From: an uncultured bacterium | GTDB lineage: Bacteria > Planctomycetota > UBA8108 > UBA1146 | Length of the DNA stretch: 64,000 nucleotides | Reading direction: 5' to 3' | NCBI GenBank assembly: GCA_913056395.1 | Contig: CAJXMG010000003.1 | Coordinates: 82,540 to 146,539 of the forward strand | In this document: positions 1 through 64,000 of the stretch, one piece after another | Layout of the letters: each line of letters starts with the position of its first letter | Numbering within the stretch: the first letter of the stretch is position 1 | The notes under the pieces: generated by a model | Database searches by the model: none | Seen by the model: only the letters and a program-made list of their open reading frames with translations | What the model was told of the DNA's origin: nothing | Translations under genes and position numbers: made by a program

Positions 1-1
1 G

Positions 2-79
2 GCGAAACGGATCGTGACGATTGAGGGAACTTTTGAATTCCAGATTCCCCATCGTCGAAGGTCGGGTGAGACACCATGA
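2..79 (+). CDS. 3' end of an upstream gene (partial)
   Basis: Frame 2 is open from the window edge and ends at a TGA that overlaps the ATG of the next gene (ATGA). This 4-bp overlap is how many neighbours in this window are joined. The visible tail is about 25 residues ending in ...RRRSGETP. Nothing in it identifies a family. The reading rests on the overlap and the open frame only. Confidence 0.35.
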   Translation, partial: AKRIVTIEGTFEFQIPHRRRSGETP

Positions 80-1584
80 ATGAGGATCTCCTCGAAATCA
101 TGAGCCTTTTTTCCCGACTGGGGGATCACAAAAGGTACAGAACCCAGTTGCTGGGCAAGTTGTTGAATCTCTTCAAATCAGGCCTTTCAGCAGAGCGTGC
201 ATTTCTATTGACCTTAACGGAGGGCCAGGAGTACCAGGTATGGTGTTCCCAAAGTTCAGGTGAAGCATTGGTCGCCAACGCTTCGGGGAATATCTCCCAC
301 CACGCACTGGCATTGGCTGCGAAATCGGACTCTCCCGCGATTTTTGAAAACACCCATCTGGATCGAAGGTTCCGAACTCTGGCTGAAGAGGAGAGCGGCA
401 ACAAAGTCCGCTGGATTCGTGTATTTCCGTTGAGGGCTCCGATGTCGACGACCTTTGTTTACCTCGATTCGAGGTTTGCTCAGGAAGCTCATAAGGAAAA
501 ACTGACACCCCTTGAAGAGGGAGTTCTGGAAATCTTGCGTCTGATATTGCAAGAGGAAAGCCTGCCCACGTCTGCAACCGTTACGGTTCCGAAGAATGAA
601 GTTCCTGAAGAGACAGAATCCACGACTGTAGAAACACAAAAACTGACGATAGAGGATCCTGTCATATTCGGATCCTTTGTGACCCGTTCACCGGACCTCA
701 TATCGGAGATCGGGGAATTGGAAAAAATCACCGCCACAGATATTCCGATCCTGATTTCCGGTGAAAGTGGAACAGGAAAAGAACTCCTCGCTCAGATGAT
801 CCATCAGCAAAGTGGGCGTGAGGGTGACTTCATCACGTTGCACTGTGGCACCATCAATGAATCATTGGCGGAGGTGGAACTGTTCGGCCATGAAAAAGGG
901 GCATTCACCGATGCTGTTGAAGAGCGATCAGGGCTTCTCGAACTGGCTTCAGGTGGAACCCTGTTCCTCGACGCCATCGAAGAGTCACCCGCTTTCTTGC
1001 AGGCGATGCTCTTGAGTGTCCTTCAAACGGGTCGTTACAGAAGAGTGGCTGGAGAGGTCGATCGGGAAGTCGACGTTCGTATCATCGCGACGATGGGCAC
1101 CGAAACCCCCGGGAATCAAATCAGGGAAGACCTCATCTATCGCCTTTCAGGATTCAGGATTCACCTTCCACCCTTGAGAGAGCGACCGGAAGATGTCCTG
1201 TTGATCCTCGACCATCTGTTGGAATCCCAGAATTGCACTGCAGTTATTTCACCCGAAGTCCAGGCTTTGCTTCTGACCCAATCATGGCCTGGAAACGGTT
1301 GGCAGGTCCGACATCTGGTTCAGCACATGGTCGCCAAAGGCGACATGGAAATTTCAGAAGAAACCCTCGCCACGGTGCTCGATGTCGAAAAGGCACCCCG
1401 TACATCAGAAGCTCCAGTGAGTGACCTGTTGGGGATGGCGGAGAGAGAGTTGATCCTTCGTGCCCTCGAGGAAACGGGGGGCAACAAGACGGAAGCATGC
1501 CAAAAACTGGGGATCTCCCGCCGTACACTTTATCGCCGACTGGAAAAGCATGGCCTTCTCACGGAAGAGAATGGCGAGTCCTGA
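76..1584 (+). CDS. sigma-54-type transcriptional activator (GAF-like, AAA+, Fis HTH) with altered catalytic motifs
   Basis: 502 residues. The N-terminal ~160 residues look like a GAF-type sensor. The AAA+ domain spans ~195-430: Walker A GESGTGKE at 229-236, a GAFTGA-like loop at 275-280, Walker B at 296-303, REDLIYRL at 350-357 and a WPGN motif near 404. A Fis-type helix-turn-helix (EETGGNKTEACQKLGISRRT region) lies at ~455-491. The family remodels sigma-54 RNA polymerase at enhancer-dependent promoters. Two key sites are changed. The loop reads GAFTDA, with Gly to Asp at the fifth position. Walker B reads LFLDAIEE, with the catalytic Glu replaced by Ala at 300. The ATPase may therefore be weak or the protein may act as a plain DNA-binding regulator. 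There is no receiver domain. The ATG overlaps the stop of the preceding frame. Confidence 0.85.
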   Translation: MNEDLLEIMSLFSRLGDHKRYRTQLLGKLLNLFKSGLSAERAFLLTLTEGQEYQVWCSQSSGEALVANASGNISHHALALAAKSDSPAIFENTHLDRRFRTLAEEESGNKVRWIRVFPLRAPMSTTFVYLDSRFAQEAHKEKLTPLEEGVLEILRLILQEESLPTSATVTVPKNEVPEETESTTVETQKLTIEDPVIFGSFVTRSPDLISEIGELEKITATDIPILISGESGTGKELLAQMIHQQSGREGDFITLHCGTINESLAEVELFGHEKGAFTDAVEERSGLLELASGGTLFLDAIEESPAFLQAMLLSVLQTGRYRRVAGEVDREVDVRIIATMGTETPGNQIREDLIYRLSGFRIHLPPLRERPEDVLLILDHLLESQNCTAVISPEVQALLLTQSWPGNGWQVRHLVQHMVAKGDMEISEETLATVLDVEKAPRTSEAPVSDLLGMAERELILRALEETGGNKTEACQKLGISRRTLYRRLEKHGLLTEENGES

Positions 1585-1617
1585 TTCAACGTTGTGGGGC
1601 TGTGATCAGGACTGTTC

Positions 1618-2616
1618 TCAGGATTGCAACGCTTGACGCCAGCCATCACAGATCACGTCGACAGAAGGAATTCGATCCGCTTCAAGCTTCTTGTTGAAGG
1701 GAGAAGGGCTGTCCGGATAGGTGATCCGTGTGACCGGCCCATCCAGATTCCAGATCGCTTCGTCACTGATCCTCGCGGCCAGCTCCGCACCAAAACCACA
1801 GGTACGAGTGGCTTCATGGGTGATAGCCACATGCTCTGTTTTCTCGATGGATTGCAGTATCGGATCGAGATCGAGGGGGGAGAGAACGGGCAGGTCGATG
1901 ACTTCGATCTCGACCCCTTCTGCAGCCATAATCTCAGCCGCTTCCAGAACCCGGTGCGTCATCCAACCCCATGAGATGGAAGTCAAATCCTTGCCTGAAC
2001 GCCGCACATTGGCTTCGCCAACCACACGGTCCTTGATTTCGGTTCCCTTGAGGTCTGTCCGCTCACGTCGATACAGAAACTTGTGTTCAAAGTAGATGAC
2101 TGGATTGGGGTCCTTGATGGCGGATCGGAGCAATCGGTAGGCGTCGTCAGAGAAAGCCGGTGCCACAACCTTGAGCCCGGGTGAGTGCAGGAACCAGGAT
2201 TCCACATTCTGTGAGTGGAATGCACCCGCACCCATACCACCACCACCCGGCATGCGTATGACGAGTGGAACGGCACACTCTGTGCGCCAGTACATCTTGG
2301 CGGCGACATTGACCAATTGGTTGAAGCCACAGGAGATGAAATCTGCAAACTGCATTTCGATCACAGGGCGTTGGCCGAGGATCGCTGCACCGGTGGCGAT
2401 GCCAATCGTTCCACTCTCCGCTATGGGAGTGTTGCGCACTCGCTGGGGGCCAAACTCATCCAGAAAACCCTTGGTAATCTTGAAGGCTCCACCGTGTCCG
2501 GCGATATCTTGCCCCATCAACATGACAGAAGGGTCATGGCGCATCTCATCACGCAGGGCGTGGGAGAGGGCCTCGATGTAGAGAACATTCTCTTCGATCG
2601 TCATCTCATTCGGCAT
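1618..2616 (-). CDS. 2-oxo-acid dehydrogenase E1 component, beta subunit
   Basis: About 332 residues from the ATG at 2616, which overlaps the end of the alpha-subunit gene; another in-frame ATG lies at 2604. A longer upstream start at 2667 would sit inside the alpha gene and is less likely. The sequence is a transketolase-like pyrimidine-binding domain plus C-terminal domain: EALSHALRDEMRHDPSVMLMGQDI near the start, then RVRNTPIAESGTIGIATGAA, IEMQFADF and MPGGGGMGAGAFHSQ. With the alpha subunit it forms the thiamine-diphosphate E1 of a pyruvate, acetoin or branched-chain 2-oxo-acid dehydrogenase. The substrate cannot be assigned from sequence alone. No E2 or E3 gene is next to it. Confidence 0.9.
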   Translation of the reverse strand: MPNEMTIEENVLYIEALSHALRDEMRHDPSVMLMGQDIAGHGGAFKITKGFLDEFGPQRVRNTPIAESGTIGIATGAAILGQRPVIEMQFADFISCGFNQLVNVAAKMYWRTECAVPLVIRMPGGGGMGAGAFHSQNVESWFLHSPGLKVVAPAFSDDAYRLLRSAIKDPNPVIYFEHKFLYRRERTDLKGTEIKDRVVGEANVRRSGKDLTSISWGWMTHRVLEAAEIMAAEGVEIEVIDLPVLSPLDLDPILQSIEKTEHVAITHEATRTCGFGAELAARISDEAIWNLDGPVTRITYPDSPSPFNKKLEADRIPSVDVICDGWRQALQS

Positions 2617-3736
2617 GGATGCTCCGATCGCTGTTCGGTTCCGGCTCCGGCATCGACATGGCTTCATCGACCACTTCCATGATCAGGGCCGCACACTTTT
2701 CGCGGATTTCTTCAAGCCAGGCTCTCGAGACGATTCCGCCATTCACCAATCGGGTTTCGATCAGATCCATGGGGTCATTCTCGAGGTAGCCCTTGAGTTC
2801 ATCCCCTGGCACCTGATCGAGGGAATCGTCTCCCTCGGAGTGACCCCGATGTCGTCCGACATGTGCCTCCACAAGAGTGGGGCCTTCTCCGGATCGAGCA
2901 CGCTGGACCGCCTCCTGCATTACCTGGTGCATGGCGATGGGGTCATTGCCGTCGACTTCGACTCCTGGCATTCCATAGCCGATGGCTCGGCTGGCGAGGT
3001 TGTCACAGGCGTATTGCTGGGAAGTGGGGGTTGAGAAGGCCCAGTGGTTATTTTCGATGATCAGAATGAACGGGAGCTTCCAGACGGACGCAATATTGAG
3101 TCCCTCATGGAAGTCACCGGTGGAAGTGGCGCCTTCACCGATGAAGTTGATCGCCACCCGATCACTTTTCTGTTGTTGAAAAGACAACGCCGCACCGGCA
3201 GCCACCGGAATCATCGATCCCAGATGACTGATCATGCCGATATGAATCAGGCCATGTTCCGGCTCCATATGGTTGTAGTGGTAGGAACGCTCATGTCCGG
3301 CGGAGTAGCCGTGTTGACGGCCGAGCATTTGACAGGCGAGCCGAAACAGTCGCTCCCGTGAGTCTCCACCCAGAGGCTGGCGAATCAGATTCATGTTCGA
3401 TGGGAAGATCTCGGGTATGAGACTCTCGATGTCCACGTAGTGCCGGAGGATCGCTCCCGCATCCCTGTGGAGGCTGACCAGGGCGTCCCCTTTTTCGATG
3501 GCACTCGCTGCGGCAACTGTGGCGGCTTCATTGCCAACCGATGAGTACCACTTGGAGAGCGCACCGGTCTTGAACATCTTTTCGTATCGCAGGTCCCATT
3601 CGCGGGTGAGTCGCATGTAGGCATGCATCTCGCGAAGAGCGTGGTCCGAACCGGTATCTAGCCATGCGGCTGCCGGCGAAACCTCTGGAGGGGCACCTGT
3701 GTTGCTGGTTGAGGAGTTGGCTGGTTGATCCATCAT
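2606..3736 (-). CDS. 2-oxo-acid dehydrogenase E1 component, alpha subunit
   Basis: 376 residues. It binds thiamine diphosphate through the classical motif that begins GEGATSTGDFHEGLN and ends at the NN pair about 30 residues later. Other family signatures are RLTREWDLRYEKMFKTG near residue 45 and GRHRGHSEGDDSLDQVP near 295. The gene overlaps the beta subunit downstream by a few bases and starts 12 bp after the upstream hypothetical gene, so the four minus-strand genes from 6369 to 1618 are probably one operon. The enzyme would decarboxylate a 2-oxo acid and pass the acyl group to a lipoyl E2. Missing E2 and E3 suggests they are encoded elsewhere. Confidence 0.9.
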   Translation of the reverse strand: MMDQPANSSTSNTGAPPEVSPAAAWLDTGSDHALREMHAYMRLTREWDLRYEKMFKTGALSKWYSSVGNEAATVAAASAIEKGDALVSLHRDAGAILRHYVDIESLIPEIFPSNMNLIRQPLGGDSRERLFRLACQMLGRQHGYSAGHERSYHYNHMEPEHGLIHIGMISHLGSMIPVAAGAALSFQQQKSDRVAINFIGEGATSTGDFHEGLNIASVWKLPFILIIENNHWAFSTPTSQQYACDNLASRAIGYGMPGVEVDGNDPIAMHQVMQEAVQRARSGEGPTLVEAHVGRHRGHSEGDDSLDQVPGDELKGYLENDPMDLIETRLVNGGIVSRAWLEEIREKCAALIMEVVDEAMSMPEPEPNSDRSIHAE

Positions 3737-3748
3737 GCGGGGATGGTA

Positions 3749-4435
3749 TCAGCGACCTTCCTCCGTGGCCACTCCGTCTGTGGAGGCTTGGGCAGGAAAC
3801 ACGATTTTTCCATGGCGGTAAGGCTCGAGAAGGCTGGCATCTGAAGCCTCCTGGTCCTTCCAGAGGGTCCGGAAACGTGCAGGCTCACCTCGCCAGCGGC
3901 GTTGGGTCTTTTCGTCGAACTCGACTCGAAATTCCTTTTTTGCCCGCTCCGGTCCGATGTTGAGGAGAACCGGTTCCGAGTCGGGAGAGACGGGCCTGAG
4001 CTTGAGGGTGTCACCCTGAACCAGACTGCCGACCAGATCGGTCGGCTGGGTGGAAGGGGGTAACTGGTGCAACACCAGACGAATCAGCGGGCTGCGATGG
4101 AGTGCCACGGTCTCTTGCAAAAGGATCGCTTTTTGAAGCCGCAATTCTTCTACGCGACCCGCAAGCAGGGTGGGCTGGGCAGAGGATCCCGGATTCCATT
4201 CCACCGCACCGCAAACGAACAATCCCGCTTTGCCCTCGATGTCCTGAACCGGCAGACCTGCGAGGATCAGACCAGGTTGTGCAGCGAGAGGCTGCGAAAC
4301 TTCGACTTCAAGGATCAGTCCAGCCCACGGGGAGGTGTTACCAAAATCCAATTTGCCTGTGGGCCAATTGAAGATGACCACTGTGGCAAGGATCAGAAGC
4401 GGCAACCACGTGCGGACAAAAGAACTCAGGGACAT
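3749..4435 (-). CDS. hypothetical protein with one N-terminal membrane segment
   Basis: About 228 residues from the ATG at 4435; a GTG at 4450 is an alternative. Both starts overlap the end of the cytochrome gene. The N-terminus (SFVRTWLPLLILATVVIFNW) is a signal anchor. The rest looks periplasmic, rich in beta-type sequence, and ends with a charged segment (RFRTLWKDQEASDASLLEPY). I do not recognise a family. Its place between a multiheme cytochrome and an E1 dehydrogenase suggests co-expression only. Confidence 0.7.
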   Translation of the reverse strand: MSLSSFVRTWLPLLILATVVIFNWPTGKLDFGNTSPWAGLILEVEVSQPLAAQPGLILAGLPVQDIEGKAGLFVCGAVEWNPGSSAQPTLLAGRVEELRLQKAILLQETVALHRSPLIRLVLHQLPPSTQPTDLVGSLVQGDTLKLRPVSPDSEPVLLNIGPERAKKEFRVEFDEKTQRRWRGEPARFRTLWKDQEASDASLLEPYRHGKIVFPAQASTDGVATEEGR

Positions 4436-6369
4436 GGATACTCGTAGCACCTGAGGAAGTCGGGGGTTGGATCATTCCCGCAATCGGGCCAGGGTGCCGA
4501 AGGGGCAGCTCCGATTCCGAAGAGAGCATTCAGTGCATAGATCACATCCGAGATGTTCAAGCTGCTGTCATCGTTGACGTCACCGGCAATGGGGCAGGTA
4601 CCGAAGTCCGCACCCATGAAGAGCCAACCCAACAGAGTGATGGAATCGGACAGATCGATGGAGTTGTCGAGATTGGTATCTCCCCTGACAAAGGGTTCCA
4701 ACCCCAATTCGACGTTGTACTCATCCATCAGAACGGGAGGTCCCTTGTCCTGTTGGAGCCATTGCTCGTAAAGGATGTCTCCCGCGTCATTGGTCACATT
4801 CTCGTTTTTCAGGAACTCGATGTATTCCTTCGACGCAGTTTGGTACCAAACGCGGACATCGAGGAGGACCGACTCATTGGGAATGTCGTAGTAGGTGTCA
4901 TGCCAATGCTGACCATCCGGATAGAAGATTCCCACGGGCTCCGCCTGCACCGATTCAAAGCCCGCATTGGTGAATCCCATCGGCGGGATTCGGTTGTCCT
5001 TGTAGATCTTGTTGTTGAGTGCGAAGTGGAAGGAGGGACCTTCATCCAGTCCACTGACTTCAGCGGAGTGGGCATCCAGACCATGTTTTGCCTCGAAGAC
5101 GGTGGTCGTCGAGGATTCCAGAACAGCAGTACTGAAGTTGTACTCTCCATGGTGGGCGAGGGTCATTCCAAAGGCATTGCGGAAGTGGACCTCAATCCAC
5201 ATTCTGCGCCCTTCGGGGTATCCGGTGGGCAACTTGTGGCCTGACATATTGATCACCCGAACCTTGATCTGCCCATTTTCGACGGTGACTTCCAGATCAC
5301 TGGCGTCTTCCAGCATGGCGATGTTCCTCGCCTTTGCTGCTTCGATCTGCGTCGGGTCCATATAGGCGGGGGTATCCCACAAGAGGTAGCTGGTGTCGAG
5401 GGCATGAATGGCGTCGAGGACCCAGGTCTGTGTTCCCATGAAGTAGTGACGGGCTAGATCCGGTCTGGCCGGGTAGCCCATGTTGCAGCCGATCGCATTG
5501 ATTCGCGGCATGTGGCAATCCTGACAGGAACTGACATTGGGATTGTTGCCGCCGAAGCGTCCGCCCATATCCACTGGGCCCTGTGCAAACAGGCTCTGGC
5601 TCCACTCTCCGTAGGTTCTTTCGACAGGGAATTCCTCTGCCGGGTCATGGGTGTCGTGGGGAGCGTCGAGATCATTCATGACGAAGGAGTCGCCCACTCG
5701 CTGGTATGCAGGATTGGAAACGTCATGGCAGGTTCTGCACAAACGCGATGAGCTGTGGAAGGGGGACTGGATCGCCGGATGGAAAGGAAAACCGGAACCC
5801 AGATTGTAGGGGCCTCGGCGTCGGTCGACAGGATCGACGACGAATTGCCCGGTATGTGCCTGGGCTGGAATCTCATCGAGTGCATTGAGAATGCCGAGAT
5901 CGATCGTAGGACTTTGACCACTGACATATTCCGGGTCGACCATGCGATGGCACAGGTTGCAGGTCACTCCGTCAAAATCATTGACCCCGGAAAGATTGGA
6001 TCCATCCGTCGGAGTACTGTTGCCGGCAAGCCATGCTCCGGGAGTGTGGCAGCGCAAACAGAGATCGCCGGACTCGGCGGCATCCTGGTTGGCGATGGCA
6101 AGGCATGCATGAAAGAGCGGGTCTCTTCCCGCCTGTGCCATGATGCTGGTCTTCCAGGTGTCGACGGGTGAATGAGCGAAATTGGAATGGCACAGGTTGC
6201 ACGCACTGCCGGCGATGATGGGTTCACTGAGTGCCCCCGGTTGTGTACCGGGTTGAGCCCAATCCTTGATCGTGGTTGGAATGGGCAGATTTTGTGCCTG
6301 CGACATGGAGGGGAAACCCCAGAGTGTGAGACAACAGATTCCCAGAATCAGTTTCAAATTCAGTTTCAA
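4426..6369 (-). CDS. secreted pentaheme cytochrome c with C-terminal dockerin-like repeats
   Basis: 647 residues. A signal peptide covers ~1-25 (cleavage near SMSQA-QN). Five CxxCH heme-binding motifs are visible: CNLCH 57-61, CLRCH 104-108, CNLCH 137-141, CRTCH 211-215 and CQDCH 282-286. The first half resembles the multiheme 'cytochrome c554 / perchlorate reductase-like' tetraheme fold. A beta-rich region follows (~350-560). The C-terminal ~85 residues hold two dockerin-like calcium loops (RGDTNLDNSIDLSDS and DVNDDSSLNISDV), a common ending of secreted proteins in Planctomycetota. Likely role: extracytoplasmic electron transfer, perhaps anchored through the dockerin part. It heads the operon leading to the E1 genes. 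About 155 bp without a gene separate it from the next gene upstream. Confidence 0.85.
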   Translation of the reverse strand: MKLNLKLILGICCLTLWGFPSMSQAQNLPIPTTIKDWAQPGTQPGALSEPIIAGSACNLCHSNFAHSPVDTWKTSIMAQAGRDPLFHACLAIANQDAAESGDLCLRCHTPGAWLAGNSTPTDGSNLSGVNDFDGVTCNLCHRMVDPEYVSGQSPTIDLGILNALDEIPAQAHTGQFVVDPVDRRRGPYNLGSGFPFHPAIQSPFHSSSRLCRTCHDVSNPAYQRVGDSFVMNDLDAPHDTHDPAEEFPVERTYGEWSQSLFAQGPVDMGGRFGGNNPNVSSCQDCHMPRINAIGCNMGYPARPDLARHYFMGTQTWVLDAIHALDTSYLLWDTPAYMDPTQIEAAKARNIAMLEDASDLEVTVENGQIKVRVINMSGHKLPTGYPEGRRMWIEVHFRNAFGMTLAHHGEYNFSTAVLESSTTTVFEAKHGLDAHSAEVSGLDEGPSFHFALNNKIYKDNRIPPMGFTNAGFESVQAEPVGIFYPDGQHWHDTYYDIPNESVLLDVRVWYQTASKEYIEFLKNENVTNDAGDILYEQWLQQDKGPPVLMDEYNVELGLEPFVRGDTNLDNSIDLSDSITLLGWLFMGADFGTCPIAGDVNDDSSLNISDVIYALNALFGIGAAPSAPWPDCGNDPTPDFLRCYEYPCP

Positions 6370-6523
6370 ACCGTCACTCCACCATCGAACGCTTGGGAGG
6401 TTCCCGATTCCCTGCGGCTGTTGAATTCAGCCACAACGTCTCAATCAAGAATACACCATTTTGAAACACTCACCCAATGAGACTGGAGAAGTGAAGCCAA
6501 TCATGACACTCATGGCCGGAATG

Positions 6524-7561
6524 TTACCCGGTCAGCCAGCCCTCTGATTGCAGGAGGGAGCGCATCTCCGAAATGTTCAATTGCGGGGCCAGGTCACTGC
6601 GTAACTGAAAATCCTCGGCAACCGGTTCGCCACCCGGAGATGTGGAGGAGGAGGTGGAGTAGGGGGGCTGAACAACGAGGTGGCTGCCAAAGTCTGTCAG
6701 TCGGGGGCTTTCCGAAATCGCAGTCAAAACCTCGTGCTGTTTCTCTCCGGGCCTCATCCCAATCACCTCCTGATTTGCCTCTTCGGAGATGGCATGTGCA
6801 AGAACATCGATTCTGCATGCGGGTGAGCGGGGGATGTGAATCTCTCCTCCTTCACTCCGGGAAAGGCATCTGTGAAAGGCATCGACAAGTTCATTTTGGC
6901 CGATCCAGAAACGGGTCATCGCAGGATAGGTGATGGTCAGGCAACCTTTTTTTGCCTGTTCGATAAAGAGGGGAACAACACTGCCTTTGCTACCGATCAT
7001 ATTGCCATGACGAATCACGTCGAAGCGGGTATTGCCCGCCCTTTCCCGGTCGGCATTCAGCAACTCCAACTCCATCATGAACTTGGTGTTCCCGTAAACG
7101 TTGGCAGGGTCTACGGCCTTGTCTGTTGAGCTGGCGATGACCCGATCCACCTTTTGGGCGAGGGCTGCTTCCACAACATTCCGTGTTCCCAGAACATTGG
7201 TTTTGTGTGCTTCGATGGGGTGCTGTTCTGCGAGATGGACATGCTTCATCGCAGCCGTATGAAAAACGACGGACACATCTTTCAGGGAGTGGGTGATTTG
7301 ATCGAGATCTCGGACATCGCCAATGACGGAGCGAACCCGGGCAGGATCAAATTCGGGATCGAGCTGTAACTCATGGTGTTTCTGTTCGTCCCTTGAATAG
7401 ATGAGGATCTCTTCCGCGTCCGTTTCCGCGAGCAACCAGCGAGTCAGGGTTTTGCCGGTAGTTCCGGTTCCCCCGGTGATCAACACCCGCTTTCCCCGCA
7501 GATCAGGGGGCAATTCTCGGGCGGCGGCGGATCCAGGGTTGGGGTCGCGGGAATCGGACAA
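6524..7561 (-). CDS. CapD/PseB-type nucleotide-sugar 4,6-dehydratase (polysaccharide biosynthesis)
   Basis: 345 residues, an extended SDR of the polysaccharide-biosynthesis CapD family. The NAD-binding glycine motif GKRVLITGGTGTTGKTLTRW starts near residue 24. The family signature TAAMKHVHLAEQHPIEAHKTN follows at ~105, and the catalytic region is SSTDKAVDPANVYGNTK near 145. The short form (no membrane domain) fits UDP-GlcNAc 4,6-dehydratases of the PseB/FlaA1 group, which start synthesis of unusual acetamido sugars. The start is TTG, with GAGGA about 7 bases upstream. No other sugar genes are adjacent, so the product sugar is unknown. Confidence 0.85.
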   Translation of the reverse strand: MSDSRDPNPGSAAARELPPDLRGKRVLITGGTGTTGKTLTRWLLAETDAEEILIYSRDEQKHHELQLDPEFDPARVRSVIGDVRDLDQITHSLKDVSVVFHTAAMKHVHLAEQHPIEAHKTNVLGTRNVVEAALAQKVDRVIASSTDKAVDPANVYGNTKFMMELELLNADRERAGNTRFDVIRHGNMIGSKGSVVPLFIEQAKKGCLTITYPAMTRFWIGQNELVDAFHRCLSRSEGGEIHIPRSPACRIDVLAHAISEEANQEVIGMRPGEKQHEVLTAISESPRLTDFGSHLVVQPPYSTSSSTSPGGEPVAEDFQLRSDLAPQLNISEMRSLLQSEGWLTG

Positions 7562-7819
7562 GGATCATTCCTCTTCAGGCTTTCCGCCGAGGGGGGGAGT
7601 TTGGCAAGGGGCAGTGTGCCTGCCGGAATTCGCCGAGACAACAGATCTGGAGTTCTCCGTGGCTTCCAGAGGCCTGTTTCAGGGGGGTATCGAGCGGATT
7701 CTGGCCTTCTGGACTTCGTTTCCCTTGACGATCTGCAGGCAGGATGGTCCCATCTTGGACTGCCTGCGATCAGGGGCAACAAGGACTGATCATTGACGGA
7801 TTCAGGAAGCGAGAGCGTC

Positions 7820-7996
7820 GTGGCCAAGAACAAGAACACCGAATATGTCTGGCTTCAGTGCACGGAGACAGGTGACCTCAACTACAGAACTTCCATCAAT
7901 GCCAAGGGTGGAATTCCTGAGGGTTTGAAGGAGGGCTTGAAGAAGTACTCTCCGCGTCTTCGCAAGCACACCGTTCACAAGATCAAACGCAAGTAG
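7820..7996 (+). CDS. rpmG: 50S ribosomal protein bL33 (zinc-less form)
   Basis: About 58 residues from a GTG at 7820 preceded by AGGAAG at 10 bases. A TTG at 7793 would add nine residues. The sequence (YVWLQCTETGDLNYRTS then KKYSPRLRKHTVHKIKRK) matches bL33. Of the four zinc cysteines in the C+ form only the first is kept (CTETG instead of CxxC, and YSPRL instead of CxxC). This is therefore a C-minus form that does not need zinc. An insertion rich in Gly and Lys (GGIPEGLKEGLKK) lies in the middle. Confidence 0.85.
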   Translation: MAKNKNTEYVWLQCTETGDLNYRTSINAKGGIPEGLKEGLKKYSPRLRKHTVHKIKRK

Positions 7997-8246
7997 CGCT
8001 GCGCACGCCGCTTCCGTATCAGGTGCGGCTTGCCCATCCAAAACAGCCAACAGATTTCCTTCGGCATCTGCTTTCGGGCGGGTGCCGATCGTTTTTTGTT
8101 GGGACCGGCCCCGATTCTGTTGCCGATTATTCAGGATCTGTACACCTGAATTCCCTGCCCGTTTCTTGGCGGTTTCCTCCCACTCTGCGGATCTGATTTG
8201 TCCCAAGGGATAAATTTGATGCGTCAGGGATGGGAAGGAAATGATC

Positions 8247-9002
8247 ATGGAAAAACCAGTGGTTTGGATACTGGGAGCCGGTGGCGGCGTTGGCGGGTGC
8301 GTGGCCCAGCAGCTTTCCGCAGCCGGCTGGAAAATTGTCGCAAGCGGGAGAGATCCCGAAAAATTTGGTGCAGCCTCACAAGGCACCGCCGATTGGGTTT
8401 CTCTTCCGCTCGACGCCTGTGACCCCCAGCAGATGGACGCGGGAGCCAAGAAAATCCTCGAGGATTGCGGTCGCCTCGACGCTGTCGTCGTGGCTGTCGG
8501 TTCCATCTTCCTCAAACCTTTGCATGCGACGACACCCGAGCAGTTTTCAGAGACGGTGAATGCCAACCTGTTGCCGGCATTTCACGCACTGAGATACTCG
8601 ATTCCAGGAATGATGCGCCAGAAGGGCGGGCGCGTGGTGCTCTTCTCATCCGCTGCAGCGCAGGTGGGAATGGCCAACCATGGAGCAATATCGGCAGCCA
8701 AGTCCGCCGTCGAAGGGCTCGCACTGGCGGCCTCCTCGACTTACGCAAAACGGGGAATCCGCATCAACACCATCGCTCCCGGTTTGACCGATACACCGAT
8801 GGCTGAATCCTTGCTGGCTGATGAAAGTCGCAGGGCGATCAGTGACGGAATGCATCCGGTGGGCAGGGTAGGAAGAGCGGAAGAGGTGGCAAAGGTCGCT
8901 TCATGGCTCGTCAGTGAAGCCCCCGACTGGATGACCGGGCAGGTGATTGGAGTCGATGGGGGATTGGCCAGGCTTCGATCTCAGGAAACCCGCAAAGTCT
9001 GA
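8247..9002 (+). CDS. short-chain dehydrogenase/reductase family protein lacking the catalytic Tyr
   Basis: About 251 residues from the ATG at 8247, which has AGGA at 7 bases; the ATG at 8241 is too close to it. Counting from 8241, the glycine-rich cofactor motif is ILGAGGGVGG (10-19), a Ser-rich segment FSSAAA is at 135-140 and IAPGLTDTPM at 178-187. In classical SDRs the active site is YxxxK. Here the segment reads HGAISAAKSAVEG, so Ile150 stands where Tyr is expected while Lys154 is kept. The fold is clear but the usual proton donor is missing, so activity is uncertain. The C-terminus (TGQVIGVDGGLARL) is normal for the family. Confidence 0.8.
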   Translation: MEKPVVWILGAGGGVGGCVAQQLSAAGWKIVASGRDPEKFGAASQGTADWVSLPLDACDPQQMDAGAKKILEDCGRLDAVVVAVGSIFLKPLHATTPEQFSETVNANLLPAFHALRYSIPGMMRQKGGRVVLFSSAAAQVGMANHGAISAAKSAVEGLALAASSTYAKRGIRINTIAPGLTDTPMAESLLADESRRAISDGMHPVGRVGRAEEVAKVASWLVSEAPDWMTGQVIGVDGGLARLRSQETRKV

Positions 9003-9003
9003 T

Positions 9004-9459
9004 TCAGAATGCCAACTCGGGGCGACGCAGGAGGCCTCCCAGATGGGAGGTCCAGATCAGGCTGAGAACCCCGGCAGTCAAAAGCCAGGCTACAGCGTGG
9101 AAAATCCACGGGTGTGGCTTCTCTTCCTGGATTTCCGCCAACACTGAAATCACTGAGCCGACTCCGGCGAGGGCGAGAATCGTGAATGAGATTCTGCCCC
9201 AGAGACCGTGGTCTTCGACGGCCCCGGAATCCCAATCCACAAGACTTTGCCACCATTCCACTGTTGTGGGACCTGTGAAGTAGGCGACAGCAGAGGTCAA
9301 TGCCACAAGAACCGAGAGGGTGTGCCCCAGCCTGAGGAATTCCCGGGAGTCGCTTCGCTTGCCCCTGATCATCAGATACAGCGAAAGCGGGGCAAGGATC
9401 ACAGGAACGTGAACCACTGCCACATGAAGCCAGGCCTGAATCTGACCTGCATCCATCAA
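9004..9459 (-). CDS. membrane protein, DUF2231-like
   Basis: 151 residues with about four hydrophobic segments. The N-terminus (QIQAWLHVAVVHVPVILAPL) and the following charged loop recall the DUF2231 family of predicted small membrane proteins, often linked to cytochrome or respiratory genes. Its ATG overlaps the stop of the upstream gene by 4 bp, so the two are co-translated. The substrate or partner is unknown and the family assignment is tentative. Confidence 0.65.
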   Translation of the reverse strand: MMDAGQIQAWLHVAVVHVPVILAPLSLYLMIRGKRSDSREFLRLGHTLSVLVALTSAVAYFTGPTTVEWWQSLVDWDSGAVEDHGLWGRISFTILALAGVGSVISVLAEIQEEKPHPWIFHAVAWLLTAGVLSLIWTSHLGGLLRRPELAF

Positions 9460-10331
9460 TCGCCGGTTCCGATGGCTTCTGCCGGATCGACGCCCTTGTC
9501 CACCGCTTCGTAGTTCAGTTCAGAGCCACGCATGCTGTGTGGAATCGCATAGACCGCAGACATGACCAACGCCGCAGCCAGTACCACAGCTCTGCAGATG
9601 CCCTCTTTCTTTTTGGGACCGGTACCGATCACCGCCACTGCCGTGAGCCAACTGACCCACATGATCAGCATCTTGTTGTCGGTGAGATCTCCGCCGAAGG
9701 GAAAGCCGGTCCAGTACTCACCAAATGCATACTTCTGCACGATGGGACCCAGAATCATGCCACCGAGAGTCATTCCACTGATCGTGACGAAAGCAAGCCG
9801 TCGCATGTCGTCGACATTGAAGAGTGCAGAGAGACCAGTCCGCATACCGATCAGAACCGAAAAGAACATCAGGAAGATATGTGGCCAGAGGATCCACGAA
9901 GGTACGGGGTCCTTGTAGCGAAGAACGATGTTGTCTGCCCCCTCCTCGGGAATCCGAATCATGGAGTTTGCAGTATTGACTTCGACGAAGTATTCCATTT
10001 TTCCTGCAGCAGGCTGGACCGGCAAAGCCGCAACCCACTCTGAACCACCCTCCTCGAGGGTTTTCTTCTCGAAGGCAGTGACGGTGATCGCGTCTGCGGT
10101 TTTGTAACGCTTGAAGTGCAGGGTTGCAGAGAACTCTCCGTCTCCCGTATCGGGAAGTGTGATGGGAGCTCCATGAGTGGTTTCATGAGATCTGAGCAGT
10201 TTGTATTTGTGAACTTGATCACCGGTCTGGATCTCGCCCCTGAATGGGTAGGTGGGGCCAGTCGTTCGCTGGTAGATGATGGCAGAAATCATGATCATCA
10301 ACGCGAGGATCCAAAGGAAAAACTTCTTCAT
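9456..10331 (-). CDS. membrane protein of unknown function
   Basis: 291 residues. An N-terminal signal anchor (FFLWILALMIMISAIIY) is followed by a ~125-residue extracytoplasmic domain (~20-145), then four or five membrane segments (from SWILWPHIFLMFFSVLIGM onward). I do not recognise the family. The downstream DUF2231-like gene overlaps it, so the pair may form a membrane complex. An 8-bp hairpin lies 17 bases upstream of the ATG. Confidence 0.7.
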   Translation of the reverse strand: MKKFFLWILALMIMISAIIYQRTTGPTYPFRGEIQTGDQVHKYKLLRSHETTHGAPITLPDTGDGEFSATLHFKRYKTADAITVTAFEKKTLEEGGSEWVAALPVQPAAGKMEYFVEVNTANSMIRIPEEGADNIVLRYKDPVPSWILWPHIFLMFFSVLIGMRTGLSALFNVDDMRRLAFVTISGMTLGGMILGPIVQKYAFGEYWTGFPFGGDLTDNKMLIMWVSWLTAVAVIGTGPKKKEGICRAVVLAAALVMSAVYAIPHSMRGSELNYEAVDKGVDPAEAIGTGD

Positions 10332-10347
10332 GTCGATTCAGCCTTTC

Positions 10348-10369
10348 TTCAGGGGTGAGTCCCCCTGAA
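10348..10369 (-). promoter_or_regulatory. leader hairpin upstream of the membrane-protein pair
   Basis: TTCAGGGG at 10348-10355 and CCCCTGAA at 10362-10369 are perfect inverted repeats with a 6-base loop. They lie just upstream of the ribosome-binding region of the gene starting at 10331. There is no T-run in the downstream direction, so it is not an obvious terminator. It could be a 5' UTR stem or an operator. Confidence 0.35.
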
Positions 10370-10538
10370 CGATCTTTGACATCCTACCTGAACCGTTCTT
10401 CAACTTGGATCTTTTCCCCTCGCAACCGGCAATATCCGCATCTATTCTCTTCTGTTTACGTGTGTCCTAAACGGCAGAATTCTGCTCTTTCTGACCTTTC
10501 GGGCACTTCAAATACCGTCCTCGCCTTGGGGATCAGAA

Positions 10539-11375
10539 ATGAGTCGGACCTTGTCCAGCAATCGGTACAGGAAGGGGAAGGAACGAAACCGGCTTCAATG
10601 GTGGTTTTTCTTTCTTCTGCTGATCTCGCTGATTCCGGGTTGTGATTCCGGTTCGGGCAAAGAACGCCTGACGGTCTTTGCCGCCAGCTCCCTGACGGAT
10701 GTTCTGCCAGAATTGAAAGCAGAGTTTGAGCGCTCCACGCCTGAGGCGGAATTGAGTCTGGTTTTTGGGGGCAGCCAAATTCTTCGCCTTCAGATTGAAC
10801 AGGGAGCGATGGCTGATCTGTTCATTTCAGCCCACCCGGAGCATGTTCAGTCTCTGATCGATCAGCAGATTTTATCTGATGCTCTGCCGGTGATTGAAAA
10901 TCCCCTCGTCGTCATCGTCTCCCCTGAGCAGGCGACCTCCATCACCCGATTTGATCAACTCACCGATTTGGAAAAGTTGGTCGTCGGTGACGTTGCTGTG
11001 CCTTTGGGCTCGTATACCGAAGAGGTCATTCGCAAATCAGACGAAGTCATGGGCTCCGGTTTCGCAGACCGATTGAGATCATCAGTCGTGTCGAAAGAGT
11101 CCAACTCCAGATTGGTTCGCAGCAAGGTCTTGCTTGGGGAAGCGGATGCGGCCTTTGTCTACAAAAGCGATGCCCGCAATACACCAGCCGGAGTTGTCGA
11201 GTTGCCTGAACCTCTCTCTGCCAGAGCCCGATATGTGCTGGCAGGACGGGATGCCGAAGGTGGAAGTGTGGCGCATCAGTTCAGGATTTTTCTGGGCAGT
11301 GACAAGGCCATGGAAATCTTCAGGAGGCATCAGTTCACTCTTCCAACAGGTTCGGAGGCCGACCGTGAAAAGTGA
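10539..11375 (+). CDS. modA: molybdate ABC transporter, substrate-binding lipoprotein
   Basis: 278 residues. A basic N-terminus and hydrophobic stretch (WWFFFLLLISLIPGC) end in a lipobox, with Cys at about residue 34, so the protein is a membrane-anchored binding lipoprotein. The mature part is ModA-like: LTVFAASSLTDVLPELKAEF, VFGGSQILRLQIEQGAMADLF, then ENPLVVIVSP and VPLGSYTEEVI. It binds molybdate or tungstate for uptake. modB starts inside its 3' end and modC overlaps modB. The operon is a likely source of Mo or W for the formate dehydrogenase at 40 kb. No Moco riboswitch was recognised upstream. Confidence 0.9.
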   Translation: MSRTLSSNRYRKGKERNRLQWWFFFLLLISLIPGCDSGSGKERLTVFAASSLTDVLPELKAEFERSTPEAELSLVFGGSQILRLQIEQGAMADLFISAHPEHVQSLIDQQILSDALPVIENPLVVIVSPEQATSITRFDQLTDLEKLVVGDVAVPLGSYTEEVIRKSDEVMGSGFADRLRSSVVSKESNSRLVRSKVLLGEADAAFVYKSDARNTPAGVVELPEPLSARARYVLAGRDAEGGSVAHQFRIFLGSDKAMEIFRRHQFTLPTGSEADREK

Positions 11376-12177
11376 AGAAGGGCGGAAGAGCCTCGGGGCC
11401 GCCAGGCTCGCATGGATCCTTGGCGTTCCCCTGTTCCTGATTCTGCTTCTCCCCGGGTTTGCGCTGGTTCTTTCGGCAGGCCTCTCAAAAGTCTGGGCCG
11501 CATTTCTTGACCCGGCATTTCTGCAAGCCGCGGTTCTGAGCTTGACCTCTTCGACGGTGGCGATGGTCCTGATTCTGTTATCGGGAACCCCTTTGGCATG
11601 GTGGTTGGCGCGATCCCCATCCCGTTTCTCTCGCGGAGTAGAACTGATTCTGGATCTTCCCATCATCCTTCCTCCTGCTGTGGTGGGAATTGGATTGCTC
11701 CAGGCATTTGGTCGTTCGGGAATCATCGGCGACTTGCTTGCTGCTGTTGGATTGAATCTGCCATTTTCATTCATGGCGGTGGTGCTGGCACAGGTGGTCA
11801 TCGCTGCTCCCTTTTTTCTCAGGTCAGCAACGGTGGCATTCAGAAATGCCGATCGGGATCTGGAAGACGTGGCAAAAACACTGGGACATTCGCCAGTCCG
11901 AATCTTTTTTCAGGTGGTGCTTCCCCTTTGCCGCCGAGGGTTGTTGGCGGGTGCGTTATTGGCATGGGCCCGTGCTTTGGGCGAGTTCGGTGCAACACTG
12001 CTCTTTGCCGGGAATATGCCGGGGGTAACGCAGACGCTGCCATTGGCGATTTTCTCGACCCTGGAAAGAGATGTTCATTTGGCCATCGCCATGTCTTTGC
12101 TGTTATTGGCATTGGCTCTGTTGTTGTTGGCATCGTTGCGTCGTTTTGAGAAGACCCCGGCAGGGGGGCACCGATGA
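11365..12177 (+). CDS. modB: molybdate ABC transporter, permease
   Basis: About 270 residues from a GTG at 11365, preceded by GGAGG at 6 bases and overlapping modA by 11 bp. Longer starts would lie within modA. Six membrane segments are apparent. The EAA loop of binding-protein-dependent permeases is present (DLEDVAKTLGHSPVRIFFQVVLP). The ModB-type features LPPAVVGIGLL and RALGEFGATLLFAGNMPG are clear. It forms the membrane channel for ModA and ModC. The stop overlaps modC by 4 bp (ATGA). Confidence 0.9.
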   Translation: MKSEEGRKSLGAARLAWILGVPLFLILLLPGFALVLSAGLSKVWAAFLDPAFLQAAVLSLTSSTVAMVLILLSGTPLAWWLARSPSRFSRGVELILDLPIILPPAVVGIGLLQAFGRSGIIGDLLAAVGLNLPFSFMAVVLAQVVIAAPFFLRSATVAFRNADRDLEDVAKTLGHSPVRIFFQVVLPLCRRGLLAGALLAWARALGEFGATLLFAGNMPGVTQTLPLAIFSTLERDVHLAIAMSLLLLALALLLLASLRRFEKTPAGGHR

Positions 12178-12896
12178 ACAACTGGGAAGTTCAAATTGAA
12201 TGCCTCAAAGGTGAGTTCCATCTGCAGGTGGAGTTGTCCGGTGGTTCGCGACCTCTGGCCCTGATTGGTGCCAACGGATCAGGTAAATCCACGATACTTC
12301 GTGGAGTGCTGGGACTCGAAAATCCTGAACATGCATTTGTGCGAGTCGGGGAGCGAATTCTGCATGACTCAAAAGCTTCCCTTTGTGTCCCTGTCGAGGA
12401 GAGAAACCTGGCCTACCTGCCTCAGGGGCTGGGATTGTTTCCGCATATGAATGTCGCCGAAAACATACTCTTCGCTGACAGAAGCAACACCCTCACCTTG
12501 TCTGAATTGGTCGATGGGGAATACTCGACAACCGTTGAAAACCTGAAGATCAAATCTTTGCTTCATCGTCGGCCTGAAGAACTGTCAGCAGGGGAGTGTC
12601 AGAAAGTGGCCTTGGCGAGGGTCATGATCCAGAAGCCACAGATGATTCTTCTCGATGAGCCGGCCAGTGCTCTGGACATTCTTGCCCGCAGGGAAGTACG
12701 CAAGGTTTTGTCGGAGCAACTTTCTGATCTGGGGATTCCTTCAATTCTGGTGACCCATGATTTTCGTGATGTTCGGGATCTGGTAGCAGATATCGCCTAT
12801 CTCAAAGCTGGAAAAGTGGAGAAAGCCGGATCGGCAGATGATTTTCCGGGGGGAGAGTCAGACGAGTTCCTCGTCGAGTTTTTCGCTCAGCCCTGA
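12174..12896 (+). CDS. modC: molybdate ABC transporter, ATP-binding protein
   Basis: 240 residues. Walker A GANGSGKST lies near residue 33, the ABC signature LSAGECQKVALAR near 138, and Walker B MILLDEPASALD near 158, followed by the switch His (VTHDFRD). It is about 110 residues shorter than the E. coli ModC and lacks the C-terminal TOBE molybdate-sensing domain. It therefore drives transport without that regulatory module. It overlaps modB by 4 bp and the convergent gene at 12887 by 10 bp. Confidence 0.88.
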   Translation: MNNWEVQIECLKGEFHLQVELSGGSRPLALIGANGSGKSTILRGVLGLENPEHAFVRVGERILHDSKASLCVPVEERNLAYLPQGLGLFPHMNVAENILFADRSNTLTLSELVDGEYSTTVENLKIKSLLHRRPEELSAGECQKVALARVMIQKPQMILLDEPASALDILARREVRKVLSEQLSDLGIPSILVTHDFRDVRDLVADIAYLKAGKVEKAGSADDFPGGESDEFLVEFFAQP

Positions 12897-13372
12897 AGTC
12901 CCGTTGTTCCTGCAGCGAAAGCCGGGGGGAAATAGATGGCCAGCAAGGCCAGCCGACCACTCCAGGCAAAGGTACGGATCCAGTTCGATTTGACGAGGGC
13001 CTTAATGGCGATTCGCTCAGCGGTTTTCGATTCTTCAGTGACAGATCTGCTCTGGCCAATTTTCCCATGGTTGGGAATCTGCAAAACCAGCGTCGAAAGC
13101 CAAATGATGGCGAGCAGAATGAACCCCCAGAGAGCGGGTTGCTGAGTTGCTCCCTGCCATTCCCAGACGAGTAAAAGGGAGCCTCCCAGCAACTCGACAA
13201 CCATGGCGGGAAAGACGACCAGGGTCGTTCGGCGGACGTGGAACTCCTGATATTCCCGCATCTTTTCAGATCCAACATGCACATAGATGGGGTAGTGGAC
13301 GATCTGGACAAACCAGATCAGCCCCGTCATGAAACCTGTTGTCAGCCATTGGCTCAGAATCAAAAGGTCCAT
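12887..13372 (-). CDS. small integral membrane protein, unknown function
   Basis: 161 residues with four hydrophobic segments (starting LLILSQWLTTGFMTGLIWFV). A conserved-looking loop IVHYPIYVHVGSEKMREYQ sits after the first segment. The pattern resembles small four-helix membrane proteins of the DUF1772 type, but I cannot confirm this. It converges on modC with a short overlap and lies 15 bp downstream of the SOUL gene, so it may be co-transcribed with it. Confidence 0.65.
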   Translation of the reverse strand: MDLLILSQWLTTGFMTGLIWFVQIVHYPIYVHVGSEKMREYQEFHVRRTTLVVFPAMVVELLGGSLLLVWEWQGATQQPALWGFILLAIIWLSTLVLQIPNHGKIGQSRSVTEESKTAERIAIKALVKSNWIRTFAWSGRLALLAIYFPPAFAAGTTGLQG

Positions 13373-13387
13373 GGGTTCGTCAGTGAA

Positions 13388-14203
13388 TCAATCTTTGGCC
13401 GAAGGTGATTCGGAATCAGGCTTGTCGTCGGATGATTCCTTTGCGGAGTCGGCGTTGTTGCGGATTCGAACAGGAAGCTGCGCTTCACCCCAACGAAGAG
13501 GGCTTCTCACTTCGGGACCGTTGTAGAAAAGGGCTCTCGGTTTACCTGCCAACTCAAGATGAGGATGCTTGTCGAGCTCTTCCTTCAGTTGATCGATTCT
13601 CTGGGTCAACTGTTTCACGCCGTAGCCTCCCTGAAAGCCGACGGAGATAAAACTCATCCGGGCTTCGTCTTCGACCACGACGGCTCCGGCGATTCCGGTA
13701 GGACCGAGTTCAGGAGTTCTGTAGAGGAATGACATCGCCCAACCGGCAACTTTTGGCGAGGGGGCGCCGATGTCGATGTCGTACTCCATCTCAACAGGAG
13801 AAGTCATGGCGATATCGCGGGACTTGATATGAGTGAACAGTTTCCAGAAGCCGAAGTTGCTGGCGAGGTCGGGAGCGATTTTCCCCTCCACTTTGGCCCT
13901 TCGAACCACGGGGTAGCTTTTGAGTTCGACGCAACCGGGTGCTGTGGGGGCGGGGTAACCCTCAGGCAATGGAGTGCCGATCCGGGCGGTGTCGCACCTC
14001 CATGTTCCTGCCTTGTCCTGATGGGGCTTTTCTTTGGCTGTCCCTGAAAGATGAACGCTGGTCCCGGGGGCGGGCAGGGCTTTTTCAGAATCCTTGGGCA
14101 GACTTGCCGTGTCCTCCGTCTGATCCGGATTTTGGCGGGTCGAATCGACTGAAACGGGCACTGTTGCGATAAAAAAGGCCAAACAGAGTGAAAGGTGAGT
14201 CAT
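13388..14203 (-). CDS. SOUL-family heme-binding protein, secreted
   Basis: 271 residues with an N-terminal signal peptide (LSLCLAFFIATVPVSVDS). The core at ~90-255 matches the SOUL family: CVELKSYPVVRRAKVEG, FWKLFTHIKSRDIAMTSPVEM, SFLYRTPELGP and RALFYNGPEVRSPLRW. These proteins bind heme or porphyrin weakly and their roles are mostly unknown. A low-complexity region (~20-75) and a Ser/Asp-rich tail flank the domain. It is transcribed away from the light-regulator/photolyase pair, sharing a 218-bp divergent intergenic region with it. Confidence 0.8.
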   Translation of the reverse strand: MTHLSLCLAFFIATVPVSVDSTRQNPDQTEDTASLPKDSEKALPAPGTSVHLSGTAKEKPHQDKAGTWRCDTARIGTPLPEGYPAPTAPGCVELKSYPVVRRAKVEGKIAPDLASNFGFWKLFTHIKSRDIAMTSPVEMEYDIDIGAPSPKVAGWAMSFLYRTPELGPTGIAGAVVVEDEARMSFISVGFQGGYGVKQLTQRIDQLKEELDKHPHLELAGKPRALFYNGPEVRSPLRWGEAQLPVRIRNNADSAKESSDDKPDSESPSAKD

Positions 14204-14268
14204 GGGTCTCCAGGTGAGGTTAGTCAGTTCATTCCGAAAAATGTCCGATTCGGTAAAAATCGTGCAAG

Positions 14269-14299
14269 TCGACCAAATTTAATCAGGATGTGATATGAT
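14269..14299 (+). promoter_or_regulatory. candidate promoter with 19-bp spacer for the CarH-like regulator
   Basis: TCGACC (14269-14274) and TATGAT (14294-14299) are separated by 19 bp, the long spacer typical of MerR-family target promoters. The -10 box overlaps a palindrome ATGATCAT (14295-14302) inside TGAT-N6-ATCA. An imperfect repeat CGATT...AATCG lies about 20 bp upstream. The -35 match is only 4 of 6, so this is tentative. Confidence 0.35.
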
Positions 14300-14421
14300 C
14301 ATCAAGGTCCAGATTTAAGCCGCGCTTCATTTTCTGGTCATTTAGCGATAATTGGGCAGGCAATTGGGCATTTGCACCTTTCTCCGCTCGACAGCCCTGA
14401 AAAGGTCAATACGATCACATT

Positions 14422-15321
14422 ATGGATAAAGAATTCTTCACTCCCCGAACCCTCGGTGACGCGATAGGTGTCAGTCAGTCCAGCTTGAAGCGTTGGGCAG
14501 ACAAGGGCCTGTTGAATGTCGAAAAGACTGCGGGCGGACATCGCAGGATCGGAATGGAGGAAGCCCTGCGCTTTATCCGCGAATCTGGCGTGACCGTCGT
14601 CAAGCCGGATTTGCTGGGGTTGGGATCGGAAGACTTGGAAGTACAGGAAGATGAACTGAGTTCATCGGATCGGCTGTACTACGCGCTCCACTCCGGCGAT
14701 GAGACCCGCGTTCGATCGCTGGTACTCAACCAGTACCTCGATGGGCGTCCTCTTCATGAAATTTTCGACGAAGACATTCAGCCGGCTATGGCAAGAATCG
14801 GACTGCTCTGGCATGACGATGTCTCTGGCATCACCATCGAGCATCGTGCTCATGATATTTGCCTTCAAGTCTTGGCGGACCTCCGATTCCGCTTGCCGAG
14901 AGTCTTTACCAAAGGTACTGCCATCGGAGCGGCTGTTCCGGGAGATCCCTACACCTTGCCCACTGCGATGGTCTCCACTGCGTTGAGGGGTGAAGGTTTT
15001 TCAGCGGTCAATCTGGGGCCGAACTTGCCGATCGAGGCACTTCTGGATGAGGCCAAGAAGGTCAAACCGTTGATCGCATGGCTCAGTGTCAGCCACCTGA
15101 AAAAAGCCCATATCCTCCGTACAGAAATCAAGGAATTCGCCAGAGAACTGAGAGCACAGAACACCTTCCTCATCATGGGTGGTTCCCAGATCCACAAATT
15201 GCGCCTCGATCGTGATCCCTACGTTTTGATCGGAAAAAACATTCACGAACTGGTTTCGATTTCCAGGGGATTGGTCGCCAACATCCCGCAATCAAGTCAA
15301 TCAAAGGACGAACTTTCTTGA
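14422..15321 (+). CDS. MerR-family regulator with cobalamin-binding-type domain (CarH/LitR-like)
   Basis: 299 residues. An N-terminal MerR HTH lies at ~6-50 (SLKRWADKGLLNVEKTAGGHRR), a helical-bundle domain at ~82-160, and a Rossmann-type B12 domain at ~165-290. The CarH light-sensing motif W-x9-EH is intact (Trp130, Glu140, His141), as is His131 next to the Trp. The B12 lower-ligand motif DxHxxG is changed to DPYTLP, so Tyr177 stands where the axial His is expected. CarH proteins bind adenosylcobalamin in the dark, repress DNA and release it on light. The photolyase gene downstream starts inside its stop codon, which strongly suggests a light or photodamage role. Light sensing through B12 is inferred, and the missing His makes it uncertain. 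Confidence 0.88.
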   Translation: MDKEFFTPRTLGDAIGVSQSSLKRWADKGLLNVEKTAGGHRRIGMEEALRFIRESGVTVVKPDLLGLGSEDLEVQEDELSSSDRLYYALHSGDETRVRSLVLNQYLDGRPLHEIFDEDIQPAMARIGLLWHDDVSGITIEHRAHDICLQVLADLRFRLPRVFTKGTAIGAAVPGDPYTLPTAMVSTALRGEGFSAVNLGPNLPIEALLDEAKKVKPLIAWLSVSHLKKAHILRTEIKEFARELRAQNTFLIMGGSQIHKLRLDRDPYVLIGKNIHELVSISRGLVANIPQSSQSKDELS

Positions 15322-16754
15322 CCATTCCAGCGGATCCCGTAGACAACACAGGCAGAGTTCAGCCGGTCAACGACCGACCCGTGAACTATGACGGCAAATA
15401 CGTCCTTTATTGGATGACCACCGCACGCAGGACCCGATTCAATCACGCCCTCGATCGCGCTGCTTCATGGGCCCGATCACTCGACATTCCATTGGTAGTT
15501 GTGGAGGCCTTGGGGCTGAATCATCGCTGGGCCAGTGCACGATTCCACCAGTTCATCTTAGAGGGTATGGAGAACAACGCCGCTGCATTTGCAGAAGCGG
15601 GGATCCAATACATTCCCTTCGTGGAAAAGTCGCCGGCTGATTCCAAAGGATTTGTGGAGGCGGCCTCACAGGAAGCAGCGCTCGTCGTCACCGATGAATG
15701 GCCTTGTTTTATCACTCCCAAAATCGTTGCCGGATTAGGGAAAAAATCTGCGGTTCATGTGGAAGCAGTCGATGGCGCAGGTTTGCTTCCGGTCAGGGCC
15801 GTCCCCAAAGTTTTTTCACGGGCGTTTCACTTCCGGAACTGGCACAAGAAGAACATTGATCCCCACCTGATGGCCTTGTCGAGTGCCAAACCTCTGGAAG
15901 GTCTACAGGGCAAGAATGTTTTCGATAAAAAGATTCTCGATCAGTGGGAGCCTCTCTCTGCGGAGCAGCTCGCCAATCCTTCTGGTTTGATCTCTTCTTT
16001 GCCGATCGATCAGGAAGTTGCTCCGGTGTCGGTTCATCCAGGGGGCAGTTCTGAAGCGAATCGTCGATTGACCCATTTCATCCATCATGTCATCGATCGA
16101 TATGGGGAAGATCGCAATCAACCGGATAAAGTCGCAACCAGTGTGTTGAGCCCATACATCCACTTCGGCCATATCTCGACCCAGGAAATCTGGGAGCAGG
16201 CCTGCAGGGCGGATGCCGGCGAAAATGGCGATGCCTTTATCGACCAACTGCTGACATGGCGAGAACTGGGGCTCAATTTTTGTCACTATCATGAAGACGT
16301 GGACACTTGGGAATCATTGCCAGAGTGGTCTAGAAAAACGCTGGAAGAACATGCCGAGGATACTCGACCGGTGTCCTATACCCTCGAACAGATGGAAGCT
16401 GCAGAAACCCACGATGAAATCTGGAATGCAGCCCAACGGCAGCTCAAGGGTGAAGGCTTGATTCACAATTATCTGCGTATGCTTTGGGGAAAAAAGATCC
16501 TCGAGTGGAGTTCCCATCCCCGTGAAGCGGTGGAAACGATGGTCCACCTCAACAATCGCTGGGCTCTGGATGGGCGTGATCCCAACTCCTACAGCGGAAT
16601 CATGTGGTGCGTCGGTAGATACGACCGGGCCTGGGGACCAGAGAGACCTATCTTTGGCAAGATCCGCTACATGTCCTCGGACAACACAGCCAGAAAACTT
16701 CGCCTCAAGCCTTATCTGGAGCAATGGGGCGTTGATCCCTCGCTGAGCATGTAA
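15318..16754 (+). CDS. deoxyribodipyrimidine photolyase, class II
   Basis: 478 residues from a TTG at 15318 that overlaps the regulator stop (TTGA). The N-terminal antenna domain begins VLYWMTTARRTRFNHALDRA. The C-terminal FAD domain carries class II features: LLTWRELGLNFCHY, LIHNYLRMLWGKKILEW, NNRWALDGRDPNSYSGIMW and ERPIFGKIRYMSSD. The enzyme splits UV-induced cyclobutane pyrimidine dimers with light energy. Coupling to a CarH-like regulator explains likely light-induced expression. The gene is followed by about 200 bp and then a terminator. Confidence 0.93.
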   Translation: MTIPADPVDNTGRVQPVNDRPVNYDGKYVLYWMTTARRTRFNHALDRAASWARSLDIPLVVVEALGLNHRWASARFHQFILEGMENNAAAFAEAGIQYIPFVEKSPADSKGFVEAASQEAALVVTDEWPCFITPKIVAGLGKKSAVHVEAVDGAGLLPVRAVPKVFSRAFHFRNWHKKNIDPHLMALSSAKPLEGLQGKNVFDKKILDQWEPLSAEQLANPSGLISSLPIDQEVAPVSVHPGGSSEANRRLTHFIHHVIDRYGEDRNQPDKVATSVLSPYIHFGHISTQEIWEQACRADAGENGDAFIDQLLTWRELGLNFCHYHEDVDTWESLPEWSRKTLEEHAEDTRPVSYTLEQMEAAETHDEIWNAAQRQLKGEGLIHNYLRMLWGKKILEWSSHPREAVETMVHLNNRWALDGRDPNSYSGIMWCVGRYDRAWGPERPIFGKIRYMSSDNTARKLRLKPYLEQWGVDPSLSM

Positions 16755-16961
16755 CCCTTTACGCGTGTTGCCTGTGTGAACTCAGCGGTCCTTCATGTCG
16801 TCATAATTTTACACCGTGGTGTGACTTATTCAGGTCACCGAATTCCTGACTTGGTGGGAGATATGGGGCGAAGGGTCGGCATCAGGGCCATGATTAAGAT
16901 TGTTCAGACGAACTTCGTCGGACCAGTAAACACGACCCCATCTCTCGAGCCTTTGCCGTGA

Positions 16962-16988
16962 AGCCCTGCGGCGAGGGCTCATTTTTTA
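16962..16988 (+). terminator. rho-independent terminator downstream of photolyase
   Basis: AGCCCT at 16962-16967 and AGGGCT at 16974-16979 form a 6-bp stem around GCGGCG, followed by CATTTTTT. It ends transcription from the regulator-photolyase side, just before the convergent hemB stop. The 207 bp between the photolyase stop and this site contain no convincing gene. Confidence 0.65.
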
Positions 16989-17969
16989 TGACAACAGTTT
17001 GGCGGCTTCGGGTGCGAAGTAGGTGAAGATCATGTCCGCACCTGCTCGTTTGATGGCCACGAGGGACTCGAGCATCGCAGCTTCTTCGTCGATGGCGCCG
17101 GCCTGACTGGCATAGCGGATCATCGCAAACTCTCCACTGACCTGATAAGCGGCGATGGGCAGGGGGGAGATCCCGGCGATCTCCGAGATGACATCCAGAT
17201 AAGCTCCCGCGGGCTTGACCATGACGATGTCTGCGCCCTCGGCAATATCCAGTTCGACCTCACGAAGTGCTTCGTTCAGATTTGCAGGGTCCATCTGGTA
17301 GGTCTTCTTGTCTCCACTTCTGGGGGCGGAGTCGAGGGCGTCCCTGAAGGGGCCGTAGAAAGCGGAAGCGTACTTGGCGGAATAGGAGCAGATGGAAACA
17401 TTTGTGAATCCCTCATCATCGAGGGCGTCGCGAATGACAGCGACTCTGCCATCCATCATGTCCGATGGTGCGACGATATCCGCCCCAGCTCTGGCTTGGC
17501 TGACTGCCATGTCTGCGAGAATCGGCAAGGTCTCATCATTCAGGATTCGGCCGTCCTCACTGACGAGTCCATCGTGACCATCACTGGAATAGGGATCCAT
17601 GGCGACATCAGTAATCAACAAGAGGTCCGGGAAGCGGCTTTTCAGTTCGCGAATGCTGGTTTGCATCAAACCTTCTTCACGAACAGATTCACTGGCAGTG
17701 CGATCCTTGCGGTCATCCCCGAGAACAGGAAACAGGGCAACAGCCCGAATTCCCAACTCCACAACCTCATCCAGATGCCGAACCAGGTGATCGAGAGAAT
17801 GCCGGTGGATACCTGGCATGGTTCCGATTTCCTCGGAGGTTCCAGATCCTTCCCTGACGAAAACCGGATAGATCAAATCGGTTTTGTTGACCTGAATCTC
17901 GCGCATCAGGTCGCGCATGGCAGCGGAAGAACGATTTCTTCTGGGACGGCTGGGCATCGGATCGATCAT
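16986..17969 (-). CDS. hemB: delta-aminolevulinic acid dehydratase (porphobilinogen synthase)
   Basis: 327 residues. It condenses two 5-aminolevulinate molecules to porphobilinogen in heme synthesis. Schiff-base lysines are Lys199 (SYSAKYAS) and Lys252 (VMVKPAGAYLD). The metal region reads DVAMDPYSSDGHDG (121-134), with Ala/Asp residues where zinc enzymes have Cys, so this is a zinc-independent, magnesium-type enzyme. IRAVALFPVLGD and MMDGRVAVIRDALD are family-typical. hemF lies 40 kb away in the same window but not in an operon with it. Confidence 0.95.
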   Translation of the reverse strand: MIDPMPSRPRRNRSSAAMRDLMREIQVNKTDLIYPVFVREGSGTSEEIGTMPGIHRHSLDHLVRHLDEVVELGIRAVALFPVLGDDRKDRTASESVREEGLMQTSIRELKSRFPDLLLITDVAMDPYSSDGHDGLVSEDGRILNDETLPILADMAVSQARAGADIVAPSDMMDGRVAVIRDALDDEGFTNVSICSYSAKYASAFYGPFRDALDSAPRSGDKKTYQMDPANLNEALREVELDIAEGADIVMVKPAGAYLDVISEIAGISPLPIAAYQVSGEFAMIRYASQAGAIDEEAAMLESLVAIKRAGADMIFTYFAPEAAKLLS

Positions 17970-18117
17970 GAAAATCCTCAGTGTCTTTCAGCGGCTGAAC
18001 GGACAGGAATCAAAGACTGCCCTTCTTATCAGATTGAATCATTTTCGAGAGGAACAGGCCACCCTTGGCAAGGTGTCGATACAGGGTATACAGCACCGTT
18101 CCGACAGGAATGACTGA

Positions 18118-18834
18118 TTACTGATTGGAACGCGGATCCTTGCGCCAGTAACCCTTGCGGAAATCCCAGATCATCGACATCTCGGTACCCTCTGGAGCCC
18201 CCTCTGCCTTGACGGGGAATCGGCGGATCAGCAGTTCACTTTGACGCTCGACCGTATCACCGCCGGCATAGCCGGCAGCCAGGTGCCCAGGGATTCTGGA
18301 AAGGTCAAAGGTTCTCACTTCCCATTTCTGTTCGCCCTCGGGGATTTGTAACGGTTCGAAGCCGATCACGCTGTGTTTTTCCACGCTGTGTTTTTCAGTG
18401 GGTGTGGATTTGTCGCCCCATACGATCAGGGTATGACAGCCGTCTCCGTTGGAATCGAGAAAGATGACATCCCGGAAACGATCTGCATCAAAGTCGGTGG
18501 AAAGGGTGTAGGAGGAGGTCGGGTGATTCGAATCCTCGTCACTGCTGCTCCGCAGTTTGGAATAGGTCACGTCAAGAACACCCGGTCGAGGGCCGTCTGC
18601 TTCCCCTTCAGGAATTGGAGGCGTCAGCTTTACACCATACTTCCAGATTCCCGATCGCCATGAGCGTTGATTCAGGTCCGAACCGTACTCGGTGAGCTCG
18701 GTGACCGGTGGAGTGACGAGACTCTGCGCCATGCGGTAACTGACCAAGGGTATCAGGATAGCCAGGGTAACAAAAAGAATCAGGATGGTGTAACCGGGGA
18801 CGACAAGCCTGGAGTCATCCTGGGACGTGGACAT
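18118..18834 (-). CDS. hypothetical protein with N-terminal membrane anchor
   Basis: About 238 residues from the ATG at 18834, preceded by AAGGAACAGGA. A longer start at 18897 lacks a good ribosome site. One membrane helix at ~12-36 (GYTILILFVTLAILIPLVSY) is followed by an extracytoplasmic region rich in polar residues. A segment FLDSNGDGCHTLIVWGDKS could be a calcium-type loop. I do not recognise a family. It reads away from the DUF1549 gene at 18922. Confidence 0.65.
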   Translation of the reverse strand: MSTSQDDSRLVVPGYTILILFVTLAILIPLVSYRMAQSLVTPPVTELTEYGSDLNQRSWRSGIWKYGVKLTPPIPEGEADGPRPGVLDVTYSKLRSSSDEDSNHPTSSYTLSTDFDADRFRDVIFLDSNGDGCHTLIVWGDKSTPTEKHSVEKHSVIGFEPLQIPEGEQKWEVRTFDLSRIPGHLAAGYAGGDTVERQSELLIRRFPVKAEGAPEGTEMSMIWDFRKGYWRKDPRSNQ

Positions 18835-18921
18835 TCCTGTTCCTTTCTGTGGCACAGAATCGCAAGAGTCATACGGTACTCGAATCTGGATTCCCAATCA
18901 GGCTCAGGATAGCATCCTGAT

Positions 18922-21900
18922 ATGCTGAAACACTCGATATTGCCCCTGCTGACCATCTTCCTGATCGGCTTCCCCGAAATCACGGCGGCTTCCGAGAAGA
19001 TCGACTTTGAACGGGACGTTCGGCCGATCCTGACACGCAATTGTCTCAATTGTCATGGTCCGGATGGGGAGAGTCGAAAAGCCGGTTTGCGCCTCGATCA
19101 GCGTGAAGGACTCTTTGGAACTTCCCGTGGGGGGGAACCCATCATCACACCGGGAGTCCCCGGGAAGAGTCTGTTGTTGGAGCGTGTCGCAGACCCCATC
19201 GATCCCATGCCCCCGGTGGATCATCCGCCTCTCACTTCAGCAGAAATTTCCACCCTTGAACGCTGGATTGATCAGGGAGCCTCCTGGAGGGGCCATTGGT
19301 CGTGGACACCCCTGGTTTCTCCCAGTGTTCCTGAACCCGCTGATCCGGAGTGGTGCAGAAGTGACATCGATCGTTTCATTCTTTCCGGATTGGAAGAGCA
19401 GGGGTTGACCCCTCCGGCACCTGAAGCGGGAGCCTTGACCTGGCTGAGACGAGTGGTTTTCGATCTCACCGGATTGCCACCCACCCCAGAGCAAATCGAT
19501 GCCTTCCTGATCGACTCCAGTGAGTCGGCGCGAAAACTTCTGGTGGATGAACTGCTGGAAAGTCCCGCGCATTCGGAACACTTCGCCAGGCACTGGCTCG
19601 ACCTGATGAGATATGCGGAAACCCACGGTCATGAGTTTGATTATCATGCCGGACCTGCTTTCGAATATCGGGATTGGGTCATCGAGGCGATCTCGAAGGA
19701 CCTGCCCCTTGACGACTTTGTGATTCGCCAGATCGCCGGAGACTTGCTTGATGGGGATCAGGCTTCCCATCGGGCGACAGGATGGTGGTGGCTGTCACAG
19801 GCCACCCATGGGCCGGTGGATGTTCTGGCAGATACGCTCGAAAGGGTGGACAACCAGATCGATGTGGTTTCCCGGGCATTCCTCGGGGCGACCGTCTCTT
19901 GTGCACGCTGTCACGACCACAAGTTCGATGCCATTGGACAGTCGGACTGGACTGCACTGTCCGGCATCATTCGATCAACCCGGCGAGTGCTCCACCCTGC
20001 AGACGAAACTGGGGAAGTGGGTCCATTCCTGGATTCTCTGGAGGCTGTTCAAAAACGATTTCAGTCCGGTATCGAACAAAGCCTCGACTTCCAAAGAAGC
20101 ATGCCATTGGTGGATCTGTTTCGCTCTGCCAGAGAGCTTCATCAGGGAGACTTGCAGGAATCCGCTGACCAGCGCGAGGATCGGCTCCTGTGGGATTTCT
20201 CTCAGGGGTGGTCCGGTTGGAGTGTCACCGGAGATGCTTTTGGTCCCGGACCCCATACCCGGAATGAACTTCCCGAGATTTTCCAAGAGGGCCTTCAGGA
20301 GGGCCTTCAGGAGAGCCTTCAGGAGGACAGGGGTGAAGTCTTTCTGGCGACCAGTCATGACCGCCGATCCGGAAGCGACTCTGCTGAAAGTGATCGTCGG
20401 AAGGGTCTCCTCACGAGTGACTCCTTTCTTGTCGATCGCGATTATCTCACCTTTGAAGTTGCGGGGGGGCAACACCCGAATGAAGCCTGTGTGCAACTGC
20501 TCATCGACGGCGAGGTGATCCACCAGGTCACCGGAGAAAACAGTACCCAGCTGAGAACAGTCCGTTGGGATCTTGCGGAACATTCTGGAAAAAGAGCCGT
20601 CCTGAAAGTGATGGATGAGCGCGAAGGCGCATGGGGTCACATCAGTTGCACGAACTTCTCTTTGACGGATGTTCCGCCGGCCGGTTTCCCATCTCGTGGG
20701 ATGATCGAGGTGATGGCTCGCAAGCAGGGTCTCGACAAGGACGTTCTCCACAAATGGGTGCAGGCGTATCCCGCCTTGACCCTGCCGGTGGCCGGATCGG
20801 GTCCTCTGAAGCCCTCCGATGAACTGATCGCCGACTTTTCCGGGGGGTTATCTGAGTGGACTCTGGATGGGCCCGCCTTTGATGGGGTTCCGCAAGGAAC
20901 CTGGATCCTGACCGGCGAGCCAAGATTGACCGCCACCGATACGCTGAACTCAGCCAGTCGATCGAGAGCACTCGTCGGCACCGCTTTTTCGCGAAGTTTC
21001 AACGCAGACCAACGATATCTCCACGTCACCGCCAGTGGAGAGAGTTGCCAGGTGCGCGTCAGTATTGAGGGTTTCTGGATGGATGAACACAATGCCCTTC
21101 TCTTTGAAGGATTCATCCAGACCGTTGATCGCATCGATGGAATCCAGCATCTGATTTTTGATCTGGATCGTTATCAGGGCAGGCACGTCCATGTGGAGAT
21201 TCGTGATCATGGAAAAGGCTGGATTGCCGTGGATCGCATCTGGCTTTCGGATGATCGCGCGGCCGTGGATCAGGTTCTCGATTGGGGAGCGGACGATTCA
21301 GCCGAGGAGGCGCTGGACCGCTTTTTGACCGATCCGAAGCTGCTCTCAAAACTGGTCGAACAGGGATTGGTGGATCCCTCTCGCTGGGGAGGCGCCTGGA
21401 ACGCTGCAGTCATCAAGCCGGTCATGGAGTGGAAAGAGATTGAAGCCCAGGCTCCACAGCCACGCTGGGTGCTCTCATGCAGCGATGCTCCTGTTGGCAG
21501 GGATGTCCCCCTTCAAATACGGGGAGAGTCCGGGACTCCTGGGGGGATGGTTTCCCGATCTTCACTCCAACTGGTTTCGCATCAGCAAGAGTTGGGGGGA
21601 GAGCTGGAGGGGTCAGGTCGTTTGAAGTTGGCCCAATGGATCTGTGAGCCTGAGAATCCGCTCTTCTGGAGAGTTCAGGCCAACAGAATCTGGGGCTGGG
21701 TCATGGGTGAAGGGTTGTCAGAAACCCCCGATGATTTCGGTCGAATGGGAGTCATTCCTGAACAGCAGGGTTTGCTCGATTATCTGGCCGTTCGATTGGC
21801 GAACAATCCCTCACGACGCGACCTGATTCGTGACCTGGTTCTCAGTCAAACCTATGCGATGGATTCCCGGCAACCCGGGAAAGAGCAGGTTGAGAGGGAT

Positions 21901-22461
21901 CCTCTCAACCGTCATTGGCATCGGGCACACACCCGAACCCTGAAAGCAGAATCGATTCGGGATGGAATGTTGCAGGTTTCCGGCAGGCTGGACTCAACTC
22001 AAGGTGGTCCTTCCGTGCCGATTCATCTGACCGACTTCCTGACTGGCCGGGGCCGTCCCGGTACGAGTGGGCCCGTCGATGGTCGGGGGCGCAGAACCAT
22101 CTATCTGGCGGTCAACCGCAACTTCCTCGATCCATTCCTGACCGTCTTTGATTTTCCGATTCCCTCAACGACCGTAGGTAAGCGCGATCGATCGAACCTG
22201 CCGGCTCAAGCGCTGGCCCTCATGAATTCCCCCTTCGCCCACGAAATGGCCGAACTGTGGGGTGGCACCTTGCATGATCAGGCGATCGAGCAGGGAACGG
22301 AGGAAACGCTGGTTCATGCGTGGAAAAGTGCATTGGGGCGTGCACCCGGAGAACAGGAACTGCAGGAAGTTTCACTCTTTGTTTCAGAAGGATCGATCGA
22401 ACGCTGGATCGATCTGGCTCATGTTCTCTTTCAGTCGAAGGAGTTTCGATTTGTCCGCTGA
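18922..22461 (+). CDS. Planctomycete-type cytochrome c / DUF1549 / DUF1553 secreted protein
   Basis: 1179 residues with a signal peptide (LPLLTIFLIGFPEITAAS). A single c-type heme motif CLNCHG lies near residue 41 in the PSC1-like domain (DVRPILTRNCLNCHGPDG). The DUF1549 domain follows (~150-370, including RRVVFDLTGLPPTPEQIDAF and HWLDLMRYAETHGHEFDY). The DUF1553 domain is at ~890-1150 (LAQWICEPENPLFWRVQANR, QALALMNSPF). The middle ~500 residues hold carbohydrate-binding-like beta domains. Such proteins are paired with DUF1501 genes, as here. They are widespread in Planctomycetota, and roles in outer polysaccharide or sulfatide degradation have been proposed but not shown. The downstream gene starts inside its 3' end. 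Confidence 0.9.
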   Translation: MLKHSILPLLTIFLIGFPEITAASEKIDFERDVRPILTRNCLNCHGPDGESRKAGLRLDQREGLFGTSRGGEPIITPGVPGKSLLLERVADPIDPMPPVDHPPLTSAEISTLERWIDQGASWRGHWSWTPLVSPSVPEPADPEWCRSDIDRFILSGLEEQGLTPPAPEAGALTWLRRVVFDLTGLPPTPEQIDAFLIDSSESARKLLVDELLESPAHSEHFARHWLDLMRYAETHGHEFDYHAGPAFEYRDWVIEAISKDLPLDDFVIRQIAGDLLDGDQASHRATGWWWLSQATHGPVDVLADTLERVDNQIDVVSRAFLGATVSCARCHDHKFDAIGQSDWTALSGIIRSTRRVLHPADETGEVGPFLDSLEAVQKRFQSGIEQSLDFQRSMPLVDLFRSARELHQGDLQESADQREDRLLWDFSQGWSGWSVTGDAFGPGPHTRNELPEIFQEGLQEGLQESLQEDRGEVFLATSHDRRSGSDSAESDRRKGLLTSDSFLVDRDYLTFEVAGGQHPNEACVQLLIDGEVIHQVTGENSTQLRTVRWDLAEHSGKRAVLKVMDEREGAWGHISCTNFSLTDVPPAGFPSRGMIEVMARKQGLDKDVLHKWVQAYPALTLPVAGSGPLKPSDELIADFSGGLSEWTLDGPAFDGVPQGTWILTGEPRLTATDTLNSASRSRALVGTAFSRSFNADQRYLHVTASGESCQVRVSIEGFWMDEHNALLFEGFIQTVDRIDGIQHLIFDLDRYQGRHVHVEIRDHGKGWIAVDRIWLSDDRAAVDQVLDWGADDSAEEALDRFLTDPKLLSKLVEQGLVDPSRWGGAWNAAVIKPVMEWKEIEAQAPQPRWVLSCSDAPVGRDVPLQIRGESGTPGGMVSRSSLQLVSHQQELGGELEGSGRLKLAQWICEPENPLFWRVQANRIWGWVMGEGLSETPDDFGRMGVIPEQQGLLDYLAVRLANNPSRRDLIRDLVLSQTYAMDSRQPGKEQVERDPLNRHWHRAHTRTLKAESIRDGMLQVSGRLDSTQGGPSVPIHLTDFLTGRGRPGTSGPVDGRGRRTIYLAVNRNFLDPFLTVFDFPIPSTTVGKRDRSNLPAQALALMNSPFAHEMAELWGGTLHDQAIEQGTEETLVHAWKSALGRAPGEQELQEVSLFVSEGSIERWIDLAHVLFQSKEFRFVR
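20287..20322 (+). repeat. three tandem 12-bp repeats inside the DUF1549 gene
   Basis: The unit GAGGGCCTTCAG occurs twice exactly (20287-20298, 20299-20310) and once with one change (20311-20322). It encodes EGLQ-EGLQ-ESLQ at residues 456-467. The copies keep frame. Such a tract can gain or lose units by slippage without a frameshift. Confidence 0.85.
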
Positions 22462-23905
22462 TTCCCGAACCCATTCCCACTCCGGTGAAGCCCTATGCAG
22501 GGGGCAGCGACGACTGATTGGTCGCAGGGAGATGCTCGCCCAGTGTGCTTCCGGATTCGGGGCAGTGGCATTCAGTACGCTATTGGGTGACCAGTTCGGG
22601 TCACTGCTGGAAGCGGCTCCGATCGATGGTCAGGCACCGCCGGTGGCCAAGGCGCGATCGGTGATTTTCCTCTACATGGATGGTGGGCCGAGTCAGATCG
22701 ATACCTTTGATCCCAACAAGCCCGCGCTGGCCCGTTACCATGGTCAACCGTTCCCGGAAACGATGGAGCGGACCCAGTTCAACAGTATCGGCAATACGTT
22801 GAAATCACCGTGGGACTTCCAGCGACACGGGGAGTGTGGCCACGAGATCAGTGACCTGTTTCCCCACGTTGCGAAGCATGCGGATGACTTGTTGCTGGTG
22901 CGGTCGATGACGAGCAAGTTCAATGAGCACACCAACGCCAACTATTTTCTTCATACCGGACTCGGACTATCGGGAAGACCGAGTATGGGTGCCTGGGTCA
23001 GTTACGGCCTGGGAAGTCTGAACCAGAATCTTCCCGGTTTTGTCGTTCTCAATGGGGGCCTGATTCCTCCGGGAGGTCTCGACTGCTTCTCCAACTCCTT
23101 TTTGCCGGCGAGCCATCAGGGTTCCATCGTTCTTCCGCGAGAAGAGGCTCTGGCCAACATTCGCATCCGCGAAGGGGAAGAGCGCCAGAAACGAAAACTG
23201 GAACTTCTCGCTCGCCTCGATCACCTTGGGCTTGAAGCCGCAGGAGAGACGGAAGCGATGGAAGGGGCGATTGCCCAGGGAGAGTTGGCCTATCGGATGC
23301 AAACCTCGGTTCCGGAATTCTCGGATCTCTCTGGAGAGCCGGAAGAGGTCCACGAGCTTTACGGTCTCGATCATGAATATGAGCCGACGCGCACCTTTGC
23401 CCGCGAATGCCTGCTCGCTCGCCGACTGGTAGAGAGGGGGGTCCGTTTCATCGAGTTGACCTGTCCCTACGTCGGTACCGATCGCTGGGATCAGCACAGC
23501 AATCTCAAGGATGGTCATGAAAAGAATGCGCGTGCTGTGGATCAGCCCATAGGCGCACTGCTGACCGACCTCAAGCGTCGCGGACTACTGGAGGACACCC
23601 TGGTGGTCTGGGCCGGTGAGTTCGGTAGGACTCCTTTTGCCCAGGGGGACAACGGTCGCGATCACAACCCTTATGGTTATTCGATCTGGCTGGCGGGAGC
23701 AGGGATCCGTGGGGGACACGTGCATGGAGCAACCGACGATTTTGGTTACCGTGCCGTCGACAGACCGGTGGAGATTTATGATCTGCACGCGACGATGCTG
23801 CACCTGCTGGGGGTCGATCACACCCGACTGACCAAACTCTTCGGGGGCCGAGAGCAGCGACTGACCGATGTTCACGGCCACGTCCAACAGGAGTGGCTCT
23901 CCTAA
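22451..23905 (+). CDS. DUF1501 family protein, Tat-type exported
   Basis: About 484 residues from a TTG at 22451, which has GAAGGAG 6 bases upstream and overlaps the stop of the DUF1549 gene. A twin-arginine-like signal (GRREMLAQCASGFGAVAFST) lies near the start. The DUF1501 (sulfatase-like alkaline phosphatase fold) features are SVIFLYMDGGPSQIDTFDP, MTSKFNEHTNANYFLHTGLG, DDTLVVWAGEFGRTPFAQG and GRDHNPYGYSIWLAG. It is the standard partner of DUF1549/DUF1553 proteins. Function is not established for the family. Confidence 0.9.
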   Translation: MSADSRTHSHSGEALCRGQRRLIGRREMLAQCASGFGAVAFSTLLGDQFGSLLEAAPIDGQAPPVAKARSVIFLYMDGGPSQIDTFDPNKPALARYHGQPFPETMERTQFNSIGNTLKSPWDFQRHGECGHEISDLFPHVAKHADDLLLVRSMTSKFNEHTNANYFLHTGLGLSGRPSMGAWVSYGLGSLNQNLPGFVVLNGGLIPPGGLDCFSNSFLPASHQGSIVLPREEALANIRIREGEERQKRKLELLARLDHLGLEAAGETEAMEGAIAQGELAYRMQTSVPEFSDLSGEPEEVHELYGLDHEYEPTRTFARECLLARRLVERGVRFIELTCPYVGTDRWDQHSNLKDGHEKNARAVDQPIGALLTDLKRRGLLEDTLVVWAGEFGRTPFAQGDNGRDHNPYGYSIWLAGAGIRGGHVHGATDDFGYRAVDRPVEIYDLHATMLHLLGVDHTRLTKLFGGREQRLTDVHGHVQQEWLS

Positions 23906-23909
23906 ACCG

Positions 23910-24683
23910 TCAGGGCCGGTCTGCCGGTTCTTCTTCTTCGGCGAGAGTTTCCTTGGCGGCTCCGGCGACTGCCATCCCCATCCGTGCGGTTCCTTCGGTG
24001 GCCATCATGATTTCGCCGAGGTCCATCATCTCATTGCCATTGAGGAAGGTGCCGATCTCGTCGATGGTTTCACCGGCGACGGATTTGATGTCTCCCATCA
24101 AGGCCATCTCCTCTTCGGGAGCGAGGTCATCGTTGTAAAGTTGTGCCGTGAGTTCATCCATGCGGGCCCAGCCCGATTCGAGAGTCGCTTCCAACTGCTG
24201 CTGGCGATTGCGATCGAGGTTCATCTTCTCGGAGATGCCCTGATACACCTGCGGCAAACCTTCACCGAAACGGGTGACAAACTTGTCAAAGTTGGTGCGG
24301 TTCCCCTCCCGCTTTGCCTGACGCTGGGCTTTTTTGACCAGATCGACCCCTTGCTTGTCGAGGGCTTTCTGGACCGCTTCATCGACCCTTGCGGCGATGG
24401 CGGTTTCACCGACAAGTGCTTCCTTGGCGACCCCTTTATCCCCTTTGCCTTTGGGTGAACCACTTTGGGCAACAGGGTTCTCCAGTGCATCGAGACGTGC
24501 GCTGATGGTGATCAACTCCGAGCTCACCTGTTGGAGGGTTTCCTCCAGTTGGGAAAGATCGACCTGCGATTGCTTTTGTAACACAGGCGCCGAATTCTGC
24601 TCGGCAGGCTTGCTGGAGAGAAACAGGGAAACACTGCTCAGAACCAGAGCGACGATCAACAGTGCCTTGGAAGCGGGGGGCAT
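23910..24683 (-). CDS. membrane-anchored coiled-coil protein, unknown function
   Basis: 257 residues. An N-terminal hydrophobic anchor (KALLIVALVLSSVSLFLSS) is followed by a predicted coiled coil (LSQLEETLQQVSSELITISA, ~43-70) and a charged helical region. The C-terminus is acidic (ETLAEEEEPADRP). The 170-230 region (LESGWARMDELTAQLYND) has a pattern found in periplasmic helical proteins that I cannot name. It converges with the DUF1501 gene, 5 bp away. Confidence 0.65.
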   Translation of the reverse strand: MPPASKALLIVALVLSSVSLFLSSKPAEQNSAPVLQKQSQVDLSQLEETLQQVSSELITISARLDALENPVAQSGSPKGKGDKGVAKEALVGETAIAARVDEAVQKALDKQGVDLVKKAQRQAKREGNRTNFDKFVTRFGEGLPQVYQGISEKMNLDRNRQQQLEATLESGWARMDELTAQLYNDDLAPEEEMALMGDIKSVAGETIDEIGTFLNGNEMMDLGEIMMATEGTARMGMAVAGAAKETLAEEEEPADRP

Positions 24684-24772
24684 TTCGAATCCTCTCTTTT
24701 GGTCTCAAATGTACTCCTTGAACCGATCATTGGCTAACCCCGGTTCAGGGGGCAGGTTGTCCTGAAATGAGG

Positions 24773-26275
24773 TCAATTCGCGTTTTTTCCCCCAGAATTT
24801 GGGCTGAGAGTGCTGACGAAAAGGGTGACCAACAGGCTGACCAGGAATCCCGGAACCAGACTGTAGAGACGAAGTTCGGGGATCCACCCGGAGAGAACCT
24901 CATTGGCATTCAGGTTGTCCCAACAAAGAACAGTCACCAGTCCCGAAACCATGCCGGCGATGACGCCGTTGCGGCTGGTCCGCGACCAGTGGAGGCAAAG
25001 CAACAGGGGCGGGCCAAAAGCGGAACCGAGTCCGGACCAGGCGAAGAGCACCTTCTTGAAGATGCTCGATCCGGATTGGGTCGACAGGGCAAAGGCGAGA
25101 AGACCGACACTGAGGGTGACCCAGCGGCCCATTCTGACCAGCTTCTCGTCACTGGCTTCGCGGTTGATCTCCTGATGATAGACATCCTCGGTGAAGGCGG
25201 AGGAGGTGACCAGCAACTGTGAATCGGCGGTCGACATCATCGCCGCCAGGGCACCGCAGATGACCAGACCGGCGAGCCAGCCGGGGAAGACCTCCTGTGC
25301 CAGAGTGGGCATCATCTTTTCCGTATCGGCAAAGGCCCCGGTCCCGAACCAGGCGATGGCGACGATGCCCATCAAGATGGCCCCCCCGTAGGTCAAGCAG
25401 CCGAAGATGATGGCAATTCTTCGGGCTTGTGGCGTATCGCTGGCGGAGCTCATGCTCATGTAACGGACCGCAAGGTGGGGCTGGCCCATGTAGCCGAGAC
25501 CGACCGCAAAGCCGCTGATGATCCCGGAGAAGAGAAGAATCGGCGATCGTCCTCCCGTAATCGACAGGAGATTCGGGTCGATGGCCGAAACCTTGTCTGA
25601 GACGGCTCCCCAGCCCCCCAGTTGACTCATGGCAACGATGGGCAGGACGACGAGTGCGATGAGCATCAGCCAGCCCTGCAGGAAATCGGTCCATGCGACA
25701 GCGAGGAATCCCCCCATCAGGGTGTAGAAGACGATGACGGCGGCACCGATCAGGACACCGATCTGCTGATTCCAGCCAAAGGTGCTCTCGAGGGCTTTAC
25801 CGACCGCCACAAATTGGGCGGCGATGTAGAAGGTGAAGCAGAAGGCGATGATGCCCGTGGCCAGAAGCCGGAGGGTGGGATCACTTTTGCGTCCCGATTT
25901 TTCTCCAAGGTGTGCCTCGAAGAAGCGGGGCATCGTCAGCGCACCATACTTTTCCGATTGGGATCTCAGGGGGCGGGCGATGACATACCAGCTCAGGGAC
26001 AGACCACTGATTCCACCCACCATCGTCCAGAATGCAGGCTCGAGCTTCAGACCTGATGGGTCGCCGAGGCCACTGGCGTAGGCGAGGCCGGTGAGGCCGA
26101 GGAGCAACCAGCCACTTTCTCCGGAGGCCCTCTCAGAAAAGGCGACGACCCAGGGGCCCAGACGCCTTCCCGCGAGCAAAAAGTCGGGCAGGTTCTGGTG
26201 CGACCGGGAGCACAACAGGGCGATCACGATGAGGCCGACCAGGTAGATGATGAAGCCGAAAGCCAGCGGGGTCAT
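24773..26275 (-). CDS. sodium:solute symporter (SSS family), proline-permease-like
   Basis: About 500 residues from the ATG at 26275, with AAGGAG 7 bases upstream; a start at 26305 adds ten residues without a better site. About 13 hydrophobic segments are present. Family features include DFLLAGRRLGPWVVAFSERASGESGWLLLG, GGFLAVAWTDFLQGWLML and AAMMSTADSQLLVTSSAFTEDVY, all typical of PutP-type transporters. It would import a small solute, perhaps proline, with Na+. The substrate is inferred only. About 256 bp upstream contain no gene that I can support. Confidence 0.9.
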   Translation of the reverse strand: MTPLAFGFIIYLVGLIVIALLCSRSHQNLPDFLLAGRRLGPWVVAFSERASGESGWLLLGLTGLAYASGLGDPSGLKLEPAFWTMVGGISGLSLSWYVIARPLRSQSEKYGALTMPRFFEAHLGEKSGRKSDPTLRLLATGIIAFCFTFYIAAQFVAVGKALESTFGWNQQIGVLIGAAVIVFYTLMGGFLAVAWTDFLQGWLMLIALVVLPIVAMSQLGGWGAVSDKVSAIDPNLLSITGGRSPILLFSGIISGFAVGLGYMGQPHLAVRYMSMSSASDTPQARRIAIIFGCLTYGGAILMGIVAIAWFGTGAFADTEKMMPTLAQEVFPGWLAGLVICGALAAMMSTADSQLLVTSSAFTEDVYHQEINREASDEKLVRMGRWVTLSVGLLAFALSTQSGSSIFKKVLFAWSGLGSAFGPPLLLCLHWSRTSRNGVIAGMVSGLVTVLCWDNLNANEVLSGWIPELRLYSLVPGFLVSLLVTLFVSTLSPNSGGKNAN

Positions 26276-26531
26276 GGCGTACTCCTTGCTGAGGGAAATC
26301 CGCAAGGGTCCACATTCCCTGCAAAATCACCCTCGGGCAAGACCCACGGTTGGCCGATAATTCCTTGCTCCCTCTTCAGTTGGCACCCTCACGAATCTTG
26401 CTTCAGGGGGTGCCACCCTGACACCCCTTCAGTTGATCGCCCTCTATCCGGATTTTGCTGATTCAATCTTCCCGTGCATAATGATGACGTCGTTGATCCG
26501 CGCATACCCTTTATCGAATGAGAGCTCGAAA

Positions 26532-26897
26532 ATGACTTTGAGAATCTGGACAAGAGTCTGTTTTTTATACGGCTCACTGCTGTTGGCCTGCGGTTGCCAA
26601 AGCACCACGATTCACGATCCTGTGGTTTCAAATGAAAACACTCCGGTCCAGAAGTTGGAAGTGACGGTAGGAAGTCATCTCGAGTTGCGGCTTCCATCTC
26701 CTGCGATTGGGCGCTGGTGGACGGTCGCGAAGGGGGCGCGCCCGTGGCTAATTCCGAAAACGGAAGCGGATACCGGGCGCATTCTCCTGCATGCCGTTCA
26801 GGTGGGATCGACGCGGGTCACTTGCATCCAGCGGGATCGCAACAACTTCGAATACCGCAAGGTGGTCGTCGACGTCGAGGTCAAACCGGTCTCGTGA
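26532..26897 (+). CDS. small lipoprotein of unknown function
   Basis: 121 residues from the ATG at 26532. The N-terminus (RVCFLYGSLLLACGC) is a lipoprotein signal with a lipobox ending in Cys. The mature domain is a small all-beta module: LEVTVGSHLELRLPSPAIGR, then GSTRVTCIQRDRNNFEYRKV. It has a loose similarity to chagasin-type (I42) inhibitor domains, but the NPTTG motif is not kept (SPAIG). It converges with the selenoprotein gene. Confidence 0.6.
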   Translation: MTLRIWTRVCFLYGSLLLACGCQSTTIHDPVVSNENTPVQKLEVTVGSHLELRLPSPAIGRWWTVAKGARPWLIPKTEADTGRILLHAVQVGSTRVTCIQRDRNNFEYRKVVVDVEVKPVS

Positions 26898-26920
26898 GGT
26901 CTTCGGTCTGAGCTGTCTGC

Positions 26921-28168
26921 TCAGGAACCGGGGGGCAGAATCCAATCTGCGCCATAGACATCGACGAAGGCCGGAGGCAGACGGTCCGCAGGTTGATCTC
27001 CGGAGAGTTCCATCCACCAGGCGACCCTGGCGGGGTTTGATTCGGTGACCCCGCGGCGACCATTGAGTCCGCTGCCTCCCCACACCGTTCCGGTGAGAAT
27101 GGCATCGAAACGATCAAATCCTTGCTTCGTGGGATTCCAGATTGCAGTACCGTGCATCGTTGCGTTCACCCCGCGGGTTCTGCTGGGGAAGTGTTTCCAA
27201 TCGGTTTCACCCAACTTGTAGACCCCATCGCTTTTGGTGACAAAGTCACCGGTAATCAGCAGGTGAACCTGATCCTTCTCAACACGTTCGACTTCCACTC
27301 TGATCTGTGCTTTTTCGATATCCTGGTCAGAGAAAGGGCCTTCCTGGCCGGAGATATTGTCGACGACGTGGAAGCGTGCGAGACGCAATGCCAATGATTT
27401 CGGCAGTTCAGTGGACTCGCCCACTTCCAATTTTCGGGGCAACCATTCGGCCAGTTCTGAATCGTGGAACCAGATGTGATCCCGGTTCCAGCGACCTCTC
27501 TTATTGGGGTCATCCATTCCTGCAGGAAAATCGCGGGAGGTACTCGTCAGGACCAGACCCTTGCTGGGGTAAAAAAGTTCCCAGCGGTGTTCCGGGAGGA
27601 AGAGTTCCGGCTCTGCTGCTTTTCTTTCTTCTTCAGGAAGGGTTCTCCATGCTTCGAGACCTTTATCCATCAACTGGAGAGCCTTGTCCGCCTGCAGGGT
27701 ATTTTGTCGGGCGAGGAGTTTGCCTGAGGGACTGAAGATATAGAGTCCCTGCCAGGAGCCACCGATGGGAGTGCGACGACCGGCCACCTGCTGGCGGAAG
27801 AATTGGCATTCCCGATCGGGGTGTCGCTGCAAGCGCCAGACCTCATCGGTAGCGGGTACGAAGTTGCGGGCTTTTTCGACCACCCGTGGGTCATTCCAGA
27901 CGGACCGCCGGCCCGCCACACCGTTGCCTCACGTACAGCCGAGGGGATGTCCATTCATCAGCCACAGCAGCATCGGTTTGCCCTCGATGCCTGAGTTCTT
28001 CAATCCTTCGTGGAGGCTGGTGTGCCAGGGAATCGTCAACCAGCGATCCTCGACACCGGGGAGGATCAGTTTTTTCCACTCTTTATGGGTACGCCCCTCA
28101 AAGGTGGGCTCTTCCACCACAGCAGGGGAGAGGCAAAGTTGCATGATCAGCAGTGTCAGCAGGCTCAT
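26921..28168 (-). CDS. candidate selenoprotein: secreted thioredoxin-like protein with C-T-U motif
   Basis: Read through one in-frame TGA (27929-27931), the gene gives 415 residues. The 79 codons before the TGA and 332 codons after are in the same frame and form one protein. The N-terminus is hydrophobic (LLTLLIMQLCLS). A thioredoxin-like beta strand and active site follow: GKPMLLWLMNGHPLGCT, then Sec80, then GNGVAGRRSVWNDPRVVEK. The redox motif would be Cys78-Thr79-Sec80. The C-terminal ~250 residues have no family I recognise (WRLQRHPDRECQFF; FLPEHRWELFYPSK). The start ATG at 28168 has GGAGG 4 bases upstream. A hairpin with SECIS features follows the TGA. The alternative is a nonsense mutation or an error. 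The formate dehydrogenase in this window independently shows that TGA is used for Sec here. Confidence 0.75.
27899..27917 (-). promoter_or_regulatory. candidate SECIS element in the thioredoxin-like selenoprotein gene
   Basis: Read on the minus strand, 11 nt after the TGA an 8-bp stem forms: GGCGGGCC (27917-27910) with GGUCCGUC (27906-27899). The loop is GGC, with G first. The loop starts 19 nt after the UGA. This fits the bacterial consensus of a 4-16 bp stem, a loop with G in its first two bases, and 16-37 nt spacing. Two G-U pairs are included. Confidence 0.6.
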
Positions 28169-28266
28169 CGTTCCTCCAGGCCTCCATCGTGCCAGCAGAT
28201 CCGGTCTTTTGCCAGCGGGCTTCGGTTATGATTTGCGACGGATGTCAGCATTGGGAGGAGCCAGAA

Positions 28267-28629
28267 ATGCCTCAGTTTGTGGAATCACCGACGGTGATCG
28301 AATCTGTCGGGAATATGCCGAAGCGCATCGAGGAATACGTGGGTCGAGTGAATACCGGTGACGAAGCGGCCAGCGTTGCCCGCATGGTTTCACCGGCAGG
28401 GTGGCAGGAGCCTGGGCAACGCCCCCGGTTCGATGAGATGACACTGGTTCTGCAAGGGGCTCTCAGAGTCGAATTTGAGGGTGGCGAACAGATGGTGCGT
28501 TCAGGTCAGGCGGTCATCGCCCGTGCCGGGGAGTGGGTTCGTTACAGTAGCCCAGAGGATGGAGGCGCAGAGTACGTGGCAGTTTGCCTGCCTGCCTTTT
28601 CCCCGGATACGGTCCAGCGTGATGAATAA
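28267..28629 (+). CDS. cupin-domain protein
   Basis: 120 residues from the ATG at 28267, preceded by GGAGGAG. A single cupin fold spans ~40-115: RFDEMTLVLQGALRVEFEGG then GQAVIARAGEWVRYSSPEDGG. A full set of metal-binding His residues is not visible; the first cupin motif carries Glu57-type residues rather than HxH. It could bind a small ligand or act as a small isomerase, but no substrate can be proposed. It diverges from the selenoprotein gene with a 98-bp gap. Confidence 0.75.
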   Translation: MPQFVESPTVIESVGNMPKRIEEYVGRVNTGDEAASVARMVSPAGWQEPGQRPRFDEMTLVLQGALRVEFEGGEQMVRSGQAVIARAGEWVRYSSPEDGGAEYVAVCLPAFSPDTVQRDE

Positions 28630-28657
28630 GTGATGCTGGCAAACTGAATACAGAAAC

Positions 28658-28693
28658 AAAAAAGAGGCGAGGGGATTTCCCCTCGCCTCTTTT
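28658..28693. terminator. bidirectional rho-independent terminator
   Basis: GAGGCGAGGGG (28664-28674) pairs perfectly with CCCCTCGCCTC (28679-28689), flanked by an A-run on the left and a T-run on the right. It lies between the convergent cupin gene and the dockerin gene and can end both transcripts. Confidence 0.9.
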
Positions 28694-28713
28694 CCACAGA
28701 CTTCCCCAACAGG

Positions 28714-31290
28714 TCAGGGACAGTTGTAGTTTGCACAATCGAGGCCGTCCGGCTCTGTGGGGTCGAGTCCACAGTCGACAGATCCCGGAGCCGGCAAGGG
28801 CGCTCCACCACTGAAGAGCGTGGCCAACTTGAAGATGGCGTCAGCGATGTTGACTCCACCATCATCGTTGGCATCACTGGCATCTGAACAGGAACTGGCG
28901 GGGCCTCCACTGAAGAGTGCAGCCAACAGATAAACAGCATCCGCGATGTTGAAGCCGCCGTCGCCGTTGGAGTCACCCCTGCGGAACTGAGGACCTGCAG
29001 GACCTCCGCCGCCACTCCCCATCGCCGCTACGTAGCTATCAATCAGGTCTTCCTGTGAACCGCCGAAGCCGCCAAATTCCCAACTCTGGCAAATGACCTT
29101 TCCGCCGGCATTGGTGTTGTAGTAAACACCCGTTCCATAGAGACCCGTTCCTTCTTCCCAGATGGCACCCGCCTCTGGTCCCAACAGGTCGAGGTCTGTG
29201 GAAACCAGTTGATCGGTCCAGTCATTGTCTGCGGCATTGTCCTGGTTGTAGGCGACCGCAGCGAAATTGGTCAGATCGAGACCGAAGCCGCTGTCGAGTC
29301 CATTCATCGTCTGGAAGGAGTCATCTCCATCAAGGATGCCATCGGCGATGCCATCGATGGCAGCAAAGGCCGGATCGATGGGATCGAATCCCCACGCGTC
29401 TCCAGCTTCGACATAAATCCCGATTCCCAAAGCCTGAGCTTCAGAAATGGCCACAGCGGAGGCAGGAGTCATCGCCTGCCCGTTGGGGTAAGTTCCGCCG
29501 CAATACCAAAGTCTTTCCGTCGCTGAAATGGCGGGGTCGAGAAGACCACAACTTGCGACTTCAGGTTGCCCTTCAACGATGACAGGAGTTCGTCCCGTTG
29601 CCGTCAAGGCGTCTGCCAGAGCCTGGGCACTGTCGATGGATCCACCAGGAAGTTCGACTCTGAAGATCACATCTGTTGCAGAAAGGTCAGGGGCGGTCAG
29701 TGTCAATTCTGTTCCGGCAGTAGACAAACCACAGGCATTGCTGGTGCCGATGATTTGATAGGTCTGGGAACCGACGACGGGAGAGGTGTCAGTGAAGGTC
29801 GTCGTGCCTGCGGGTAGTCCGGAAGCGATGGAAACACCATCGCGAAGCACTTCGTACTCATCGTAGGTTGGACCAAAACCGGTTCCATCCCAGGCCAGTT
29901 CAGAGAACCCGGTGGTGCAATCGTAGAATCCGGTGAGTCCGGTGATCTCGGCCATCCCAATGTTGAGAGTACCGGGGCCACGGTCACCACCGAATCCGGA
30001 GATTCGCAGGTAGTAGGTGTTTCCAACAAATGCTGTCAGATTGAGAGCACTCTGAAAACCACAGAAATCATCGTTGCATTCGATCAGAGTCATCGTGGAG
30101 CAATCTCCGGGGGTCACCCCACCATCGAAGATTTCAATGGCGGTGTCGTAACTGGATCCACAGAGAGAGACGTTGAAAACTCCATCACAAGTGGGGGTAA
30201 AGGTGTACCACTGATCGACAGAGCCTCCATTGGCACAGCTGAAAGCGGGTGCCGCAGGATCGAGGAGCGCAAAGGTCGTGTCGAAAGCGGTGGTGACACC
30301 TAGATCAACTGGCAAGGCCGTATCACAGGTGTCGTTGTCGATGGCGCTGCAGTGGATGATGCTGCAGGAAGTGGACCACGAAGTGTTGACGCTGCAAACT
30401 CCCACGACTTCATATTCGTGGACGCCATCGTCGACACCCACATCCTGATAGGTCGTGGCATCTCCGGGAAGCGATGCAATATCAACACCATCACGGCGAA
30501 TGGTGATTCCCTGGGGATAGGGTCCCGTCTGGAAACTGCTCCAGTCGAGATTGACACTGTCAGTGGGGCAATCCGAAACGCAATTCAGTGAATCGAAGGG
30601 GCAGCAACTGCTGCAACCACCGACAACATCGACCAAGACGTCATCGTAGTAAAAAGTACCCGTTCCTCCATTGTAGAGATCGAGGCAGCGCATTTGAGCG
30701 GCTCCGCCAGTTTGCCAGGCGTTATCTCGCATGATTTGAATGCCGTTGTATCTGGCGCTGTAGACATTGTTGGTGATGTCGACCGTGACTTCGATCTCTA
30801 CCCACTGGTCATAGACGATGGTGGTGGGTGTCGACAAACCGGTGACGGCGGCTGAGCCACCGAAGTCTTCCACCTGACCGGTGGCATCATTCATCTCGAT
30901 CTGGACAGACCAGTTTTTCGGACCGTTGTGCTCATAGGTGTTGAGAAGAATGAAATAGTAGGTTCCAGCTTGACCCGAAGGGATGTAGACGTTCGATGTG
31001 AAACTGAACAAACCTTGATTCAGCCCATTAAAGAGGCGAACGATATCGTCACCGGGTCCCAACTCCAGGGATCGATCTCCGCCGGCAGTAGAGTTGTAGG
31101 CCGCAGTGACGATGGAATCGACTCCGGGGACCTGATCCCAGGTATCCCAGCTTCCCTGCCCACTGATGGTGGAGCCGATGGCATAACTTTCAAAATCGTC
31201 CTGATCCAACTGGGCGTGAAGGGGGCTGCTGCCCAATCCCAGAAGCAGGATTGCCAGCACGATGATGGCGTGAATTCCATGATGATTCAT
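28714..31290 (-). CDS. large secreted multidomain protein with dockerin-like tail
   Basis: 858 residues with a signal peptide (IIVLAILLLGLGSSPLHAQ). A concanavalin/laminin-G-like region (~30-200, DDFESYAIGSTISGQGSWDT) comes first. Next are a Cys-rich linker with a fibronectin-III-like repeat (~225-300), a bacterial pre-peptidase C-terminal-like domain (~320-440, DQWYTFTPTCDGVFNVSLCG) and a second FN3-like repeat. Then comes a ~210-residue domain (nt 29020-29685) shared with the subtilase at 33.7 kb (VEAGDAWGFDP; DNDWTDQL). The C-terminus carries two dockerin-like loops (RRGDSNGDGGFNIADAVYLL and DANDDGGVNIADAIFKL). Probably cell-surface or extracellular. No catalytic domain is obvious. Confidence 0.85.
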   Translation of the reverse strand: MNHHGIHAIIVLAILLLGLGSSPLHAQLDQDDFESYAIGSTISGQGSWDTWDQVPGVDSIVTAAYNSTAGGDRSLELGPGDDIVRLFNGLNQGLFSFTSNVYIPSGQAGTYYFILLNTYEHNGPKNWSVQIEMNDATGQVEDFGGSAAVTGLSTPTTIVYDQWVEIEVTVDITNNVYSARYNGIQIMRDNAWQTGGAAQMRCLDLYNGGTGTFYYDDVLVDVVGGCSSCCPFDSLNCVSDCPTDSVNLDWSSFQTGPYPQGITIRRDGVDIASLPGDATTYQDVGVDDGVHEYEVVGVCSVNTSWSTSCSIIHCSAIDNDTCDTALPVDLGVTTAFDTTFALLDPAAPAFSCANGGSVDQWYTFTPTCDGVFNVSLCGSSYDTAIEIFDGGVTPGDCSTMTLIECNDDFCGFQSALNLTAFVGNTYYLRISGFGGDRGPGTLNIGMAEITGLTGFYDCTTGFSELAWDGTGFGPTYDEYEVLRDGVSIASGLPAGTTTFTDTSPVVGSQTYQIIGTSNACGLSTAGTELTLTAPDLSATDVIFRVELPGGSIDSAQALADALTATGRTPVIVEGQPEVASCGLLDPAISATERLWYCGGTYPNGQAMTPASAVAISEAQALGIGIYVEAGDAWGFDPIDPAFAAIDGIADGILDGDDSFQTMNGLDSGFGLDLTNFAAVAYNQDNAADNDWTDQLVSTDLDLLGPEAGAIWEEGTGLYGTGVYYNTNAGGKVICQSWEFGGFGGSQEDLIDSYVAAMGSGGGGPAGPQFRRGDSNGDGGFNIADAVYLLAALFSGGPASSCSDASDANDDGGVNIADAIFKLATLFSGGAPLPAPGSVDCGLDPTEPDGLDCANYNCP

Positions 31291-31327
31291 GGTCGCCTCC
31301 TTTCAGATTTTTGATTCAGAGCCACTG

Positions 31328-31386
31328 AATATCCACGAGAGCAGTCAGAGCACTGCGGGTGTCCTGTAGACACAATTGTGGATATT
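31328..31386. promoter_or_regulatory. inverted-repeat element that can fold as a three-way junction
   Basis: An outer stem AATATCCAC (31328-31336) with GTGGATATT (31378-31386) encloses two hairpins: GCAGT/ACTGC (31341-31345/31352-31356) and GTGTC/GACAC (31359-31363/31369-31373, loop CTGTA). All three stems are perfect. It lies in the divergent gap 38 bases upstream of the secreted-protein start at 31290. Transcribed on the minus strand it would be in that leader. An operator array is the alternative. The rest of the 292-bp gap is AT-rich near 31386-31400 and holds no gene. Confidence 0.5.
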
Positions 31387-31582
31387 TATATCTTTATTTT
31401 ACACGCTCTTCCGTGGATCCCAAAGGGGGAGCCCCAGTGGCCATCGTTGTCTCAGGCATGATTGGAGCACTTGAAGCACAAATTTTCTGGAATCCAACTG
31501 TGAAAAACCTTTATCTGTGCATGTGACGAATGGGAACCCCAACGGGTGATCAGCCGTCCATCTGATTCAGGAGGAAAGACCC

Positions 31583-32296
31583 GTGACCCATTTTGCATTC
31601 TTATATTTTGATCCGATGTACTTCGTCTTTGTGGGGCCTGCGTTTCTGTTTGCGATGTGGGCGCAGATGCGAGTCAAGAGTGCCTTTGCACGATGGTCCG
31701 AGGTTCCAACGAACAGGCGGATGACCGGAGCGGAAGTCGCGAGAAGAATTTGTGAGATGGGTGGGGTGAAAGATATTCCCATTGAGATCTCCGATGGGTA
31801 TCTCTCTGATCACTACGATCCGATCAATCGGGTGGTGCGACTTTCCCGAAGCAACTACCACGGATCCAGTGTCGCTGCTGCTGCGATTGCAGCCCACGAA
31901 GCAGGCCATGCGATTCAGCATGCGACCCGATACCCGTTTTTTGGACTGCGCAGTGCCTATGTTCCCATTGCCAATCTCGGATCCTGGCTGGCTTTCCCGT
32001 TACTCTTCGCCGGAGCGTTCTTCTCCATCGGTCCACTGATCACTGCGGGGATTGCACTCTTTGGTGCGGTGGTCTTGTTTCAGTTGATCACCTTGCCGGT
32101 GGAATTTGATGCCAGTGCCAGAGCAAAGCGATTGCTTGCTGACAGCGGTTTGATCCAGGATCAGGAAGAGATGCGGGGGGTTCAAAGCGTTCTGGGCGCT
32201 GCCGCACTGACCTATGTGGCGGCAACGATCCAGGCGGTTCTGACCCTGCTCTACTATCTCTGGAGGCTGGGCCTTCTCGGTGGTAGCCGCGACTAA
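31583..32296 (+). CDS. zinc metallopeptidase, YugP-like membrane family
   Basis: 237 residues with about four membrane segments. The zinc motif HEAGH is in AAAAIAAHEAGHAIQHATRY, near residue 95. The second half has the family pattern LPVEFDASARAKRLLADSGL, and VLGAAALTYVAATIQAVLTL near the C-terminus. The N-terminus is a signal anchor (FYDPMYFVFVGPAFLFAMWA-type). GGAGGAAAG precedes the start. Substrate unknown. It overlaps the convergent ThuA-like gene by 4 bp. Confidence 0.85.
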   Translation: MTHFAFLYFDPMYFVFVGPAFLFAMWAQMRVKSAFARWSEVPTNRRMTGAEVARRICEMGGVKDIPIEISDGYLSDHYDPINRVVRLSRSNYHGSSVAAAAIAAHEAGHAIQHATRYPFFGLRSAYVPIANLGSWLAFPLLFAGAFFSIGPLITAGIALFGAVVLFQLITLPVEFDASARAKRLLADSGLIQDQEEMRGVQSVLGAAALTYVAATIQAVLTLLYYLWRLGLLGGSRD

Positions 32297-33342
32297 TCGA
32301 GCAGATCTTTGGGGCGGACATTCTTTCGGTATGAGTCGAACCCGAATGGAGTGGGCTCGAACTCGCCGACGATGGAGACATCCCCCTTGCCGTCGATCTT
32401 CTCTTCCATGCCGAGGCACCAGTAACAAGCCTGAACCAACAAACGGCGACTGCCTTCCCGGGTGAAAGCCTGCGAGGCGCCCATGGTGGTAGAGAAAACC
32501 CTCTGCGTTTTTCCTGAAGAGCTTTTCAGTTCGCGAACCCAGGCCAGAGGCATCATGGGATTGTTTTTGTCGAAGGTCTTTCCATCCCGTTCTTCCGGCT
32601 CACACGGACCGTCCTCGGGATTCATGCCTGAGAGAACCCGCCCCATGACGACAGGAATACAACCATCGGGGAGTGGCAGGCGAACGGTGTAGACGTCCGA
32701 GGGGTCCCAAATCTCACCGTCGTTGATGCCGCGGACGATCGGGTGTTGCTTCATGTCCGCTGGAATGATGCCGCTGGTGCTTTGCCAGCCGTGACCTCCG
32801 TGGTGAGCGATCCAGGTTTCTCCCATGATCTGACGGCCGAAACCACCCTTCCATTGGTCGTTGCGAAAAGACCAGCGGTGATACTTGCGGTCTTTGGGAA
32901 TATCAAAGGCGTGGGTCGCAGTTCGCAATCCGATCAGGGGTTTTCCGGATTCGACAAAGTCGACGATATGTTTCATCTGTTCGTCGGGAAGATTTCTGAA
33001 GCGTGTGAAGAGCACCAGCAAGTCTGCATCAACCAAAGTCTTCAGCCCCGGGATGTTGTCGAGAATATTCGGGTCAATACAGCCGGTGTCCGGATCGATG
33101 GCAAAGAGTACGGTGCAGTGAAATCGATGGTGCTTGCTGAGAATTTTCGCCAACTGGGGCATTCCCTCCTCAGAACGGTATTCCTCATCCCCAGTGACAA
33201 AGACGATGTGTTTGCCATTGTGATCTTTCGGTTTCAGGGAAATCCAGGGAGTCTCGGCAGAAGTCCCAGCATTGACGAGTGCTGGTATCGAGATCAAGAG
33301 AGTCGCCAACCATGTCTGAAGCACACAGCCTCCTTGCTTCAT
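32293..33342 (-). CDS. ThuA-like domain protein, exported
   Basis: About 349 residues from the ATG at 33342; a start at 33372 adds ten residues. A signal peptide (LQTWLATLLISIPALVNAG) is followed by a class-I glutamine amidotransferase-like fold of the ThuA family: KHIVFVTGDEEYRSEEGMPQ, LVDADLLVLFTRFRNLPDEQ, GKPLIGLRTATHAF and GETWIAHHGGHGWQS. ThuA proteins are linked to trehalose and other sugar use, often as secreted proteins in Planctomycetota. Substrate is not known here. Confidence 0.82.
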   Translation of the reverse strand: MKQGGCVLQTWLATLLISIPALVNAGTSAETPWISLKPKDHNGKHIVFVTGDEEYRSEEGMPQLAKILSKHHRFHCTVLFAIDPDTGCIDPNILDNIPGLKTLVDADLLVLFTRFRNLPDEQMKHIVDFVESGKPLIGLRTATHAFDIPKDRKYHRWSFRNDQWKGGFGRQIMGETWIAHHGGHGWQSTSGIIPADMKQHPIVRGINDGEIWDPSDVYTVRLPLPDGCIPVVMGRVLSGMNPEDGPCEPEERDGKTFDKNNPMMPLAWVRELKSSSGKTQRVFSTTMGASQAFTREGSRRLLVQACYWCLGMEEKIDGKGDVSIVGEFEPTPFGFDSYRKNVRPKDLLD

Positions 33343-33434
33343 AATGCAACGAAGACAAAAGGTAATCGGCATTGGAGAGGTTGACCAGTCACGTTCGGAA
33401 CGAGGAAGCAGGCAAGGTTCATCGGTGTAATCCG

Positions 33435-33567
33435 CAAATCAGGACCGGCCGGACCGGGATTTGTGAATTATTTTTTTATCGTTTCCGACTTCACAAATGG
33501 CCACTTGTCACGACCAAATCGAAGATCCAAACTGACTGCGGATCTGAAATCCGTCCGCCTGATTTGG
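33435..33567 (+). promoter_or_regulatory. structured leader upstream of the PKD subtilase
   Basis: CAAATC (33435-33440) can pair with GATTTG (33458-33463) around a CCGG-rich core, followed by a 7-T run (33471-33477), which looks like a terminator. ATTTGTGAA (33459-33467) can instead pair with TTCACAAAT (33490-33498), so the two folds exclude each other. Further downstream CCAAATC (33514-33520) pairs with GATTTGG (33561-33567) around an AGATCC/GGATCT hairpin. The 365-bp gap 33343-33707 holds no gene. An attenuator-like leader is inferred. Confidence 0.4.
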
Positions 33568-33707
33568 GTGTGCCATCCGTCATCAGGATTTCAGTTCCAC
33601 TCGTATCCGCCTGCGAGGTTTTGGCTCTGTTACACAAAATCCAGTGAGTTCATCTTCCGACTCTGGCACGGAGTGCAGGCGGATGGCTCGTTCTTTTCGG
33701 AGGAACG

Positions 33708-36700
33708 ATGTCCAGATTCATCTTTCTTTGTGTTGTGTTGTTGTGGGCGCCTTCTCTGGTTTGGGCACAATCGGCCACCAAACCCTGGTCCTATCCCTAC
33801 GGTGAAGTTCAGGTTGCACTCGAACAGAGTCAGCCGGGGACATTGGCCATTCTTCTCGCAGAGGGAACAGAGGATGCGGATGAGATTCTTCAGGGAATCC
33901 TGAAAAGTACCGGCCCGTTGATCGGCGGGACCTCATACAAGGAACAGGAGTACCCTCGTCTTTACTACGTGGAAACGTCGCGAAGGATCGACTCTGCTGC
34001 GTGGATGAAACTGACGGAAGTTCTCACGCAAAGTCCTGACATCACTTTGGCTGCTCCGTTGCTTCAGTACGACCGTGCAGAGATGGTGATCCGGCCTGAG
34101 TTGATCCTGACTTTTGACGGTGCCGTTGATGAAGATGACATGAAAGCTCTCTTCAAGGAGTTCGGTCTGCAGAGAATCAGATCCTTTTCCGCACTCGACC
34201 CGACCTATCTGGTTTCTTTCAACGGATCTCCCCTCAAAGGCTTTGAGCTTTCCAGAGAGTTGATCCGCAGAGATGAAATCGAAGCTGCAGAGCCGAACTT
34301 CATTCATGATCTTCCTGAAATGGCGGCTCCCAACGATCCGCTGTACTCCAGTCAGTGGGACATGAACAACACTGGGCAGACGGGTGGAACCCCGGGCGCG
34401 GACATGCACATGGAAGCGGCCTGGGATATCTCCACCGGGTCTTCCGACATCATCGTTGCCATCATCGATGAGGGTGTCGATGTGGATCACCCGGATCTGG
34501 TTGCCAACATGGTTGCCGGATTTGATGCGGTGACAGCAGATCCGACTCCGGGAGGAATCCCCGGTAATGCCAATTCGGGGGATGGTCACGGTACCTGCTG
34601 TGCAGGCATCGTTGCGGCCTCGGGCAACAATGGTATCGGCGTGACCGGCGTGACCTGGAACAGCAAGATCATGCCGATTCGCATCGGCTTCGGGAACTAC
34701 TGGACACAGACGGACTGGATCATCGATGGCCTGACATGGCCGGTCGACAATGGTGCGGATGTTCTCTCCAACAGTTGGGGTGGGGGATCGGCCAGTACTG
34801 CGATTCAGAATGCGGTCAGTTACGGAACAACAGTGGGTCGCGGAGGATTGGGTTGTCCGAACTTCTTCGCTTCCGGAAATGACAATGGCGGGGTTTCCTA
34901 TCCGGCCGCATATCCTGAAGCGATCGCTGTTGGAGCCTCGAGCCCCTGCGATGAACGCAAAAGTCCTTCCTCCTGTGATGGCGAAACCTGGTGGGGAAGC
35001 AACTACGGTTCGACCCTCGATTTCGTGGCTCCCGGTCCGTTGACCACCACCGTCGATATCGCCGGTTCCGGGGGGTATGCCTCCGGCGATTACACCACCA
35101 GTTTCAATGGAACTTCTTCCGCCACGCCTCATGCTGCAGGTGCTGGAGCCTTGCTACTCGCTGTCGCTCCTGGATTGACCGAGGCGGAAGTGCGAACCCT
35201 TATGCGTCAGACTGCGGATGACCAAGTCGGCCCGCCTTCAGAAGACACACCCGGCTTTGACATCTACATGGGTTATGGAAGGGTCAACTGTGAAGCTCTT
35301 TTGCTGGCAGTGGCCAGTCTGGTTCCCGGTCCGACCAACCTGTCCTGCAACAACAGTGGTGCCTCGACCTCTCTCAGCTGGAGCAATGGGGCCAGTTACA
35401 CCTCTGTCGAAGTGACCCGCAATGGTACTTTGCTGGCGACCCTTTCCGGCTCCGCAACTTCCTACACCGACAACAACACGCCGGTGGGTTCGACCTCCTA
35501 TTCTGTTCGGGGCTTCCAGGGATCGGATCCGAGTGCGGCCGCCAGTTGCAACATCTTTTCCATCGGTGGTGCCACCGATCTGGTCTGGGCTCCATCTGCA
35601 GCGTCCGGAGCCGTGGCAGGGGGGCAGGGACTCGCAGATGCCCTGATCGCCGCAGGCCGTCAGCCACTGGTGGTCAGTTCCCTGGGCGATGTTGCAGATC
35701 TCGATGTCTTTGAAGCGGTGTGGGTCAACCTTGGTATTTACCCTTCCAACCACGTTCTCTCTTCGGGGGAGTCTTCCACACTGGATGCCTATCTGACCAA
35801 TGGTGTCGGCGGCAACTTCCTCTACATGGAAGGTGGAGATACCTGGGCCTACGACTCGGCAACAACCCTGCATGGTCGTTTTGGAATCAGTGGTCTTGCG
35901 GATGGCAGTGCGGATCTTTCGACGGTGACGGGTGCAGCCGGGACCGGTTGTGATTTGAGTGGCCAATCGTGGAGTTACTCCGGCGAGAACAACTGGATGG
36001 ATCGTCTCGGGACCACCGGTTCGGCAACGGTGACTTTGGTGAATCCCAGTCCTTCGTACAATGTGGGAGTGTTCAATGATGCCGGCGGTTATCGCACTTT
36101 TGGTACCTCCTTTGAGATCGCAGGTCTGAATGACGGCGCATCGACGCGGGCTGATCTCGTTGCAGCGATTCTGAACTGCTTCGGAGGATCGCCTCCGCCT
36201 CCACCGCCGCCGGCTCCCGTCGCAGATTTCAGTGTCAATCCGACCTCGGGTGAAACTCCTCTGACGGTTGCGTTCACCAACCTGACCACCGGGGATGTGT
36301 CTGGATACAGTTGGGATTTCGGCGACGGCAATAGCTCAACCGCCACAAATCCCTCCCATACCTACACCAGTGCAGGGGTTTATAGCGTCACTTTGACAGC
36401 GACGGGGCCCGGGGGCTCGGATACTGCGGTGTGCTCTTCGTGCATCACTGTCGAGGATCCGCCTCCGCCACCTCCCCCTCCGGCACCGGTGGCAGCCTTC
36501 TCACTTTCTCCATCCTCCGGAGATGCTCCGCTGTCGGTGAACTTCACCAATGAAAGCAGCGGTGATATCAGTGGATACAGTTGGGACTTCGGAGATGGCA
36601 ACACTTCGACTGCAACCAACCCTTCCCATGTGTACACGGTGGCGGGTTCCTACACCGTAACGCTGACTGCGACCGGTCCGGGTGGATCCGATACTGCGGT

Positions 36701-38066
36701 TTGTGGGAATTGCGTCGTCGTCAGCGATCCGCCCCCTCCTCCGCCGAGTGCACCGATTGCCGATTTTTCTGTTTCGACCACCTCAGGTGAAACACCCCTG
36801 ACGGTCGACTTCAGCAATCTCAGCAGTGGGGATATCAGTGGATACAGTTGGGACTTTGGAGATGGAAATGGTTCTACTGCAACCAACCCTTCGCATACCT
36901 ACACCGTTGCCGGCACCTACACCGTGACCCTGACAGCGACAGGGCCCGGTGGATCCGATACCGCGATTTGCAGCAACTGCATCACCGTGACAGATCCGCC
37001 ACCGCCGCCTCCTCCTGCTCCGGTGGCTGATTTCACTCTGACTCCGGACAATGGCGATGCGCCGTTGATGGTGGCCTTCAGCAATCTCAGCAGTGGAGAC
37101 ATCAGCGGTTACAGCTGGGACTTCGGCGACGGCAACGGATCGAGTGCAACCAGTCCGTCGCATACCTACACCAGTGCGGGTACCTACACGGTGACTCTGA
37201 CCGCCACCGGTCCCGGTGGATCGGATACCGCAGTGTGTAGCGGGTGCGTGGTCGTCAACGATCCGCCGCCACCACCACCGCCTCCGTCGACGACGCTGTA
37301 TTACCTCAGTTTCGTCAATAATACCTTCGTTCCCGGTGTCGGAACCGTGCGTGATGAAGACGTGGTGACCTACGATCCGGCCACGGGTATCTGGGCCATG
37401 TTCATCGATGGCAGTGACGTCGGAATCGGTATCGCTGATATCAATGCTCTTAGCGTTCTTGCAGACGGCAGTGTCGTAATGTCCTTTAACAATGCTTTCA
37501 CGCTGTTTGGGATTACCGACGGACCGAATGGTGTCGATATCGATGACTCTGATCTGGTTCTGTTCACACCCACGAGTACCGGTTCCAACACCTCCGGTTC
37601 CTGGAGTTTCTTCTTTGATGGTTCGGATGTGAGTCTGACCACCAACGGGGAAGATATCGATGGGGTCTGTGTGCTCGATGATGGCACCTTCCTCTTCTCC
37701 ACGGTGGGAACTGCCAAGGGTGGGGGACCGAACAGTCATGATGAAAACGTGGCTCTCTTTACTCCTACTTCTCTCGGTGCCAACTCCGCTGGATCGTGGT
37801 CCCTTTTCTTCGACGGCAGTGATGTCGGATTCAGCCAAAGTGGTGGAGAAGATCTGGATGGCATCAGCCTTGATTTTGATGGCACGCTGCTCTTCTCTAC
37901 GGTGGGCAATTACTCCGGCTCCGGATCCAGTGGCGCAGACGAGGATGTCTCCCGCTTCACTGGCACCTTCGGTGCCGCAACCTCCGGAAGCGCCCAATTG
38001 ATCCTGGACCTCACGGCGCTGGGGATCGATGCCTCGGAGGATGTGGACGCACTTTCGATTCGTTAA
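33708..38066 (+). CDS. secreted subtilisin-like serine protease with four PKD domains
   Basis: 1452 residues with signal peptide (~1-21) and start preceded by GGAGG. A propeptide-like region (~25-200) precedes the S8 domain. The catalytic triad is Asp254 (IIDEGVDVDHPDL), His294 (GDGHGT) and Ser470 (GTSSATP), with oxyanion Asn391 (ASGND). An FN3-like repeat follows (~545-615). Then comes the ~205-residue domain shared with the 28.7-kb protein (~620-826), and four PKD domains (nt ~36216-37260) with SGYSWDFGDGN cores, joined by runs of 5-6 prolines. The C-terminal ~260 residues hold a ~55-residue repeat (FFDGSDVGF, EDIDG). Likely an extracellular protease that binds polymer or surface by its PKD units. 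Confidence 0.93.
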   Translation: MSRFIFLCVVLLWAPSLVWAQSATKPWSYPYGEVQVALEQSQPGTLAILLAEGTEDADEILQGILKSTGPLIGGTSYKEQEYPRLYYVETSRRIDSAAWMKLTEVLTQSPDITLAAPLLQYDRAEMVIRPELILTFDGAVDEDDMKALFKEFGLQRIRSFSALDPTYLVSFNGSPLKGFELSRELIRRDEIEAAEPNFIHDLPEMAAPNDPLYSSQWDMNNTGQTGGTPGADMHMEAAWDISTGSSDIIVAIIDEGVDVDHPDLVANMVAGFDAVTADPTPGGIPGNANSGDGHGTCCAGIVAASGNNGIGVTGVTWNSKIMPIRIGFGNYWTQTDWIIDGLTWPVDNGADVLSNSWGGGSASTAIQNAVSYGTTVGRGGLGCPNFFASGNDNGGVSYPAAYPEAIAVGASSPCDERKSPSSCDGETWWGSNYGSTLDFVAPGPLTTTVDIAGSGGYASGDYTTSFNGTSSATPHAAGAGALLLAVAPGLTEAEVRTLMRQTADDQVGPPSEDTPGFDIYMGYGRVNCEALLLAVASLVPGPTNLSCNNSGASTSLSWSNGASYTSVEVTRNGTLLATLSGSATSYTDNNTPVGSTSYSVRGFQGSDPSAAASCNIFSIGGATDLVWAPSAASGAVAGGQGLADALIAAGRQPLVVSSLGDVADLDVFEAVWVNLGIYPSNHVLSSGESSTLDAYLTNGVGGNFLYMEGGDTWAYDSATTLHGRFGISGLADGSADLSTVTGAAGTGCDLSGQSWSYSGENNWMDRLGTTGSATVTLVNPSPSYNVGVFNDAGGYRTFGTSFEIAGLNDGASTRADLVAAILNCFGGSPPPPPPPAPVADFSVNPTSGETPLTVAFTNLTTGDVSGYSWDFGDGNSSTATNPSHTYTSAGVYSVTLTATGPGGSDTAVCSSCITVEDPPPPPPPPAPVAAFSLSPSSGDAPLSVNFTNESSGDISGYSWDFGDGNTSTATNPSHVYTVAGSYTVTLTATGPGGSDTAVCGNCVVVSDPPPPPPSAPIADFSVSTTSGETPLTVDFSNLSSGDISGYSWDFGDGNGSTATNPSHTYTVAGTYTVTLTATGPGGSDTAICSNCITVTDPPPPPPPAPVADFTLTPDNGDAPLMVAFSNLSSGDISGYSWDFGDGNGSSATSPSHTYTSAGTYTVTLTATGPGGSDTAVCSGCVVVNDPPPPPPPPSTTLYYLSFVNNTFVPGVGTVRDEDVVTYDPATGIWAMFIDGSDVGIGIADINALSVLADGSVVMSFNNAFTLFGITDGPNGVDIDDSDLVLFTPTSTGSNTSGSWSFFFDGSDVSLTTNGEDIDGVCVLDDGTFLFSTVGTAKGGGPNSHDENVALFTPTSLGANSAGSWSLFFDGSDVGFSQSGGEDLDGISLDFDGTLLFSTVGNYSGSGSSGADEDVSRFTGTFGAATSGSAQLILDLTALGIDASEDVDALSIR

Positions 38067-38090
38067 CGGATGATGTGATCGATCGGGGAT

Positions 38091-38127
38091 ATGGCCCTGC
38101 CGGGGAACCGGCGGGGCCATTTTTTTG
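38091..38127 (+). terminator. rho-independent terminator after the subtilase gene
   Basis: ATGGCCCTGCCGG (38091-38103) pairs with CCGGCGGGGCCAT (38108-38120), with one G-T wobble and a GGAA loop. It is followed by seven T. It ends the subtilase transcript before the formate dehydrogenase operon. Confidence 0.92.
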
Positions 38128-38296
38128 TCCGAGTCAGATTTGAGGGCGACTGAGCCGGTCGAGATTGACCTAAAAGGTCTCGAAAAGCATGGATATCGGT
38201 GGTCAGAGCCGACTTCCTGCCCTTGTTGAAGTTGCCCGATCTCGATACCTTGGGAGTGTCCAATTTGCCGTATTTCGGAGGTGGGCGTCTGATTTG

Positions 38297-38313
38297 CCGT
38301 GGATCTGCCACGG
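38297..38313 (+). promoter_or_regulatory. hairpin in the 5' leader of the formate dehydrogenase operon
   Basis: CCGTGG (38297-38302) and CCACGG (38308-38313) form a stem with loop ATCTG, 25 bases upstream of the start codon. A palindrome GACC-TAAAA-GGTC lies further upstream at 38167-38179. Either could be an operator. The remaining ~200 bp between terminator and gene contain no other gene. Confidence 0.35.
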
Positions 38314-38338
38314 ATGACCTGACAGCGATCGGAGAATC

Positions 38339-40081
38339 ATGAAATCACAGGTAGAGGTTCAGGATCCGATCACCGATCGCATTCTCGACGAATGGCTCGA
38401 TGAGCCGGCCCCGTTCCTGTCGATTATCCATGCGATTCAGGATCATTATGGCTATCTGCCGGAGCCTGCCCTGAGGCGTGTCAGTCAGCGGATGGATATC
38501 CCCATCAGTGATCTCTACGGCACCGTCACTTTTTACCACTTCTTCCAGCTGGAGCCGAAGGCAACCCCGGATATCCGCGTCTGCGAAAACTCGGCGTGTT
38601 GCCTCCATGACCTCGATCAGCTCTGTGAAGAGGTCGCCGGTGCTGATCTGGGAATTGAGCACTCCGGCAAGATCGAGAAGATCTCTTGCCCTGGTCGATG
38701 TGATGTTCCAGTTCCTCTGTTGATCGGTGAGAAGTTCCTCCATGGGGCCAAACCCGGTGCCATCGGTGAAGCGGTGGAGGCGACGATGCCCCTGCCACCG
38801 GAGACGGGGCAACAGGAATGCCTCTTCCGGCACATTCGCGATGGAGTCTCTGATTTGGCGATTGCCATCGAGAAGGGTGCATGGAAATCCCCTCTGCTGG
38901 CGGCGTCTGACCCTGAAAAACTGATCAGCGAATTGAAGACCAGTGGTCTGACCGGACGCGGCGGTGCGGGATTCCCCACCGGTGTGAAGTGGGAAGTGGT
39001 TCGCAATGAGAATCGCGGCCCGAAATGGATCATCTGTAATGCAGACGAGAGTGAAGTCGGTTGCTTCAAAGACAGAGTGCTGATGGCGCATACGCCTCAC
39101 GCCCTGCTTGAAGGGATGACCTGTGCGGGTCTGGTGACCGGTGCAGAAGTGGGGATCATTTACCTGCGCTGGGAATACCCGGAGATTCTCGAGTCTTTGC
39201 AAGCCGCCATCGATGAAGCAACGGCGGCGGGATACCTCGGGGAGGATGCCTGCGGCAGTGGTCGACCCTTCCGCATCGTCATTCGTCGCGGAGCGGGAGC
39301 CTACATCTGCGGTGAAGAGACCTCGCTTCTCAACTCCCTCGAAGGGAAGCACCCTTTCCCCAGAGAGAAGCCGCCTTTCCCGACGACCCATGGTCTCTTC
39401 CAGCAACCCACCATCGTCAACAACGTGGAAACATTCTGTGCGGTGCCTCCCATCGTGGAGCATGGAGGGCAGTGGTTCAGTGACCTCGGCCTCGGCGAGC
39501 AGAATGGCATGCGCATCTTCAGTGTTTCCGGAGACATTCAGCGTCCAGGGAACTACGAGGTTCCGGTGGGGACTCCCCTGCGCCAGCTCCTCGTCGAGTT
39601 TGCCGGTGGTCCGCTTCCAGGTCGGGATATTCAGGGCGTGACGATGGCCGGGGTCAGTGGAGGTCTCGTGGGAGCAGAGGATCTGGATGTCCGTCTGGAC
39701 CCCGCTTCTCTCGATGGATTGGGCGCGATGCTCGGTGCCGGAGGGATCGTGGTTCATGACGACACCCGCTGCATGATCAAGGCCGCCAGAGAAAGCATGC
39801 ACTTCCTGAAAGAAGAATCCTGCGGCAAGTGTTTCCCATGCAGGATTGGCACGACGCGCATGACCGAGATCCTCGATGAACTCGGATCAGGGCAGCCGGT
39901 ACGCGAGGGGATCATGGAAGAGATCGAGGATCTGGAAGAAGTGTTGGGTGAGACCAGTGCCTGTGGATTGGGTCTGGCCGCTCCTTACATCACCCGCATG
40001 CTGAAAAAGTATTGGCCTGATCAGATCCAGCAGAAATTGAATGGCAGCACGCAAGCCTCAGAAGGGGCCGATGATGAGTAA
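38339..40081 (+). CDS. fused NuoE-NuoF-type subunit of NAD-dependent formate dehydrogenase
   Basis: 580 residues. The N-terminal ~150 residues match NuoE: VTFYHFFQLEPK and four [2Fe-2S] cysteines, Cys82 and Cys87 (CENSAC), Cys117 and Cys121 (CPGRC). The rest matches NuoF: LKTSGLTGRGGAGFPTGVKW with NADH/FMN Gly-rich motifs, YICGEETSLLNSLEGK, and a 4Fe-4S motif ESCGKCFPCRIGTTRM near residue 497. It would carry electrons from the catalytic subunit to NAD+ through FMN and clusters. NuoE and NuoF are separate proteins in complex I, so the single chain is a fusion. The stop overlaps the start of the next gene. Confidence 0.93.
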   Translation: MKSQVEVQDPITDRILDEWLDEPAPFLSIIHAIQDHYGYLPEPALRRVSQRMDIPISDLYGTVTFYHFFQLEPKATPDIRVCENSACCLHDLDQLCEEVAGADLGIEHSGKIEKISCPGRCDVPVPLLIGEKFLHGAKPGAIGEAVEATMPLPPETGQQECLFRHIRDGVSDLAIAIEKGAWKSPLLAASDPEKLISELKTSGLTGRGGAGFPTGVKWEVVRNENRGPKWIICNADESEVGCFKDRVLMAHTPHALLEGMTCAGLVTGAEVGIIYLRWEYPEILESLQAAIDEATAAGYLGEDACGSGRPFRIVIRRGAGAYICGEETSLLNSLEGKHPFPREKPPFPTTHGLFQQPTIVNNVETFCAVPPIVEHGGQWFSDLGLGEQNGMRIFSVSGDIQRPGNYEVPVGTPLRQLLVEFAGGPLPGRDIQGVTMAGVSGGLVGAEDLDVRLDPASLDGLGAMLGAGGIVVHDDTRCMIKAARESMHFLKEESCGKCFPCRIGTTRMTEILDELGSGQPVREGIMEEIEDLEEVLGETSACGLGLAAPYITRMLKKYWPDQIQQKLNGSTQASEGADDE

Positions 40082-42842
40082 CGAAAACAGGATGACCATC
40101 GATGGTGCGGAAGTAACCTTCCAGCCGGGTGAGACCGTCCTTGAGGTCGCCCGTCGTCAGGGAGCCTTTGTTCCGACCCTCTGTTATGACGAGAGACTGG
40201 ATCCCTACGGATCATGCCGCTTGTGTGTGGTAGAGGTCGAAGGGCGACGTTTGCCCGCTTCCTCCTGCACTCTCAAGGCAGAGCCAGGAATGGAAATCCG
40301 TACCGGCAGCGATCCGATTCGCAAAATGCAGTCGACGCTGATGGAGATGGTGCTCTCGGAAAATCCGGATGACGAATGTCCCCGTTGTCGTGACATCGGT
40401 ACCTGTGAAGTCCACGACTTGGCTGAAAAGCTGGAGGTGGGCCGCGAGCGTTTCCTGGGCGCTACCAGCAATGCCTCCAAAGATGATTCAAACCCATTCC
40501 TTTTACGCGATTACGATCGCTGCATCTCCTGTTATCGCTGTGTTCGCATCTGCGATGAAGTGGAAGCGGACCACGCCATTACCATGACTGGTCGTGGCTG
40601 GAACAAGGGCATCGCCACCGCATTTGACGGCGGCTTGATGGACAGCGATTGCACCCTTTGCGGCCAGTGCATCTACACCTGTCCGACCGGTGCGTTGGCA
40701 GACAAGAAGATGGTGGGTCAGGGAGAGATCCCTGGCGAGGTGGAAGTCACTCGCAGTGTCTGTCCCTACTGTGGAACCGGTTGCTCCATCAATCTCCACA
40801 GTCGTGACGGCAAAATGATCGGTGTGACTCCGGTCCTCGACGGGCCCGTCAACGAAGGAGCGCTCTGCGTCAAAGGTCAATTCGGGTTTGATTTCGTCAA
40901 CTCGGGAGATCGATTGACGAGACCGTTGATTCGCAAGAATGGTGAGTTGACTCCCGTCTCATGGGATGAGGCTTTCGATTACACCGCCCAGAAATTGATG
41001 AGTGTGCGAGCGGATCATGGACCGAAGGCATTCTATGCCATCGCCAGCGGACGTGCTCCCGGTGAAGGTTCCTACATGCTGCAGAAGTTCACCAGGGCGG
41101 TCATGAATTCGAATCAGGTCGACAACTGTTCGCGTGGCTGACACAGTCCTACTGTCGCCGGTCTGGCGGCTTCCATTGGACGCGGAGCCATGTCGAACTC
41201 GATCCCGGAGATCGAAGACGCAAAGATGATGCTGTGTGTGGGCACCAATATGACCGAGTGCCACCCCATCATCGCCGTGCGTGTGAAAAAAGCGGTACGT
41301 AAAGGAGCCAAGCTCTACGTGGTAGATCCCCGGAAGATTCCGCTGACGGAATACGCCGATGGTCATCTGCCCTTGAAGCTCGGTTCTGACGTAGCCCTCT
41401 TCAATGCCATGGCCAAGGTCATCATCGATGAAGGCCTCGAGGACAAGGAATACATCAAAGAGCGGGTTGAGGGTTTCGAGGAGTTGAAGGCGCATCTTCA
41501 GCCCTTCACCCTGGAGTACGCCGAAGAGATTTCCGGCGTTCCTGCTGAGTTGATTCGCGAGTGTGCCATCGAGTACGCCAAAGCGGAGAGTGCGGGCATT
41601 TACTACACGTTGGGAATCACCGAGCACATCTGTGGTGTAAGTAACGTTCAGAGTCTGTGCAATCTGGCGCTGATCACCGGGAACCTCGGTAAAAAGTCGG
41701 CAGGGGTTAATCCGCTGCGAGGACAGAACAACATTCAGGGTGCCGGCGACTGCGGTGCATTGCCGAATAATTATCCCGGCTTCCAGTCCGTGGAAGATCC
41801 CGCCTGCCAGGAGAAATTCGAGAAGGCGTGGGGCGTGCCGATGGATCCCAAGAAAGGGATCACCAAGATTGCCGCTCTCGATCATGCCGTCGATGGACGG
41901 ATCAAGGCGATGTGGATCTGCGGGGAGAACACCCTGGTCACCGACCCGGATGTCAAACACACCACCAAGGCACTGGAGTCGCTGGATTTCCTCGTCGTGC
42001 AGGACATGTTCCTCACCGACACCGCCAAGCTGGCTGACGTGGTCTTCCCCGCCGCTGCTTTCACCGAGGTTGATGGTTTCTTCACCAACTCTGATCGTCG
42101 GGTACAGCGAATTCGCAAGGCCGCCAATCCTCCCGGTGAGGCGAAGCCGGACTGGTGGATCATCTCGCAGGTCGCTCAGCGCATGGAGACCCCTGTCGAT
42201 TTTGAATACCAGAGCAGTGAAGAAGTCTTCGATGAGTTGGCGGCTCTCTCGCCCATTTACGCTGGACTGACTTACGATCGTATCGAGAAGGGTGATCTTT
42301 CCTGGCCTGTTCCCGACAAGGATCACCCGGGAACCCCCGTTCTTCACGAAGGGGAATTCCTCAACGGCAAAGGCAAATTGCAGTTGCTCGATTACGTGCC
42401 CCCTTCAGAGAATCCGGATGAAGAGTATCCCTTCTACCTGACGACGGGGCGTCGATTGCCGACGTACCACAGCAACACCATGACCGGCCGCTCCGGTGGG
42501 TTCCGGATTCTGGTTCCCAATGAATGGCTGGAAATTCATCCCGCCGATTCCGATCGCCTTGGACTGGTCGATGGAGACTGGGCACGCATCAAATCCAGAA
42601 GGGGAGAGGTGATCACCCGCGTGGCGGTGACTCGCACCTCACCCCGGGGAACCGTGTTCATGAGCTTTGCTTTCCCTGAAGAGGTGATGACCAACTTCGT
42701 CACCAATCCGGAAGTGGACCCGCGCACAGAGACCCCCGAGTTCAAAGTGGCTGCGGTTTCCATCGAGCGGGTGGAAGCACCATCCGGATTGGGTGCTGAA
42801 CAGGCATTGAGAGCGGATCCCGAAGGGCCAGGCCTTGTCTGA
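40074..42842 (+). CDS. fdhA: formate dehydrogenase catalytic subunit, selenocysteine-containing
   Basis: 922 residues when the in-frame TGA at 41139-41141 is read as selenocysteine (Sec356); the frames before and after are identical. Start is ATG at 40074 (or 40071), with GAAGGGG upstream. Domains in order: NuoG-like [2Fe-2S] (CYDERLDPYGSCRLC), a CPRCRDIGTC cluster region, two 4Fe-4S ferredoxin motifs (CISCYRCVRIC, CTLCGQCIYTC), the molybdopterin 4Fe-4S motif CPYCGTGC, then the active site NCSRG-Sec-HSPTVAGLA. In formate dehydrogenases the Sec or Cys at this point ligates Mo or W. The C-terminal dinucleotide-binding domain is complete (YLTTGRRLPTYHSNTMTGRS). The sequence also resembles NADPH- or NAD-dependent complexes. 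The M48 gene starts within its stop. Confidence 0.93.
41154..41170 (+). promoter_or_regulatory. SECIS element of the formate dehydrogenase gene
   Basis: GUCGCC (41154-41159) pairs with GGCGGC (41165-41170), with loop GGUCU. The loop starts 18 nt after the UGA. The E. coli fdhF SECIS has a GGUCU loop at nearly the same distance. This is the signal SelB is expected to bind for selenocysteine insertion. Confidence 0.8.
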
Positions 42843-43962
42843 TCCGGTTGATCAGAATCAGTTTGATGTCACCGGTCATGGCGGCTCCCTCGGGGTGGGG
42901 GGGCCGGCAACCCTGAGATTTCATGGGCGTGAGGTGACCATCTCAGCGAAAGACTTTCCGCCAGTGACACTGGATCTTCAGAACTGTGAAGCCAGCGTGG
43001 TCGGCAAGTGCCTCGATGTTCTGGATACTTCGAGCAATATCGGATTTTCAACGCGCAACCCTGCAGTCTATGCCCGGTTGCAGGAGGTTGCCCCAGCAGA
43101 GTTGTCGGAAGAACTGACAGCGATGGCCGGCCTCCTCTACCAGACAAAAAAATCAGAGTCCCAACTTTACTGGTTCGCAGGGATCATTCTGGTGGCTCTA
43201 TTTGCAGGGGGCTTCTTTTTTCTCAGTCACGTGACGCGAAACGTCATCGACTGGGTACCCATCGAGGTGGATCAGACGATTGGTGAACCGATTCACGAAC
43301 TGATGCTTCAGGAGTATGAAGTGGTCGATGATCCGGTACTGCTGGAGGCTACCGGAATGATCTTTGATTCACTTCTGCCCCACTTGCCTGCCGAGGGTCT
43401 GAAGCCGAATTGGACACTGGTCAAGAATCCGCAGATCAATGCCTATTGCCTTCCGGGAGGGTCGATCACCATCTTCTCGGGCCTGTTGGAAAATGCGAAA
43501 TCTGCCGACGAAGTGGCGGCGGTTCTCGCACACGAGTTGGCCCATGCCACCGAAAGGCACGGCATTCGTCAGATCACCCAGGTCGCAACGACCGGATTGG
43601 CGATTCAATTGCTGGTTGGCGATCTGGGAGGAGTTGCTGCTGCCGGAGGCGAAGCTGCACAGAGTCTGTTGAGTAACGGTTACAGTCGCGACCACGAGCG
43701 AGAAGCGGATGCGGTCGGTCTCCAAATGTTGACCGCCGCTGGCTGGGACCCCCTCGCAATGTCACGTTTCTTTGGGCGACTGGCGCAGGAAGGTGGGCAG
43801 CAACCTCCCGCATGGTTCTCGACCCATCCCCATCCTGAAGAGCGCGCCCAGACGATTCGTGACCAGGTGGAATCGAAAGGGATCACCGATCAGCCCAGAT
43901 CAGTTTCACCCCCGGAAATCGATTGGACTCTGGTTCAGGAAGCGTTGGGGAAATTGAAGTGA
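42835..43962 (+). CDS. M48-family membrane metalloprotease
   Basis: 375 residues from a TTG at 42835 (GAAGGG 7 bases upstream) overlapping the formate dehydrogenase stop. One membrane helix at ~112-133 (YWFAGIILVALFAGGFFFL). The zinc motif HELAH is at 233-237 (VLAHELAHATERHGI), with the third ligand region HEREADAVGLQML later. The N-terminal ~100 residues are an unassigned beta-type domain. The family cleaves membrane or periplasmic proteins. No link with formate metabolism is known; the overlap with its neighbours suggests coupled translation. Confidence 0.87.
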   Translation: MSDPVDQNQFDVTGHGGSLGVGGPATLRFHGREVTISAKDFPPVTLDLQNCEASVVGKCLDVLDTSSNIGFSTRNPAVYARLQEVAPAELSEELTAMAGLLYQTKKSESQLYWFAGIILVALFAGGFFFLSHVTRNVIDWVPIEVDQTIGEPIHELMLQEYEVVDDPVLLEATGMIFDSLLPHLPAEGLKPNWTLVKNPQINAYCLPGGSITIFSGLLENAKSADEVAAVLAHELAHATERHGIRQITQVATTGLAIQLLVGDLGGVAAAGGEAAQSLLSNGYSRDHEREADAVGLQMLTAAGWDPLAMSRFFGRLAQEGGQQPPAWFSTHPHPEERAQTIRDQVESKGITDQPRSVSPPEIDWTLVQEALGKLK

Positions 43963-45659
43963 CGACTCCCAACGAGTGGTCAACCCGTTATCTGTGTGGA
44001 CTGGTGCTGGTCAGTTTTTGTTTTTATCTGGCGGTCGCATCCTTCACATCGCTTTGGGACAGGGACGAACCGCGCTTTGCACGGGCTGCGGTCGAGATGT
44101 TGGAAACCGGCGACTATCTGGTTCCCACTTTCAATGGTGAACTGCGGGCCGACAAACCTCCCTTGATCTATTGGTGCATGAATCCGTGGATTAGGGGATG
44201 GGGACCCACCGATCTCGCTGTGCGAATGCCATCCATCCTTGGATCTCTGGTGATGGCAGTGGCCACTTTCCATATCGGTCGAAATCTCGGAGGAAGCCGA
44301 CTCGGCTACCGCTCTCTCTGGCTTTTGATGTGTATGCCCATCCCCATCTTTATCGGGACTGCTGCGACAGCAGACGGAATCCTGATGGCAGGAGTCTCGG
44401 TTTCACTGGCAGTGATGGTGGACCGTCTCGTGAATGGAAAAAAGAGCAGTCATTTTGCGATCCTTTCACTGGCTCTGGCATGGGCATTACTGGCGAAGGG
44501 TCCCGTGGGCCTGGCTGCTTTTTGGCTTGGGACCGTTTTCATTGCCTTGTTGGGAAAAACCGCTGTGCGGTGGGATCGGCGATGGTGGTGGGAGGCCAGT
44601 GGAGCGACAGTCATCGCATTGGCCTGCTTTATGGCCTGGGGATTCCCGGCGAATCAGCAGACCGGTGGAGAGCTTTTGCAAGTCGGTCTGGGTCGACATG
44701 TATTCCAAAGGATTTCGGAACCGCTGGAGAGTCATGGTGGTTCGGGGTTCATCGGCTGGCTTGCATCCCTGCCATTTTACTTGCCGGTACTTATGGTCGG
44801 GGCGGCCCCGATCTCTGCATTGCTGATTCCGGGAGTCTTTCGGCGATCAACTGACGGTAACGAGGATCGGAAGACCCGGGTGATTCTCGCAGGATTGACG
44901 GTGCCCGTTCTGCTGTTGATGACACTGGTCGCAACCAAGTTGCCCCATTACATCCTCTCTGCATTTCCCGGGGTGGCCGTTGCCGGGGCATGGTTATGGT
45001 CCTCCTTCGGTGAGAGGGATTCTTCGGTATGGAGTTCCCGCTCCTTCAGGGTGGGACGTGCGTTGACCGTTTTGATGTTGATACTGCTGGCCGGCGCCTG
45101 GGGATTTGCCGTGTTCCAGGTCAGTGCGTCGATACTGCTCGCGATACCGGCACAACTGTTTTTCCTCGCAGCAATCTGGAGCATCTTCCAATGGAAACCC
45201 CAGGTCACCTTTGAATCGCTGCGAGCACCCGGAGGTAGTGCGCTACTCGTGGCTTTGGGTATGGCTTTCCTTCTTTTGGGGGCAGGCTGGCTGGAACCCC
45301 AATGCAAGGTGGCGAGACCGATCAAGGAGATCATTGAGGGTTCCGGGTCTCAGGATTCGAAAGCCCCTGTCTCGACGGTGGGCTTCTTTGAACCTTCTCT
45401 TCTGTACGCACTGGATCCACCGGTCCTCCCCGGTGAACCGGGAATGGGAGAGTTGGCCTGGGATGCCGTTGAACCATGGTCGCAGCAGGATGGCACCGCT
45501 TGGCTGATCTCTGCGGTTGAGAGGGATGAGCCGGATCCGATTTCCGATCTTGTTCAGAAGCAACCCCGAGTGACGAAAAGCTGGGGGAAGCGGATCTTCA
45601 ATTACTCCAATGGCCGCTGGCTGGACGTGTCGCTCTGGTTCCGTTCCGCATTGCGCTGA
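43959..45659 (+). CDS. glycosyltransferase family 39-like membrane protein (ArnT-like)
   Basis: About 566 residues from a GTG at 43959 overlapping the M48 stop (GTGA). About 11-12 hydrophobic segments occur in the first ~470 residues. The GT39/ArnT first loop is present: TSLWDRDEPRFARAAVEM and GDYLVPTFNGELRADKPPLIYW, with the acidic residue of the DE pair. Such enzymes transfer a sugar from a lipid carrier to an acceptor at the outer face of the membrane. The acceptor is unknown. The 3' end converges with the PAP2 gene, overlapping 58 bp. Confidence 0.85.
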   Translation: MTTPNEWSTRYLCGLVLVSFCFYLAVASFTSLWDRDEPRFARAAVEMLETGDYLVPTFNGELRADKPPLIYWCMNPWIRGWGPTDLAVRMPSILGSLVMAVATFHIGRNLGGSRLGYRSLWLLMCMPIPIFIGTAATADGILMAGVSVSLAVMVDRLVNGKKSSHFAILSLALAWALLAKGPVGLAAFWLGTVFIALLGKTAVRWDRRWWWEASGATVIALACFMAWGFPANQQTGGELLQVGLGRHVFQRISEPLESHGGSGFIGWLASLPFYLPVLMVGAAPISALLIPGVFRRSTDGNEDRKTRVILAGLTVPVLLLMTLVATKLPHYILSAFPGVAVAGAWLWSSFGERDSSVWSSRSFRVGRALTVLMLILLAGAWGFAVFQVSASILLAIPAQLFFLAAIWSIFQWKPQVTFESLRAPGGSALLVALGMAFLLLGAGWLEPQCKVARPIKEIIEGSGSQDSKAPVSTVGFFEPSLLYALDPPVLPGEPGMGELAWDAVEPWSQQDGTAWLISAVERDEPDPISDLVQKQPRVTKSWGKRIFNYSNGRWLDVSLWFRSALR

Positions 45660-46429
45660 AATCTGCCGACCCAGAAGGCACAGCAGAGGGCCCCGAGGAG
45701 AAATCCTGGAATCGTGTCGGAGGGCCAGTGCTCTGCAGTCAGGACTCTCGTCGCACAGAGCCATATCCCCAGAAGGATCCACAGCCCACTCCACCGGGGA
45801 AAGAGTACGCACAACAAGGTGACCATCACTCCAGCGGCGGTGGAGTGGCCGGAGGGGAGACTGTGATGGCTGTGCTCCAGTGAGATCGGCTGCCAATCTG
45901 GCCACGCCCTGTAGATCAACTCATTCGGTCGGCCGCGGCCGATCAGAATCTTGAGTCCCTGAACTGCGACCCCCGCAGTGATCGCTCCGAGCAAGGCACC
46001 CTGAACCGGACCTCGCCACTCACTCCATGACGACTTCAAGCGAATGAAAAGGGTCAGCAGTAACAGCAAGGCGACGACGGCATACCCTTCTGCCAAGTGA
46101 GTGGTCAGTGAGGCGATTTGCCTCAGGGAATGAAGCCATGCCGGTGCGACTCCCGCAGGGTCGTAGGTCGTTCTGACCGCGAGAATCATTTGCTGGTCAA
46201 AGGTCACCCCGTGTTGATCGGTTTGCGGCCAACGCCTGGGGGTTGCTTGCCCATTTTCTGAATAGAAGGATTCCCACGCCTGAAGCGCCGGATTGTTTTC
46301 GATGTTGAAGAGAGGAACCCGGGAAGCGGTGAAGAAGAACAGTCCTGCAACAAAGAGGAGCAGACTCCAGCGGCGCAAACCTGAGAACTGATGGGGATCC
46401 CAATCCCGGGCGATCTGCGAAGCGGGCAT
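45602..46429 (-). CDS. PAP2-family membrane phosphatase
   Basis: 275 residues with about six membrane segments. The three motifs of the family are visible: KILIGRGRP (motif 1), SLPSGHST (motif 2) and TRVLTAEHWPSDTI (motif 3). The substrate is probably a lipid pyrophosphate such as undecaprenyl-PP or phosphatidate. It follows radA directly (46429). The convergent glycosyltransferase gene uses lipid-linked sugars, which fits but does not prove a link. Confidence 0.88.
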   Translation of the reverse strand: MPASQIARDWDPHQFSGLRRWSLLLFVAGLFFFTASRVPLFNIENNPALQAWESFYSENGQATPRRWPQTDQHGVTFDQQMILAVRTTYDPAGVAPAWLHSLRQIASLTTHLAEGYAVVALLLLLTLFIRLKSSWSEWRGPVQGALLGAITAGVAVQGLKILIGRGRPNELIYRAWPDWQPISLEHSHHSLPSGHSTAAGVMVTLLCVLFPRWSGLWILLGIWLCATRVLTAEHWPSDTIPGFLLGALCCAFWVGRFQRNAERNQSDTSSQRPLE

Positions 46430-47802
46430 CAGTCGACAAACCTGCGGGCGAGTTGGGCCAGTTCGGGAACCTCGTGCACTTTCATTCCCTTGGGACCGGA
46501 GTCTTCGAGACTGCCGGGAGCGACACAGGCGATGTTGAACCCAAGGCGAGCAGACTCTTCAAGACGCTGGCGAGTACCGGGGACCGGGCGCACTTCACCG
46601 AGTAGCCCCACTTCTCCGGCGAAGACGAGATCTCTGGGGAGTGGGCGATCGTGGAAAGAGGAGAGCAGTGCTGCTGCGAGGGCGAGGTCGCCTGCGGTTC
46701 CCCGCAACTTGACGCCACCGACGACATTGGCGTGGATATCACAGCCACCCAGGGGAATGCCCAGACGCTTTTCGAGAACCGCCGCAAGCATCGAGAGCCT
46801 TGCCGCATCGATGCCGGAACACTTTCTTGCCGGAGATCCATGGGCCGCCGGGCTGACGAGGGCCTGAACCTCGATGAGCAAGGGGCGTGTTCCCTCAAGA
46901 ATTGCTGCAGTGGCAGATCCTGGCGAAGCGGTGGATCGATCGGAGAGGAGCAGGCCAGAAGGGTTATCAATTTCGTGCAGGCCGTCCGCCCGCATTTCGA
47001 AGATGCCCACCTCTTCTGTCGATCCGAAGCGATTTTTCAATCCCCGAAGGATTCGCAGGGCATTGCCCCTCTCGCCTTCAAACTGCAGCACACCATCGAC
47101 CATGTGCTCGAGGGTTCGGGGTCCGGCAACGGTTCCATCCTTGGTGACGTGGCCCACGAGAAGCAGGGCGAATCCCTCTTGCCGTGCCAGTGAAATCAGC
47201 CGCGCTGTGACTTCGCGAACCTGAACCACTCCGCCGGCTCCCGCAGGGAGATCGTCCCAGCGAACCGTCTGGATACTGTCGATGCCAACCACCGCGGGGG
47301 ACGTTTTTTTGACCTGAGCTTCGATCGCTTCAAGATCACATTCAGAGAGGAGCCACAGCTGGTCTCCGGAGACACCGATTCGATCCGCCCTCAATCTCAC
47401 CTGGGCTGCGGATTCTTCACCGGTGACGTAGAGGAAGCGCTGGTTTCCTCCCTGCTCTGATGCCACCGATTGGGCCACTTGCAGAAGAAGGGTCGACTTG
47501 CCGATGCCCGGTTCGCCGGAGAGAAGGATGCCGCTTCCGGGGACCAGCCCTCCTCCGAGAACCCGATCGACTTCACCGAGACCGGATTGAACCCGGTCCT
47601 CTTCCCTGGCTTCTATTTCTCCGATGGGCACTGCTTCACTCTGTTCACCCGTCAAGCGGGGTGCACTGCGACCGGGTTTGTCTTCCTTGACCTTGTGCTC
47701 GGAGAGGGAGTTGAAGGTGCCGCAATCGGGGCAACGGCCCATATAGCGTTCATGGGTCGAACCGCACTCGAGACACAGGTAGACGGTGTGAGATTTGGCC
47801 AC
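46429..47802 (-). CDS. radA: DNA repair protein RadA
   Basis: About 457 residues from a GTG at 47802 preceded by GGAG; a longer start at 47880 is unlikely. An N-terminal C4 zinc finger (CLECGSTHERYMGRCPDC), Walker A GEPGIGKST, the RadA-specific KNRFG motif (LKNRFGSTEEVGIF) and a C-terminal Lon-like domain (VNLRGTAGDLALAAALLSSF region) are all present. RadA processes recombination intermediates by branch migration. The gene ends where the PAP2 gene starts. Confidence 0.95.
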   Translation of the reverse strand: MAKSHTVYLCLECGSTHERYMGRCPDCGTFNSLSEHKVKEDKPGRSAPRLTGEQSEAVPIGEIEAREEDRVQSGLGEVDRVLGGGLVPGSGILLSGEPGIGKSTLLLQVAQSVASEQGGNQRFLYVTGEESAAQVRLRADRIGVSGDQLWLLSECDLEAIEAQVKKTSPAVVGIDSIQTVRWDDLPAGAGGVVQVREVTARLISLARQEGFALLLVGHVTKDGTVAGPRTLEHMVDGVLQFEGERGNALRILRGLKNRFGSTEEVGIFEMRADGLHEIDNPSGLLLSDRSTASPGSATAAILEGTRPLLIEVQALVSPAAHGSPARKCSGIDAARLSMLAAVLEKRLGIPLGGCDIHANVVGGVKLRGTAGDLALAAALLSSFHDRPLPRDLVFAGEVGLLGEVRPVPGTRQRLEESARLGFNIACVAPGSLEDSGPKGMKVHEVPELAQLARRFVD

Positions 47803-47927
47803 GGAAATCTGCTCCAACTTCAACGGGAAAAACAGACCCAGATTGGACCCAATTCCCTGACAGGTCCAGCCCCTGCCCATTGAAGCGTCCTGAAAAACGC
47901 CGGTGATTCAGGGAGATGGTGTGTGAT

Positions 47928-49310
47928 TCAGAGAGATGGTGTCACGGAAGCGACCAGTTTACGGAACACCTCACCCCGTTCTTCGAATGAGGCGAACTGG
48001 TCATAGGAGGGGTAGGCGGGACTGCAGAGGATTGTTTCTCCTGCACGGGCAGAACTGCGGGCGCCATGGAAAGCCTGTTCCAGAGTTTCGAATTGCCGGG
48101 CCCCCTCAAAATGGCGAGCCAGTTTTCCCGCGGATTCACCGTAGGGATACACAGAGATCTTTGCCGATTTGCAGTGTGAGACCAGCGCAGCGATGTCGAT
48201 TCCCTTGTCTTTACCTCCGCAAAGCCAGTGGACAGGACCGTCCAGCCTCGACAGCGCTGCAATCGTGGCATCCGGTGTGGTCGCTTTTGAATCGTTGATG
48301 TAAATCAGGTGATCATCTCCGGGAACGAATTCGAAACGGTGGGGCAGTCCCTGGAATTTTTCTGCTGCGATTCGGCAACCTTCGAGACTGGCACCCAATG
48401 CACGGGCAAGGGTTGTGGCCAAGGCGAGATTGGAGTGACCGGTATCACCGGTCAGGGCTGGGGAGATGTTTTGGGGTTCGAGTATTTCAAAGAGTTCTGT
48501 CGCTTCCGGTGAAACGATCTGCGGTTCCGTTTCCAGGGAGTCCAACGCGTCCACGAAAGGGCTATTCTTCTCAACGATGACCTTGGCCGGTTTTCGATGT
48601 GGACCCCGGAGCAAATTGACCTTGGCCTGAAAATAAGTGGCCTCATCGCCGTGCCAATCCAGGTGATCGGGAGCGAAGCAGGTCAGGGCGACGAGGGCAG
48701 GACGGGGAATCTCTGTTCCGAGCCGAGAGGCCTGAAAGGAAGAAATTTCCACGATCCAGCGCGTCCCTTCTGTGGAGGCCCCGAGTTTCTTCAACAGGCT
48801 GCCACCAAAGTTGCCCCCGACTTCGACCGGAACCCCAGAGGCGAGGAGCATTTCCCTCGCCAAGGCGCACACCGTGCTTTTTCCATTGGTTCCGGTGACC
48901 GCTGCCACATGGTCATGGGGCGCCCATGCCAAAAAGAGTCCCAACTCGGTGACGACACGAACTCCGGATTGGTGCACCTCTCGTAAAAAAGCTGCCGCAG
49001 GAGGAATCGCCGGATTGACGACGACCCAATCCATCCCTTCGAGGTGCTCGGGATGATGCCCGCCGGTATGAAGCCGCTCTGGTGCTACTTTCCCGGCGAT
49101 GAGATCGATGGAAGCGGAGAGTGCCGAGGCGGAAGCAGTGTCACTGACGGAAACGTGTGCTCCCCGGGAATGAAGAAAGTCGATCAGGTCTGTCCCGCCG
49201 CCATGGGTACCGAGGCCGAGAACGAGAACTTGCAGCCCAGCCAACTGGTCCGGATCCCGGTCGGGACCCATGAACTCCAGTTCTTCGAAGCGGGTCACCG
49301 ATGAGGTCAC
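47928..49310 (-). CDS. murD: UDP-N-acetylmuramoyl-L-alanine:D-glutamate ligase
   Basis: 460 residues. N-terminal UDP-binding domain (LQVLVLGLGTHGGGTDLIDF), ATP-binding motif AVTGTNGKSTVCAL near residue 126, and C-terminal domain (DDHLIYINDSKATTPDATIA; ALSRLDGPVHWLCGGKDKG). It adds D-glutamate in peptidoglycan precursor synthesis. The start overlaps the upstream PEGA gene by 4 bp. Peptidoglycan genes other than this are not visible here. About 125 bp separate it from radA. Confidence 0.93.
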   Translation of the reverse strand: MTSSVTRFEELEFMGPDRDPDQLAGLQVLVLGLGTHGGGTDLIDFLHSRGAHVSVSDTASASALSASIDLIAGKVAPERLHTGGHHPEHLEGMDWVVVNPAIPPAAAFLREVHQSGVRVVTELGLFLAWAPHDHVAAVTGTNGKSTVCALAREMLLASGVPVEVGGNFGGSLLKKLGASTEGTRWIVEISSFQASRLGTEIPRPALVALTCFAPDHLDWHGDEATYFQAKVNLLRGPHRKPAKVIVEKNSPFVDALDSLETEPQIVSPEATELFEILEPQNISPALTGDTGHSNLALATTLARALGASLEGCRIAAEKFQGLPHRFEFVPGDDHLIYINDSKATTPDATIAALSRLDGPVHWLCGGKDKGIDIAALVSHCKSAKISVYPYGESAGKLARHFEGARQFETLEQAFHGARSSARAGETILCSPAYPSYDQFASFEERGEVFRKLVASVTPSL

Positions 49311-49789
49311 CGGCGATCGCCGGAATCGGTGGCAGTATCGTTCTCCAGGGGTGGCTGAACACCTTCTCGTTTCGCGGCCTCATGGAATGAGTCACGCAAG
49401 GCGTCCAAATCCTGGGGCTCGAAGGTGTATTCAAGAACGTGTTCTACCTGCAGTGTTCCCGGATAGAGAACTTCGGTGAAGAGATCGAAGGGGAACACCT
49501 GATGCCAGGGGCGATCGAGGCGCACCTTTTCCCGGATCGGCTTGAGTGAGCGAGATCCGCGCAACTCGTTTTCTTCCATACGGATTTGCAGGTCCCAGGT
49601 ACCATAGAAATCGAAGGGGATTTTCGCCGGGGTGATCCCCTTGTCCTGACCATTCAGGAAAACCCGGGCTCCCGCCGGTTCTGTGCGGATCAGCAAGCTT
49701 CTCTCGACACAGCCCGGAAGCAAGATTGCGGAAATGGCGAGCAACAACAGAGGGATCTGTCTGAAACAGGGACTCGGCACAATCTTCAT
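49307..49789 (-). CDS. PEGA-domain lipoprotein
   Basis: 160 residues. The N-terminus (IPLLLLAISAILLPGC) is a lipoprotein signal. A PEGA-type beta domain follows at ~30-70: LLIRTEPAGARVFLNGQDKG, TPAKIPFDFYGTWDLQI. Such domains occur in surface proteins. The acidic C-terminus may be flexible. It overlaps murD by 4 bp and so is probably co-expressed with it. No specific role can be stated. Confidence 0.8.
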   Translation of the reverse strand: MKIVPSPCFRQIPLLLLAISAILLPGCVERSLLIRTEPAGARVFLNGQDKGITPAKIPFDFYGTWDLQIRMEENELRGSRSLKPIREKVRLDRPWHQVFPFDLFTEVLYPGTLQVEHVLEYTFEPQDLDALRDSFHEAAKREGVQPPLENDTATDSGDRR

Positions 49790-49900
49790 GGTCAGCGTTC
49801 TCCTTTGGGGGACATGCTAACTCTCGTCAGAGATCTGACAAAGGGCTTCGCTGGAGTCGGGCATGCCGGGGCAGTAAGTTGATCTTCGAGAGGCGGAACG

Positions 49901-50311
49901 ATGGCCAAACCCTGGTGGAAAGATGGACTTCCATTCAAGTGCACCCAGTGTGGGCACTGTTGCCGAATAGAAGGCTTTGTGTGGGTCAATCAGCAAGAAA
50001 TCGACGCCCTTGCCGGGCAACTCGAGATGACCCCTGAAGAGTTTGAATGGAAGTACGTCCGCAGGGTGGGTCGCAGACGCAGTCTCATCGAAAAGCCCAA
50101 TCACGAATGCATCTTTTGGGAGGATGGCTGTTCGGTCTATGAGAACAGGCCTACCCAGTGCAAAACCTTCCCCTTCTGGAAACAGAATTTGGAATCGATG
50201 GAGGAATGGCTTGAGGTGGTAGAGGAGTGTCCGGGATCAGGAACGGGAGTGGTCTACAGCGCAGAAGAAATAGAACAGTTGCAACAGGGCAAGGGTGAAA
50301 CCAACAAGTAG
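49901..50311 (+). CDS. YkgJ-family CxxCxxxC cluster protein
   Basis: 136 residues. The cysteine pattern of the YkgJ/UPF0153 (zinc- or iron-chelating) family is present: CTQCGHCC near residue 14, then ECIFWEDGCSVYENRPTQCKTFPFW at ~70-95. The conserved Arg-Pro-Cys block is typical. Function is unknown; metal binding is expected. It stands between divergent and convergent genes with its own start. Confidence 0.85.
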   Translation: MAKPWWKDGLPFKCTQCGHCCRIEGFVWVNQQEIDALAGQLEMTPEEFEWKYVRRVGRRRSLIEKPNHECIFWEDGCSVYENRPTQCKTFPFWKQNLESMEEWLEVVEECPGSGTGVVYSAEEIEQLQQGKGETNK

Positions 50312-50347
50312 CTCGGTTTCATTCCCGTTTCGAAACTCATGGTCAGT

Positions 50348-51241
50348 TTATCGCGCCTCATGACAGATTTTGGCGAGGTCACGCAACAGCACAAACCCTG
50401 CATTGTCCTCACCCCATGAAGTATCCGTTTGCTCTTTGGTGATGACGCACAGTGAAAAGGGTCCTGTCGGTGACAGGGCGACGATCACTTCCGAGCGACT
50501 CTGGTTGACTGCACCCTGCTTCGAGTAAACGGTCACATCGGGTGGAAACGCCGAAAGCATCTCGTCCCGCCAATAACTGCTGTTCATCACTTTCAGCATC
50601 AATTCATCCCACGGCGATCCAAACAGCTTCCGTTGATGAACACTCTCCATCATGCGGGTCATTTCTTTGGGGGTGGTCTGGCCCCAACCCCAATTCTCCC
50701 GATCTTTTTCCCGGCCTGGTGTTCGGGAATTGACCCGCGTTTTTTCATATCCATGAGAATGAAGCCACTCATTGATCACTGTTCCAGTACCCGCGAGTTC
50801 CTGACACCAGAGTGAAGCGGTGTTGTCGCTGTAGCGGATCATCAAATCGACAAGCTTGGCGAGAGTGATCTTTTCCCCATCGCGGAAAGAAGCGAGGAGA
50901 TCTTCTCCGGCATATCTCCGGGAGATCTCGTAGGTCAGTTTTCCATACCAGTCGAGTTCACCGGCCGAGATTTTTTCCATCAGTGCGAAGAGAATGGGGA
51001 TCTTGATCAGGCTGGCGGTGGGAAAGGTTTCATCTGCCCGGATGCTGATCTCAGTTCCACTTTCCAAATGTCGGTAGTGGACTCCGACCACACCTTCGAA
51101 TCCGGCAATCCGCTCCTCAATTCTCTGCTGCAGGACTGCAGTATCGGGGGAGGACTTCAGTGGGATTCCCTGACAACCGAGAAAGAAGAGAGGGAGAGCC
51201 CATAAAAGGGCATTTGCGACTCTACAGAGGCTGCTGGGCAT
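50348..51241 (-). CDS. class A beta-lactamase-like serine hydrolase, lipoprotein
   Basis: 297 residues. Lipobox at LFFLGC (Cys23). The SxxK motif is Ser77-Leu-Ile-Lys80, the SDN motif is at 138-140 and KQG (241-243) replaces the usual KTG. The Glu166 omega-loop motif ExxLN is not recognisable (REKDRENWGWGQTTPKEM). The fold is of penicillin-binding or class A type, but the changed KTG and missing omega-loop Glu argue against an efficient beta-lactamase. It may be a D,D-peptidase-like or esterase-like enzyme. No adjacent regulator or resistance gene. Confidence 0.82.
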   Translation of the reverse strand: MPSSLCRVANALLWALPLFFLGCQGIPLKSSPDTAVLQQRIEERIAGFEGVVGVHYRHLESGTEISIRADETFPTASLIKIPILFALMEKISAGELDWYGKLTYEISRRYAGEDLLASFRDGEKITLAKLVDLMIRYSDNTASLWCQELAGTGTVINEWLHSHGYEKTRVNSRTPGREKDRENWGWGQTTPKEMTRMMESVHQRKLFGSPWDELMLKVMNSSYWRDEMLSAFPPDVTVYSKQGAVNQSRSEVIVALSPTGPFSLCVITKEQTDTSWGEDNAGFVLLRDLAKICHEAR

Positions 51242-51376
51242 GGTGGAAATCTTCCTTCCGGTACTCAGAGAGTGTTTTTCGAGGAAATGCCAATAATTCC
51301 CCGATTTTGCTCAAGAGTCCAGCCCCGGGTGCCGATGTGGTGAATGGAGACCAAAACTCCGAGAGAGGACAGTTCG

Positions 51377-52057
51377 ATGAATCAATCACGAATCCTGAGA
51401 AGCGACTTTTTGTTGTCGCTGTTGGCCCTGCTGCTTTTGGCAGGTTGTGCCGGAACGGAAACGGTTGTTTCCAGTTCACAGCAAATCATCACCGATGACG
51501 AGGATGGACGCGCCACCATCGTCGATGTGAAGATCGATAAGTATGAGAAGCTGGCCAGGGATTTCCCCAAAGAGCCTCGCTATCAAGAGCGACTGGCTCG
51601 TTTCTACTGGGAAAAGAGAGATCATCAAAGCGCACTTGGTGCGCTTGAAAAAGCACGCAAGATTGACCGTGACAATCCCCGTTACGATTACCTGGCTGCA
51701 CAGATCTACAAGAGTCTGGGTAGTTACAGTGCCGCTGAAAAATCCTACCTTGCCCTGATTGCGGCAACCGGTGAGCAAAAATTCAGTGGACCCATCTTTG
51801 AGTTGGCACAGCTGTATGTCGACATGGATCGACTCGACCTGGCCCGCAAGTATCTGGACCTGTGTCTGCAAATCGATCCGACATTTGGTGAGCCTCACTA
51901 CTGGATTGCAGGAATCTACCTCAAACAGGGTCGTCGTGAGTTGGCGATCCAGAGTTTTGAAAGATACCTGAGAGTCGGGAACTCTTCTCGTCAGGAAGAA
52001 GTTCTGCAGACACTCCAGGCTTTGCAGCCTGATCTGCGGATTCACGATATCCGCTGA
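51377..52057 (+). CDS. TPR-repeat lipoprotein
   Basis: 226 residues from the ATG at 51377 (AGAGGA upstream). Lipoprotein signal LLALLLLAGC. Then about five TPR-type helical repeats (ALGALEKARKIDRDNPRYDY; PIFELAQLYVDMDRLDLARK; PHYWIAGIYLKQGRRELAIQ). It is probably a scaffold at the outer or inner membrane. It reads away from the beta-lactamase-like gene (135-bp gap) and is followed by a strong terminator. Confidence 0.85.
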   Translation: MNQSRILRSDFLLSLLALLLLAGCAGTETVVSSSQQIITDDEDGRATIVDVKIDKYEKLARDFPKEPRYQERLARFYWEKRDHQSALGALEKARKIDRDNPRYDYLAAQIYKSLGSYSAAEKSYLALIAATGEQKFSGPIFELAQLYVDMDRLDLARKYLDLCLQIDPTFGEPHYWIAGIYLKQGRRELAIQSFERYLRVGNSSRQEEVLQTLQALQPDLRIHDIR

Positions 52058-52079
52058 TCTTCATTCGCCCTCTCTTCTT

Positions 52080-52125
52080 CGGCGGAGGAATGGCACATTG
52101 TGCCGGTCCTCCGCCGTATTTTTTT
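52080..52125 (+). terminator. rho-independent terminator after the TPR lipoprotein gene
   Basis: CGGCGGAGGA (52080-52089) pairs with TCCTCCGCCG (52107-52116) and is followed by TATTTTTTT. The gap of about 400 bp to the next gene begins here. The section 52127-52264 holds short inverted repeats (AGGCC/GGCCT near 52247) but no gene that I can support. Confidence 0.9.
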
Positions 52126-52264
52126 GTCTAAATACGGATAAATAGAGAGTGGGCGAAAAGCCTGTTCATGAGTAACTCTGGCCGCAAGTCAGTGCCAGCC
52201 ATACGCCTCGGGCAGGTGCTATTCAGGGCAAGACACACCGGAAAAGGCCATAAATCGGCCTGGA

Positions 52265-52301
52265 TATAAAAATAGAGCCGGAGGGAACTGAGTCCCCTCC
52301 G
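52265..52301 (-). terminator. possible terminator for the minus-strand regulator operon
   Basis: On the minus strand CGGAGGG and CCCTCCG (52295-52301 and 52279-52285 on the plus strand) form a 7-bp stem, followed by CTCTATTTTTAT. It lies 155 bp downstream of the regulator stop (52457), in the direction of that operon. Confidence 0.55.
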
Positions 52302-52456
52302 ACCCGTGAGGAGGTGTGTCTGACTATGTAACGACCGTGATCCGGCTTCTGTTCCCCGAAATGAGAGGAATCAGACTATTTCCAAACCCCAAATGGAAAA
52401 GGTGATCTCACCAACCACACATTGGGCTGACCGGTCGTCGACCGTTGAAAAGAAAA

Positions 52457-53422
52457 CTAAATGGGTCCGAAGGTGCTCAGGTGGTGAGTCATGACCCATG
52501 CTTCCCCAACATGGTCGGCAGAGAGTATGAGGGGAGGCAACTCAGAACGCAAGAAGTGCAGACGAAGATGTTCTGAAGAATCACAAAAGTATTGGCAGAA
52601 AACTGTCCTGATTTCCGACTTTTCCACACTGGATTCAAAGTGTTTGGAAAGGCGCACAAAAGCGAAATCACCATTGGAAATATTTACATTCGTACTGAAT
52701 ACGACGATATCACCACTTTTAAAGGAGGGTGCGCTGTTGGATGTCATCGCATCCCCGGAGATACGCAGTGCAAAACTTGTGGAAGAATCCACTCCTGGAA
52801 TTTGTAGCCAATCTTCGATGATTCCTTCTGGGAAATTTCTGGAATCAAAACTGACGGGATAGGGATGTTCCTCATCCTGGATCAGTGGGATACCTGAATT
52901 GCCAAGGTCATCGGGGGCAGTAGTGGTGGATAATTTCTTGTCCTGGGTGAGGTCGATGGAATCCAGCTTCTCTTCTGCGAGCGTAATCAGATCGAGGGGA
53001 GCGAGACCCAGGACGCGGCACGCCTTGCGAATGAAGTCCGATTCAAGACCACTTCTGCGGCCCTCTTCCACCGAAATGGCATAGGCCCTTGAAACGCCGG
53101 TTTTGCGGGCGAGATCTTCTACGGTCAAATGTTTTTGACGTCGGGCCGATCGAATCGTCTTGCCGATGGAGGCCCTGAATGGGGCTGCAGCGGATTGGGC
53201 AAGGGAGCGGATATCAGTTCCAGAGGAGTCGTCGATCAAGCGTGAAGGAGCGACTCCCAGAGCCTTGGCGATGCGAGTCAGTACCTCACTGTTGATGCGT
53301 CTCTGTCCGCTCTCCAGGCGACTCATTTGGGAAGCGGAAAGACCGATCTTCTGGGCGAGATCCTTGGCGGTGACTCCCGATTCCTCACGCAGTTTTTTGA
53401 TGACATCGCCGATCTTGTTCAT
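52457..53422 (-). CDS. XRE-type regulator with two HTH domains and a catalytically dead S24-like domain
   Basis: 321 residues. Two Cro/CI helix-turn-helix domains (~1-60 and ~86-145; SASQMSRLESGQR and SRAYAISVEEGRR) are followed by an S24 LexA/CI-like fold (~205-260): SFALRISGDAM near 216-226. In S24 proteins the sequence is GDSM, where Ser is the autoproteolysis nucleophile. Here Ala225 replaces it, so self-cleavage is not expected. The domain may serve for dimerisation or ligand binding. It overlaps the CPBP gene by 4 bp and is last in the thiS-thiG operon. Confidence 0.85.
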   Translation of the reverse strand: MNKIGDVIKKLREESGVTAKDLAQKIGLSASQMSRLESGQRRINSEVLTRIAKALGVAPSRLIDDSSGTDIRSLAQSAAAPFRASIGKTIRSARRQKHLTVEDLARKTGVSRAYAISVEEGRRSGLESDFIRKACRVLGLAPLDLITLAEEKLDSIDLTQDKKLSTTTAPDDLGNSGIPLIQDEEHPYPVSFDSRNFPEGIIEDWLQIPGVDSSTSFALRISGDAMTSNSAPSFKSGDIVVFSTNVNISNGDFAFVRLSKHFESSVEKSEIRTVFCQYFCDSSEHLRLHFLRSELPPLILSADHVGEAWVMTHHLSTFGPI

Positions 53423-54330
53423 TCAGCGACCCCCATCATTTTTGATCCAAACAACATCAGGATCGTCATGATGGCGTTGAAAACCGTGTGAAAAACGATG
53501 GAAGTCAGCAAGCTGCCGGTACGGTGATAGAGCCAGGCCAGAGCGACTCCGAGGCAGGCGATGGGCACGATGCTGGTCAGGGCATCATGGATGACTCCAA
53601 AGAACACTCCTGAGAGGATGGCGGAAGCCAACACCGATCGGTAACCCAGAAGCCAGCGAAAGAGCAATCCACGGAAGAGCAACTCTTCCACCCATGGAGC
53701 CATGACGACCACATTCACCATGATCAGATACTTCAGCAGGGATTGGTTGTCTTGAAGGGCATTCAGAAACAGGGACACCGCCTGCTGCGGAACCGCCTCA
53801 TGACCCAGGGCCTGCAACAATCCGCCCCACAGCAATGCGATCAGAAGATGAAGGGGGAGCCACGCCAGGCATGCCAGAACCCCACTCTTCAGGCAACCGA
53901 AGACGGTTCCTTCCTTGCCCAAGAGCAGAGAGGGGGAGTCAGGCTGCCTCTTTTGCCAAAGTGCTGTGTAGAGAAGGATCAAAAGGATCAGGACCAGGTT
54001 GCCCAGCGCCAGCGTGAGAAAAAGAGGGCGTGCCTGCTCTGGAGTCAGGACAGGGGCCGCGGGTTCCGGTGAGTTCTCCTCGGGGACTGAATCGGTGGGA
54101 TTCGGGTCGGCTGTGTTCAGGTCGGCTGTGTTCAGGTCGGACGAATCGAGTCCGGTTCCTTCAGTAAGGGCAGGGGGCTCGCCCTCGACAGTATCGGTCG
54201 GAGAAAGTGCCATCTGGGCTGCAAGAAATTGAATCAGGAAAAAGAGGCTGAAGAAAAGCAGCACCTGAGACCCGGCCCAGGGGGCTCCCGGTTCCGCGCG
54301 CTCCTGATCGAGGGCTCCCTTTGGCATCAT
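53419..54330 (-). CDS. CPBP-family intramembrane metalloprotease
   Basis: 303 residues with several membrane segments. The family motifs are present: [11 protein letters not shown] (EExxxR), FFGVIHD (FxxxH) and FHTVFNA (HxxxN). An N-terminal proline/threonine-rich region (~45-90) contains the tandem repeat [16 protein letters not shown], encoded by two near-identical copies of TTCAGGTCGGCTGTG in the plus orientation. These enzymes cleave membrane proteins or CAAX-type tails. It overlaps thiG and the XRE gene by 4 bp on either side. Confidence 0.85.
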
Positions 54331-55127
54331 TCGCCGAGGACTCCCTCAGTGGGACTGGACGCCTGAGCGTAGCGACGGCGGGGAATGCGACCAGCTCGGG
54401 CGGCAAACCAGCCTGCATCAAGGGCGTGGCGCATGGCGTGGGCCATGGCGACCGGATCTTTTGCTCCGGCGATTCCCGTATTGAGAAGCACACCTTCGGC
54501 ACCCAACTCCATGGCGATGGTCACGTCACTGGCTGTGCCGACCCCCGCATCGATGATCACCGGAACTTCGAGTTGCTCGAGGATGATCGCGAGGTTGTTG
54601 GAATTGAGAATCCCCTGGCCACTGCCAATCGGGGAGCCAGCGGGCATCACGGAAGTGGCTCCCGCATCCTGCAGGCGCAGGGCGAGAACCGGGTCATCAC
54701 TGCTGTAGACCAGTACCTTGAAGCCGTCATCGACCAACTCGCGACACGCCTCAAGGGTGCCGACCGGATCGGGCAACAGGGTTTTGCGATCGCCGAGTAC
54801 TTCAAGTTTGACCCAGTCCCCAAGACCGAGTTCACGGGAAAGCTGGCACACGCGAACCGCATCCTCTGCATTGAAACAGCCGGCGGTATTGGGCAGCAGG
54901 AAGTACTTCTCCCGGTCTAGTTGTGAAAGCAGGTTGTCGCCACTGTTGAGGTCGACGCGACGGATGGCCACGGTGACGACTTCGCAACCGGATGCTTCCA
55001 ATGCGGCATTCATCGTTTCGGCATCGCTGTATTTGCCGGTGCCGACGAAAAGACGCGATCGAAAGGTGCGATCACCCAGAGTGAGGGGGGTGGGAGTGTT
55101 TCCGGTTACTGTTTCGCTGGAACCCAT
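54327..55127 (-). CDS. thiG: thiazole synthase
   Basis: 266 residues. ThiG forms the thiazole of thiamine from 1-deoxyxylulose 5-phosphate, glycine imine and ThiS thiocarboxylate. Lys107 (WVKLEVLGD) is the Schiff-base lysine. The family features [22 protein letters not shown] and [21 protein letters not shown] are present. thiS lies directly upstream (2-bp gap). The stop overlaps the CPBP gene by 4 bp. No thiamine riboswitch was seen upstream of the operon. Confidence 0.95.
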
Positions 55128-55129
55128 GT

Positions 55130-55351
55130 CTAGCCTCCTCCGACGATGGTCACCACTTCGATCTGGTCCCCGGCTTCCAGTGTTGTTTCCGCATGAAGGG
55201 AGCGGGGAACTATTCTCTTGTTTCTCTCCACCGCCACCGCCACGGGGTCGATGGGAAGAGAGTTCACCAGATCGAGAACCGTGGTATCGGTCTCGACCTG
55301 GTGAACTTCACCGTTCAGTTGAATCTCGAATCGTGTCGGCTGATCAGACAT
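55130..55351 (-). CDS. thiS: sulfur carrier protein ThiS
   Basis: 73 residues. Beta-grasp fold ending with the Gly-Gly required for thiocarboxylation (VVTIVGGG). [20 protein letters not shown] is the usual N-terminal part. It hands sulfur to ThiG, whose gene starts 2 bp downstream. It starts 12 bp after the cyclase-like gene, so all belong to one operon. Confidence 0.93.
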
Positions 55352-55363
55352 CCCACAGATCCA

Positions 55364-56935
55364 TCAGTTTGAAGCGCGGGCGAATCGGTAATAGACCTCA
55401 AGAGTCATCGCACCAATCGCGGTGTTGTAGACCCGGCCTCCGGCGATACCCCATTCACCGATGGGATCCCAGGAGCCGTCCTCACAACCTCCGACTCGCT
55501 GGTTCTTCACCAGCGCATCGATCATCGCTTCATTCCACTCGCGCCATTTGCTGCCACCGATCTGGAACATGGCGTAGGTCGCGTAGTACCAGTAGTACAG
55601 ATTGATCTTCGACTTGCGCTTGCCCTCCTGGGGGCGCCACTCGGGGATTTCATCCATCAGCACATTGGTTCCTGCCTTGATGGCATCGGTGTTGGTTTTC
55701 TCTCCCGAGAAGATTCGACACAACACACCCACCGCAGTCATGCAGGAGAGATCCTTGGAGTAGGGGTAAGGCTCTGGGTAAGAGGCCTGCAGTCGCGAGC
55801 CCTCGTCTCCCGGGTTTTCGTATCCGCAGATGCCGGAGCGGGCGGTGCACGATTCGAACCACTTCAACGCGCCTTCAAAGGCGGGGTTGAAGTCCTTGGT
55901 CTTGACCTTGATGTAGCGTGACTGGGCACAGACCTTGGCGGTCTTCAGTGCGAGCACCATCCACCCGGTGACCGAGGTGTCATTGCGTCCCGCCTGATAG
56001 TCGTACTTCCAGCCATAACCGGGATTCTGGGCGTTCAGGCACCACTTGGTGGCACGGGCAACCGAGTTGGAAAGCTTGATCTTGTCCTGAGACATGAGCA
56101 GCAGTTCGCTCATCGCCATGGTGGCGATGGCATGGTTGTAGATCCACTCGTCCGTGTCTTCCTGCGGCATGCCGTAAAGACCATTGAGTTTTGGATCCGC
56201 ATTCTTGACCTGTTGCTTGAGCATCCAGTCCATCGCCTTGCGCATGACGATGACGAAATCGGGGAACTCACCACTCTCGTGGGTATGTCCGAAGCCCAGG
56301 AAGGCGAGCATGGCGAGAGCTGTGACGCCGACGTCGTAGCCTTCGAAGCCATCTCCCTGTTCCTGTTCGCACCCATCCGGGCGCAGGAACCCATTCGACG
56401 ACCAGTGGCCATCCGGATGCTGATGACGCTTGAGCCAGTAGAGGGCTGCAAGCACCGCACTCTCGGTGGCCTCACTGCCACCTTCTCTGGAGAGTGAACC
56501 TTTACCGAAGCGGTTACCGTAGGCACCCGCACCCGCACCGGTCATGCCGAAGGCATCGTTGAGCTGGTTCTTGATATTCTTGTTGGTCTTGTTGTTCTTG
56601 CTGGTGCCCTTGGGCGTGCGGCTGATCTTGTCGGGCTTGAGCATCTTGATCGGATCCGTCTTTTGCTTCTCGAGGATCTCAGGCTTGCGCTCGATGTCCC
56701 GCTTCTTGGTCGGATCGTATTTCGGCGGCTTGACCTCTTTCTTGACGATGGTCTTGCGCTGCTCCTTTTCCTCTTTGACTTCGAGGATGACGATCGTGCC
56801 GAGAATCGAAAGAATGATGACGTGGAAAGCAGCGGAGATGGCCCAGTAGGGAGTGTTGTTCAACCAACTGGTGTTCGCCGGTGCTTCGTACTCGTCGTCG
56901 TATTCTTCATCGTATTCGTCGTACTGCTGATTCAT
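55364..56935 (-). CDS. membrane-anchored squalene-cyclase-like (prenyltransferase-repeat) protein
   Basis: About 523 residues from the ATG at 56935; a GTG at 56965 is an alternative. An acidic Tyr/Glu/Asp-rich cytoplasmic start (QQYDEYDEEYDDEYEAPANT) is followed by one membrane helix (AISAAFHVIILSILGTIVIL) and a lysine-rich, TonB-like stretch (KKEVKPPKYDPTKKRDIERK). Then an alpha/alpha-toroid domain begins at ~170 (VLAALYWLKRHQHPDGHWSS; YDVGVTALAMLAFLGFGHTH; ATKWCLNAQNPGYGWKYDYQ). Cyclase QW-like repeats occur but the DxDD or QXXDGSW active-site motif is not clear. The family is common in Planctomycetota and its function is unknown. Confidence 0.82.
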   Translation of the reverse strand: MNQQYDEYDEEYDDEYEAPANTSWLNNTPYWAISAAFHVIILSILGTIVILEVKEEKEQRKTIVKKEVKPPKYDPTKKRDIERKPEILEKQKTDPIKMLKPDKISRTPKGTSKNNKTNKNIKNQLNDAFGMTGAGAGAYGNRFGKGSLSREGGSEATESAVLAALYWLKRHQHPDGHWSSNGFLRPDGCEQEQGDGFEGYDVGVTALAMLAFLGFGHTHESGEFPDFVIVMRKAMDWMLKQQVKNADPKLNGLYGMPQEDTDEWIYNHAIATMAMSELLLMSQDKIKLSNSVARATKWCLNAQNPGYGWKYDYQAGRNDTSVTGWMVLALKTAKVCAQSRYIKVKTKDFNPAFEGALKWFESCTARSGICGYENPGDEGSRLQASYPEPYPYSKDLSCMTAVGVLCRIFSGEKTNTDAIKAGTNVLMDEIPEWRPQEGKRKSKINLYYWYYATYAMFQIGGSKWREWNEAMIDALVKNQRVGGCEDGSWDPIGEWGIAGGRVYNTAIGAMTLEVYYRFARASN

Positions 56936-56967
56936 GAAGACTCGCTTTCTTTCCGAACAGGCCACTT

Positions 56968-57088
56968 TGAATCACCGCAGAACCACAGCAACCGGAACTG
57001 CCCTGAAACCTGTGATTCACCCAGGCCCATCACCGAGATTACCCGGAGTTGTCAAAATGGCAAGGGGCAAGTTGCCAAATAGGCAACT
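56968..57088 (-). promoter_or_regulatory. inverted repeats upstream of the cyclase-like/thiS operon
   Basis: TGAATCAC (56968-56975) pairs with GTGATTCA (57012-57019). A separate hairpin AGTTGCC-AAATA-GGCAACT sits at 57070-57088, close to the hemF stop. Together they fill the 200-bp gap before the operon start at 56935. Neither has a long T-run. An operator or leader role is possible. Confidence 0.3.
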
Positions 57089-57134
57089 CTCGAAATTGGG
57101 AGCAGGGGAGTGACTGGAGCCGTTTGGGGCGTTT

Positions 57135-58076
57135 TCAGGAGGTTTCAGGAAGCTCAGAGAGCCAATCCCTGGGTCTCAGATAGTCCGCCAGACGTGATTC
57201 CGCGGATTCCACCTCCGGCGACCAACCACTCTGCCAGCGGACCAGGGGAGGGAGCGACATCAGGATCGCTTCAGTCCGGCCTCCACTCTGGATTCCAAAC
57301 AGGGTTCCGCGGTCGAAGAGAAGGTTGAACTCGACATATCGGCCACGGCGATAGAGCTGGAACTGCCGTTCGGTTTCTCCGAAGGGTTCCTGATGACGGC
57401 GATCGACGATGGGTTGGTAGGCATCGAGGAAAGCGGTCGCCACCGATTGGGTGATTCCCATGCAACGGTCGAATCCGCCTTCATTGAGATCATCAAAAAA
57501 GACTCCGCCGATTCCCCGGGTCTCATCACGGTGGGGCAGGAAGAAGTAGCGGTCACACCATTCCTTGTATTCGGGATACAACTCGGTTCCGAAGGGGTCG
57601 AGGGCTCCCTTGGCAGTTTCGTGCCAGTGACGCACATCTTCAGATTGCGGGTAATACGGGGTTAGGTCAAAGCCACCCCCAAACCACCAGACCGGTGCTT
57701 CACCTTCCTTGTGGGCGTGAAAGAGGCGCACATTCATGTGTGTTGTCGGGACGTGGGGATTGTGCGGATGCAAAACCAGAGAGATACCCATCGCCTCAAA
57801 GCCGCGGCCTGCAAGTTCCGGTCGCTGGGCACTGGCGGTGGGGGGCAGGGCGGAACCACTGACCTTGGAGAAGTTGACCCCGGCTTGTTCGAAAATGGTC
57901 CCGTCTCTCAGCAGCCGACTTTCGCCGCCACCGCCCTCTTCTCTTTCCCACGTGGTGACTTCAAAGCGCCCACTGCCATCCTGCTTTTCCAGGGCAGTGC
58001 AGATGTGTGATTGAAGGTCGCGTAGCCACTGTTCGAAAGTGGCAGCAGGGATGGAGGTTTCGTCGGCGGGGGTCAT
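57135..58076 (-). CDS. hemF: oxygen-dependent coproporphyrinogen III oxidase
   Basis: About 313 residues from the ATG at 58076 (GGAGAAGG upstream). A longer frame to 58238 includes a Pro-rich stretch and is less likely. Family motifs: [69 protein letters not shown] and the C-terminal [10 protein letters not shown] region. The enzyme uses O2 to oxidise coproporphyrinogen III to protoporphyrinogen IX. The organism is therefore able to use the aerobic branch of heme synthesis. Confidence 0.94.
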
Positions 58077-58142
58077 GCCTTCTCCGTTTCGAAGCTCGTT
58101 GGGCAGGCCCAAAGGTGACCGCCCACACACAGGATTACAAGG

Positions 58143-58164
58143 ATCCGGAAGCACGAAGCCGGAT
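58143..58164 (-). promoter_or_regulatory. hairpin in the hemF leader
   Basis: ATCCGG (58143-58148) and CCGGAT (58159-58164) form a 6-bp stem with a 10-base loop, 67 bases upstream of the hemF ATG. No known riboswitch consensus was matched. Confidence 0.25.
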
Positions 58165-58324
58165 TTTGGAGGAAAATTCCCGGCGAGGGGGTCTGACAGG
58201 AGCTTCCCTTCGGCCCTGTTTGGGGGCTTGATGCACAAACCCAGAGTAGCAAACGACTTAGGCTAGGACGAAAAAATGTACTTTACATTTTATATTGTGC
58301 AAGGTAGATTCCTGACGGTTCGGC

Positions 58325-58402
58325 GGTCGGAGAGAGTTGGGGAGTGGTCGAACCCGTGGAGTTTTTTTCCCCGAAGTTGACGCGGCGTACCTCTCTCCGA
58401 CC
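58325..58402. other. 12-bp inverted repeat in the hemF-DUF971 gap
   Basis: GGTCGGAGAGAG (58325-58336) is perfectly repeated in inverse as CTCTCTCCGACC (58391-58402), with 54 bp between. TACATTTTTT follows on the plus strand, so it could end a transcript. The wider 543-bp gap (58077-58618) holds no gene that I can support. Short AT-rich stretches near 58275-58300 may contain promoters. Confidence 0.45.
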
Positions 58403-58618
58403 TACATTTTTTCCCCCGTTGCCGCTGTCCGCGGGGAAATAGCGAATTTGCCTTCCAAACGGCCCTCTCCGGGATCGACCCATTTCCGGAGGGGGCTCAC
58501 GCCTTTTCTCTCCAAATTTCCCATCAACCTCCCCCGTCCGAGTGTGGATTTCTTGATCCCGAGGTATGATTTGCATCGGTTCTGATCGGCAGAATCGGCA
58601 ACTTCGGAGGGCTTCAGA

Positions 58619-58951
58619 GTGAATCTGGATTCCAGATACCAAACAGATCTCGTGGAGCTGCTCGAGCCGGCCACCCTCCTGGTGGTCTGGTCTGACGGCC
58701 ACGAGAGTCTCTATTCCCACCGGGGATTGAGGGAAACCTGCGAGTGCGCATCCTGCGTGGATGAGTGGACCAGGGAACCTCTGCTCGATCCGGATTCGAT
58801 TCCCGAAAGTCTTCGCTGCGTCGCAGTGGAACCGACGGGAAGGTACGGCCTCAATCTGAAGTTTTCAGATGGTCATGCCACCGGAATCTGGTCTCTGGAA
58901 AGACTGCGCAAATCTTGCCCCTGCCCTGAATGTCAGGAGACAACTTCATGA
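58619..58951 (+). CDS. DUF971 family protein
   Basis: 110 residues from a GTG at 58619 (GGAGG upstream). Two tandem DUF971-type halves: LVVWSDGHESLYSHRGLRETCECASCVDE and LNLKFSDGHATGIWSLERLRKSCPCPEC. The Cys pairs suggest iron-sulfur or metal binding. DUF971 modules occur in gamma-butyrobetaine hydroxylase and in Fe-S maturation proteins. The ATG of the RND adaptor overlaps its stop (ATGA). Confidence 0.85.
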   Translation: MNLDSRYQTDLVELLEPATLLVVWSDGHESLYSHRGLRETCECASCVDEWTREPLLDPDSIPESLRCVAVEPTGRYGLNLKFSDGHATGIWSLERLRKSCPCPECQETTS

Positions 58952-60189
58952 AAGTCATCCTTCCCCGCGTTCTCGCGGCCCTCGTTTTGGTCGCAGTGGG
59001 TTGGTACTCCAACAACTTTTTCTCACCGTCCGCAGACACGATTGCAAAACCGGAAGGTCAAGCGGCCTGGAGATCCGGTGCCATGGGTCGGGGAATGGGT
59101 GGTGGCCGTGGAGGTTATGGAGGTGGTTCGGGAACACAGGAAGTGATTCCTGTGGAAGTCAGCTCGACGCTTCTTGCGGTGATTCGCGAGCGCGTTCGCA
59201 GCAGTGGCATCCTCGAACCGGAGCGTGAGGTGACCGTCCTCTCACGTGTTGAGGGAACGGTGGATGAGGTCAAGGCTGTGGAAGGTGCCCGCATCAGCGA
59301 AGGTGAAAACCTTTGTGCCATCGATCAGCGGGAACTGCGGATCGCAGCCGAGGTGGCCAACATCGAATTAGAACAGGCGAACGCCAACTACGACCGCCTC
59401 GAAGCCCTCGCCAAAACCGGAAACTCTTCCGGCGAGGTTCTGGAGAATGCACGCTTTGCCAAGAAGCGTGCGCAAGCCGGCCATGAAACCGCAATGATCA
59501 ATCTCGGGCATTCGATGCCGAAAGCCCTCTTTGATGGAGTGGTCGTTCGTCGCCGCATCGAGCCGGGCCAGTACGTTCGTGTTGGAGACGAGTTGTTTAC
59601 CTACGCCGACTTTGAGCCCCTTCGGGTCCGCATGTTCCTGCCCGAGGGAGAAGCCCAGGATTTGGAAAAAGGTCAACGTTGCGTGCTGAGATCTGAAAGT
59701 GACGGTCCGATCCTGACCGAAGGAAGCATCGAGCGAATCAGTCCGGTGATCGATCGTCAGAGTCTGACCGTTGAAGTGCTGGCCATATTCCCCGAAGCCG
59801 CCGTGACTTTGCGTCCAGGTTCCTTTGTCCATGTCGATGTGATTACCCGCACCCTGGAAAACCGGGTGGTGGTTCCGCGCAAAGCGGTGGCCGCGAGACA
59901 GGGCCGGACCATGGTTTATCGATTGCTGGACGATGAAACCGTTCAGGAGGTCGAGGTGGTGACCGGCTTCGAGAACGACTCGATCGTCGTCATCGAAGAG
60001 GGACTGGAGATCGGTGACAGGTTGGTCGTTCAGGGAATTGAAAAACTGAAAGACCGCAGCAAAGTCAGCGTCTACCGGAGCATTCCCGTGGAGGTCGACG
60101 AGTTGACGGTCGAACCGTTGCAGACTGAACCGAAGAAGACTCCGGAGCCGATGAAGTCACCGGAAGCAAACTCTGCTGAGGGAAAATAG
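58948..60189 (+). CDS. RND efflux system periplasmic adaptor (membrane-fusion protein)
   Basis: About 413 residues from the ATG at 58948. One N-terminal membrane anchor (LPRVLAALVLVAVGWYSNNFF), a Gly/Arg-rich linker, a barrel-sandwich hybrid (SGILEPEREVTVLSRVEGTV) interrupted by an alpha hairpin (~130-185) and a beta-barrel domain (VGDELFTYADFEPLRVRMFL). It would connect an RND permease to an outer-membrane channel. Two permease genes follow, the first 12 bp later. No outer-membrane channel gene is visible in the window. Confidence 0.9.
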   Translation: MKVILPRVLAALVLVAVGWYSNNFFSPSADTIAKPEGQAAWRSGAMGRGMGGGRGGYGGGSGTQEVIPVEVSSTLLAVIRERVRSSGILEPEREVTVLSRVEGTVDEVKAVEGARISEGENLCAIDQRELRIAAEVANIELEQANANYDRLEALAKTGNSSGEVLENARFAKKRAQAGHETAMINLGHSMPKALFDGVVVRRRIEPGQYVRVGDELFTYADFEPLRVRMFLPEGEAQDLEKGQRCVLRSESDGPILTEGSIERISPVIDRQSLTVEVLAIFPEAAVTLRPGSFVHVDVITRTLENRVVVPRKAVAARQGRTMVYRLLDDETVQEVEVVTGFENDSIVVIEEGLEIGDRLVVQGIEKLKDRSKVSVYRSIPVEVDELTVEPLQTEPKKTPEPMKSPEANSAEGK

Positions 60190-60201
60190 GCACCTTCTGA
60201 C

Positions 60202-63200
60202 ATGGAAGCATTTCTGAGAAACATCATCCGCAAACCGGTTTCAGTCGCGATGGTCACCCTCGCGGCTGTGACTTTTGGTTTGTTGTCGGTGCAGAGGCTT
60301 CCCGTCGAGTTGTTGCCCGATATCAACTACCCGACCCTCACCGTTCAGACTGAACTTCCGGATGCCTCACCCCAGGAGGTGGAGCAATTGGTGACCAACT
60401 CCATCGAGGAAGTGGTCGGGGTCAGTCAGGGTCTGTTGCGTTACACCAGTACTTCCCGTGCGGGAGTTTCCGAGGTGGTTCTCGAGTTCAGCTGGGACAC
60501 CGACATGCAACGGGCCAGTCTCGACGTCCGCGAGAAACTCGACCTGGTGAATCTTCCGGATGATGCCCGTGCACCACTGGTCTTCCGTTTTGATCCCTCC
60601 CTCGATCCGATGACCCGCCTGGCACTGACTGGGCCGCGATCGATTCCCGATCTGCGCAAGCTGGCTGAACTCAAGATCAAACGCCGACTGGAAACGGTGA
60701 CGGGCGTGGCGGCGGCGAGGGTGACCGGAGGGGCGGAGGATGAGGTTCTCGTTGACCTCGACCCACAAAAACTGGAAGTGCTCGGACTCGACGTCACCTC
60801 TGTGAGCCGAAGAATCTCCCAAGAGAACGTTAACCGTTCGGGGGGTGAGATTCGCGATCGACAGACCGCATACCGTTTGAGAACCGTCAAGGAGTTCAAA
60901 TCCCTGGAGGACATCGAAAACGTGGTTGTCCGACAGGGTCAGTCGGGAACTGTCCGGGTCAAGGACATTGGCTCTGTCGCCATCGTTCCACGAGATGATG
61001 AAATTCTTGTTCGGGTGGATGGCAAGCCCGCGGTGCAGATCGATCTCTATAAAGAGGGAGATGCCAACGCCGTCAATGTGGCAAAAGCCCTGAGAACCCG
61101 ACTCACCGATCTGGAAGATGATCGTGAGTTGGAGGGATGCCAGTTGGTGGTGCTCTCCGATCAGGCCCGCTTCATCGAGGAGTCCATCGAAAGCGTCCAG
61201 TCGACCGCCTTGATGGGGGCACTGCTGGCAGCGTTGGTCCTGTACGTCTTCCTTCGCAACATGCTCAGCACCCTGACCATCGCCCTTTCAATTCCGGTCT
61301 CGGTGGCAGTGACCTTCCTGTTGATGGAACTCACCGGGATCAGCCTGAATGTGCTCTCTCTGGGAGGTCTTGCGCTGGGGATCGGCATGCTCGTCGACAA
61401 CAGTGTCGTCGTTCTGGAATCGATCCAGCGTCTCCGGGAAGAAGGCGTGGATGATCGGGAGGCGGTCAGCAAGGGAACGGGCCAGGTTCTCGGCGGTATC
61501 GTCGCTTCCACCATCACCACTATCGCCGTCTTTTTGCCGCTGATTTTCGTCCAGGGCATCGGCGGAGAGATCTTCCGTGATCAGGCTTTGACGGTGACCT
61601 ACTCGCTGATTGCCAGCCTGTTTGTGGCAGCGACCGTGATTCCGACAGTGGTCCTCAAGGGCAGTGGTCTCTCGGTGGGACTGTTCGGAAAATTGATCAA
61701 GGTGATCGACCGAATTCTTTCACCTTTTGCACAGCTCTTTACCTGGCTTCTCGATGCTGCGCAGAGACTATACGCCAATACATTGGGCGCCTTGCTGAAG
61801 ATGCCCTGGGGGGCACCGACCCTCGCACTGGCACTTTGCATTGTGGTTTTGCCCAAGGCAGAAGATCTGGGAACCGAGCTGGTTCCTGATCTGTATCAGG
61901 GGCAGTTCCACTTCGATGTGGAGTTGGCAGAGGGGACCCCGCTGGAGGAAACCGATCGCAAGGTTGCTGCCATGGAGACCATCGTCAGCGAGCTCAAGGC
62001 TGAGGGTTTTCCCATCGAGTTGTTCACTTCGACGGTGGGCGAATCCCCTGTGCTGGGTGAGGTTCAATCGGGAGAACGTCGCGAGCACATCGCCCGTCTC
62101 TCTCTCGGTTTGACCGGAGTCGCCTCCCGAGAAGATGAAGCCCGATTGATCAGCAAGCTGGAAGAACGCTTCCGCATGATTCCCGATTGTCCCGTGACAC
62201 TGGGACGTCCCTCACTGTTCACTTTCCGTGATCCGATTGAGGTCGAGGTTTTCGACGAGGATCTCGATGTGTTGAGGGAGTCCGCTCTGTCGGTCGGTGA
62301 TCGAATGTCTCTGGTTGCCGGATTGACCGACGTGATCGCCCGAGTCCCGGATCAGGTGCCGGAGATCCATGTGCGAATGGATCCCTATCGTCTCTCCGCC
62401 TACAACCTGAGTCTCGGTCAGGTGGCGGACGGATTGCGCTCGCGCGGCATTGGAGAGATCGCCACCCAGTATCGATATGCGGAGAAGCCCATCGATATTC
62501 GGGTACGTATCGAGGGAGCTCTGGACAGGACCCTTGAAGAGGCATCCCAGGATGCGGTCTCCAAAACCGAGTCTGAGAATGGGGCGATTCTTCGTGTGGC
62601 CTCACTCGGAAGACTGGAAGAAGCTTTGGGCCCGGTGGAAATCCGTCGGGTGGGTGGAGAGAGATCGGTATCAGTGACCGCCAGAACAGACGGCGTCGAT
62701 CTGGGCACGGCTACGGCCAATGTCAGCGACGCTCTGCAGGGGCGTTTCCTGCCGCCGACTACCACAGCCAAACTCTCCGGGCAAAACCTGGAGATGAGTG
62801 AATCGCTGCAGAGCCTGGCGATGGCACTCGCGTTGGCGGTTTTCGTGGTCTACCTGGTTCTGGCGAGCACTTTCGAATCACTCAAGTTGCCTTTCATCGT
62901 CATTCTGACAGTACCGTTGGGAATCTGCGGTGCTGTGATGGCGATGTGGATCACCGGAATCCCCCTGGGGGTCCTGTCGATGATCGGCGTGATCCTTCTC
63001 TGCGGAATCGTCGTCAACAACGGCATTATTTACGTGAGCCGAATCCAGCAGTTGCAGTCGACAGGTCTGAATCCCACAGAGGCGACACGCCGGGCGGGTA
63101 GCGAAAGACTGCGACCAATTCTGATTACCAGTGCGACCACGATTCTCGGTCTTTTGCCACTGGCTCTCGGATTTGGTCCCGGAGCAGAGCTGCGCAAACC

Positions 63201-63315
63201 GCTTGCGATCACTGTGGTGTGGGGCCTCGCAGTGGCGACGATGCTGACGCTCGTTGTCATCCCCAGCGGATACAGGGCTTTGGTCAGTGATACTGAAGAG
63301 GCGGAAGTCGCATGA
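60202..63315 (+). CDS. RND-family efflux permease
   Basis: 1037 residues, full length. Twelve membrane segments in the usual 1+5 and 1+5 layout with two large periplasmic loops. The N-terminus (FLRNIIRKPVSVAMVTLAAV) and segments LALGIGMLVDNSVVVLESIQ and ILLCGIVVNNGIIYVSRIQQ are typical of HAE/AcrB-like pumps. In the fourth segment the motif is VDNS rather than DDA, so the proton-relay residue pair is Asp plus Asn. The substrate cannot be assigned. Its stop overlaps the next permease (ATGA). Confidence 0.92.
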   Translation: MEAFLRNIIRKPVSVAMVTLAAVTFGLLSVQRLPVELLPDINYPTLTVQTELPDASPQEVEQLVTNSIEEVVGVSQGLLRYTSTSRAGVSEVVLEFSWDTDMQRASLDVREKLDLVNLPDDARAPLVFRFDPSLDPMTRLALTGPRSIPDLRKLAELKIKRRLETVTGVAAARVTGGAEDEVLVDLDPQKLEVLGLDVTSVSRRISQENVNRSGGEIRDRQTAYRLRTVKEFKSLEDIENVVVRQGQSGTVRVKDIGSVAIVPRDDEILVRVDGKPAVQIDLYKEGDANAVNVAKALRTRLTDLEDDRELEGCQLVVLSDQARFIEESIESVQSTALMGALLAALVLYVFLRNMLSTLTIALSIPVSVAVTFLLMELTGISLNVLSLGGLALGIGMLVDNSVVVLESIQRLREEGVDDREAVSKGTGQVLGGIVASTITTIAVFLPLIFVQGIGGEIFRDQALTVTYSLIASLFVAATVIPTVVLKGSGLSVGLFGKLIKVIDRILSPFAQLFTWLLDAAQRLYANTLGALLKMPWGAPTLALALCIVVLPKAEDLGTELVPDLYQGQFHFDVELAEGTPLEETDRKVAAMETIVSELKAEGFPIELFTSTVGESPVLGEVQSGERREHIARLSLGLTGVASREDEARLISKLEERFRMIPDCPVTLGRPSLFTFRDPIEVEVFDEDLDVLRESALSVGDRMSLVAGLTDVIARVPDQVPEIHVRMDPYRLSAYNLSLGQVADGLRSRGIGEIATQYRYAEKPIDIRVRIEGALDRTLEEASQDAVSKTESENGAILRVASLGRLEEALGPVEIRRVGGERSVSVTARTDGVDLGTATANVSDALQGRFLPPTTTAKLSGQNLEMSESLQSLAMALALAVFVVYLVLASTFESLKLPFIVILTVPLGICGAVMAMWITGIPLGVLSMIGVILLCGIVVNNGIIYVSRIQQLQSTGLNPTEATRRAGSERLRPILITSATTILGLLPLALGFGPGAELRKPLAITVVWGLAVATMLTLVVIPSGYRALVSDTEEAEVA

Positions 63316-64000
63316 AGAGTTTTGTACGTCTCTGCCTGTCCAGACCGATCACGACGCTGACCGTTCATGTGCTCCTGTTGCTGGCTGGCATCATGTCGCT
63401 TCAGCACCTTCCCCTCAGTGCCCTGCCGGATTTCAGTCAAAACCGTATCAACGTGCGGGTTCCCTATCCCAATGCCTCCCCAACCCAGGTTGAGAATGAA
63501 GTCATTCGACCTTTGGAAGAGGCGCTGGCGACCCTGCATGGCCTCGAGGGAATCGAATCAGAATCGAGTGATGGTCGTGGTCGGGTGACCCTGAGGTTTG
63601 GTCACGGTACCGATACAGATGCCATCAAGGTCGAGGTTCGTGAACGCCTGGCCCGCGCCATCAATGACCTTCCTGTGGAGGACCTGGAGAGAATTCGCGT
63701 CAGTGATGGGGGATGGGGTGGGGGACCCGACACCATCATCGAGGCCCGCATCAGTTCGAAAGGGATCGACCTCTCCGAAAACTACGACCTTCTCGTCAAC
63801 CGTATCCAGAGGCCTCTGGAGCGAATCGATGGGGTGGGTCAGGTGGAACTGGATGGCATCAAGCCACTCGAGGTTCGCATCCAGTTTCGCAAAGGCGATC
63901 TCGAACGTCATGGTCTGACCCTGGGCAGTATTGCAGCAGTGATCAACAGCTCCAATATCGATGCGACCATCGGCAGAATCTGGAAAGAGGGCAAAACCCG
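63312..64000 (+). CDS. second RND-family efflux permease (partial, cut by window end)
   Basis: About 229 residues of the N-terminal part are present, without a stop codon. The start ATG overlaps the TGA of the preceding permease. The sequence begins KSFVRLCLSRPITTLTVHVL and continues with the RND porter domain (ALPDFSQNRINVRVPYPNAS; TQVENEVIRPLEEALATLHG; VGQVELDGIKPLEVRIQF). Two consecutive permeases served by one adaptor suggest a heteromeric MdtBC-like pump. This is inferred from gene order. Confidence 0.88.
   Translation, partial: MKSFVRLCLSRPITTLTVHVLLLLAGIMSLQHLPLSALPDFSQNRINVRVPYPNASPTQVENEVIRPLEEALATLHGLEGIESESSDGRGRVTLRFGHGTDTDAIKVEVRERLARAINDLPVEDLERIRVSDGGWGGGPDTIIEARISSKGIDLSENYDLLVNRIQRPLERIDGVGQVELDGIKPLEVRIQFRKGDLERHGLTLGSIAAVINSSNIDATIGRIWKEGKT

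What the first reader, a model, noticed from the sequence alone, without database searches (positions are those of the whole stretch)
26921..28168. Thioredoxin-like secreted protein with an in-frame TGA that reads as selenocysteine (C-T-U)
The two open frames on the minus strand either side of TGA 27929-27931 are in register and together form a plausible protein. The TGA falls directly after GHPLGCT and before GNGVAGRR, the redox-active place of a thioredoxin-type strand-loop. Eleven bases after it, a hairpin with an 8-bp stem and a GGC loop fits the bacterial SECIS rules. The known selenoprotein families I can recall do not include this layout (N-terminal C-x-U site with a ~330-residue C-terminal part), so it may be an undescribed one. 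The proof that Sec is used comes from the formate dehydrogenase in the same window.
Basis: partly seen in the sequence, partly recalled or inferred. Interest (0 to 1): 0.82.

Follow-up and report, generated by a model that had tools for sequence, protein, structure and literature searches.

The report
New selenoprotein family of Planctomycetota
A gene that automatic annotation cuts off at an internal UGA codon reads through as one conserved gene found in about a quarter of sampled genomes of the bacterial phylum Planctomycetota, and it is predicted to make an exported thioredoxin-like protein with selenocysteine in its active site, a selenoprotein family I found in none of the catalogues I could check.

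Summary
Minus-strand frame 26921-28168 is one 415-codon gene with an in-frame TGA at codon 80. Of 92 distinct relatives read from DNA, 83 have TGA at the same place; none of 98 matches covering the site has TAA or TAG, though those 83 genes end in TAG 39, TGA 35, TAA 9. Both sides of the TGA are under purifying selection. The hairpin meets published bacterial SECIS rules, as do 102 of 118 relatives against 51-59 in synonymous shuffles. The genome has selA, selB, selC, selD; TGA members track selB (85 of 234 selB+ genomes, 5 of 158 selB-). Five homologues have Cys instead. AlphaFold2 gives a confident thioredoxin domain plus a C-terminal beta domain. The window protein matches no Pfam or NCBIfam model, and a 2026 table of prokaryotic selenoproteins has no such entry. 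In an unrooted-by-outgroup (midpoint) tree, Cys, Ala, Asp, Trp and Ser forms lie among Sec forms, so Sec may be ancestral. Sec insertion, export and activity are untested at the bench.

The parts
26921..28168 (-). whole coding frame, 415 residues with U80, including the terminal TGA 26921-26923
   Evidence: conserved
28173..28177 (-). GGAGG, likely ribosome-binding site, 4 nt before the ATG
   Evidence: read
28118..28168 (-). hydrophobic N-terminus, likely export signal (residues 1 to about 17)
   Evidence: sequence; inferred
27632..28048 (-). predicted thioredoxin domain, residues 41-179
27935..27937 (-). Cys78 codon, likely resolving residue
   Evidence: C at -2 in 78 of 83 TGA members, 95 of 118
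27929..27931 (-). TGA, predicted selenocysteine codon 80
27899..27917 (-). SECIS-like hairpin, 8-bp stem, GGC loop
26924..27556 (-). C-terminal beta domain, residues 205-415, no clear solved relative found

Best explanation
The frame at 26921-28168 (-) is one gene of a phylum-wide family whose conserved in-frame UGA is predicted to be decoded as selenocysteine, giving a likely exported thioredoxin-fold protein that would work as a selenol-dependent oxidoreductase. Inferred mechanism: SelB with tRNA-Sec reads the UGA with the help of the hairpin just behind it. The signal-like N-terminus sends the protein across the membrane. Sec80 sits at the start of the first thioredoxin helix, where ordinary thioredoxins carry the first Cys of CxxC, and attacks an oxidised substrate (a disulfide, sulfenic acid or peroxide). 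Cys78, two residues before it, resolves the adduct as a Cys78-Sec80 selenenylsulfide, because the usual second Cys is a Gly here. The C-terminal beta domain probably selects the substrate or partner. Shown: the conserved frame and TGA, selection on both sides, the SECIS-like structure, the Sec genes, co-occurrence with selB, Cys homologues. Predicted: the fold. Inferred: Sec insertion, export, the redox cycle, the substrate.
For: TGA at the site in 89 of 98 tblastn matches that cover it, TAA or TAG in none (recounted; up to 7 of these matches repeat the same genes under two handles). Purifying selection on both sides: against L014 the 35 codons before the TGA have dN 0.06 with 22 third-position and 4 other differences. 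SECIS: 63 members; 84 of 118 against a mean of 28.65, sd 3.3; 102 of 118; 51 to 59 of 118 in five synonymous shuffles; 37 and 34 of 118 in two control windows. dS in the first 20 codons after the TGA is below that of the first 60 in 7 of 8 pairs. selA, selB, selC, selD in the genome. selB co-occurrence, 85 of 234 against 5 of 158 genomes. Cys in place of Sec in five homologues; P0091 E 8e-31 over 393 columns. Model pLDDT 93.5, pTM 0.90; nearest structures are thioredoxin-fold oxidoreductase domains and AGR/ERp19.
Against: No protein or 75Se evidence. Own hairpin not exceptional by energy; fold energy after the TGA is only slightly below synonymous shuffles (mean z -0.25, no better than a control window at -0.48). 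About half of the synonymous shuffles also meet the SECIS rules, so the rules alone prove little for one gene. In the closest pair, L009, dS is higher in the first 20 codons (0.21 against 0.12). Five genomes with a TGA member lack selB over the cut-off: G332, G272, G146, G225, G237; they are 83 to 90% complete and have selB-positive congeners, an explanation after the fact. Cys at -2 is missing in 5 of 83 TGA members and 23 of 118 (10 of these have it at -1). No widely shared gene neighbour. The register of the Sec with the first Cys of CxxC rests on a non-significant alignment (3ira, E 0.78) and recalled spacing in DsbD. Foldseek alone gave no match at E <= 0.001. No coordinates were at hand to measure the Cys78-Sec80 distance.
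Confidence: 0.8

Rival explanations
1. The TGA is an ordinary stop: two separate reading frames or a decayed gene, with the downstream protein starting at the GTG 27917-27919 as annotation has it.
For: Annotated records start there (12 of 15 read begin within five residues after the TGA), and a GAGG lies just before the GTG in this gene.
Against: TGA and never TAA or TAG at the site in 98 matches; strong conservation and low dN before the TGA; the GTG is not conserved, its third base is G in 36, C in 21, T in 5, A in 2 of 64; stop-free homologues with Cys cover both sides.
Confidence: 0.03
2. The UGA is read through, but as Trp or another ordinary amino acid, not as Sec.
For: One homologue has Trp at the site (P0074), and TGA-to-TGG is one step.
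Against: TGA members track selB; SECIS-like structure; Cys, not Trp, in a clade of five homologues; a Cys nearly always next to the site; TGA is the terminal stop of this very gene.
Confidence: 0.03
3. It is a selenoprotein, but not a thiol-disulfide enzyme: the Sec is a peroxidase- or metal-binding site, and Cys78 is not a resolving residue.
For: Some TGA members have no Cys at -2 or -1 (13 of 118); one member, L095, has an SCO1/SenC domain at residues 245-372 (E 1.5e-17), a family linked to copper (recalled).
Against: A Cys lies at -2 or -1 in 105 of 118 TGA members; the fold is that of thiol oxidoreductases; all six Ser forms have lost the Cys together with the Sec.
Confidence: 0.25
4. It is a divergent member of an already listed thioredoxin-like selenoprotein family (Trx7/PDZ, VPGUxxT or Sec.1).
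For: Same broad fold; weak VPGUxxT matches in 2 and 3 of 65 members.
Against: No NF041199 match in 65 members at E <= 0.1, best VPGUxxT E 0.016, no PF13192 match; different motif.
Confidence: 0.07

Closest known systems
DsbD gamma domain, Thioredoxin_7, DsbH, AGR2/AGR3/ERp19 thioredoxin folds
   Different: They use Cys (recalled); here Sec with a Cys two residues before it, Gly at the second-Cys place, and an added C-terminal beta domain.
Trx7/PDZ domain selenoprotein (NF041199, CxxU; PMC13188914 Table 1)
   Same: Thioredoxin-fold selenoprotein.
   Different: CxxU motif; no NF041199 match in 65 members.
VPGUxxT thioredoxin-like (seleno)proteins (NF041382, NF041383)
   Same: Thioredoxin-like; weak matches in 2 and 3 of 65 members.
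   Different: Motif here is GHPLGCTU; matches at E 0.046 and 0.016 at best.
Thioredoxin-like selenoprotein Sec.1 (PF13192, CxU; PMC13188914 Table 1)
   Same: CxU motif in a thioredoxin-like protein.
   Different: PF13192 is not among the 12 Pfam families matched by any of 65 members at E <= 0.1.

Membership tests
Bacterial selenoprotein (as a kind) | conserved in-frame UGA with coding sequence on both sides | tested here: met
Bacterial selenoprotein (as a kind) | SECIS just after the UGA: 3-9 nt loop, 4-16 bp stem, G in the first two loop positions, 16-37 nt spacing, MFE <= -7.5 (PMC13188914 section 5) | tested here: met
   own hairpin 8 bp, GGC, 19 nt, -11.6 kcal/mol; 102 of 118 members against 51-59 in synonymous shuffles
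Bacterial selenoprotein (as a kind) | selA, selB, selC, selD in the genome | tested here: met
   selA 529 bits, selB 364.6, selD 347.6, tRNA-Sec 67.1 bits next to selD and selA; a second tRNA match at 51.7 bits was not examined
Bacterial selenoprotein (as a kind) | homologues with Cys at the Sec site | tested here: met
   P0089, P0091-P0094
Bacterial selenoprotein (as a kind) | selenium in the protein | not testable with these tools
   needs 75Se labelling or mass spectrometry
Thioredoxin_7 (PF13899) / Thioredox_DsbH (PF03190) | sequence match to the Pfam model | tested here: not met
   window protein none at E <= 1; weak in 6 and 4 of 65 members, best E 0.00096 and 0.0077
Thioredoxin_7 (PF13899) / Thioredox_DsbH (PF03190) | thioredoxin fold of this type | tested here: met
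Thioredoxin_7 (PF13899) / Thioredox_DsbH (PF03190) | CxxC with two Cys (recalled) | tested here: not met
   U80-G-N-G83 in the window; NNG or GNG after the Sec in 99 of 118 members
Trx7/PDZ selenoprotein NF041199 | model match; CxxU | tested here: not met
   no match in 65 members at E <= 0.1; motif CxU
VPGUxxT NF041382 / NF041383 | model match; VPGUxxT motif | tested here: not met
   best E 0.046 and 0.016 in 2 and 3 of 65 members; motif absent
Thioredoxin-like selenoprotein Sec.1 | Thioredoxin_3 domain (PF13192) | tested here: not met
   not among the families matched by 65 members at E <= 0.1

The most novel reading that the evidence does not exclude
This is a selenocysteine-ancestral redox family: a phylum-wide exported selenol oxidoreductase in which the Sec is the fixed element while its partner Cys drifts between -2 and -1, and in which lineages that gave up Sec rewrote the site to Ser, Ala, Asp or Trp as readily as to Cys. 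It would invert the usual Cys-to-Sec story and would be nearly invisible to methods that look for Sec/Cys pairs.
Probability: 0.5. Interest if true: 0.85.

Novelty: new variant of a known kind. Interest (0 to 1): 0.75.

Why it matters
If Sec insertion is confirmed, Planctomycetota hold a common selenoprotein family that gene prediction cuts in two and that the libraries I searched do not name. 98 of 392 sampled genomes carry it by the single-protein search, 112 of 392 by the profile (the weakest of these may be chance), some in several copies. It offers a reason to keep the Sec machinery in many of these bacteria, a distinct active-site layout (Sec at the first thioredoxin position with the Cys before it), and a test case for how Sec is lost when Cys is not the usual replacement. 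[quoted passage not shown] this family has few and distant ones.

Tried and rejected
Total folding energy of the 48 nt after the TGA against synonymous shuffles gave almost nothing: mean z -0.25 (80 members), against -0.48 to +0.03 in five control windows. I then looked at where the pairs form, which gave a strong signal; that was a second statistic chosen after the first failed. Searches tested it with two further definitions on 118 members, most of the members among them, so they are not independent data. In the control windows a few pairs also exceed shuffles (z up to 5.2) but at probabilities of 0.10 or less.

Rows set aside: L059 (TGT) is a frame-shifted misalignment, not counted as a Cys form. 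L058 reads Asn or Pro at the site by aligner. L148 and L149 are weak and probably unrelated. 11 of 152 profile matches do not cover the site. 13 of 131 TGA matches were dropped as duplicates. One search scored only the 7997 candidates sharing most words and listed the best 120 of 168; I read 22.

The selB table: genomes with a TGA member (90, E <= 1e-10) were listed by hand, where the TGA is inside the match and not in each case checked to be at the site; whether a genome is over the selB cut-off was judged from its E-value, since bits are listed for part of the genomes only. Related genomes are not independent, so the Fisher p of 8.6e-17 overstates the strength.

Not possible: a search outside Planctomycetota (the one genome-contig scan, used words of close relatives and gave 7 loci). 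Part 3 of section 7 of PMC13188914 was not read. The supplement of PMC4807772 that lists selenoproteins of two planctomycetes could not be opened, so a member may be listed there; only passages were read. Preprints and most subscription papers are not in the library. The tree has no outgroup and I did not look at support values.

Full report
What is there. The minus-strand frame 26921-28168 reads as one protein of 415 residues with a single in-frame TGA at codon 80 (27929-27931) and a terminal TGA. It starts at an ATG behind a GGAGG. The window protein matches no Pfam or NCBIfam model at E <= 1.

One gene, not two. A search of 5.8 billion predicted proteins gave 72 homologues, none covering more than 80% of the query. 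Of 15 that I read, 12 begin within five residues after the TGA: gene prediction cuts the gene there. With the profile A1, further records appear that end exactly at NGHPLGCT, just before the TGA (7 of 7 read). Read from DNA, 7 of 7 GTDB loci keep frame and TGA. Of 392 sampled genomes of the phylum, 98 match the single protein and 112 the profile. Of 98 tblastn matches that cover the site, 89 have TGA and none TAA or TAG. Of 92 distinct members, 83 have TGA, 6 Ser, 1 Asp, 1 Asn (uncertain) and 1 is misaligned. The 83 end in TAG 39, TGA 35, TAA 9, so an ordinary stop at the site would hardly always be TGA. The 35 codons before the TGA are under purifying selection (dN 0.06, dS saturated against L014). 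The GTG used by gene prediction is not conserved.

Selenocysteine. tRNA-Sec, selD (itself with a TGA) and selA lie side by side on contig C5, and selB on C13. The formate dehydrogenase in the window has TGA at its active site. 90 genomes have a TGA member at E <= 1e-10; 85 are among the 234 genomes with selB over the cut-off and 5 among the 158 without. The five are 83-90% complete and have selB-positive congeners. How this table was made, and its limits, are under Tried and rejected.

SECIS. The rules come from PMC13188914, section 5, read in full. The own hairpin meets all of them, and so do 102 of 118 distinct members, against 51-59 of 118 in five synonymous shuffles and 37 and 34 of 118 in two control windows. 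Pairs 17-31 to 21-27 and 23-33 to 25-31 (T of TGA = 1) have mean probability 0.27-0.35 against 0.02-0.04 in synonymous shuffles (63 members). So the family uses two hairpin registers; this gene uses the first. A plain energy test was flat.

Fold and active site. The AlphaFold2 model, with Cys for Sec and 65 rows, has pLDDT 93.5 and pTM 0.90. Residues about 41-179 resemble thioredoxin folds of the DsbD-gamma, DsbH and AGR/ERp19 type. The C-terminal domain alone has pLDDT 93.1 and no clear solved relative. A profile alignment puts the Sec on the first Cys of the CxxC of 3ira (not significant by E-value). In that register the second Cys is Gly83. A Cys lies at -2 in 95 and at -1 in 10 of 118 TGA members (summed). 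I infer a Cys-Sec selenenylsulfide as the oxidised state. N-termini look like export signals here and more clearly in P0076, P0080 and P0096; inferred.

Sec, Cys and loss. Of 11 homologues read that pass the site without a stop, 5 have Cys, 3 Ser, 2 Ala, 1 Trp. In a FastTree of 84 sequences, midpoint-rooted, the five Cys forms are one clade inside Sec forms; Ser forms fall in two separate places; Ala, Asp and Trp forms also lie among Sec forms. All six Ser forms have lost the Cys at -2 as well; two of them, L053 and L057, are in genomes without selB over the cut-off (G097, G174), the other four in genomes with it. Sec may thus be ancestral in the sampled family; lack of an outgroup and the limit to one phylum leave it open.

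Novelty. The table of prokaryotic selenoprotein families in PMC13188914 (119 families by its text; table read) has no entry with this motif. Of 65 members, few match anything in Pfam or NCBIfam: Thioredoxin_7 6, DsbH 4, VPGUxxT 3 and 2, all weak, several single chance-like matches, and one strong SCO1/SenC match in L095. Literature searches. Only passages were read of PMC12013277, PMC9312934, PMC2398784, PMC4807772 and PMC1794560.

Noticed in passing
window about 40041-42842 (+): Formate dehydrogenase alpha subunit with TGA 41139-41141 in NCSRGUHSPTVAG, a second predicted selenoprotein gene in the window.
   Followed up: partly
own genome, contig C5 62885-65603 (-): tRNA-Sec, selD and selA lie side by side, selD with its own in-frame TGA; selB is on another contig.
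   Followed up: partly
P0102-P0132: Proteins of 201-280 residues with an extra N-terminal domain; 7 of 7 read end exactly at NGHPLGCT, some on contigs of 5.7 and 7.5 Mb. In 392 genomes a search with P0110 matched only its last part, from residue 121 on.
   Followed up: partly
L122, L125, L127, L128, L133, L134, L135, L136, L138, L139: Distant relatives with TGA at the aligned site and the Cys directly before it (C-U): the Sec keeps its place while the Cys moves.
   Followed up: partly
L095:1941-3134 (+): A TGA member whose C-terminal part, residues 245-372, is an SCO1/SenC domain (E 1.5e-17): a natural fusion that may hint at the partner.
   Followed up: no
L074, L076, L082, L088, L092, L093, L094: In seven loci a gene in the same direction ends 32-64 nt before the family match; part of its sequence looks like a membrane anti-sigma factor (not tested).
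   Followed up: no
first 60 nt after the TGA, family-wide: Two hairpin registers, and lower synonymous divergence in the first 20 codons in 7 of 8 pairs.
   Followed up: partly
L053, L056, L057, L058, P0096-P0098: Relatives with a rewritten active-site loop and neither Cys nor Sec there, three of the four loci in genomes without selB over the cut-off: perhaps redox-dead.
   Followed up: partly
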